A stretch of 24,717 nt of DNA, from IMG/VR virus record IMGVR_UViG_3300033150_000333, positions 1-24,717 of that record. The stretch is one strand, 5' to 3'. The stretch is from a virus. The stretch's first letter is position 1; each line of letters opens with the position of its first letter. This document shows, piece after piece, positions 1 through 24,717 of the stretch. The notes beneath the pieces were generated by a model. That model had not been told where the DNA came from, did not search any database, and saw nothing but the letters and a program-made list of their open reading frames with translations. The translations under genes were made by a program, and so were the position numbers.

Positions 1-31
1 CTTGAACCTGCGGCCTCTACCACCCCAAGGT
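1..31 (-). other. Prophage attachment core: 3' part of tRNA-Pro(GGG)
   Basis: Read on the minus strand, this stretch gives an anticodon loop TTGGGGT (anticodon GGG), the 3' anticodon-stem strand GGTAG, a variable loop AGGCC, a T-stem strand GCAGG and the T-loop start TTCAAG, then runs off the window. The expected 5' stem strand CTACC is matched only in its last three bases, and the bases beyond (32 onward) do not look like tRNA. A tRNA 3' half with no 5' half is what a tRNA-integrating phage leaves at the end away from its integrase. The neighbouring lysis genes fit that prophage end. That it is an att site is inferred; the tRNA match is by eye. Confidence 0.6.
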
Positions 32-167
32 TATCAAAAGGCTAAAGCGCTATTTTGATAGTTTCTAATTACTTCTAATATGGGCTTAAAATCCAGGCTT
101 GTCAAGTCTTGACCGAATCGTTGATTTTTAAAAAATACTAATCCCCTCTATTTAATTCCGGAACGAT

Positions 168-191
168 GGTTGAACTTTTGGTTGAACTTTT
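168..191. repeat. Tandem 12-bp direct repeat near the attachment core
   Basis: GGTTGAACTTTT occurs twice back to back, about 140 bp inside the putative attachment core and outside all genes. Integrase arm-binding sites are often short direct repeats at such a distance from the core, so these could be arm sites; this is inference. The remainder of bases 32-231 is AT-rich and shows no supportable gene. Confidence 0.45.
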
Positions 192-231
192 TTGTCTTAC
201 GTGCCCAATCAAAACCATGTTTTAATTTACT

Positions 232-273
232 AAAACAAAAACCCCGCCTCCGGATCCACCGGAAAGCGGGGTT
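232..273 (-). terminator. Intrinsic terminator of the late operon
   Basis: An 8-bp outer stem (AACCCCGC with GCGGGGTT) and an inner TCCGG/CCGGA stem form a long GC-rich hairpin. On the minus strand it is followed by TTTTGTTTTA. It lies about 100 bp beyond the holin stop and is the natural end of the late transcript. In the plus direction the trailing AGTTTT is weaker. Confidence 0.8.
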
Positions 274-369
274 AGTTTTGGGTTAGGTGAATTGTTCGCT
301 TGCGGTTTACATTAACTTTCATCTAAACAAGGCATCACCTCCTCCGCCGTTGCTCTGCGGAAAAGGTGA

Positions 370-753
370 TCACCCCCCACTCGTAATTTCAACTTTACCG
401 GGTAGGTTTTCAACCCTCCTTTTATCCTCCAGCCAGGCGCTTTCTATTGCAGCTCTTATATCTTCTTCATCAATATTAAGCCCGGCCTCGCGCGCCCGCC
501 GACTGACCATCATCATTGCCTCTTTTAACTTTTTCGGGCCATCCAAATCTTTATACACAGCTTCCACAAAGGCAAATGCATCTCTAGCCATTACTGAAAG
601 AACCGCTCGCTGCTCTGCAGTCGTGCGGCTCTTATAATACTCCTCCGCTTTTTTCTTAAGTTGTCGGGCCCAGCCCAGGGCGATAAGTATCGCCACCTGG
701 ATCAGGATGAGTAAAAGCTCACTTACCTTTTCCATTAACACAGAATCAAACAT
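370..753 (-). CDS. Phage holin, LLH family
   Basis: 127 residues. One N-terminal hydrophobic segment (about residues 10-28) is followed by a highly charged helical region, ending with an E-E-D-I-x-A-A-I-E-S-A-W motif. This matches the phage LL-H holin family: a short membrane anchor, then an amphipathic cytoplasmic tail ending in the 'eel..lIEaaV' block. Holins permeabilise the membrane so that lysins reach the wall. It is the last gene of the late operon, just after the M15 lysin, with a GGGGAG ribosome site 7 bases before the ATG. Family by recognition; holin activity inferred from family and position. Confidence 0.8.
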   Translation of the reverse strand: MFDSVLMEKVSELLLILIQVAILIALGWARQLKKKAEEYYKSRTTAEQRAVLSVMARDAFAFVEAVYKDLDGPKKLKEAMMMVSRRAREAGLNIDEEDIRAAIESAWLEDKRRVENLPGKVEITSGG

Positions 754-781
754 TTAAAATCTCCCCTTTTTAAGATTTTAT

Positions 782-1207
782 TTACCCATTCCACCTTGCC
801 CTTTCGCCTCTGACATCGACATGGACGTGACCCGGATATCTTCCCAGGCCACCATCTTCAAAAAACTGCTCCGCAAAATCGGCAAGTTCGCCGGCACTCA
901 TTCCTACCACAGAAATATCTGCTGCATTGCCATAAAGGTGCTGGCTCTTTGTGGCGCCGCCGATTACCTTGTTATGATCAGCGCACCGGTACCCGGAGTT
1001 TATCATGATTGGCTTACCCAACTTATCACGCATTTTTTGCAGCCGCCTAACAAGTTCCGGGTTGACTTTGACAGCTCCACAACAAGGGCACTGGAATTCT
1101 TTAAGGGTGAAATTCTTTGACAGCTGTACGTCGTTTGTCTCTTCACCAAGCATCATTCCCATTACCACTTCAATGAGCATTTTGGTGATAGTCGTTATGT
1201 CGCTCAT
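782..1207 (-). CDS. Peptidase M15A-type endolysin (D-Ala-D-Ala carboxypeptidase fold)
   Basis: 141 residues. The core has the M15_3 pattern: N70-S-G-Y-R, then S88-Q-H90-x-x-G-x-A-x-D97, then G-H-V-H129-V-D. H90, D97 and H129 are the expected zinc ligands. Such enzymes cleave peptide bonds in peptidoglycan stem peptides. There is no signal peptide; the first 25 residues are hydrophobic and Met-rich but too interrupted to be a clear membrane helix. A C40-P-C-C43 cluster precedes the core, as often seen in phage M15 proteins. A GAGGTGAT ribosome site precedes the ATG. The ATG overlaps (ATGA) the restored stop of the upstream glycosidase gene, so the two lysis enzymes were translationally coupled. 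Confidence 0.88.
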   Translation of the reverse strand: MSDITTITKMLIEVVMGMMLGEETNDVQLSKNFTLKEFQCPCCGAVKVNPELVRRLQKMRDKLGKPIMINSGYRCADHNKVIGGATKSQHLYGNAADISVVGMSAGELADFAEQFFEDGGLGRYPGHVHVDVRGERARWNG

Positions 1208-1279
1208 GATATCACCTCGCGCAATTTTCCAATGGTTTGCGGGCCGACAATTCCATCGACTAATAGATTATGTTTTTAA
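1204..1279 (-). pseudogene. Frame-displaced C-terminal half of the peptidoglycan-binding domain
   Basis: The -1 frame relative to the glycosidase gene reads K-H-N-L-L-V-D-G-I-V-G-P-Q-T-I-G-K-L-R-E and ends with TGA at 1206-1204. That is the canonical second half of a PG_binding_1 repeat (VDGIFGPxT), and its stop forms ATGA with the next gene's start. The switch point is a run of five A on the minus strand (1277-1273); six A would restore one 842/843-base gene. So the gene was a single frame, broken by a one-base homopolymer deletion, real or a sequencing error. Confidence 0.8.
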
Positions 1280-2045
1280 AGCCGGCAATGCTGAGAGCTT
1301 CCTGGAGTCGCTTTACGTCATCGCCCCTGGTACCAAACTTCAAGAGCCGGTTAATGTTTAACTCAATGCCTGGCTTTTGATTTTTGGTACCTTTGGCTAT
1401 AAATAATAATGCGGCCGGTTGCGGCCGCTCCCTCCCGTCGCTCGGACGATTAACAATCTTACCGTTCACCAGCGCCTCACTGCTACCACCTCCGTCGGGC
1501 ATGACCGCGAGGTCACAGTCCAAAGACGCCATGTATTCTGCAAGCTCCGGGCCGGTCATACCTCTACCGTAACGGCGCCCGTCAATCGTTACAACAATAA
1601 ATTCGTCACCACGTACACCGTAAGCAGTGCGCGGGTGACGGGTCTTCACCAAGCCATGGAGCCAATCGGTACGGTATCGCAGGTCCACTCTACCGTCTTT
1701 GACAAGCTGCGCAACAACTCCGAAACCCCAAACCATGTCCCACATTCGGTATCCTAAGTATTTGTCCTCTGGCAGACAGAAAATTTTATGCTTCCCACTC
1801 TTATCCTGGTAAAACAAAACGTCGCCCTTATAATCGTAGTGAAGCCCTTCCTTAGTGTATATCGGCTGCACCGGTATTCCCGTATTCAGCGCATATAATA
1901 CCGTCCCGCCGGCTGCATGGCTTGTCCCATACTGGCGTGCAATTCTGGATAACCTACGCCTGCGGCCAACATAAACTAGCTCTGAGCGATACTTATTTAA
2001 CGGTATTTGCCAAATGACCGCATCCCCGTCTCTACGATACTTCAA
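1260..2045 (-). CDS. Phosphodiester glycosidase (NAGPA-like) with truncated peptidoglycan-binding domain
   Basis: 261 residues as read. Residues ~40-215 carry the phosphodiester glycosidase (PF09992-type) signature: R-T-A-Y-G-V, then TIDGRRYGRGMT, then ELAEYMASL, then a P-D-G-G-G-S-S loop and a late R-P-Q-P block. The C-terminus (from about residue 230) begins a PG_binding_1 domain (K-F-G-T-R-G-D-D-V-K-R-L-Q-E-A-L) but stops early at a TAG. The missing half, VDGIVGPQTIGKL, is encoded immediately downstream in the -1 frame (see 1204-1279). A wall- or polysaccharide-directed lysis role is inferred from domain and position. Starts with TTG behind GGGGAGGTGA, overlapping the XhlA-like stop. Confidence 0.82.
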   Translation of the reverse strand: MKYRRDGDAVIWQIPLNKYRSELVYVGRRRRLSRIARQYGTSHAAGGTVLYALNTGIPVQPIYTKEGLHYDYKGDVLFYQDKSGKHKIFCLPEDKYLGYRMWDMVWGFGVVAQLVKDGRVDLRYRTDWLHGLVKTRHPRTAYGVRGDEFIVVTIDGRRYGRGMTGPELAEYMASLDCDLAVMPDGGGSSEALVNGKIVNRPSDGRERPQPAALLFIAKGTKNQKPGIELNINRLLKFGTRGDDVKRLQEALSIAGFKNIIY

Positions 2046-2049
2046 ACGC

Positions 2050-2253
2050 TCACCTCCCCACCGACAAGTTCACAACTAATAAAATAAGCGAGGCAACTAC
2101 CCCGCCCATCAGACCGATGATCCAGAAGTATATTTGATTGACGCGCTTCTCTACCATCTGAATGCTCCCATTCTGCTTTTCCTGCCACCCCTCCAGATTT
2201 TTGACCCGCGCCCTCAAGTCAGACACCTCCCCTACCAGCGTCTCATGGTCCAT
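2050..2253 (-). CDS. xhlA: XhlA-type membrane-associated lysis protein
   Basis: 67 residues. An N-terminal acidic coiled coil (about residues 1-40, L-R-A-R-V-K-N-L-E-G-W) contains the characteristic Q-x-N-G-S-I motif. It is followed by N-Q-I-Y-F-W-I-I-G and a single membrane helix (about 43-63). This matches the haemolysin XhlA family of Gram-positive prophages (PBSX xhlA), which acts with a holin and lysin at the membrane. It is the first gene of the lysis block, behind GGAGGTGGGG at good spacing, and its stop overlaps the next gene's ribosome site. Family assignment is firm; its exact part in lysis here is inferred. Confidence 0.8.
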   Translation of the reverse strand: MDHETLVGEVSDLRARVKNLEGWQEKQNGSIQMVEKRVNQIYFWIIGLMGGVVASLILLVVNLSVGR

Positions 2254-2270
2254 TTACCCCACCTCCGTTC

Positions 2271-2296
2271 AAAATAAAAAACCGCCGTGAGGCGGT
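2271..2296 (-). terminator. Intrinsic terminator between tail-fibre and lysis genes
   Basis: A perfect 6-bp stem ACCGCC/GGCGGT with a GTGA loop is followed on the minus strand by TTTTTATTTT. It lies between the last fibre-cassette gene and the XhlA-like gene. It would reduce read-through into lysis genes unless transcription is antiterminated; the same hairpin-plus-T architecture appears in the terS leader (21860-21882). Confidence 0.7.
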
Positions 2297-2317
2297 ATTA
2301 TATGTACTTTACTGTGC

Positions 2318-2485
2318 CTACTGTGTAATTTTCTTTCCCTTTTTCCTAACTTCCCGTGCCTCAATATCGAAAGTAAAAGTTTCGCCTTTGGCTTTCATTT
2401 TTCCTTGTAGTTCTTTTAATGCTTCCTTAAGAAATTGATTTTCGTCCAAGTTTTCTGGTTTTTTGCTAACCCGTATTACGCTCAT
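2318..2485 (-). CDS. Small basic protein of fibre cassette B (55 aa), unknown
   Basis: 55 residues, starting MSVIRVSKKPENL and ending GKKITQ. It is Lys-rich, with a helical middle (F-L-K-E-A-L-K-E-L-Q-G-K-M-K). The ATG overlaps the stop of the Ig-like gene (ATGA), indicating translational coupling, and AGGTGGT precedes it. No family recognised. In position and character it parallels the 41-residue gene at 5281-5406, which also follows an Ig-like gene and has a V-E-K-L-K-N-E-V helix. No membrane segment or signal peptide. Confidence 0.65.
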   Translation of the reverse strand: MSVIRVSKKPENLDENQFLKEALKELQGKMKAKGETFTFDIEAREVRKKGKKITQ

Positions 2486-2895
2486 TCTACCACCACCTGT
2501 TTTTTTATTCTTCCGTGCCGGCCAGCATCTATTTCAACGGTATAAGTGCCAGGAATTTCAAATATTACAGGCCAAGTACAGGGCATTTGTCCGTGGGCTT
2601 GTTCCTCACCGTCAATATAAAGAACAACTTCAATGCCGTCGCCCTGTTTGTCAGGTGTCAATGCTGAAATATTAACTTGTTCCATTGCCTCGGGGTTCGT
2701 GTTGGAAATTTTGACTTCTACCGGTGTATATGGCACTATATTGTTTCCTTCTAAATAATATCCCAAGGGAAGAACTTTTATCTTTTGCGCTGTTTCCTTC
2801 GTTATTTCAATTTGGCCTTCGTTAAGGGGTACATTAGCTTCTGTCCTCCCCAACGTTGTTATCATGCTGCCCTGCGTTTCAATCCAAAACATCAC
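2482..2895 (-). CDS. Ig-like tail-appendage protein of fibre cassette B
   Basis: 137 residues, not recognised as a named family. The C-terminal ~75 residues look like an Ig-type beta sandwich: alternating beta strands, Y-I-D-G-E-E-Q, then the closing I-P-G-T-Y-T-V-E-I-D strand typical of Ig-like and PKD-like modules. Such domains are common on phage tails and may bind cell-surface sugars. It starts within the end of the fibre gene (4-base overlap) and ends coupled to the 55-residue gene. The 162-residue protein at 5406-5894 ends with the same P-G-x-Y-x-x-E pattern, suggesting functional counterparts. Confidence 0.65.
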   Translation of the reverse strand: MMFWIETQGSMITTLGRTEANVPLNEGQIEITKETAQKIKVLPLGYYLEGNNIVPYTPVEVKISNTNPEAMEQVNISALTPDKQGDGIEVVLYIDGEEQAHGQMPCTWPVIFEIPGTYTVEIDAGRHGRIKKQVVVE

Positions 2896-3680
2896 TCCAC
2901 CTCCCAGTCTATCTGACAGTTAAGCGATTGAGCAGCTGTATCTGTATTTTCGAATTCTATTACCAAATTAGAGCCGCTGATATATATTTCATTTATCCTG
3001 ATTTCCTCATGGCCTGTTGCCTTGCGCCCAAAGCCAGAACTAGAACCAGCAACCGTTATTTTGCCTAGATATGCTCTAGATATAGCAGCGGCTGAAACGT
3101 CAGGACTAGCTCTGTGACCCACGGCTAAGGTTTTAAGATTATCGGTATTGAAAAATACCATAACCCCGTGTATTCCCATATCTGTTTCGGTGGTAGTATA
3201 ATTACTTACAGTTAATTTACCCCTTATTTTATCGCTTCCTATGGCAATTTGCTTCGTCAACGTAGACCCAGCATCAATGCTGTCTGTATAATGTACACTT
3301 CCGCTGGTTATAGTGCCGCCGTCTAACCTATTTTTGTCAGCCGCACTCATAAACCCTGCCACAGAAGTTGTCGCGACTGGGTGTTCAGAAGTCCCACCCT
3401 GGCCACGATGGTCTACGCCTTTAAGTTTATCCGCATCCAGCCCACTCCCTGCGCCGTCTACATTCTTAATTTTGGCTAGTACATCAGCATCCTCATAGTC
3501 GCTTGTTAGAACAAAAACATTCCCTGTTACATTTGAACCATGCACTTGAATATCACTTGTTCCGTCAGTTTTTGCAACCTCAGACTTAACCTCATCGTAC
3601 TGGGTTTCAAGTTTGTTTAAATTTTCAGCACTAATCCCAGGCGCACTGCCTTCAACCCAAGTAGTTTTTGTATACGCCAT
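2892..3680 (-). CDS. Tail-fibre-like protein (cassette B)
   Basis: 262 residues. The N-terminus MAYTKTTWVEGSAPGISAEN followed by L-N-K-L-E resembles that of many Firmicute phage tail fibres and receptor-binding proteins ('TTW.nG..P.inaenLNkiE'). The middle has H-P-V-A-T-T-S-V-A-G-F-M-S-A-A-D-K-x-R-L, a common fibre-shaft motif. The C-terminal ~120 residues are beta-rich and may be the receptor-binding head. It follows the hub and collar-type genes. Receptor specificity cannot be read from sequence. Confidence 0.75.
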   Translation of the reverse strand: MAYTKTTWVEGSAPGISAENLNKLETQYDEVKSEVAKTDGTSDIQVHGSNVTGNVFVLTSDYEDADVLAKIKNVDGAGSGLDADKLKGVDHRGQGGTSEHPVATTSVAGFMSAADKNRLDGGTITSGSVHYTDSIDAGSTLTKQIAIGSDKIRGKLTVSNYTTTETDMGIHGVMVFFNTDNLKTLAVGHRASPDVSAAAISRAYLGKITVAGSSSGFGRKATGHEEIRINEIYISGSNLVIEFENTDTAAQSLNCQIDWEVE

Positions 3681-3688
3681 ACCCTCAC

Positions 3689-4144
3689 CTACCCTATCGT
3701 GTCAGTTCGCTCAATTTGCAAACTTTCAAGTTCCGTTTTGTTCTTGCTGTACAAAACCCGCGCTATCAATACTCCGCTGTCTTTTGTGCTCGTGGCCTCA
3801 GCCCCCGCAAACCAGCCTATTTCTTCAATTTGCTGATTAGCTTCATACGGGGCAATGTAGACTGTTGTTGTCAGTTCTCCCGCTGCGCCCGTTTCCTGTT
3901 TCGTTACCTGCTTCCTGAAGAATTCATTGCCGAGTTTTGTGTCTCCGCTTGCGGGAACGGTATTATCGCTGCCAAATGCAACGTACTTGATGGCGCCATC
4001 AGTCACGGTGCCGTCAAGAAAATTCCGCAACAAGTTCTTTCCCGCGTCGGTTATAAGGTTTTCAAGTTCATCTATCTGCTTCGTCCCGTCTTTAAATATA
4101 GAAATGACGCGGATTTTGCCGCGCCAGGGTATTCGCTCTTTCAT
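3689..4144 (-). CDS. Tail-fibre/collar-type structural protein
   Basis: 151 residues with ATG at 4144. The pattern is that of a widespread fibre-associated domain: L-I-T-D-A-G-K-N-L-L-R-N-F-L, then I-K-Y-V-A-F-G-S-D, then L-G-N-E-F-F-R-K, then I-E-E-I-G-W-F and V-L-I-A-R-V-L-Y-S-K-N-K. This matches proteins with 'NLIvdaGk..iavGtg..L..E..R..EiGlF' spacing near tail fibres. The start is chosen for its GGGGTGA ribosome site and for lying 10 bases after the hub fragment's stop; the frame stays open to 4225 but would then overlap the upstream gene without a ribosome site. Confidence 0.68.
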   Translation of the reverse strand: MKERIPWRGKIRVISIFKDGTKQIDELENLITDAGKNLLRNFLDGTVTDGAIKYVAFGSDNTVPASGDTKLGNEFFRKQVTKQETGAAGELTTTVYIAPYEANQQIEEIGWFAGAEATSTKDSGVLIARVLYSKNKTELESLQIERTDTIG

Positions 4145-4154
4145 ATCGTCACCC

Positions 4155-5255
4155 CTAACATGGATAAAGTGTGCTACTGGGGTACAAATCAACGCTCGGT
4201 ACCGGGCACGCAAACACGTTTTCAACGACGTTTTCTGCCCAGGGCCATGACTCGCTAAATGTTTGAAGCGTAATTAATACCTGATCTTCGCCGATATTTA
4301 TACGCTCAACAAACGCCTGTCCTCTTGTTGCCATTGCGTGGAACATTTTTGCCCATGAACCCTGCTCTGGGCCCTCTGCGGCAACGATATCATACCAAAG
4401 AATATTTTGTTCCTCGGTAATGGTTACAGATTCAATCAGCAATTCATCATTATTGAAATTATGTTCCGGCAGGTTCACAGTTAAAAGTTGGCCTGGTTGC
4501 AAGCCGCTACGCCGCGTCTTAAATCTCAACCTGCGTCCAATGACTGCGTATTTTTGGAGTTTCTTGTTAGCAAGTTGAAAAGCCGCGTCGCGGTTGGTTA
4601 TGTTCGGCTCGTCAGCAACATCCTCAACGTAACCCGTGCCGCCGCTTTCTACTTGTTGTCTGTCTACTATTGCCGCGTTGTCTTCAGATAAAACCACAAT
4701 GTCATACTCACCTTGATAAGTTACTCTTACTTTGTCCGCACTGGTAAGCACAGTTTCGGAGTCGTCCTGGACAATCACGGGGTCACCTTTAGACCAGTAA
4801 AACTGCTTGCCCGTCTCAACTCCTTTAATCCCGACTGTTTGCACTATCCATGTTCCGCCGTTTAAGCTTACTTCGATTGTCGGTACTTTTGCGATTGGGA
4901 AGCCAACTGTAAACGAACGTGCCTCTCCATCTCCTACTTTCGTTTCCGTCTGTGGGTCGGTTATATCGCGCCCGCCTTTAATGTACTGCCGGTTGCGGTA
5001 CTTTGGGTTGCCATGCTCAACGCTAACGCTGTCGCGTTTTATGTCGGTGGCGGTGGCCGTCCAGGGAGCGGCGTTTGATTCTCTGGCTTTGAAATGAAGC
5101 CGCCTATATGGGGTTATTCGCCACCAAAAACCGGATTTTTCGGCAAGTTCGTCAAGTGCTTGGGTTACAGGTACATAATTAAAAACGGCCTCCTTGACAA
5201 TATGGCCGTCTTGAATGTCATTAGATAAATCTGCCCAGGTAGTTATTTTAACCAC
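4155..5255 (-). CDS. Baseplate hub protein, C-terminal fragment of a split gene
   Basis: 366 residues beginning at GTG, directly after an in-frame TAG. Residues ~15-60 (H-I-V-K-E-A-V-F-N-Y-V-P-V, then L-D-E-L-A-E-K-S-G-F-W-W) are the middle of gp27/hub-like tail proteins, where they normally continue an N-terminal half ending 'GDIV.dlV..YL..EGI'. That half is encoded separately at 6466-6873. The C-terminus ends L-Y-P-S-S-T-L-Y-P-C. Both halves plus the 1.2 kb between them run the same direction, so both could be made and associate. The ribosome site (AAAGG or AGGTGG) is poorly spaced, so the start is uncertain. Confidence 0.72.
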   Translation of the reverse strand: MVKITTWADLSNDIQDGHIVKEAVFNYVPVTQALDELAEKSGFWWRITPYRRLHFKARESNAAPWTATATDIKRDSVSVEHGNPKYRNRQYIKGGRDITDPQTETKVGDGEARSFTVGFPIAKVPTIEVSLNGGTWIVQTVGIKGVETGKQFYWSKGDPVIVQDDSETVLTSADKVRVTYQGEYDIVVLSEDNAAIVDRQQVESGGTGYVEDVADEPNITNRDAAFQLANKKLQKYAVIGRRLRFKTRRSGLQPGQLLTVNLPEHNFNNDELLIESVTITEEQNILWYDIVAAEGPEQGSWAKMFHAMATRGQAFVERINIGEDQVLITLQTFSESWPWAENVVENVFACPVPSVDLYPSSTLYPC

Positions 5256-5280
5256 CTACCTTTTGCTGCGCATAAAAGTC

Positions 5281-5406
5281 CTACTGCGAAACAGGTTTTT
5301 TGTTAGCTTTTATTTTTGCAACCTCATTTTTCAGCTTTTCAACCTGCGCATTTGGTTTGCTTGCAATTATCTTTACTTTTCCACTTTTCTTTTCAACCCT
5401 CATCAT
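5281..5406 (-). CDS. Small basic protein of fibre cassette A (41 aa), unknown
   Basis: 41 residues, MMRVEKKSGKVKIIA then a predicted helix V-E-K-L-K-N-E-V-A-K-I-K. It begins with ATGATG overlapping the TAA of the Ig-like gene, which argues for translational coupling, and ends with TAG just before the hub C-terminal fragment. Not recognised. It mirrors the 55-residue Lys-rich gene at 2318-2485 in size class, charge and position behind an Ig-like gene. Confidence 0.55.
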   Translation of the reverse strand: MMRVEKKSGKVKIIASKPNAQVEKLKNEVAKIKANKKPVSQ

Positions 5407-5894
5407 TACACCGCCTTTATAAAGATATGATTACGAACCTCGCCCGATATAACCTCAATCATATACTTGCCGGGATCTGTTGCAGTAAACTCAAAAGTTG
5501 CCACATCATCAACGACATCAACTTCAGCCACAGGTGAGCCGTCAACCAGCACGTCAATAGTAGTAATGCCTGTACCTGCTGGCTCTAAGGTTACGGTAAT
5601 AGTTGCGGTATCTACGCCATCTGCAATAATCTCGATCTTGTCTGTGGTTATTTTTATTGATTGCAAAGGTGGAGGTGGAAGTGTTGGGTCGTGGGCATTA
5701 ACTACGGTTTCAATTTGGTCAATGATTTCTTTTGGTGCATCGTCTGGAATAGTAATATAAACTTCCGAGCAAGTTACTCCTGTATCATCGGGTTTACCCT
5801 CAACGCGGTCACGTCCTGCCACTACAACGCCAGCTGCAAGGAGTTCATCATGGAGTTTTGAAAGTAAAACTGTTTTTGTATAAGTAAGTTTCAT
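5406..5894 (-). CDS. Ig-like tail-appendage protein (cassette A)
   Basis: 162 residues. Residues 1-~75 form a small alpha/beta domain (K-L-H-D-E-L-L-A-A-G-V-V-V-A-G, then T-C-S-E-V-Y-I-T-I-P-D-D-A-P) seen next to fibre genes in other phages, whose function I do not recognise. A P-P-P-P linker follows. Residues ~80-162 are an Ig/invasin-like domain: I-A-D-G-V-D-T-A-T-I-T-V-T-L, then V-L-V-D-G-S-P, then D-P-G-K-Y-M-I-E-V. Part of a three-gene cassette lying inside the hub gene. Structural role on the tail tip inferred from context. Confidence 0.68.
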   Translation of the reverse strand: MKLTYTKTVLLSKLHDELLAAGVVVAGRDRVEGKPDDTGVTCSEVYITIPDDAPKEIIDQIETVVNAHDPTLPPPPLQSIKITTDKIEIIADGVDTATITVTLEPAGTGITTIDVLVDGSPVAEVDVVDDVATFEFTATDPGKYMIEVISGEVRNHIFIKAV

Positions 5895-5895
5895 T

Positions 5896-6465
5896 CTATC
5901 CCACCTTTACCATCATAAATTCAGGAGAGTGTTGGTTGCTTTTAGTTACATCTAATGATGCACCACTGCTTTGATATACAATCAATTCTGCATAATCACC
6001 AGCGGCCAAATCGTAAACCGAAGATACTGGCAATCTCATGACGTTTGCTCCTGCATTTTCTGTGTGTTGTGCTATAAAAGTAGTACCATTGATTCTAATG
6101 GCAACAGTGCGCATCCCGGTAGAGTTCGCAGCGAATTCCACATTCCCCGCAATTAAATATTTACCTGGGGTTTGTGCAGTCAATCTTGAATTATCTACAG
6201 CAGTATCATGAATTGCATCATTATCAAACCTTTCTGTGTCAAACGATAGTACGGTAACGGTAGCATCAGCAATTGATTGTGATACACTATGAGTTACTCT
6301 TACTGAAGGGATATTCGGGTGTGGCGCTTTATCGGCCTGATGTTCAGTAAACCGATCATCAATTGTCTGGAAATTATTAGGCAAATCGGTGCCAACAGTC
6401 TGATCTACTTGGTCAGTTAATTCCGGTTTAGTAAGATTAAGATCCCCACCTGTTGTAGTTGACAT
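5896..6465 (-). CDS. Tail-fibre protein with C1q-like C-terminal jelly-roll (cassette A)
   Basis: 189 residues. An N-terminal polar helical part (1-~50) precedes a domain with the C1q/TNF-like fibre-tip pattern: F-D-T-E-R-F-D, then P-G-K-Y-L-I-A-G-N-V-E-F, R-T-V-A-I-R-I-N-G, Y-D-L-A-A-G-D-Y-A-E-L-I-V-Y-Q-S-S-G. Such trimeric jelly-rolls cap phage fibres and often bind receptors. Its ATG follows the TAA of the hub N-terminal fragment by zero bases (TAAATG), so it is the junction gene of the cassette. Receptor unknown. Confidence 0.72.
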   Translation of the reverse strand: MSTTTGGDLNLTKPELTDQVDQTVGTDLPNNFQTIDDRFTEHQADKAPHPNIPSVRVTHSVSQSIADATVTVLSFDTERFDNDAIHDTAVDNSRLTAQTPGKYLIAGNVEFAANSTGMRTVAIRINGTTFIAQHTENAGANVMRLPVSSVYDLAAGDYAELIVYQSSGASLDVTKSNQHSPEFMMVKVG

Positions 6466-6873
6466 TTACAAATCACCCCACGTTTTGCCCGAATAAGCTT
6501 CCCAGGTCCCAATGCCTTCAGCTTGTAAATAATTGCTAACCAAATCTTTTACAATATCCCCCGCCAGCGTATTTTCATAAGCTTTCGCCGCAATGCGTTT
6601 GTCGGCAAGATAATGCCAGTCTATGCATCTAATTGTGTGAAGCTTTAAAGCGCTAGGCCCCGGTTTCACTTCTTCGGCAGAATCTATCACACCGGCGAAA
6701 ACAAGCACGCCGCTGTCGTCTTCTACCTCAACAGGCTGGCCTTTGCGGTAGCTTGCCGTACCGTTATCATCACGCACGACAAACGTACAGGTCGAACGCT
6801 CGCCAATCATGTCGTCTATGTTGAGCGTGCCCGAAAGGATATTTACCTGATTGCCGCCAATTCTGATTATCAT
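6466..6873 (-). CDS. Baseplate hub protein, N-terminal fragment of a split gene
   Basis: 135 residues. M-I-I-R-I-G-G-N-Q-V-N-I-L opens the hub-type first domain, followed by a small barrel (Q-P-V-E-V-E-D-D-S-G-V-L-V-F-A-G-V-I-D) and C-I-D-W-H-Y-L-A-D-K-R. Near the end comes L-A-G-D-I-V-K-D-L-V-S-N-Y-L-Q-A-E-G-I. Related hub proteins continue from here into the sequence now found at 4155-5255. This frame instead ends K-T-W-G-D-L-stop, while the other fragment begins I-T-T-W-A-D-L-S-N-D. It overlaps the tape-measure stop by four bases, the normal hub position in siphovirus operons. Confidence 0.75.
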   Translation of the reverse strand: MIIRIGGNQVNILSGTLNIDDMIGERSTCTFVVRDDNGTASYRKGQPVEVEDDSGVLVFAGVIDSAEEVKPGPSALKLHTIRCIDWHYLADKRIAAKAYENTLAGDIVKDLVSNYLQAEGIGTWEAYSGKTWGDL

Positions 6874-8666
6874 ATTTTTACCCCCGTTCTGATACGCACT
6901 TCGTCAGTAAGCGGCTGTCCTATTGCACGCGCAATCTGTCTGCCATCGAGGTAGATTGTTATGTTTGCGGTTTTGGGAGCGCTTCTGCCAGCTGGAATTA
7001 TCTCCTCTCCCCCGTGCACCACGGCAAGCTGCGGCTTACCGATTGGCCCGGGCACGATGCCGCCGGCTGCGAATTTTGGTAACTTTTCTTGCGAAATCGG
7101 AATGCCTATTTTGGAATAATCTATATCCAACTTTAACTCATGCTCCAACTTCATTGCCGCGCCCAACTGGCGCAGGTATTCTTTGCTTTTGCCAGTTGGA
7201 TAACCGACACGCTTTACCCATTCTCTCGTTCGCGCATCTAACCTTGCTAATGCTTTTGTAGCTTCGTCAGTTTTCTTTGCCAGTTCGCCTTGAGCTTTAG
7301 CCATGCTGTTTGCAGCGTCAACAGCGCTAAACATTGATTTTATATTTGAATTTAATGCCGGCACTTGTTTTGTTACGTTTTCCGTTGTACTGCGAATTTG
7401 ATTTTCAAGTTCAACCATTTCGTAAACTGCTTTGCGTGCCGAAAGGGTAATACGTTCATGGTCAATCATGCGCCCTACTTTTTCTCGGGCTTCGGTTACT
7501 TTTGCGTTTAATATCGGGATAAAACTCGTGAATTTTTCAAGACCGATTAACATGGAGTGAATTGCGTCGAGAACAACCATTTTGATGTAGCCCCAAGCTT
7601 GAACAGCGAAATATTTTACTTTGTCCCAGTTCTTGTAGAGGGTAATGCCAATAGCTATCAATCCAGCAACAGCCGCAACAGCAAGGCCGATGGGTCCGGT
7701 TAAAGCTACAAATACTGGTGCTAACGCCGATACAGAGCTGATAACTGTTCCGAGCACTACTAGAAGTGGTCCTAGAACGGCCAGGAATCCTCCAGCGGCA
7801 ACAATAACCTTTTGCCATTGGGGATCAAGATTGCTAAACCATTCAATCAAATTGCCAATTTTTTCGCCAAACTCACGAATTAAGGGAATCACGTTTTCTT
7901 TTATGGCCGGTATAAATTCTTCGGTCATTATAGGAATCAATTTCATGCCAAGTTCCTGAAAAACACCGCCTAAAGCCTTTCTTAATCTGTCCATATCATC
8001 ATTAAACTGTGCCGCTACATCTGCCGCTTCTTGACTAAAAACAATACCTAAATCCCGAGCCTCCTGACGCATCTGAGCTATTCCATCCGCACCGGCCGCC
8101 AACATAGGAAGCATCTCAGTTCCTGCACGGCCGAATATCTCCTGTGCCAATGCAGCTCTGCGCGACGGGTCCTCAATGCTTGCTATCGACATAGCCAGTT
8201 TATCGAACTGCTGCTCAGGAGACAGGCCCTGGAGGTCTTCAAGAGATAAACCCAGTGCGTCAATTGCATCGTTTGCTGTGGAAAGCCCTTTTTCGGCATC
8301 AAACAAGACTTTCTGCATCCTTTTAACGCCTTTTTCAAGACTTTCAAGAGACGTTCCGCTTAGCTCTGCAGCATGTTTATATTCCGAAAGCGCTTCGGCA
8401 GAAAAGCCGGTTCTCAGTGCCATCTTTTGAATCTCATCACCGGCATTGGCAGTCTTTTGTGCAATAGCAAGAAGCCCTCCCCCGACTGTAGCTATTGGCC
8501 CTGTTACCCATTTGATCATTGTTTTGCCGGTATCCCCCACACGCTTTCCGAGTTTTTGCATATCCGTTTGGAGGGCAGAAGCTTGATCTCCTATTTCCTT
8601 AAAGGTTTTTTTCAATTGGGCAGTATCCCCTATTATGGATACTGCAAGCTGTCCTAATAAACTCAT
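6870..8666 (-). CDS. Tape measure protein
   Basis: 598 residues. It has a helical, coiled-coil N-terminal third and a TP901-like core (T-G-F-S-A-E-A-L-S-E-Y-K, then A-L-A-Q-E-I-F-G-R-A-G). A long hydrophobic stretch follows at about 285-350 (V-I-V-A-A-G-G-F-L through G-L-I-A-I-G-I-T-L-Y), typical of tape measures that later act in the membrane. Near the C-terminus is F-A-A-G-G-I-V-P-G-P with V-V-H-G-G-E-E-I-I-P, a very common tape-measure motif. At roughly 1.5 Angstrom per residue the tail would be near 90 nm (family rule of thumb). It overlaps the tail-chaperone frame by four bases. Confidence 0.93.
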   Translation of the reverse strand: MSLLGQLAVSIIGDTAQLKKTFKEIGDQASALQTDMQKLGKRVGDTGKTMIKWVTGPIATVGGGLLAIAQKTANAGDEIQKMALRTGFSAEALSEYKHAAELSGTSLESLEKGVKRMQKVLFDAEKGLSTANDAIDALGLSLEDLQGLSPEQQFDKLAMSIASIEDPSRRAALAQEIFGRAGTEMLPMLAAGADGIAQMRQEARDLGIVFSQEAADVAAQFNDDMDRLRKALGGVFQELGMKLIPIMTEEFIPAIKENVIPLIREFGEKIGNLIEWFSNLDPQWQKVIVAAGGFLAVLGPLLVVLGTVISSVSALAPVFVALTGPIGLAVAAVAGLIAIGITLYKNWDKVKYFAVQAWGYIKMVVLDAIHSMLIGLEKFTSFIPILNAKVTEAREKVGRMIDHERITLSARKAVYEMVELENQIRSTTENVTKQVPALNSNIKSMFSAVDAANSMAKAQGELAKKTDEATKALARLDARTREWVKRVGYPTGKSKEYLRQLGAAMKLEHELKLDIDYSKIGIPISQEKLPKFAAGGIVPGPIGKPQLAVVHGGEEIIPAGRSAPKTANITIYLDGRQIARAIGQPLTDEVRIRTGVKI

Positions 8667-9010
8667 TTTCTTCTTCCCCTTTTTCGCTTATCTACTCCCC
8701 CAAATGCAACATTTAACAATTCAACTAACCTCAATTGTTGCTGCCAGGTACTTGCTCTTTTCTTTCTTTTTGCTCCAGGCATGAAATCTTGAGGCGTGAA
8801 TGGCTTGCGGTGCTTCTTTTTATCCCTAGATATATTTGCTATTGTAGATGCAATTAACGCAGCCCTAAAGTTCTGCCATTCATGCTCATTATTGTATCTC
8901 TCAACTAATGCGCTATATTCTTTCGGTGTCAGTTCCCAAAACTCTTCTTCACTCAAGCCAAGATCATATCGCCCGACGGCCCATAAAGTTAGCCAGTCGG
9001 GCGATTCTTG
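8663..9010 (-). CDS. Tail assembly chaperone, downstream (gpT-like) part made by -1 frameshift
   Basis: In the -1 frame from the slippery site, the sequence reads Q-E-S-P-D-W-L-T-L-W-A-V-G-R-Y-D-L-G-L-S-E-E-E-F-W-E-L-T-P-K-E-Y without a stop, then a helical, very basic C-terminus (K-R-K-R-G-R-R-K). The E-E-F-W-E-L-T-P-K-E-Y block is the hallmark of the downstream half of gpG/gpGT-type chaperones, which bind the tape measure during tail assembly. The only internal start, TTG at 8956, has no ribosome site, so frameshifting should be the main way it is made. The fusion with the upstream frame would be about 220 residues. Confidence 0.88.
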   Translation of the reverse strand, partial: QESPDWLTLWAVGRYDLGLSEEEFWELTPKEYSALVERYNNEHEWQNFRAALIASTIANISRDKKKHRKPFTPQDFMPGAKRKKRASTWQQQLRLVELLNVAFGGVDKRKRGRRK

Positions 9011-9324
9011 TTTTTTCCCTCTTCTTTACCACCTGCGTCGGGCATGGCCTGGGCAAAGGCTTCCTGCAGCTTTTGAGATATTTCTGCCACATTATCGAAA
9101 TGTATCATACTACCCACCTGCTCCAAGGTAAGTTCTTTGTCCTCATGCTTCAATGCTGCCCAGAGCAGCGTTACCAGGTCTGTTGCACTCATGTCCTGCC
9201 ACACATTATCTGAAAGAACATTTTTGCCCGTTTCTTTTTCAAAAGCCATTAAAGCTGCAAAGTCAAACTTGAGATTCCTCGGTTTGTCTAATTCGATTGA
9301 AATAACTGGTACAACTTTACCCAT
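8989..9324 (-). CDS. Tail assembly chaperone, gpG-like
   Basis: 111 residues, starting M-G-K-V-V-P-V-I-S-I-E-L-D-K-P-R. It has the usual small chaperone layout: an N-terminal strand pair, then helices (F-A-A-L-M-A-F-E-K-E-T-G, then L-V-T-L-L-W-A-A-L-K-H-E-D). It sits between the tail tube and tape-measure genes, exactly where gpG analogues occur. Near its end, codons GGA-AAA-AAC (residues 103-105) form the heptamer A-AAA-AAC, so a fraction of ribosomes shift into the downstream frame. Without the shift the protein ends N-R-P-T-G. Confidence 0.85.
   Translation of the reverse strand: MGKVVPVISIELDKPRNLKFDFAALMAFEKETGKNVLSDNVWQDMSATDLVTLLWAALKHEDKELTLEQVGSMIHFDNVAEISQKLQEAFAQAMPDAGGKEEGKNKNRPTG
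9010..9016 (-). promoter_or_regulatory. Programmed -1 frameshift heptamer A-AAA-AAC
   Basis: On the minus strand, AAAAAAC lies in the correct X-XXY-YYZ phase with the gpG-like frame (codons ending GGA AAA AAC). A -1 slip continues in the gpT-like frame with no stop before its conserved block. This site and layout are a known feature of long-tailed phages. I did not find an obvious strong pseudoknot just downstream by eye, but the GGGCGATATG and CGCCCGAC segments are partly complementary and could form a stimulatory stem. Confidence 0.88.
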
Positions 9325-9337
9325 AGACTATCCTCCC

Positions 9338-9769
9338 TTACGCAAGCGTTGGCTGCCCGCTAATCTTCAATGTAACATCTGCAGCCAACTTATCATCGAT
9401 GGGCTCCGCAGGCTCAAAGCCAGTCACAACAGCAGCAAAGGACCAGGTCGTGTTTCCTGCATCGGGGAACACCAGCTGGAAGTTTCTCAGCGTGCCGTCT
9501 TCGTAGTCTTTGAGAAGCCCCGTTGCTGCGTTATGAGTGCTTTCCGTGGGGATAAAGTTAATTGTAAATGTTACCTCCCCTGCGTCCTTCAGCCCCTGAA
9601 TAAATTCCCTGTAGCCGCCTGCGCTATTGTGGTTGGTCACGTCAATGGTATCTGCACTCAAAGAAGGACCGGAAATATCAGTTACCTCGGCAATCGTGGT
9701 AAAGGTTTCAGGGGAACCTCCATCTCCTATCTTCAAAAGCGTGCCAAACGCAGAAATAGCGTTGCTCAT
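9338..9769 (-). CDS. Major tail tube protein
   Basis: 143 residues. The pattern is that of lambda gpV/TTP-type tube proteins: an N-terminal G-T-L-L-K-I-G-D-G segment, A-E-V-T-D-I-S-G-P-S-L-S-A-D-T-I-D-V-T-N-H, then F-I-Q-G-L-K-D-A-G-E-V-T-F-T-I-N-F, then W-S-F-A-A-V-V-T-G-F-E. These proteins stack as hexameric rings around the tape measure. No sheath gene is present nearby, which supports siphovirus morphology. Located between the connector block and the tail chaperones, as expected. Confidence 0.9.
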   Translation of the reverse strand: MSNAISAFGTLLKIGDGGSPETFTTIAEVTDISGPSLSADTIDVTNHNSAGGYREFIQGLKDAGEVTFTINFIPTESTHNAATGLLKDYEDGTLRNFQLVFPDAGNTTWSFAAVVTGFEPAEPIDDKLAADVTLKISGQPTLA

Positions 9770-9792
9770 TTAATCATTCCTCCTCTTAACTT

Positions 9793-10143
9793 TTAAGGTA
9801 AAACAATTACCGCCAGTTCAACAAGGGCATCGTCAACGTCAATATAGATTTTTCCGTCACTCTGTATCCAGCCTAGCCTTGGGAAGGGCCCGAACACGGC
9901 AAAGCCGTTTGCCGGAATAGAATAGTTAGCAATGTCGCCCGTCCTGTTGTAGGGGTCATTAGTGCTGTGTATCGTCACCGTGTGCGCTGCAGCACCATCG
10001 GTGTTTCTTGCTATCACCAGTTCCTTCCCCGTAGCCACGAACTGGTTGCCATTCACTGCGTCACCAGCTTCGAAGGCCAATGCAGCACCGGAACTCGCAT
10101 AATGCCCGGGTGCGTTTGTTTTGGTTAAATCCGTCCGTGCCAA
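9793..10143 (-). CDS. Conserved phage structural protein of unknown role
   Basis: 116 residues, starting at TTG behind GGAGGTGTAATC. It is beta-rich, with N-Q-F-V-A-T-G-K-E-L-V-I-A-R-N-T near the middle and F-G-P-F-P-R-L-G-W-I-Q-S-D-G-K-I-Y-I-D-V later. I recognise this as a recurrent small structural protein between tail-completion and tail-tube genes in Firmicute phages, but I know of no assigned function. No catalytic motif, membrane segment or signal peptide is visible. It could be a minor tail or capsid-decoration subunit. Confidence 0.7.
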   Translation of the reverse strand: MARTDLTKTNAPGHYASSGAALAFEAGDAVNGNQFVATGKELVIARNTDGAAAHTVTIHSTNDPYNRTGDIANYSIPANGFAVFGPFPRLGWIQSDGKIYIDVDDALVELAVIVLP

Positions 10144-10146
10144 AGA

Positions 10147-10365
10147 TTACACCTCCTGCTCCCTTTCAACTTCAACCAGGTTGCCAAACCTATCGTAGAT
10201 CGGCAGCACCTTCTTTACTTTCGGCTTCGGCTTGGGCAGGTGGCGCTCCTGGATATGCTTGATTATTTCGTTTTCATGCAAAGTGTCATAAGGACATAAT
10301 TTGCATTTGTATTGCTTTAAACCTTTCCAACTGCCCAATTCATACATCTCTCTTAAATTCTTCAT
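10147..10365 (-). CDS. Small C2H2 zinc-finger protein
   Basis: 72 residues. C21-x2-C24-x12-H37-x4-H42 fits the classical C2H2 zinc-finger spacing, with Y-K-C-K-L-C and H-I-Q-E-R-H around the ligands. It is followed by a basic Pro/Lys stretch (P-K-P-K-P-K-V-K-K) and I-Y-D-R-F-G-N-L-V-E-V. A GGCGGAGGTGAG ribosome site precedes the ATG. It sits inside the structural operon between tail completion and tail tube genes, an odd place for a DNA-binding protein; it may bind nucleic acid or simply be a zinc-stabilised structural peptide. Function unknown. Confidence 0.75.
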   Translation of the reverse strand: MKNLREMYELGSWKGLKQYKCKLCPYDTLHENEIIKHIQERHLPKPKPKVKKVLPIYDRFGNLVEVEREQEV

Positions 10366-10381
10366 AACTCACCTCCGCCCA

Positions 10382-10765
10382 TTATTCGTTATGCCAGAAA
10401 ATTACATCAACCGGCACGTGGTACAGCTTAGTTTCCGGTTCGTAGCCGTCCAGCTCATTGACCACAAAAGCAGCCTGCACCGTTTTTGTTGCAGGCCATG
10501 CTTCCAGAGCAGCACGAACTTGCTCTGCAACTTGCTTGGCTTCTCCGTAATGCTCTGCCCAACAGGACAGTTGAAAACGCGGCCGTGCTAAACCCGAGGG
10601 GCCGCTGTGGGAGTAATAACGTGAGCTGCTTATTCTGCTGTATGTAATTGCCGGAGGAGTAAAGTTCTGCGGCAATTTGGCCGGGTAAATACGGGTACCC
10701 ACCAAGGCAGTTAAGTCGGCATAATTCTTCAAATAGGTTTCCAGGGATTGTTCAATGTAACTCAA
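10382..10765 (-). CDS. Tail terminator/completion protein, DUF3168-like
   Basis: 127 residues, starting with TTG. The family pattern is clear: L-E-T-Y-L-K, then L-T-A-L-V-G-T-R-I-Y-P, then P-A-I-T-Y-S-R-I, R-F-Q-L-S-C-W-A, and a late helix V-A-E-Q-V-R-A-A-L. DUF3168 proteins cap the tail tube at its head-proximal end. Its position after the HK97 gp10-like gene and before tail tube genes is standard. It overlaps the upstream gene's stop by four bases. Confidence 0.85.
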   Translation of the reverse strand: MSYIEQSLETYLKNYADLTALVGTRIYPAKLPQNFTPPAITYSRISSSRYYSHSGPSGLARPRFQLSCWAEHYGEAKQVAEQVRAALEAWPATKTVQAAFVVNELDGYEPETKLYHVPVDVIFWHNE

Positions 10766-11163
10766 GGCTTAAACCCCCTCAACAACTCCCGGAAAACGTT
10801 TGCTATTTCCTTCTGGACCGCGTCCTGGTTCTCATCCAATGCCGGCCGCAAATACGGGTTGGGCGGCTGGTTAAACCTGCGGCCGAGGCTGTCCACGCCG
10901 CTGAAACCCATCTCAATACGCTGGGCATATTCAACGTCGGTACCTACCAGGGCCTCAACCTGGTTATACTTCCTGCTTGTTATTTCTGTATGGATGCTGC
11001 GCCTAAGTGTCCCGGTCCGGTACGGAGCCCGCTGCTTTGCATCATTTTGAACAACTAACGCCCCCGCTCGGGTGGCCGCTTCGAGCTTACGCGTGAATTC
11101 GTCGCCGAGCTTTTCAAGATTCTTTTGCAATTCCTTGACGCCGGTTATCTTCATTTTCAGCAT
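10762..11163 (-). CDS. HK97 gp10-like head-tail/minor tail protein
   Basis: 133 residues. I-T-G-V-K-E-L-Q-K-N-L-E-K-L opens the family, followed by A-P-Y-R-T-G-T-L-R-R-S-I and V-G-T-D-V-E-Y-A-Q-R-I-E-M-G-F, and P-N-P-Y-L-R-P-A-L near the C-terminus. These are the invariant blocks of HK97 gp10-type proteins (PF04883-like), which act at the head-tail joint. The start M-L-K-M leaves an alternative internal ATG three codons later. It abuts the head-closure gene directly. Confidence 0.9.
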   Translation of the reverse strand: MLKMKITGVKELQKNLEKLGDEFTRKLEAATRAGALVVQNDAKQRAPYRTGTLRRSIHTEITSRKYNQVEALVGTDVEYAQRIEMGFSGVDSLGRRFNQPPNPYLRPALDENQDAVQKEIANVFRELLRGFKP

Positions 11164-11526
11164 TTATGTCACCACCTGGACACTTAACCTGGTCGTTATC
11201 CCCCGGCTGTCGTGCTCAACCAGAAGGATGTCATAAGTTTTCCCGGCCACAACCGCCCGCATAGCTTCAGTAATGGCCGGATAGTTTCCGCGCAGAGTAA
11301 TATAATGCGAGCTGACCACATAGGTCATATCTGGCCGCTTGACTTCCTGGCCGCCGCTGGGGGCTATTGCGCAGGGGATGTCAATGTGTCCTGGTTTGTC
11401 TGCCCAAGTTTGAATTGGCTCTCCCCATTCATCTTGCGTTTCCGTGTATTCCTGGATGGTGCAGGTAGAATTAAAAAAACTGCCCAGGCTGTCGAGCAGC
11501 TTCGGGTGAAATAACCTCTTATCCAT
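11164..11526 (-). CDS. Head closure (stopper) protein
   Basis: 120 residues, a beta-rich head-tail joining protein: C-T-I-Q-E-Y-T, then D-E-W-G-E-P, then I-P-C-A-I-A-P, and V-V-A-G-K-T-Y-D-I-L-L-V-E-H-D. This matches the SPP1 gp16-like/Phage_H_T_join type. It seals the portal channel after packaging and docks the tail. It overlaps the upstream adaptor gene by eight bases and directly precedes the gp10-like gene. Confidence 0.82.
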   Translation of the reverse strand: MDKRLFHPKLLDSLGSFFNSTCTIQEYTETQDEWGEPIQTWADKPGHIDIPCAIAPSGGQEVKRPDMTYVVSSHYITLRGNYPAITEAMRAVVAGKTYDILLVEHDSRGITTRLSVQVVT

Positions 11527-11902
11527 TGCGCAGCGCGTCCTTCCAGATTAATTCCCGGGTGCTGAAGGCATCCAAGGCCTGCTCGGCGATATCGAAATCA
11601 AATTCCTCATCTACCTGCCGGCGGAGCTCTTTCGCCCGCTCCCGCAATTCTTTTGCCACAGCTGGGCCGTCTGTAGAAAGATCTAGCAGTTTAATACGCT
11701 TCTGCACCAGAGCTTCACTGCTAGCTATAGTGTCCAGAGCCTGGGCGGCTGCCAGGCGGATGTCGTTTTCGCCGTTTACTTGGGTCATAGCAAGAAAAGC
11801 GTCTATTTCATCGTCCTGGAAAATTGGGTTGTTTTTGTCCACGTCCGTTATGAGCAGCCGAACTTTGCCGCGGTCTGCATTTACGTCGTAAGTAAATGCC
11901 AT
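11519..11902 (-). CDS. Head-tail adaptor (gp6/gp15-like connector)
   Basis: 127 residues, mostly helical: K-V-R-L-L-I-T-D-V-D, then F-Q-D-D-E-I-D-A-F-L-A-M, then D-I-R-L-A-A-A-Q-A-L-D-T-I-A-S, and L-R-E-R-A-K-E-L-R-R-Q. This is the familiar connector fold of HK97 gp6 and SPP1 gp15, which sits below the portal. It lies between capsid and head-closure genes, as expected. Confidence 0.85.
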   Translation of the reverse strand: MAFTYDVNADRGKVRLLITDVDKNNPIFQDDEIDAFLAMTQVNGENDIRLAAAQALDTIASSEALVQKRIKLLDLSTDGPAVAKELRERAKELRRQVDEEFDFDIAEQALDAFSTRELIWKDALRNG

Positions 11903-11910
11903 ATTCTACA

Positions 11911-12078
11911 TCACCCCTCCTTTTTAGTACGGGGCTTTTTAGTTGTCTTGGGTTCCTTCAGCTGCACCAAGTCGCCTTTAGGTTCCGGTTTCTTTAGGTC
12001 TTGGCGAAGACCTCGAATTTCGTCAAGAATAGCTTTTAAAAATTCGTCGGTATTGGTTACCGGCCTCGGGTCTGGCAT
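11911..12078 (-). CDS. Small Lys/Pro-rich protein (55 aa) of the head region
   Basis: 55 residues: M-P-D-P-R-P-V-T-N-T-D-E-F-L-K-A-I-L-D-E-I-R, ending in a strongly basic tail (K-K-P-R-T-K-K-E-G). GAGGTGATAAA precedes the ATG. I recognise the 'RPVT..deyL.aIl.ElR.lR' pattern as a recurrent small protein near the head-tail connectors of Firmicute phages, function unassigned. Short helix plus basic tail could suit contact with DNA or the portal; that is a guess. Confidence 0.65.
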   Translation of the reverse strand: MPDPRPVTNTDEFLKAILDEIRGLRQDLKKPEPKGDLVQLKEPKTTKKPRTKKEG

Positions 12079-12101
12079 TTTATCACCTCAAAAGAAAACA
12101 T

Positions 12102-12689
12102 TTACATTTCATAGAAAAACATCCTCAACATAATAATTCCGTCCGCCGTGCCTTCGTTAGTTATTTTGTAAATGTAGTTAGTATTTGGTTTCAAAACAAA
12201 CTCGTTTACACCAGCAATAATGTCACCGCCAACAGCTTTGAACCCAACACTTCCTCCAATATAAAATTCGTCTATCTTGGTACCGCCGGAAACATCAGTT
12301 GGGTCTGAATAAAGCACAGTTTCCGGTGTGTTACTGCTGGTTCTGTTTCGATTTATTACTGTTATTGCGGTTGAGCCATCGGTCAACGTCGGACTTTCCA
12401 AAAATTCAATAGCAAATTTGTCCGCGTCAGTTGCTATATTCGTTGGTTTGAAGTGGACAGTTTTTGCACCGGTTTTTATCTGTATATACGTAACTCCGCT
12501 AGCCGTAACACTAACTTTATAGAGAATAGAAAAAAGTATCCCCTTGTGGATATTTACATGCTCAACCGGTATGGTACCAATAAAACCAGAAACATCATCG
12601 ATTAATTTTTTTCCAGTTTTTATCAGTGGCTTTCCGTCAACTCCCAGCATAACTACTCCACGATCTATGGGTGGTCTATATTCAGACAT
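12102..12689 (-). CDS. Beta-rich structural protein downstream of the capsid gene
   Basis: 195 residues from ATG 12689, chosen because AGGTGA lies six bases upstream; the frame also opens at GTG 12698, which would sit inside that ribosome site. N-terminal E-Y-R-P-P-I-D-R-G-V-V-M-L-G-V-D-G-K-P-L is followed by a long beta-rich body ending I-I-M-L-R-M-F-F-Y-E-M. Not recognised by name. Immediately after the major capsid gene and its hairpin, it is likely a capsid decoration or head-fibre protein, but a connector role cannot be excluded. Confidence 0.65.
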   Translation of the reverse strand: MSEYRPPIDRGVVMLGVDGKPLIKTGKKLIDDVSGFIGTIPVEHVNIHKGILFSILYKVSVTASGVTYIQIKTGAKTVHFKPTNIATDADKFAIEFLESPTLTDGSTAITVINRNRTSSNTPETVLYSDPTDVSGGTKIDEFYIGGSVGFKAVGGDIIAGVNEFVLKPNTNYIYKITNEGTADGIIMLRMFFYEM

Positions 12690-12708
12690 AATAATCACCT
12701 TAAATAGA

Positions 12709-12731
12709 GGGAGGGGTTACAAACCCCTCCC
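12709..12731 (-). terminator. Perfect 10-bp hairpin just after the major capsid gene
   Basis: GGGAGGGGTT pairs perfectly with AACCCCTCCC around a three-base loop, ten bases after the capsid stop. On the minus strand it is followed by TCTATTTAAGG, which is not a full T-run, so it is probably a partial terminator or an RNA-stabilising 3' hairpin that raises capsid mRNA relative to downstream genes. Confidence 0.6.
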
Positions 12732-12740
12732 TTAGTTTGC

Positions 12741-13907
12741 TTATGAACCGCTGCCGTTACTGGCCACGGTCATCTTCGGATCCATCCTAGTCCCACCGAG
12801 CACGTGCCTTACTTTGTACTGGATGCTGTCAGTATCAAAATCACCGGCCATCGGGTCGGCAGCACCGCCGCCGACACGCTGAGCATTTGGGGCCTTGATG
12901 AAGATCTCCGGTTCAGTGTGGCCACGGAGAAAACCTATCTCCAGGGCAGGCCTATTGTTGCCCGGATCGGCGAACAGGAACCATGAAGTGTTGCCGTTTG
13001 CACTGCTAGCTACAATGGGGATATACGGGTCAACATGCAGCTTCAGCCGGTTCTTCATCCAGTTGACAGCAATCAACTTTTGATTTGAAGTCCCGCCGGA
13101 TTCAACCAGCTCCAACTGTAACGCGTTTAGAATATTCTCGGCTGTAATTTCCAGAGCTGGAGGCACTACAAGGTGAACAGCGTCAATAACAATCGGCTCA
13201 CCGTCTGAATCGGTTTGTGCAGCCAGAATTGTCATAGCAGTTTGCAGAGCGGCAACAGACAGCGCCGGATTGCCAGTTACAATGTTGCTGTTATCAGCCG
13301 TGTAGAGACTGGCATGGGGACCGCTAGAATCGACGTACAGGCCGGTAGCGAATTTCTGTTCTGTCCTGCGGGCAGCCCTTCCAAACCTGGCCGGAATGTC
13401 TTTCAGCGCGTCAAGGTCGTCGTTTATCATAGATTCCCAGCTAAACGGTATCCGGCGGCCATATTTCTTGACGCTGTACTCGTATTTACCTTCACTTAAA
13501 CTGCTTTCGGGATATTCAGCCTGCTGTTTAACCTCGCTTAATACCGCCTCAGCCCCGCTTACGGTAAACCGCTTAACTGTGCGGAAATCTCTTACTGTTG
13601 CAATCCTGCAGTAATTGCGGTAAACAGCCGGGGCTTCCCGGTAGTTAGCTAGAAGCTGCCGATCCAGGATATCCCCAAACAGGTAAGGAAAATCGCTGGT
13701 GGTCATGGCCTCCTGCAGGTGGTACATAGGCCTGCGGCCCTCAAAAACGTCCGCCACAAATTTGGCCGCTTCGGCCAGCTTCGCCATATACTGCGGGTTG
13801 TTGCGCCCGCGTACCTGGCGCACGCCCTGGCCTTCTCCGCCAAAAAGCCTCTGAACAGAGGCTTCTTCTGCTCTTATACTCTCAATAGTTTCCAAGAATT
13901 CAGCCAT
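12741..13907 (-). CDS. Major capsid protein
   Basis: 388 residues from ATG 13907, chosen for the AAGGAG upstream; the frame extends nine codons to ATG 13934, which lacks a good ribosome site, so the longer form is possible. Features: an N-terminal acidic helix (M-A-E-F-L-E-T-I-E-S-I-R-A-E-E), Y-G-R-R-I-P-F-S-W-E-S-M-I-N-D-D-L-D, then F-L-R-G-H-T-E-P-E-I-F-I-K, and V-R-H-V-L-G-G-T-R-M-D. This is the Mu gpT-like branch of HK97-fold capsid proteins. It follows protease/scaffold and decoration genes, as in gpT-type head operons. Confidence 0.88.
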   Translation of the reverse strand: MAEFLETIESIRAEEASVQRLFGGEGQGVRQVRGRNNPQYMAKLAEAAKFVADVFEGRRPMYHLQEAMTTSDFPYLFGDILDRQLLANYREAPAVYRNYCRIATVRDFRTVKRFTVSGAEAVLSEVKQQAEYPESSLSEGKYEYSVKKYGRRIPFSWESMINDDLDALKDIPARFGRAARRTEQKFATGLYVDSSGPHASLYTADNSNIVTGNPALSVAALQTAMTILAAQTDSDGEPIVIDAVHLVVPPALEITAENILNALQLELVESGGTSNQKLIAVNWMKNRLKLHVDPYIPIVASSANGNTSWFLFADPGNNRPALEIGFLRGHTEPEIFIKAPNAQRVGGGAADPMAGDFDTDSIQYKVRHVLGGTRMDPKMTVASNGSGS

Positions 13908-13937
13908 TCTATTCTCACTCTCCTTAATTTCCATGTA

Positions 13938-14954
13938 TTACTCAGTTTCAATGTAGTAGACGTACACGGTCATCTCACCAGCTGATATGTTTGAAAAATC
14001 AGCAGAGCCTGTTACAGTTATACGGATTGTCTGAGCAGCTCCTATGCCATCACAGCAATCAGCCGGAGGAGTAGACCCCACAGTTCCAGCAGCGAGGACA
14101 GACTGATCAGTTTGTTCGGTAAAGCGATCTAAGTCCCCACTAACTCCAGCTTGAACTGTTGCAGTCGTATCACCTGTGAACCCCGTAGTAACCACAAATT
14201 TTGTTGCTAAAGGAACTGCTCCTTTAGGCAACTGAGTAGCCAAATCTACATATCCTGTTGCATCTTCATTGTCTGTAAAATCACCGATTGCAACCTGTTG
14301 GGAAATTACATTAACTTTAGGAACTGCCAGCTTAGCAACTGTCCAGATCGCATCAGCAAACAATGCCCTAGTTGTAGCGTCTGCCTGGAAAGCTCCATCA
14401 GCGATTGCTTTGATCAGGAATGCATTTTCCATGCTGTCAGTCGCAAATTTAGCCAAGGCAGCTGTTGCATCAAAAAAGCCGTCTGCCATTTTAGCACGGC
14501 CAGCGACAGAAGCAGCTAAAGCGTCATCAGCCAGCTCATCCGTCCCAATTGCCCCAGACAGAATATCTGCCGTGCCCGGTCCAGGCGAAGGCAGAACCAA
14601 TACTTTGATCGTGCTGGTGGACCCGCTGCTTACAGCCTCAAGCGCAAATCCAAAGAAATACCCACTGTTCTTTTTACTCAGGAAACCGCTACCGTCGCCA
14701 ATGTCATTATCAACATAGTAGAGCTGGTCCCCCGCAGACACAGCAGAATTTCCGCTGTCGTTTACGCCCTTAACGCTAAGTTCATACACGGCGGGGCCAA
14801 AATCAACTGTTGTAGTGCCGTCGCTTCTTTCATCTGTAAGCGCAACACCCGTCATCTGTCCAACTCGGACAGGCTGGCCCGAACTAGGAGCCGTCGGGTG
14901 AGAACAGGTTACAGACAACTTTCTGCCATACTCGTAAATCCTGTTAGTTGCCAT
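13938..14954 (-). CDS. Capsid decoration protein, DUF2190-like with C-terminal extension
   Basis: 338 residues. Residues 1-~125 resemble DUF2190 decoration proteins: an early Y-G-R-K-L-S-V-T-C-S, V-R-V-G-Q-M-T-G-V-A-L, D-F-G-P-A-V-Y-E-L-S-V-K, A-V-S-A-G-D-Q-L-Y-Y-V, then F-F-G-F-A-L-E-A-V. The middle (130-215) is Ala-rich and helical with repeated A-D-G-x-F and A-x-F-A-D motifs. The C-terminal ~110 residues are a beta domain. DUF2190 proteins stabilise capsids from outside; the extension may make a head fibre. AAGGAGG precedes the ATG at somewhat long spacing. Confidence 0.72.
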   Translation of the reverse strand: MATNRIYEYGRKLSVTCSHPTAPSSGQPVRVGQMTGVALTDERSDGTTTVDFGPAVYELSVKGVNDSGNSAVSAGDQLYYVDNDIGDGSGFLSKKNSGYFFGFALEAVSSGSTSTIKVLVLPSPGPGTADILSGAIGTDELADDALAASVAGRAKMADGFFDATAALAKFATDSMENAFLIKAIADGAFQADATTRALFADAIWTVAKLAVPKVNVISQQVAIGDFTDNEDATGYVDLATQLPKGAVPLATKFVVTTGFTGDTTATVQAGVSGDLDRFTEQTDQSVLAAGTVGSTPPADCCDGIGAAQTIRITVTGSADFSNISAGEMTVYVYYIETE

Positions 14955-14970
14955 CTTTTTTCATGCCTCC

Positions 14971-15393
14971 TTATTCGCGCCCTTTTGCGGCTATCTTGGC
15001 AGCAGATTCGCTCAGGCCTAGCCGCGCAAAGGAGCTTTCAAGATTTTTCTCTACTTCTTCCATGTTCACGTCTCCACCACTGCCGCCTTCACCCATGCCC
15101 CTGATGTTGCCGGAACCGGTCACTTTAGCTAGATAATCAACTTCTGCATCTACAGCCTCTTTGATTTTCTTTTTATATTCGTCCTTGTCCAACTCATCAT
15201 TTTTGAGCACGGGCTTCTGTGCCAAACTCTCCACCAAGCGCTGCTTGGTGATATCCGGCAGTTTGGCTTCCTTCAGCTGCTCAGAAACAAAGTCCCTGGC
15301 TTCTCTCAGTATCAGGGCCTCCTTTAAGCGCTTATTTTCATCTTCCAGCCTGCTTTTAGCTTCTTCAAGCTCCTTGAGTTTTTCATCGCTCAT
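14971..15393 (-). CDS. Nested in-frame scaffold protein from an internal start
   Basis: An ATG at 15393 (Met542 of the polyprotein) is preceded by GAGGAGG with eight-base spacing, a near-perfect ribosome site inside the coding sequence. The product would be 140 residues: M-S-D-E-K-L-K-E-L-E-E-A-K-S-R-L-E-D-E-N coiled coil, then helices and a G-x-G-E-G-G-S-G-G linker. That is exactly the scaffold module of the parent protein. Nested scaffolds sharing the protease C-terminus are known in lambda (C/Nu3) and Mu (I/Z). Expression is inferred. Confidence 0.72.
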   Translation of the reverse strand: MSDEKLKELEEAKSRLEDENKRLKEALILREARDFVSEQLKEAKLPDITKQRLVESLAQKPVLKNDELDKDEYKKKIKEAVDAEVDYLAKVTGSGNIRGMGEGGSGGDVNMEEVEKNLESSFARLGLSESAAKIAAKGRE

Positions 15394-17016
15394 TTTCTTC
15401 GCCTCCTCTAATTTTTGTTTGTCGCCATATACGGCCGCTTTGATTTCCGCTCTCATTTCTTCAACTAGGTCGGGTCTATTGCGCTTCACCTCGTCCAAAG
15501 TAATGGCTTCCCATTTCACTTCATTGTCACTCCTTTCAGCCGCCTTTTCCCGAGCGGCTTCAAAAAGTTCTAACACCTTTCCTCCCCTGCCGGCATCAGT
15601 AACAAAGTCGACCGATTCGGCCACGGCAATTTTTTCAATTATGGGTCCGGTCTTGCCCTCAGCCTCACCCTGCTTTGCCTGGCCTAGAGCGCGGTGGCTG
15701 AGGCCGATGTGCGGCGCCAGCTCTCCTAACGCTTCTTTGTATGGTGTAAATACCTTGGCATCGGCATAGACGCCAGGACCGTCCGGGCCGTTTTCTTCAT
15801 ACCGCCCGTCGGAAACCAAAACGCCCGCCAGATCTCTCAGCGAGCGTTCGGGCCGTTCGCTTTCTTCAGTTTTAGTTGGATGGTCCCAGTACATTTTGGT
15901 GCCTTTCTTATAGACGCCAGCATCGCGTTTCAGCACGGCTTCGCTGTAATACCCGCTAGTTCCCCAACCGGGGCTAATAATCTTGATGGGGATTGTCCCA
16001 TCCCTGTGGACGCCTTTTTCAATTAACGGCACAAATTCGTCTTTTAAAGTTTGTTTATTATCCGCCTCTTTGATATGATTCGGCATCTCTTTCGGATCCC
16101 GGTCCGGATTAACTTTCTTCCAAGCTGCCCTGAGCTTAGCTTTTACTTTCGCAACATCGCCGGCCGGAATATCTACCTTCTGGCCCCTAAACCCCCCGGG
16201 GCTGAAAGCAGCTATTGCCCGGCCTACCTGGGCAGCGGTCATCTTTTTCTGCGGGTCTTCCCAGAGCCGGAGCTTCCAAGTTGACGGCTTCTCCGAGTCA
16301 GGCACATAAGCGTAAGCCTCGGCTGGGTACTGCTTGCCATCCTCGGTTTTGGTCTTGGCTTCTGCTAATCCACGGTGAGATTCCTGCGATTTTACGGGTT
16401 TGTAGGTTATTTCTTTTACTACTTCAACCGGGTCACCCAGCATTACCTTGCCGTTGTCGTCAATTACATAAGTGCGTTTATAGAGCTTCGTTTTACCGGT
16501 AGCGTCATCCCGAGGTTCATCTTCGTAAATGAAATAACTGCTGAATACATCACGGATGAAGTACCAGCGCTTGGCTGCTGGGTTTTCATTGTGTAGTGCC
16601 TGCCGGAGCAGTTCTCGGATTTGTCCATGGCTCAGCTCGGCTTCAATTAGCTTTTTAGCTTCCCTTATAGCCTCTTGTTTTTCAGCTTCTTCAACGTTAT
16701 TTCCGGCACTTAATTTAGTCAGGATATCTTGTAGAGCTTTTATAGCCGCCCTAATTTTGCTTTCATTTTCTTTGCTTACCACCCGGCCTACTTCCTCAAG
16801 CTTCTGCAAAGTTTCTTGCACTTCATTCACGCTTTCCTTCACTCCTTTCGCTACAGCATTAGCCTGTCTGATTGCACTTGCCTCACATTTTTGACGTTCA
16901 CCTCCAGCCTTCAGGCACCTGTCCAACGCCGAGTTAGCAACTTTTATCCAGACCTCCTTTTGTTTGTCGGTAAGGCCCTTTATGTGTTTGTCAACATCGG
17001 CTTTCTTCCACGGCAT
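14971..17016 (-). CDS. Prohead protease-scaffold polyprotein
   Basis: 681 residues in modules. 1-60: a ChaB-like helical domain (P-W-K-K-A-D-V-D, then C-x8-C). 230-305: a DUF6582-like segment (Y-V-P-D-S-E-K-P-S-T-W-K-L-R-L-W, F-S-P-G-G-F-R-G). 325-480: a serine-protease-like domain with W-D-H379-P and G-L-S440-H-R-A, probable His/Ser catalytic pair by analogy with Mu gpI-type proteases. 540-681: a charged coiled-coil scaffold. The gpT-type capsid gene downstream supports this reading. It overlaps the small zinc-protein gene by 37 bases. The catalytic assignment is inference. Confidence 0.78.
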   Translation of the reverse strand: MPWKKADVDKHIKGLTDKQKEVWIKVANSALDRCLKAGGERQKCEASAIRQANAVAKGVKESVNEVQETLQKLEEVGRVVSKENESKIRAAIKALQDILTKLSAGNNVEEAEKQEAIREAKKLIEAELSHGQIRELLRQALHNENPAAKRWYFIRDVFSSYFIYEDEPRDDATGKTKLYKRTYVIDDNGKVMLGDPVEVVKEITYKPVKSQESHRGLAEAKTKTEDGKQYPAEAYAYVPDSEKPSTWKLRLWEDPQKKMTAAQVGRAIAAFSPGGFRGQKVDIPAGDVAKVKAKLRAAWKKVNPDRDPKEMPNHIKEADNKQTLKDEFVPLIEKGVHRDGTIPIKIISPGWGTSGYYSEAVLKRDAGVYKKGTKMYWDHPTKTEESERPERSLRDLAGVLVSDGRYEENGPDGPGVYADAKVFTPYKEALGELAPHIGLSHRALGQAKQGEAEGKTGPIIEKIAVAESVDFVTDAGRGGKVLELFEAAREKAAERSDNEVKWEAITLDEVKRNRPDLVEEMRAEIKAAVYGDKQKLEEAKKMSDEKLKELEEAKSRLEDENKRLKEALILREARDFVSEQLKEAKLPDITKQRLVESLAQKPVLKNDELDKDEYKKKIKEAVDAEVDYLAKVTGSGNIRGMGEGGSGGDVNMEEVEKNLESSFARLGLSESAAKIAAKGRE

Positions 17017-17258
17017 TTAAGCATCACCACCCGGCCATCGTCATACATGATAAACCCTTCATCAACACCGTGCCCGCAACAGGCTGATTTAACTCCAGGA
17101 ATATATCCTAAACAAGGGTCATATCCCTTTTTAGTAGGCATTTCCCCACAAAATTTACACGGTCTTTCTTTATTTGCAGGTGTTTTATCATCGGCATATA
17201 CCCATTTCCCTTTCCAATACGTGATTAAATGCCCGCGCTGGTAAGCGGTAATAGCCAC
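16980..17258 (-). CDS. Small Cys-rich (zinc-ribbon-like) protein
   Basis: 92 residues from GTG directly after the TAA of the minor head gene, with GGAGGAAGGTGATT as ribosome site. Residues 34-61 hold C-x2-C, a Cys at 49 and C-C-G-H, likely a zinc site. Similar small Cys-rich proteins occur next to Mu-F-like genes in Clostridia phages, function unknown. Its 3' end runs 37 bases into the protease gene. Confidence 0.65.
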   Translation of the reverse strand: MAITAYQRGHLITYWKGKWVYADDKTPANKERPCKFCGEMPTKKGYDPCLGYIPGVKSACCGHGVDEGFIMYDDGRVVMLKCRGRKPMLTNT

Positions 17259-18092
17259 TTAATCACCTTCCTCCGGCTTGCGCCTGTATAAGCAGTCACA
17301 CCTACATCCCGGAAACCTCGGCGGCCGCTGGTGGCCGCTGGGAAAAGGCTCGTCAATATCAATCCAACCCGCGTCCTGATTCTCCTCACAGCCGTCAGAA
17401 ACCCGGTCATCCCCCACAGTTAGCCAAGACTTTTCCATAAGAATGCCCTGTTTCTGTATCTCCTTGGCCGCGATCCGGTTGCCTTCCTCGTATGCTTCCG
17501 CGGTCTCGGTTACAGCCACCAGGTGCGCCCTGCTGTCAATGTGCTCCTGCGGCTTACCTACCGCAAATTCCTCGAAATGGCTGGATATTTCCCGGGCCAT
17601 CCGATCGTAGGACCAGCCCTCTTCAGTGCCCTTAATAATAATGGTCTTTATTCGCTTCCGGGTGGTTTCATTGATATTGGTCACTTTTTCAGCAGCATGT
17701 AATTCTAAGTATTCAACCGCCCTGGGATTCTCAAGGTCAAACGCAATATTGACTTTCAAATCAGCTATAGTTTTTAGAGCGGCTGCCTGCAGTGCCTTCT
17801 TTGCGGCTTCTTTTATCGGCTCACGAATTAAATCCGACGTTTCCATAAATACCTGGTCAAAGATAGGGTCCGTTTCATCGTCATCGATTGATTCTTTAAG
17901 CCTGTAAGCCTCTTTAAATCGCGACTTAAATTTTTCGAATCTCTGCAAAAAAAGCTTTCCCTGCTTACGGAAAGCTTTCTGCATTGCTTTTTCAAGCTTT
18001 TTCTCCAATGGCGCCAATGCTCTTCTCTTGCTCGCCCTGTGCATCGCCTCAAGGAAACGGTCCAGGGCATCAAGCAGCTTCTTTGCTTGCAA
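17259..18092 (-). CDS. Minor head protein, Mu F / SPP1 gp7-like
   Basis: 277 residues. A basic helical N-terminal half is followed by the Mu-F domain: W-S-Y-D-R-M-A-R-E-I, then A-V-T-E-T-A-E-A-Y-E-E-G-N, then W-L-T-V-G-D-D-R-V-S-D-G-C. It ends with the diagnostic C-terminal P-P-R-F-P-G-C-R-C-D-C-L-Y block (metal-binding Cys). These proteins attach to the portal and are ejected or guide head assembly. The start overlaps the portal end by 23 bases. Confidence 0.9.
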   Translation of the reverse strand: MQAKKLLDALDRFLEAMHRASKRRALAPLEKKLEKAMQKAFRKQGKLFLQRFEKFKSRFKEAYRLKESIDDDETDPIFDQVFMETSDLIREPIKEAAKKALQAAALKTIADLKVNIAFDLENPRAVEYLELHAAEKVTNINETTRKRIKTIIIKGTEEGWSYDRMAREISSHFEEFAVGKPQEHIDSRAHLVAVTETAEAYEEGNRIAAKEIQKQGILMEKSWLTVGDDRVSDGCEENQDAGWIDIDEPFPSGHQRPPRFPGCRCDCLYRRKPEEGD

Positions 18093-19674
18093 GCTTCCTC
18101 ACCGCCTCCCGGAGATCACGGATGGCATCTACCATCATGGTTTCAATTTCTTGTTCCTCTTCTTTATTCCGGCCCTTCCCTTCTTCATCATCTGGGAATA
18201 AATCTTCGAGTATTTCATCCACGTTTTCTTCACCGAGCGCCAGGAGCAGCATACGGGTGATGCGCTTCAAGTCCAGGGTGCCGGCCGGTGCTTTACCGTC
18301 CAGAGTGGCTGCGCTAACGATAGCGCTTACCTTTTCTTTTACGTCTTTCTCAAGAATGTCCGGGAAGGTAACGTTGACCCTGTCGCTCATGTCGCCTGCT
18401 AGTTCTACATATTCTTCGCCGTATTCGTTTTTAAGAACATTACCCTGCAATTTCCCTCGCGGAGCTCTAACTGATTGCTCAATTACAAACTGGCATATTT
18501 CCTTGAATACACTGGCCCACAGCTGCTGCCTATCTCTAAACATGAGCTCCATCGGCCGTTCCATGCTTTTAGCCGTAGCCAAATTGCCCGTGCTGGGGTC
18601 ACCAAAGTAATGCTCATATATGCCGGTGGCAGCTGACACCATCAAGAGTAGTCTGCGGCCGTCTTCGGCCTTTGTAGTGGCGCCAGCCGTCTTAATCGGT
18701 TCCAATTTCGCCCCTTCGGTACCTATGAAAGTTGAAGCAGTTACGGGTGGCGGATTGGTTTCGGTACCCGTATTGATACCTAATGTGCTCTGTAGTTTAT
18801 CTTTTGCTTTAGCAATACCCTTTTTACCGCCCTTGGCCGTGAGTTGCCATGCGAAACGCGAGTAAGCTTTTACAATGGTGGCCCAGTTCTCCAGGAACTC
18901 CTTGTATGCCCGGGCCCAGTCAATGCCCGCATAAACCTCTGATACGCCAAATTTCATGTCACTGAGCTTGTTCACCGCCACATGATAAACTACCGCATCT
19001 TCCACCTTTTTGCTTGCAATGGTTTTGGCGGGGTTCGGATTTTTCCAATCTGGATAATACGCCGTTCTCTGCCTCACTTCATGCTGTCCGGTGCTTGTAT
19101 TAAACCTGCGCTCCGTCCAGTCGCGTTTATAATAAAGCGGCGTCTTGGCATCCTCCGGATCCGTAATGATATCACTTATCTCATCAACCGGTATGGTCCG
19201 AATCCTCACCCGACCGGTGCTCTTGTTTACAAAAAATACGAAAAAGATATTTCCAAATACCTGTAATTCAGTCTCTTTCACCATCCGCGCCTGGTGTTCG
19301 GTGAGTTCTGCCCGGTTTTTCGGGTCGTCCAGGAATTCTTGAATAACTTCGTTAACGTCCGGATCTTCTGCTTCGATATTCACGCCCTGGCCAAAGACGT
19401 ACTGGGTTTGTGTTAGCACGGCCCGTTTGATGAGCGGGTTCTTTATCCAGTACAGCCGGGCCAGCTGGTTGATTTTGCGCAAGCCCTCCCGAGAAAATTC
19501 TCGCTGGCTTTCAGAGGAAAGCTTCATCCAGCCGGCATCTTCTAATGCCAACTCCAGCTCGGCCAGACGCTCTTGCAGTAGTTCTAAGCTGTCGTCCCGC
19601 TGTTGTATAGATTCCTGCATTTTTTGTATGTCTTCCGAAAGGATTTTCCTGGCTGCTTCTTGAAATATACCCAT
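18070..19674 (-). CDS. Portal protein
   Basis: 534 residues. N-terminal coiled coil (Q-R-D-D-S-L-E-L-L-Q-E-R-L-A-E-L) precedes the portal body: Y-V-F-G-Q-G-V-N-I-E-A, then F-G-N-I-F-F-V-F-F, then R-I-R-T-I-P-V-D-E-I, and S-A-A-T-G-I-Y-E-H-Y-F-G-D-P-S-T-G-N-L-A-T-A. The last two blocks are common to SPP1-type portals. An acidic C-terminal tail follows. It forms the dodecameric DNA channel at the capsid vertex. The ATG shares a CATG with the start of the antisense gene; GGGAGAGAT serves as ribosome site. Confidence 0.9.
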   Translation of the reverse strand: MGIFQEAARKILSEDIQKMQESIQQRDDSLELLQERLAELELALEDAGWMKLSSESQREFSREGLRKINQLARLYWIKNPLIKRAVLTQTQYVFGQGVNIEAEDPDVNEVIQEFLDDPKNRAELTEHQARMVKETELQVFGNIFFVFFVNKSTGRVRIRTIPVDEISDIITDPEDAKTPLYYKRDWTERRFNTSTGQHEVRQRTAYYPDWKNPNPAKTIASKKVEDAVVYHVAVNKLSDMKFGVSEVYAGIDWARAYKEFLENWATIVKAYSRFAWQLTAKGGKKGIAKAKDKLQSTLGINTGTETNPPPVTASTFIGTEGAKLEPIKTAGATTKAEDGRRLLLMVSAATGIYEHYFGDPSTGNLATAKSMERPMELMFRDRQQLWASVFKEICQFVIEQSVRAPRGKLQGNVLKNEYGEEYVELAGDMSDRVNVTFPDILEKDVKEKVSAIVSAATLDGKAPAGTLDLKRITRMLLLALGEENVDEILEDLFPDDEEGKGRNKEEEQEIETMMVDAIRDLREAVRKLASKEAA

Positions 19675-19975
19675 GTATTCATCTCTCCCAAAGGCGGTGA
19701 TTACCTTCCTCTTTCCGGACCCCGTTCGCTATGTTACGAAGGCGGAATATCAACGGATACGTAACACGCGCTGCATGATTTGCTGGCACCAGCCGCCAAA
19801 CTACGTATATAATGCAAAGAAGCACGGATACCAGGGCTGGATCGGCTACCTCTGGCCTCTGTGCGAAAAACATCGCTGGTACGTCCAGCGAATGGGTTGG
19901 TACGAGTTTTTGAAGAAATACAAGATTGATACTACCAACGACCCCGCCGAGTTATTTCCGCACCTAAACCGGTGA
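19673..19975 (+). CDS. Antisense HNH-family-like protein with degenerate active site
   Basis: The only plausible plus-strand gene; it fills the gap between terL and portal and overlaps both ends. F14-P-D-P-V-R resembles the 'FPKPxR' opening of DUF968/HNH-type phage endonucleases, followed by R-C34-x2-C37, then P-L-C64-x2-H67 and M-G-W-Y-E-F-L-K-K-Y-K-I-D, matching 'PLC..HH...H..G...F..kY.iD'. The zinc ligands (C34, C37, C64, H67) are kept, but the catalytic His-His pair is replaced (N43-Y-V-Y46) and the downstream His is lost. The start is unsure: ATG 19673 or GTG 19697, neither with a clear ribosome site. Likely a moron or decayed endonuclease. Confidence 0.62.
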   Translation: MYSSLPKAVITFLFPDPVRYVTKAEYQRIRNTRCMICWHQPPNYVYNAKKHGYQGWIGYLWPLCEKHRWYVQRMGWYEFLKKYKIDTTNDPAELFPHLNR

Positions 19976-21293
19976 AATTTCAACCGGGTCATCGTAGACA
20001 ATAGTTTCTTCTACCGGCACGCTCGCTGTTATCCATTCTGCAAGCGCCAGGGCCATTACGCAGTCGTCATTGTATCCTGGTGCTGCCTCCGGTCGTACTG
20101 TCATTCCTCTTTTTACATTCTGGAAATATCTTAATTCGTCCCTCAAGACAGTTAAACTGGCTGGTAACAATATGCGCTGGTTTTCTATAGTTACTACAAG
20201 GTGGCTTATTAGTTCTGACCTGGTTTTAGAGGTAAAAACAAAAGGTACACAGTTCACTATATGTTCAGAAACCGGATCACCAACTCCCGTAGCGTCCAAA
20301 AAGACCGGTGCCCTATATTTAGCTTGCAGCTGGTTTATCTCTGGGATAATGTCGCTGTAAAGCTTATTCCGATATCGCCTGAACTCGACTACCTTGTGAG
20401 GCACGGTAGTCACATCCAGAACAATAATAACAGTATAGTCCTGATATTTAGCCAGGTCCACCCCAATGCTGTAGATATGATCCTTTTCAGGCTCCTCTTG
20501 CAGCTCATAATCGTCAAATACTTCTTGTAGAACAGACCACTTAAAAACAAAGGTATCATCTTCTACGAACTCAGCCAGGTACTCCACCCTGAAAGCCAGT
20601 TCCGGTATTTCTTTTCTGATTCTGTCTATTTCCTCACGGTCAAGCCTATCATTGTCATATGCCGTAGCATGAAAACTTTTGTAATACCCTGATGAATCAT
20701 TCAAGCCTTCTTGAAAAATTTTATAAAAATAATTCATGCCGTTAGGCGTACTTTCTAGACGAATATCTCCCTGGCGGTCAAGAACCATGGCCCGGATTAC
20801 TTCTTGATATATACGGTCCTTGATAAAAGCTGCTTCTGTGATCGCTACCCCGTTGGCACCTTTGCCGCGCAGGTAAAGCCCGTCTCTCGCCGTGCTTCTA
20901 GCTAGTATCTTGCTGCCGTTTATAAGCTTGATTTCCGGAAAAGGCGAATACTTTATATCTGCAACCAAGGTGTCTAACAAACCGTTTTGCCCGGCTGCCT
21001 CTTCTATCTCGCTAAAGTAAATCCTTGTTTGGTCAATCGAAGGGGCCGTTACATACCACATCTGGTTTTTCTTTGTTGCGCATTCGTGGGTTACATCAAT
21101 CGCCGTCACCAGGCTCTTGCCAAAACGACGGCCGCAGTTTTTTGCGCTAATGCGGCCACCAAGATTTATTGCCTCAGATTGCTTGAGGCCAAGTTCTTTG
21201 TTGAAAAAAGCTTTAGCGAAAAAATACTTTGTCCCGCCTAGACTGCTTTAACGTTTTTTTTAGCTGATTTTTTTGCTTTGGGCTAAGATTCAT
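19964..21293 (-). CDS. terL: Terminase large subunit, frameshifted near the N-terminus
   Basis: From GTG 21109 a 381-residue frame holds the motor and nuclease: I-T-E-A Walker-B-like region, Y-S-I-G-V-D-L-A-K-Y-Q-D RuvC-like Asp, F-L-D-A-T-G-V-G-D-P-V-S, and Y-N-D-D-C-V-M-A-L-A-L-A. The Walker A loop C-G-R-R-F-G-K-S lies upstream of that start in the same frame, which opens after a TAA with no start codon. A proper start, ATG 21293 (M-N-L-S-P-K-Q-K, GGGAGGAAG upstream), lies in another frame ending at 21215. Removing one T from the T6 run at 21224-21219 joins both into a 442-residue TerL. Packaging motor; as read it is broken. Confidence 0.85.
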
Positions 21294-21795
21294 CTTCATC
21301 TTCCTCCCACAAATCAGAGAGGACCTCTGCAATTTTAGAGGCAGGGTCCTCTCCAAGCATTGCCTGCTTCTGCTTCATGTGCTGTCTAACCTCACTGGCC
21401 GTAGCAGTAAGCAATTGAACCAGAGCAAGGGGAATTTTCTTCTTCTCAAACACAAGATCAGCAAGCCATTGCCGGGCGCCTTGGTGAAGCTCGTAATCGC
21501 CGGCAATGATATTATCTAATATCTCAATTTCAGACAATCGTTTTTGGGCCTGTACTTCTATCTGTTTTTGGCTTTTCTGATACTGCTCCCGAGCCTCAGC
21601 TTTAACATCAAAGTGTTCATTCATGTGCCGCCAAATGGATTTATGGCTTATGGATTCCTGGTATTCATCTTTTAGCTTTTGCGATGCTTGCCTCGGACTT
21701 AACCCTTCTTCCCTAACCCATCTTTCTATTTCCGTTCTGTGACCCGAATTACACACTTTGCATCGGGCCGAATATCCTGCCGGCATCCGGGCCAC
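21283..21795 (-). CDS. terS: Terminase small subunit (putative)
   Basis: 170 residues. N-terminal C-x2-C and a helix-turn-helix-like segment (C-K-V-C-N-S, L-S-P-R-Q-A-S-Q-K-L, S-H-K-S-I-W-R-H-M-N-E-H) precede a long charged coiled coil and an acidic C-terminal tail (E-E-D-E-D-E-S). Small terminases bind the packaging site with such domains and dock on TerL. It is the first gene of the late operon, follows the 15-bp repeats, and its ATG has GAGGAGGTGG. The terL start lies inside its last codons. Assignment leans on position as TerS sequences are divergent. Confidence 0.78.
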   Translation of the reverse strand: MARMPAGYSARCKVCNSGHRTEIERWVREEGLSPRQASQKLKDEYQESISHKSIWRHMNEHFDVKAEAREQYQKSQKQIEVQAQKRLSEIEILDNIIAGDYELHQGARQWLADLVFEKKKIPLALVQLLTATASEVRQHMKQKQAMLGEDPASKIAEVLSDLWEEDEDES

Positions 21796-21801
21796 CTCCT
21801 C

Positions 21802-21854
21802 GTTACGGTGTTACCGTTACGCTTGTTACCGTTACCTTTGTTACCGTTACGCTA
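21802..21854. repeat. Three 15-bp direct repeats (plus a half copy) upstream of terS
   Basis: GTTACCGTTAC recurs at 21810, 21825 and 21840, a strict 15-bp period, with three to four variable bases between copies (GCTT, CTTT, GCTA). A GTTACGGT half copy starts at 21802. On the minus strand the unit reads roughly GTAACGGTAAC. The array ends only seven bases before the terS ATG region's ribosome site. Repeats beside terS are typical of packaging-initiation (pac/cos) binding sites, or of a regulator's operator. Confidence 0.75.
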
Positions 21855-21859
21855 CAAGT

Positions 21860-21882
21860 AAAAAACCGCCCTCCCGGACGGC
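21860..21882 (-). terminator. Intrinsic terminator in the late-operon leader
   Basis: On the minus strand, CCGTCC pairs with GGGCGG (one G-U) around a GGGA loop, followed by TTTTTT. It lies between the putative late promoter and terS, so unregulated transcripts would stop before the late genes. Confidence 0.75.
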
Positions 21883-21893
21883 TCCTTATAAAA

Positions 21894-22010
21894 CTAGCAA
21901 GCAGTTTGTTTCCACCAGGAATTTGTTATCCGCCACGAGCCAACCCCGTGTACCCCGTAACTCGAAACGGGAACGGTTTCCACCTGGGATTTGTTGCTAC
22001 AGCTTGCTAA
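21894..22010 (-). promoter_or_regulatory. Structured leader with two 20-bp repeats and a closing stem
   Basis: Just after the -10 box the RNA would start near AGCAAGC (22008-22002), which pairs perfectly with GCUUGCU (21902-21896), closing a ~112-nt loop. Inside lie two direct copies of AACAAATYCCWGGTGGAAAC (21995-21976 and 21927-21908, two mismatches), one near each foot of the stem, and a CCCGT/ACGGG hairpin between them. It ends 13 bases before the terminator. No riboswitch family recognised; function likely in terminating or antiterminating the late operon. Confidence 0.55.
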
Positions 22011-22014
22011 TACT

Positions 22015-22059
22015 ATTATACACTTTTTTACCCTTTTCAGGCTTGCAAAAAACTTGCAA
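22015..22059 (-). promoter_or_regulatory. Putative late promoter with paired TTGCAAG activator sites
   Basis: TATAAT (22020-22015) is a consensus -10, but no -35 hexamer sits 16-18 bases upstream. Instead TTGCAAG occurs twice, at 22059-22053 and 22048-22042, exactly 11 bp apart and spanning about -51 to -34. This is the expected look of an activator-dependent promoter; the ArpU/RinA-like gene 300 bp upstream is the obvious candidate activator. Confidence 0.6.
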
Positions 22060-22063
22060 GTTT

Positions 22064-22321
22064 TTAAAAGATACAGTAGTAAACTTTACCACAATTAGCA
22101 CATCTACCAACAGCCCCTATAATTCCGTCTTTATCCCCAACTTTCTGTAATTCAACTTTTGTTTGTTTTGCCACGATGTTTAAGTCATAAAGACCGTACT
22201 TAATGGCCTTATCAAACCTGCATTTGCATAAAACCGTTTGTTCCTTTACCGGAATAGCTTTCTCTATTTCTTCATCACTTAAACCAAGTAAGCTAGCCAT
22301 TGCCAATTTAAGTTTTTCCAT
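22064..22321 (-). CDS. Small Cys-containing protein, unknown
   Basis: 85 residues: a helical N-terminus (L-L-G-L-S-D-E-E-I-E-K-A-I), then C32-K-C34 and, near the end, C74-A-N-C77-G-K-V-Y-Y-C83. The paired Cys motifs suggest a zinc ribbon. AGGAGG precedes the ATG. It lies between the late regulator and the late promoter, a slot where some phages carry small control proteins; a regulatory role is only a guess. No known family recognised. Confidence 0.68.
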   Translation of the reverse strand: MEKLKLAMASLLGLSDEEIEKAIPVKEQTVLCKCRFDKAIKYGLYDLNIVAKQTKVELQKVGDKDGIIGAVGRCANCGKVYYCIF

Positions 22322-22345
22322 CAGGCATACCTCCTTTTTGCTATT

Positions 22346-22813
22346 CTACCACCATCCTAACCTCTCCGCAATCCCATACACAAACCCGGTCCTGTACCGG
22401 TGGAAAGTACTCTCGTCTACAGCAAGAATATCCGCCATATCCCTTGCGCTTATATCGTATCTGTTTTGCCCTTCCATTGCCGCCTTCAACTCCTCCGGTG
22501 GTTCCCAGTATATCGCCAGTCCATATTTCACCCAAACCACTCGACGGCATTCATCTTTCGCTACTAAATATGTATCATGAATAGCCTTTGTAATCCTCTC
22601 CATCTCCCGAAGCAAGATTGAATCCGCCAGCCTGGTCGCCCTGCGCTCAACGATGCTGCTCGCGTACCCGCTCTCACCGACAGCCATGCCGGGCTCTACC
22701 TCCCGGCCGCGCAGGATAATGTCCCGGCGCAATTCATCTATCGCTTTCAATGTATCGTAGTAAGCATAAATCTCCGCCTCTATATGCCTGTATGTCGCTC
22801 TTTTCAGTTTCAC
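22346..22813 (-). CDS. ArpU/RinA-like late transcription regulator
   Basis: 155 residues from GTG 22813; a GTG two codons earlier (22819) is only one base from GGGAGG, so the later one is preferred (seven bases). Y-R-H-I-E-A-E-I-Y-A-Y-Y-D-T-L-K-A-I-D-E-L near the N-terminus is the family hallmark. The C-terminus has a helix-turn-helix: M-A-D-I-L-A-V-D-E-S-T-F-H-R-Y-R, then A-E-R-L-G. These proteins activate late or packaging-region transcription in Gram-positive phages and PICIs. Its place just before the terS control region fits that job. Confidence 0.82.
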   Translation of the reverse strand: MKLKRATYRHIEAEIYAYYDTLKAIDELRRDIILRGREVEPGMAVGESGYASSIVERRATRLADSILLREMERITKAIHDTYLVAKDECRRVVWVKYGLAIYWEPPEELKAAMEGQNRYDISARDMADILAVDESTFHRYRTGFVYGIAERLGWW

Positions 22814-22869
22814 TTGCACACCTCCCGGCCGGTGTGGTAAAATTTAGACAGCCATATCTATTGCCTTTA

Positions 22870-22895
22870 CCCGCCGGGAGGCGGGTTTTGTTTTT
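22870..22895 (+). terminator. Plus-strand terminator-like hairpin
   Basis: CCCGCC-GGGA-GGCGGG is followed in the plus direction by TTTTGTTTTT. No plus-strand gene leads into it here, and on the minus strand no T-run follows, so it would mainly stop antisense transcription. It lies between the 73-residue gene and the late regulator. Confidence 0.5.
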
Positions 22896-23115
22896 ATCTC
22901 AATTTAACGCTTTGTAATTCCAGAGCCTTTTCAGCCAACTTTTTAATGTTTCCCATCTTTTTGTGACCTTCCATATATAAAGTGGGGTCTAAAATAGGAC
23001 CGATTGTTTCCGCTCTATTAATGCTGTCTATAAACTCAGCCAAATCCAAACCCTGCAACATGCCGTGTATCATAATCAAAGTGTTTTGTGTGTTGATATA
23101 ATCTTTCTTATCCAT
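22894..23115 (-). CDS. Small phage protein, unknown (73 aa)
   Basis: 73 residues from ATG 23115 (M-D-K-K-D-Y-I-N-T-Q-N-T-L-I-M-I-H-G-M-L), with AAAGGGTGAT upstream. The frame stays open further upstream but that part has no ribosome site and overlaps the next gene. The protein is helical, with a D-P-T-L-Y-M-E-G-H-K-K motif near the centre. No membrane segment or recognised family. Part of the small-gene cluster between rusA and the late regulator. Confidence 0.68.
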   Translation of the reverse strand: MDKKDYINTQNTLIMIHGMLQGLDLAEFIDSINRAETIGPILDPTLYMEGHKKMGNIKKLAEKALELQSVKLR

Positions 23116-23135
23116 AAAATCACCCTTTCTAAAGA

Positions 23136-23264
23136 CTAAGCCGGCCTGGGCCGCTCTTTCATGAGCCGCTCCCAGTCCACGCCCACAAAACATAGGTACC
23201 GCCTCAGCAGAAGCCGCCAAACGTATGGTTGCATAACCTCCACATATTCTCCCACTTTAATCAT
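23136..23264 (-). CDS. Very small protein (42 aa), unknown
   Basis: 42 residues: M-I-K-V-G-E-Y-V-E-V-M-Q-P-Y-V-W-R-L-L-L-R-R-Y, ending R-P-R-P-A. ATG 23264 overlaps the upstream stop (ATGA), and GGGAAGGGATGG lies before it, so coupled translation is likely. The longer open frame to 23408 is Gly/Ala-rich, out of phase with the gene it would overlap, and is rejected. Function unknown; amphipathic helix with aromatic residues. Confidence 0.5.
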   Translation of the reverse strand: MIKVGEYVEVMQPYVWRLLLRRYLCFVGVDWERLMKERPRPA

Positions 23265-23536
23265 CCCGCCATCCCTTCCCTGAAATACTCCCCTCTGTGA
23301 AACGTCAACACCGCCCAGCCGCCGGTTATTTCCGGTACAGCTACAGCCCACAGCCTCGGCCGGAGCTGCAGCTGCACTGCCCCGGTATGGTCCACCGGTA
23401 CCCCGCATCTTAAAAATGCCACCAGGTGGCGCCGGACCTCTCTGGCAATTACCCGGGCCTCTTCCGGGCCCACGTATTCACGCCACCGCGACATCGCGTG
23501 CGGCATTATGGTTATCGGGAGCTGCCTTCGCTTCAC
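23261..23536 (-). CDS. Small conserved phage protein, unknown (91 aa)
   Basis: 91 residues from GTG 23536, chosen because GGGGAG lies eight bases upstream and it follows the rusA stop; the frame also opens at ATG 23560 within rusA. P-I-T-I-M-P-H-A-M-S-R-W-R-E-Y resembles the 'i..HA..R..eR' opening of small phage and toxin-like proteins, followed by helices and a beta strand block (L-W-A-V-A-V-P, W-A-V-L-T-F-H-R). Function not known; a weak fold resemblance to RelE-type proteins is not claimed. Confidence 0.62.
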   Translation of the reverse strand: MKRRQLPITIMPHAMSRWREYVGPEEARVIAREVRRHLVAFLRCGVPVDHTGAVQLQLRPRLWAVAVPEITGGWAVLTFHRGEYFREGMAG

Positions 23537-23541
23537 TAGGA

Positions 23542-23901
23542 TCACTCCCCTTCTTCGCATTTCCGCAGTTCCACTTCCGCCCTCTCGTCTTTGTCAAAAT
23601 ATATCCCGGTCCCTTGCCCATACTGCTTTATTTGTCTATCGTTTTCCATGACCTGACCGTACTGCAGGCCGTCCTCAATAGCTTTAATAAGATTGCTAAG
23701 GTCCCCGTGCCTTTTATCTCTGAAGTAAAAGCGAACAGTTAAACAGAGGTCTCCTTTCAACTCTTTGGCGCCGGCTGCCTTGGCGCACCAGGCCACTTTT
23801 GTTTGATAATTTAAGCTTTTTCTTGCCCTGCCTATCCATTTTGAGCGCTTAGTCATTCGTTGCGCCGGCACGGGGCGGCCGGGGACGGTGAAGGAAATCA
23901 T
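23542..23901 (-). CDS. rusA: RusA-family Holliday-junction resolvase
   Basis: 119 residues. M-I-S-F-T-V-P-G-R-P-V-P-A-Q-R opens the fold. The active-site region reads K-R-H-G-D-L-S-N-L-I-K-A-I-E-D-G-L, then V-M-E-N-D-R-Q-I, giving the three acidic residues expected (two in the D-x-x-N-x-x-K-A-x-x-D block and the N-D-R/Q-I Asp). RusA resolves branched recombination or replication intermediates before packaging. Length matches the family. Its ATG overlaps the MazG-like stop (ATGA). Confidence 0.9.
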   Translation of the reverse strand: MISFTVPGRPVPAQRMTKRSKWIGRARKSLNYQTKVAWCAKAAGAKELKGDLCLTVRFYFRDKRHGDLSNLIKAIEDGLQYGQVMENDRQIKQYGQGTGIYFDKDERAEVELRKCEEGE

Positions 23902-24717
23902 GCCGAACCTTCCTTTCTAACCTCTATAAGTTGCTCATAAATTTGCGCTGCCACCGCGGCCACCTGTACAATTTCTTTCTTTAAGTCCTCCGGCCGGTTT
24001 TCCAGAGCGGCTTTGTTCACCTCGCCAACTTCCTCACCGAGAATTACGCACCATACCGACCAGGGTTGCCGCTGGACACCCCACTTACCATTTTGCCGCT
24101 TTCGTTCTTCTGCAACCGCGGCAAAGAATTCGTACAGATTATTTTTCCGGTTGGCAAACTCCAACCTTGCTATGCGTTCATCAAATAATCCCAGTTTTTT
24201 GTTTATATTATCTAATTCGCTAAATAAAGCTGCTGGAAGTAAGCAAGAAAGGCCCTGTATAAACTCCTGGTTTATTTCATAATTATCTGTTTCAAGATTT
24301 TTGTTAATTTTTTTCGCTTCTCCGTTAGTTCCATTATCCGTCTTGCTTTCTTTATACTGCTTCTTTAATTCGTTAATCGTCCAGTAAGGCAGATTAAAAC
24401 GTTCAGATATTTCCTTTCCGTTCAGACCTTTGGCAAGCAATTCGTTTAATTTTTGTTCGGGAAGTAATTCCCGAGCTCTATCCATAGCAGTTTTCATTTT
24501 TTTATCACTACCTTTATCAATATTTTCCATTTTCTTAATTTTTGTGGTGTTAATGCCGTAAGCTCTTCTAAGCTCATAAAGCGTCCCATAAGACAAGCCG
24601 AATTTTTTTGCAATTGCTTTTGGTTTTTCTCCTTGGTTAATTAAATCGATTAACTTATCTCTAGGTAAAATTTTCTTTAGCTTTTCAAGCTTTTTCTGAC
24701 TTTCGCTTTTTGGCTTA
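23898..24717 (-). CDS. MazG-like pyrophosphohydrolase with tandem HTH repeats (5' end outside window)
   Basis: The frame is open to the window edge, so the N-terminus is missing; TTG 24596 is an internal codon. Two similar helix-turn-helix units occur: I-L-P-R-D-K-L-I-D-L-I-N-Q-G, with A-I-A-K-K-F-G-L-S-Y-G-T-L-Y-E-L; and L-L-P-E-Q-K-L-N-E-L-L-A-K-G, with E-I-S-E-R-F-N-L-P-Y-W-T-I-N-E-L. A linker and coiled coil follow, then a MazG-type domain: A-E-E-R-K-R-Q, I-L-G-E-E-V-G-E-V-N-K-A-A-L, and E-I-V-Q-V-A-A-V-A-A-Q. The E-E-V-G-E plus later E/Q helix is the metal/NTP site. A DNA-binding or sensing role for the front half is inference. Confidence 0.75.
   Translation of the reverse strand, partial: KPKSESQKKLEKLKKILPRDKLIDLINQGEKPKAIAKKFGLSYGTLYELRRAYGINTTKIKKMENIDKGSDKKMKTAMDRARELLPEQKLNELLAKGLNGKEISERFNLPYWTINELKKQYKESKTDNGTNGEAKKINKNLETDNYEINQEFIQGLSCLLPAALFSELDNINKKLGLFDERIARLEFANRKNNLYEFFAAVAEERKRQNGKWGVQRQPWSVWCVILGEEVGEVNKAALENRPEDLKKEIVQVAAVAAQIYEQLIEVRKEGSA

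Follow-up and report, generated by a model that had tools for sequence, protein, structure and literature searches.

Conserved internal start signals in a family of viral head maturation protease genes point to a nested scaffold gene

The window, a stretch of 24,717 nucleotides of viral DNA (IMG/VR record IMGVR_UViG_3300033150_000333, positions 1 to 24,717), has a predicted head maturation protease gene with what looks like a second ribosome site buried inside it, and this raises the question of whether one gene makes two proteins. The gene is an open frame of 681 codons on the minus strand (14971..17016). The first-pass annotation had described GAGGAGG eight bases ahead of an in-frame ATG, and both are present on the minus strand: the Shine-Dalgarno (SD) sequence reads from 15408 to 15402 (15402..15408), the 8-nt spacer is CGAAGAAA and the ATG begins at 15393 (15391..15393). 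This ATG is codon Met542; it is in the same frame as the 681-codon ORF and opens a C-terminal product of 140 codons (14971..15393, minus strand), a predicted scaffold of 15.6 kDa with a pI of 5.1. We consider it very likely that the gene encodes two in-frame proteins, the 681-residue protease-scaffold protein and a 140-residue scaffold made from the internal start.

The predicted anti-SD pairing of the internal site is -11.7 kcal/mol, slightly stronger than that of the full-length start (-10.2), and the internal SD is predicted to be unpaired in the local RNA fold. GAGGAGG occurs four times on the minus strand of the window and never on the plus strand. The combination GAGGAGG-N4-10-ATG is present three times versus 0.38 expected, a number that none of 100 shuffles reached, and the remaining two copies, at 9785 and 21801, are at the starts of listed ORFs. 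When the codons of the gene were shuffled synonymously, an SD this strong appeared at the Met542 ATG in 83 of 5000 shuffles (about 1.7%) and an equally strong one at any internal ATG in 412 of 5000. Therefore, the evidence from this single gene is modest, and the weight comes from the homologues. A second, weaker in-frame candidate (AGGAG-10-GTG) precedes the main one both in the window (codon 500) and in the relative L010, where the Val is 20 residues past the GG motif of the protease ORF and the SD is -8.2.

Homologues were collected in two sets. The first consists of 92 loci: the window, six chosen phage records (L004-L009), 80 viral hits that were the best among 140 (L010-L089), and five hits in genomes (L090-L094). 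L001-L003 are not counted, because they duplicate the window, L010 and L030. These loci form 70 clusters at 90% identity. Alignment A2 contains 63 of the 70 representatives (without L005-L009, L082 and L094), A3 contains 62 (also without L004) and A7 contains 61 (also without L092). In the linker between protease and scaffold, we scored in-frame ATG, GTG or TTG codons with an SD of -7 kcal/mol or stronger (<= -7). The first eight residues past the protease GG motif were excluded because Gly codons there mimic SDs. Both this exclusion and the -7 threshold were set after viewing the first set, and so, further homologues were fetched and scored unchanged. This second set came from 151 loci: the top 80 of 378 hits and the top 80 of 197, which share members with each other and with the first set, and a single genome locus. 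Allowing no more than 90% identity to the first set left 34 clusters; they are from the same collection and family and hence are not phylogenetically independent.

An in-frame linker start with such an SD is present in 63 of the 70 clusters of the first set, versus 13 in frame +1 and one in frame +2. Three hundred synonymous shuffles gave a mean of 36.4 (sd 3.8) and a maximum of 47, and windows of the same length gave expectations of 11.4/70 in the protease domain and 10.3/65 in the scaffold. At a threshold of -9, the numbers are 46/70 in frame, eight (+1) and one (+2), with 23.5 +/- 3.3 in the shuffles. The second set has the same pattern: 32 of 34 clusters have a site, versus eight and one in frames +1 and +2, a mean of 17.8 in 200 synonymous shuffles (sd 2.3, maximum 23) and 5.1/34 for the protease control. 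Thus, a linker start with an SD was found in 95 of the 104 clusters. Individual ATGs behave in the same manner; in the first set, an SD of <= -7 precedes 57 of the 84 in the linker, 23 of the 201 in the protease and seven of the 139 in the scaffold C-terminus.

The start codon itself varies. The linker has a Met in 59 of the 70 first-set clusters, and 10 of the 11 without Met have another start with an SD of <= -7 (nine GTG and one TTG); the other Met-less linker, that of L006, has a GTG behind a weak SD. In the two sets together, 18 linkers lack Met and 15 of these have a Val with an SD of <= -7 upstream. When these Val residues were picked regardless of codon, all 15 were encoded by GTG, versus a background of 36% (p 2.3e-7). 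A looser test on all Val residues in first-set linkers gave GTG in 15 of 23 that are preceded by an SD and in 68 of 192 others (p 0.011); eight non-start Val codons in these linkers are also preceded by an SD.

Synonymous bases just upstream of the start are biased as well. In the codon before the Glu that lies just upstream of the first linker Met, a final G is found in 44 of 62 cases versus 704 of 2097 elsewhere in the first set (p 5e-9), and in 22 of 28 versus 373 of 1002 in the second (p 1.4e-5). The preference for GAG over GAA before the linker Met was not significant (48/67 versus 1694/2838, p 0.058). Compared with the median of the other windows of the gene, RNA folding at the start is weaker in 61/63 and 32/32 genes of the two sets (93/95); compared with the median of synonymous shuffles, it is weaker in 42/63 and 21/32 (63/95). 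The median internal SD (-10.25, as the best of several starts) is about equal to that of the next gene (-9.05); a correlation between internal and downstream-gene SD strengths was not significant (Spearman 0.20, p 0.099).

The close relatives illustrate how the signal is kept while the peptide changes. None of the four closest (84, 70, 65 and 56% identity) has lost the internal site, a loss that, according to the first-pass annotation, would have counted against its reading. The closest one (L002/L010), 84% identical over protease and scaffold, keeps GAGGAGG, the 8-base spacer and the ATG, and only 56% of the codons for identical residues are unchanged. In L011 (70%), AAGGAGGG lies ahead of the ATG and the peptide is changed; L012 (65%) has GGAGGAGG ahead of a GTG, and L013 (56%) has AAGGAGG ahead of an ATG. 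Farther out, the linker peptide LEEAKKM of the window is VKESNSM in L003 (47%) and AGESSM in Methanoculleus virus Blf4 (45%), and despite these differences, AAGGAG in L003 and CAGGAG in Blf4 both precede an in-frame ATG. The SD, the start, its frame and the weak local RNA structure are a conserved initiation signal.

Could this signal be something other than a start? One suggestion is that the SD-like sequence is a ribosome pause between two domains that aids co-translational folding, without initiation. SD-like sequences inside genes have been proposed to slow ribosomes, although this is contested, and the one considered here is indeed near a domain boundary. However, a pause requires no start codon, no reading frame and no alternation of ATG, GTG and TTG, whereas the first-set sites are in frame in 63 clusters versus 13 and one out of frame, and GTG was used in all 15 SD-preceded Val codons in Met-less linkers; we regard a pause as highly improbable. 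Slightly less probable still is that the linker peptide is what is constrained, for example as a self-cleavage site of the protease (KE...M or EE...M), with the SD as a by-product of Glu codons. Glu is common at this place, since 54 of the 63 SDs are in the phase G|GAG, and shuffles that keep the peptide retain on average 36.4 of 70 sites. About half of the genes still have a site after such shuffling, which means that the peptide accounts for part of the signal. But the other nine of the 63 SDs have another phase or core, the SD-forming stretches of the 63 genes translate into 28 different peptide strings, the Met is replaced by a GTG-coded Val or a TTG-coded Leu, and the synonymous bases are enriched. 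On these sequence comparisons, the excess over shuffles, the frame preference and the start-codon alternation are not explained by the peptide. A cleavage site in the linker may exist alongside the internal start.

Granted an internal start, the short product might be made and not be a scaffold; it could regulate or dimerize with the protease or recruit the portal, with another protein doing the scaffolding. We think this unlikely, yet a better prospect than the two explanations above. In its favor, the scaffold function is assigned by inference only, and a PHROG search with the 140 nested residues gave weak matches only (tail fiber phrog_2929, E 0.032, and head maturation protease phrog_976, E 0.092). 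On the other hand, no other scaffold candidate stands out in the portal-to-capsid interval, the predicted model is mostly helical in the C-terminal part, and by analogy, the scaffold is on the C-terminal side of the protease in each of P2 gpO, lambda C/Nu3, Mu I/Z and herpesvirus UL26. The position of the C-terminal part, its helical prediction and these analogies thus suggest a scaffold role.

In the AlphaFold model of residues 327-681 (pLDDT 84.4, pTM 0.45), a beta protease domain is followed by a long helix (residues 515-581; 15274..15474, minus strand), which contains the internal start, and by a helical C-terminus. The first-pass annotation had the start exactly at a coiled-coil scaffold module; the word "exactly" should be read as approximate, because the predicted helix begins about 27 residues before Met542. 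The position of the start relative to other modules also varies among the homologues. In the Methanoculleus-virus group, it precedes one conserved sub-module, and in the window, it follows the same sub-module. In MinS1, LuckyBarnes, Montesquieu, TripleJ, L009 and L094, the protease is followed by a module of about 100 residues and the start comes only after this module; therefore, the site tracks the scaffold part and not the distance from the protease. The module has stretches like W.WV.DFD and VWFE, and the loci noted for it are L007, L009, L094, L122, L123 and L130.

The protease domain itself (residues 335-487; 15556..16014, minus strand) has a predicted T4 gp21/assemblin-like fold (AlphaFold pLDDT 91.9, pTM 0.86). 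The head maturation protease profile phrog_15531 matches residues 339-530 (E 1.7e-26), as it does the Kukla and MinS1 proteins. Using the protease-only model, the best structural match in VIA-align 2 is T4 gp21 (5jbl; Z 9.6, 126/153 residues, 3.3 A), yet with only 15% identity. Matches to herpesvirus assemblins have Z values of 4.9 to 7.2; these are weak by themselves, and rows for unrelated MCE domains reach 5.7 and so overlap the lower herpesvirus rows. Foldseek found nothing at E <= 0.001 with either model (327-681 or protease only), its top rows being lipid-transport MCE domains; T4 gp21 is absent from the best 50 VIA-align 2 rows for the longer model, and when the family profiles were searched against the sequences of solved structures, all matches were at chance level. 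In T4, the main scaffold is encoded by a separate gene. His379 (15880..15882), Ser440 (15697..15699) and Asp470 (15607..15609), all on the minus strand, are the candidate catalytic His, nucleophile and third catalytic residue, respectively; they are invariant in the 61 sequences of A7, and the putative roles are judged from this alignment. Ahead of the protease is an N-terminal extension (residues 1-334; 16015..17016, minus strand) with a phrog_19463 match at residues 211-320; homologous ORFs are mostly shorter than the window gene in this respect.

The surrounding genes form a head module in the order terminase, portal, Mu F-like protein, protease-scaffold gene, cement protein and major capsid protein. 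On the minus strand, the portal gene is at 18070..19674 (phrog_10963, E 1e-94) and the Mu F-like minor head protein gene at 17259..18092 (PF04233). The next gene downstream of the protease-scaffold gene encodes the decoration (cement) protein (13938..14954, minus strand; PF09956), and the major capsid protein gene (12741..13934, minus strand) matches Phage_capsid_4 (PF25209, E 1.3e-46) and the Mu gpT family (PF10124, E 9.4e-6). The portal-to-capsid interval also includes a 92-aa ORF that matches no family. The cement protein has 338 aa, with the Pfam cement domain at residues 10-118 only, versus a 113-aa ORF at the same place in the relative L002. The capsid protein also matches protease/capsid families (phrog_133 and, below the cut-off, the NF045541 fusion model); going by these matches, relatives with the protease and the capsid protein in one chain may exist.

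Some genes do not fit so well. The first-set clusters below the threshold are L006, L020, L022, L036, L058, L068 and L090 (7/70), with L068 (-6.7) and L090 (-6.9) being near misses; in the second set, they are L148 (-5.2, GTG) and L206 (-6.6, ATG) (2/34). L020 and L058 keep the in-frame ATG and have no SD, and their next genes likewise are without strong SDs, which suggests hosts that initiate without SDs. L022 and L036 have only an internal AGGA (-4.3) and good SDs at their next genes (-9.5 and -11.1), and so, they argue against a simple rule. More than one candidate start is present in the linkers of L014, L048, L070 and L083, so that the site that was scored is not necessarily the site that is used.

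The SD score was also applied to known systems, and it is an imperfect guide, because the annotated nu3 start in lambda C (codon 239) scores only -2.7 and seven of the 11 Z starts scored in the Mu family do not reach -7. As only four of the 11 reach it (the Z start of Mu itself is at -7.4), the -7 threshold is strict. The strongest in-frame SD with an ATG in lambda C is at codon 309 (L096:2843), with a score of -9.7 and a product of 131 aa; a revised Nu3 start with a product of roughly this size is described in the literature. P2 O has no internal site, i.e., no in-frame start with an SD of <= -5 from codon 111 to about 40 codons before its end.

Among 18 named isolates, which were chosen from the records found, 10 have a linker start with an SD of <= -7: Blf4, Kukla, MinS1, D_HF5_3, JustBecause, Quantum, LuckyBarnes, Montesquieu, Erenyeager and TripleJ. 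In JustBecause and Quantum, the site is five residues past the GG motif, inside the zone excluded from the main test. The remaining eight have a linker start with a weaker SD (-0.3 to -5.9). No nested gene is annotated in the examined stretch of any of the 18 records.

The first-pass annotation had compared the site with the lambda C/Nu3 and Mu I/Z logic, in a Gram-positive phage. The nested in-frame start is supported by the homologues; the host may be Gram-positive or not, with homologues known from actinomycete and cyanobacterial viruses and from a virus of a methanogenic archaeon. Mu also has an in-frame internal start with an SD between protease and scaffold, its record annotating Z with 'start site internal to gene I', and its head module has a Mu F-like gene (PF04233), a protease/scaffold gene and a gpT-related capsid protein in the same order; PF25209, which along with PF10124 matches the window capsid protein, also matches Mu gpT. 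However, no sequence similarity of the protease to Mu I was detected (no PF10123 match at E <= 0.1, no phrog_328 match and an hhalign probability of 1.0-1.1%), and in 11 Mu-family sequences the Z start has a weaker SD (-5.6 to -7.4). In lambda C/Nu3, the C-terminal part of the protease gene likewise encodes the scaffold, according to the record annotation, but the same record labels lambda C an S49 family peptidase, whereas the window protease models as gp21/assemblin-like; hhalign gave a probability of 0.1% for the two, and no S49 family is among the Pfam, PHROG and NCBIfam matches. Profile comparison thus detected no direct relationship to either Mu I or lambda C. The window gene very probably contains a scaffold gene nested as in lambda C/Nu3 and Mu I/Z, with a protease of a different family.

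The herpesviruses provide a further comparison. UL26.5 is its own nested transcript with its own promoter, whereas the nested product here would come from an internal ribosome site; a scan of 14900-16000 for sigma-70-type promoters found minus-strand sites only downstream of the internal start and none upstream of it within 15400-16000. UL26/UL26.5 encode a maturational protease with a C-terminal scaffold and, from the nested gene, the scaffold alone, and about 10% of the total scaffold comes from the long protein (PMC12474303). P2 gpO has an N-terminal protease and a C-terminal scaffold in one gene and does both jobs as one protein (PMC7552001); a scaffolding protein of phage KSP20, which bears on the P2 gpO comparison, is among the viral fold matches at rank 40. 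In the Pseudomonas Mu-like phage PaMx73, an internal start at Val177 of gene 27 has been proposed, with the SD ACGAGGA and a 9-nt spacer, and its authors give the protease gene 33% similarity to Mu (PMC4378225); we liken gene 27 to the window gene by layout. Scaffold and protease are separate genes (gp33 and gp37) in the Pseudomonas phage JBD30 (PMC11445458). An internal scaffold start for the window protease family was not reported in the open-licence literature covered (including PMC4378225, PMC11445458, PMC12749128, PMC12474303, PMC7552001 and PMC3224144), which is not proof of absence.

How might such a gene work? Initiation at 17016 would give the 681-residue protein, with its N-terminal extension, gp21/assemblin-like protease and C-terminal helical scaffold, while other ribosomes would bind the internal GAGGAGG and start at Met542 to make the 140-residue scaffold alone. 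The free scaffold would assist procapsid assembly by the capsid protein. The full-length copies would bring the protease inside by means of the shared scaffold part, and the protease would then cut the scaffold and the capsid protein at maturation. Synthesis of the short product, its role as a scaffold, its amount relative to the full-length protein and the cleavages are our inference.

An arrangement known from phages lambda and Mu is very probably common throughout a family of phages and archaeal viruses that has received little study. It is likely that this gp21/assemblin-fold family, across viruses of bacteria and methanogenic archaea, keeps a nested scaffold gene under selection on initiation, as the prokaryotic-virus counterpart of UL26/UL26.5, and that this gene has gone unannotated in the isolate records examined. 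This would join the gene-in-gene logic of lambda and Mu to the herpesvirus protease-scaffold genes. It also leads to a testable family-wide prediction, namely an extra scaffold protein in the 95 of 104 clusters noted above, including cultured phages of Arthrobacter, Brevibacterium and Glutamicibacter as well as Methanoculleus virus Blf4. Annotators would have a rule from it, namely to check the linker past the protease domain for a start codon with an SD.

A few minor observations concern the relatives themselves. A first scan of genome contigs found no relative and a second found five; a sample of 398 genomes from the phylum of the Alkalicoccus genome gave two matches, one of them the Alkalicoccus genome itself. 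In this region of L002 (L002:4781-5981), the N-terminal part, which belongs to one continuous gene in the window, is a separate 161-aa ORF, and an asparagine-synthase-like ORF (PF00733, E 6.7e-22) lies between it and the protease-scaffold ORF. In L003 (L003:4035-5501), the ORF at the Mu F-like position has 488 aa with a C-terminal extension, which, judged by eye from a motif, may resemble an ADP-ribosyltransferase.

Follow-up and report, generated by a model that had tools for sequence, protein, structure and literature searches.

According to PMC4118853, proteins of the DUF968 family are recombination mediators of the Orf type that carry a fused zinc-finger HNH domain. The group used for comparison here is the C-terminal HNH domain HNHc_6 (PF16784)/DUF968 (PF06147) of phage Orf-like proteins, represented by phi11_14, phiETA Orf20 and the YdfU type in mEp460. 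Another type of HNH protein, encoded beside terminase genes, is the GVE2 HNH endonuclease (HNHE). Its nicking activity is altered or abolished, according to the metal, in the mutants H93A, N108A and H118A, with H118, directly after the last zinc ligand, being needed for nicking (PMC5304195). With respect to gene arrangement, prophage accessory genes are often antisense to lytic genes and have their own promoter, for example STMMW_20121 of ST64B (PMC7067206).

The window analysed here is the whole stretch of 24,717 nucleotides of viral DNA (IMG/VR record IMGVR_UViG_3300033150_000333, positions 1-24,717). Reading of its open reading frames (ORFs) confirmed a plus-strand frame of 100 codons at 19673-19975, located, as the earlier note had described, between the minus-strand genes for the large terminase (terL) and the portal protein. 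This antisense frame lies on the strand opposite to the surrounding late genes and takes up most of the 289-nt gap between terL and portal. Two relatives carry it in addition to the window, L002 (IMG/VR 3300033145_001325) and L014 (2037747002), which gives a family of three members, two of them close. L003 and L004 below are portal relatives. The features of the locus are:

18070-19674, minus strand: portal protein gene, with a weak SPP1_portal match and homologous to annotated phage portal proteins

19673-19696, plus strand: upstream in-frame codons 1-8 counted from the ATG, overlying the portal start region and with no counterpart in L014

19675-19690, minus strand: portal ribosome-binding region as read from the sequence, GGGAGAGATGAATAC before the ATG, conserved in L004

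19697-19975, plus strand: HNH-derived antisense gene of 92 aa from its preferred start, a GTG that is kept in L002 (92-aa ORF); the L014 protein has 89 aa

19964-19975, no strand assigned: tail-to-tail overlap of 12 nt between the antisense gene and the 3' end of terL, where the other strand encodes SPV-stop

19964-21109, minus strand: listed part of terL (Terminase_6N, E=2e-9), the frame of which runs on upstream without a start

The earlier note had placed the start of the antisense gene at an ATG sharing CATG with the portal start. Because this ATG at 19673 is ATA in L002 and codons 1-8 lie over the ribosome-binding site of the portal gene, the antisense gene probably starts at the GTG at 19697 instead, and codons 1-8 (19673-19696) are probably untranslated. 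The alignment of the L014 protein to the window protein begins at about codon 9-11. A search upstream of the GTG revealed no good ribosome-binding site. At its other end the gene is indeed antisense to the terL 3' end, as had been claimed, but to an extent of just 12 nt. The same overlap of 12 nt is found in L014, where the terL stop lies at 1392-1394, the antisense gene ends at 1383 and its stop codon is opposite the TerL tail YHDPVTISPI.

Since spurious plus-strand ORFs of similar size (60-219 aa) are numerous in the window, the length of the antisense frame alone is no evidence for a gene. The L002 protein is 92% identical to that of the window, and L014 has a homolog with 51% identity over 80 residues, which is also antisense and sits in the same slot. 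Comparison of codons 9-97 between window and L002 showed 34 differences, distributed 3/4/27 over the three codon positions (chi-square p ~9e-8), with a dN of 0.033, a dS of 0.868 and a dN/dS of 0.038; 27 changes are synonymous and 7 nonsynonymous. The other five frames of the region are interrupted by stops in the same comparison. The earlier note had held that a frame without conservation in relatives, or a dN/dS near 1, would speak against the gene, and neither was found. Conservation in both relatives, the third-position bias and the low dN/dS together show, from a small set of three sequences, that the antisense frame is a real protein-coding gene under purifying selection.

Viral contigs were searched with P0001, A1 and the three-member protein alignment A2, as well as with the L014 protein and the DNA pattern WxGxLWPLCxxH, and only the L002 and L014 contigs matched as further members. 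The window protein had no match at E<=1 in the phage and plasmid collections, and the single match of the L014 protein in the phage collection (E=8) was judged to be chance. Two candidates from the pattern scan of genome contigs were rejected as chance frames. L036 has an upstream in-frame stop and, apart from the pattern itself, shows none of the family motifs. L037 is antisense to a 232-aa ORF, has no CxxC and terminates at a stop; since it was picked by the pattern, its HMM score is inflated.

The motifs that had been read in the window protein, namely FPxPxR, CxxC, PLCxxH and FxxxYxID, are all present in its sequence. A scan with this single sequence matched Pfam HNHc_6 with 13.4 bits against a cut-off of 26.6 (E=0.057; residues 25-86 on profile positions 119-187) and PHROG 398 with E=0.46-0.52; the two libraries thus agree on one HNH C-terminal region, both below threshold. 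We compared the alignment A2 by hhalign with an HNHc_6/DUF968 profile of ten phage sequences (phi11, PL-1, SEsuP-1, D2SVT, phiEf11, Funu2, MT835973, mEp460, phiFN37 and StB12), which gave a score of 29.6 (p 1.9e-4) over 66 columns; 100 column shuffles reached no more than 17.0, and the reversed profile scored 9.8. The aligned features comprise CxxC, LCxxH, the G after it and FxxKYxI. Homology to the HNHc_6/DUF968 nucleases, as the earlier note had proposed, is therefore supported, though not overwhelmingly. NCBIfam, PADLOC and PDB sequence searches as well as a PDB profile search revealed no match for the antisense protein. Two AlphaFold models were of low confidence (mean pLDDT 61.7 and 54.5), and a fold search with one of them found no fold match.

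Common to the antisense protein and the HNHc_6/DUF968 domain are thus, in addition to the profile match, an RCxICx opening, the CxxC...LCxxH zinc site and a helix followed by an F-x-x-K-Y-x-I tail. In contrast to this group, the antisense protein (92-100 aa) consists of the HNH part only, without the Orf-like N-terminal domain; it also lacks the catalytic H positions, has a shorter central loop and contains many invariant tryptophans (W). Whereas genes of the phi11_14 type lie in the replication module, the window gene is antisense in the packaging region, between terL and portal. The residues around the predicted zinc site are:

19772-19783, plus strand: C34-x2-C37, first half of the predicted zinc site, invariant in the three members and aligned to the CxxC of HNHc_6/DUF968

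19862-19873, plus strand: C64-x2-H67, second half of the predicted zinc site, invariant in the three members and aligned to the CxxH of HNHc_6/DUF968

19874-19888, plus strand: R68-W-x-x-Q72, at the positions of the second H of HH and of the last catalytic H in HNHc_6; R68, W69 and Q72 do not vary among the three members

All three members retain the predicted zinc quartet C34-C37-C64-H67, in line with the proposal that the protein retained zinc binding while losing its catalytic histidines. The His-His pair and the last His are missing as stated: alignment of the three members with HNHc_6 showed no counterpart of the DLxH histidine, R68 in place of the second H of HH and Q72 in place of the last H. 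About five residues are absent from the loop that bears NR in HNHc_6, and the only histidine of the L014 protein sits at the predicted zinc-ligand position. With the catalytic positions lost or substituted and this sole histidine a predicted ligand, the protein is very unlikely to have a functional HNH site. The antisense protein thus appears to be a descendant or relative of HNHc_6/DUF968 and not a functional member. R68, W69 and Q72 are invariant together with four further W residues, a pattern that speaks for a new role rather than decay. With the GVE2 HNHE type the protein shares the position next to terL and a predicted zinc site of CxxC and a second ligand pair; however, its gene is on the opposite strand, its ligands are Cys-Cys-Cys-His instead of four Cys, and residues matching H93, N108 and H118 (PMC5304195) are absent.

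Where terL and portal could both be read in portal relatives, the gap between them is mostly below 65 nt, and in several others the slot is occupied by other small genes. L003, with a portal 79% identical, has an empty site with a terL-portal gap of 15 nt and no antisense gene, which is thus dispensable in this lineage. Among the window, L004 and L014, no two TerL proteins align (BLAST, 1e-3), whereas the portals are 70-89% identical; the antisense gene is therefore retained beside the portal as terL is swapped. Since the TerL proteins of L003 and L004 are 65% identical, presence of the antisense gene does not track terL. On the portal tree, presence and absence require two changes, and as most forks are weak, a single gain with loss in L003 is not settled.

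Several observations concern the neighbouring genes. A YYDPVxISPY/V/I-like C-terminal tail is common to otherwise unalignable TerL proteins encoded just upstream of this portal family (window 19964-20000 and L003, L004, L007, L009, L011, L013-L015, L018, L020, L021, L132 and L144), and could possibly be a portal-docking peptide. At 21210-21290 (minus strand) of the window, the terL frame with a Walker-A-like GRRFGKS runs upstream without a start. A frame that does have a start (MKMNLSPKQKNQLKK...RRDKVFFR-stop) is shifted by one base relative to it across a stretch of six T residues; this break may be an assembly error, a mutation or a programmed frameshift. In L014, terL is split over frames (148-1402), its true tail lying outside the frame of the longest ORF, and the portal gene (1695-4451) contains an in-frame, intein-like insertion some 365 residues long (CYSADTEVLTDRG... 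to ...YCFHLPHHIYVTRRNGKIAIQGN) that interrupts it. An ORF of L002 (1374-2138, minus strand) resembles, by eye only, an asparagine-synthase/PP-loop domain (LLSAGVDSALLVALL); it sits where the window, which has no such gene, carries the N-terminal part of a 681-aa ORF. A small ORF of the window (22064-22321, minus strand) with two CxC/CxxC pairs (CKC...CANC) is zinc-ribbon-like and located upstream of a small-terminase-like gene.

Being antisense within the late operon, the gene would need a promoter of its own. In L014 an exact TGGTATAAT faces the antisense ATG from 10-15 nt upstream. No other TGNTATAAT occurs in the 8-kb contig, both strands considered, which suggests that the L014 gene has its own promoter. 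Scans of the window and L004 revealed no plus-strand promoter. The view that the gene is a moron was thus borne out in part, by its presence or absence between close relatives and by the site in L014, but not by a promoter in the window or L004. Similar to prophage morons such as STMMW_20121 (PMC7067206), it is a single gene antisense to the late operon whose presence varies between close relatives, with a promoter-like site in one member. It differs from these in that neither an integrase nor a resolvase came to light in the three gene-bearing records, all of which are possibly fragments. An integrase is present in L013 and L020, which are more distant portal relatives.

Other explanations of the gene were weighed against these data. 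The weak single-sequence matches and the negative fold and PDB profile searches would also suit a zinc-finger protein unrelated to HNH, whose likeness would be confined to the CxxC...CxxH spacing and a trailing helix. Two libraries, however, indicate the same HNH C-terminal region, and the profile alignment includes the KY-I motif past the zinc site and scores above 100 of 100 column shuffles, and we regard this explanation as unlikely. The position next to terL and the wide occurrence of HNH genes beside terminase genes (PMC5304195) could point to a packaging-associated HNH protein aiding the terminase, and a role in packaging cleavage had been considered in the earlier note. Cleavage needs catalysis and the catalytic residues are lost, which makes a packaging nuclease unlikely; moreover, the gene is on the strand opposite to the late operon, is absent from L003, whose terL is L004-like, and is kept beside three unalignable terL genes, leaving a terminase helper of this kind a decidedly unlikely reading.

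Among phage homing endonucleases the HNH type is common, and an HNH gene that lies between other genes and is missing from the site in the close relative L003 might be a degenerate free-standing HNH homing endonuclease, a selfish element in decay. Strong purifying selection, the invariance of the substituted residues themselves and a base composition of the gene that fits each host contig speak against such a relic, which we consider improbable. Regulation of terL or portal by an antisense RNA, in which the open frame would be incidental, has a precedent in STnc6030 of BTP1, an antisense transcript to structural genes that can act in superinfection exclusion (PMC7067206). This is highly improbable here, given changes at the third codon positions of the plus frame, a protein homolog of about 50% identity in L014 and no Rfam match in the region.

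We favour, at a probability of roughly 0.55, a selected antisense moron-like gene for a small zinc-binding protein derived from HNHc_6/DUF968 that does not cut and binds DNA or protein. Judged from sequence features, the protein would fold as an HNH-type zinc core, would be unable to cut DNA and may work by binding DNA or a protein, and the gene would be expressed from its own promoter, independently of the late operon. A full-text search with partial coverage of the literature found no paper on an antisense gene of such kind between terL and portal. Rather doubtful is a nuclease domain turned regulator, in which the dead HNH zinc protein would be expressed separately from the antisense strand, would bind the packaging machinery or DNA and would, for example, block packaging or superinfection. 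If this were true, retention beside the portal despite replacement of terL would imply that the protein works with the portal side.

If the favoured reading of a non-cutting, moron-like gene is true, it would represent a phage nuclease domain that is without catalysis yet under strong selection and needs expression apart from the late operon. HNH-annotated genes near terminases then need not serve packaging cleavage, and catalysis-dead HNH proteins may supply phages with binding proteins.
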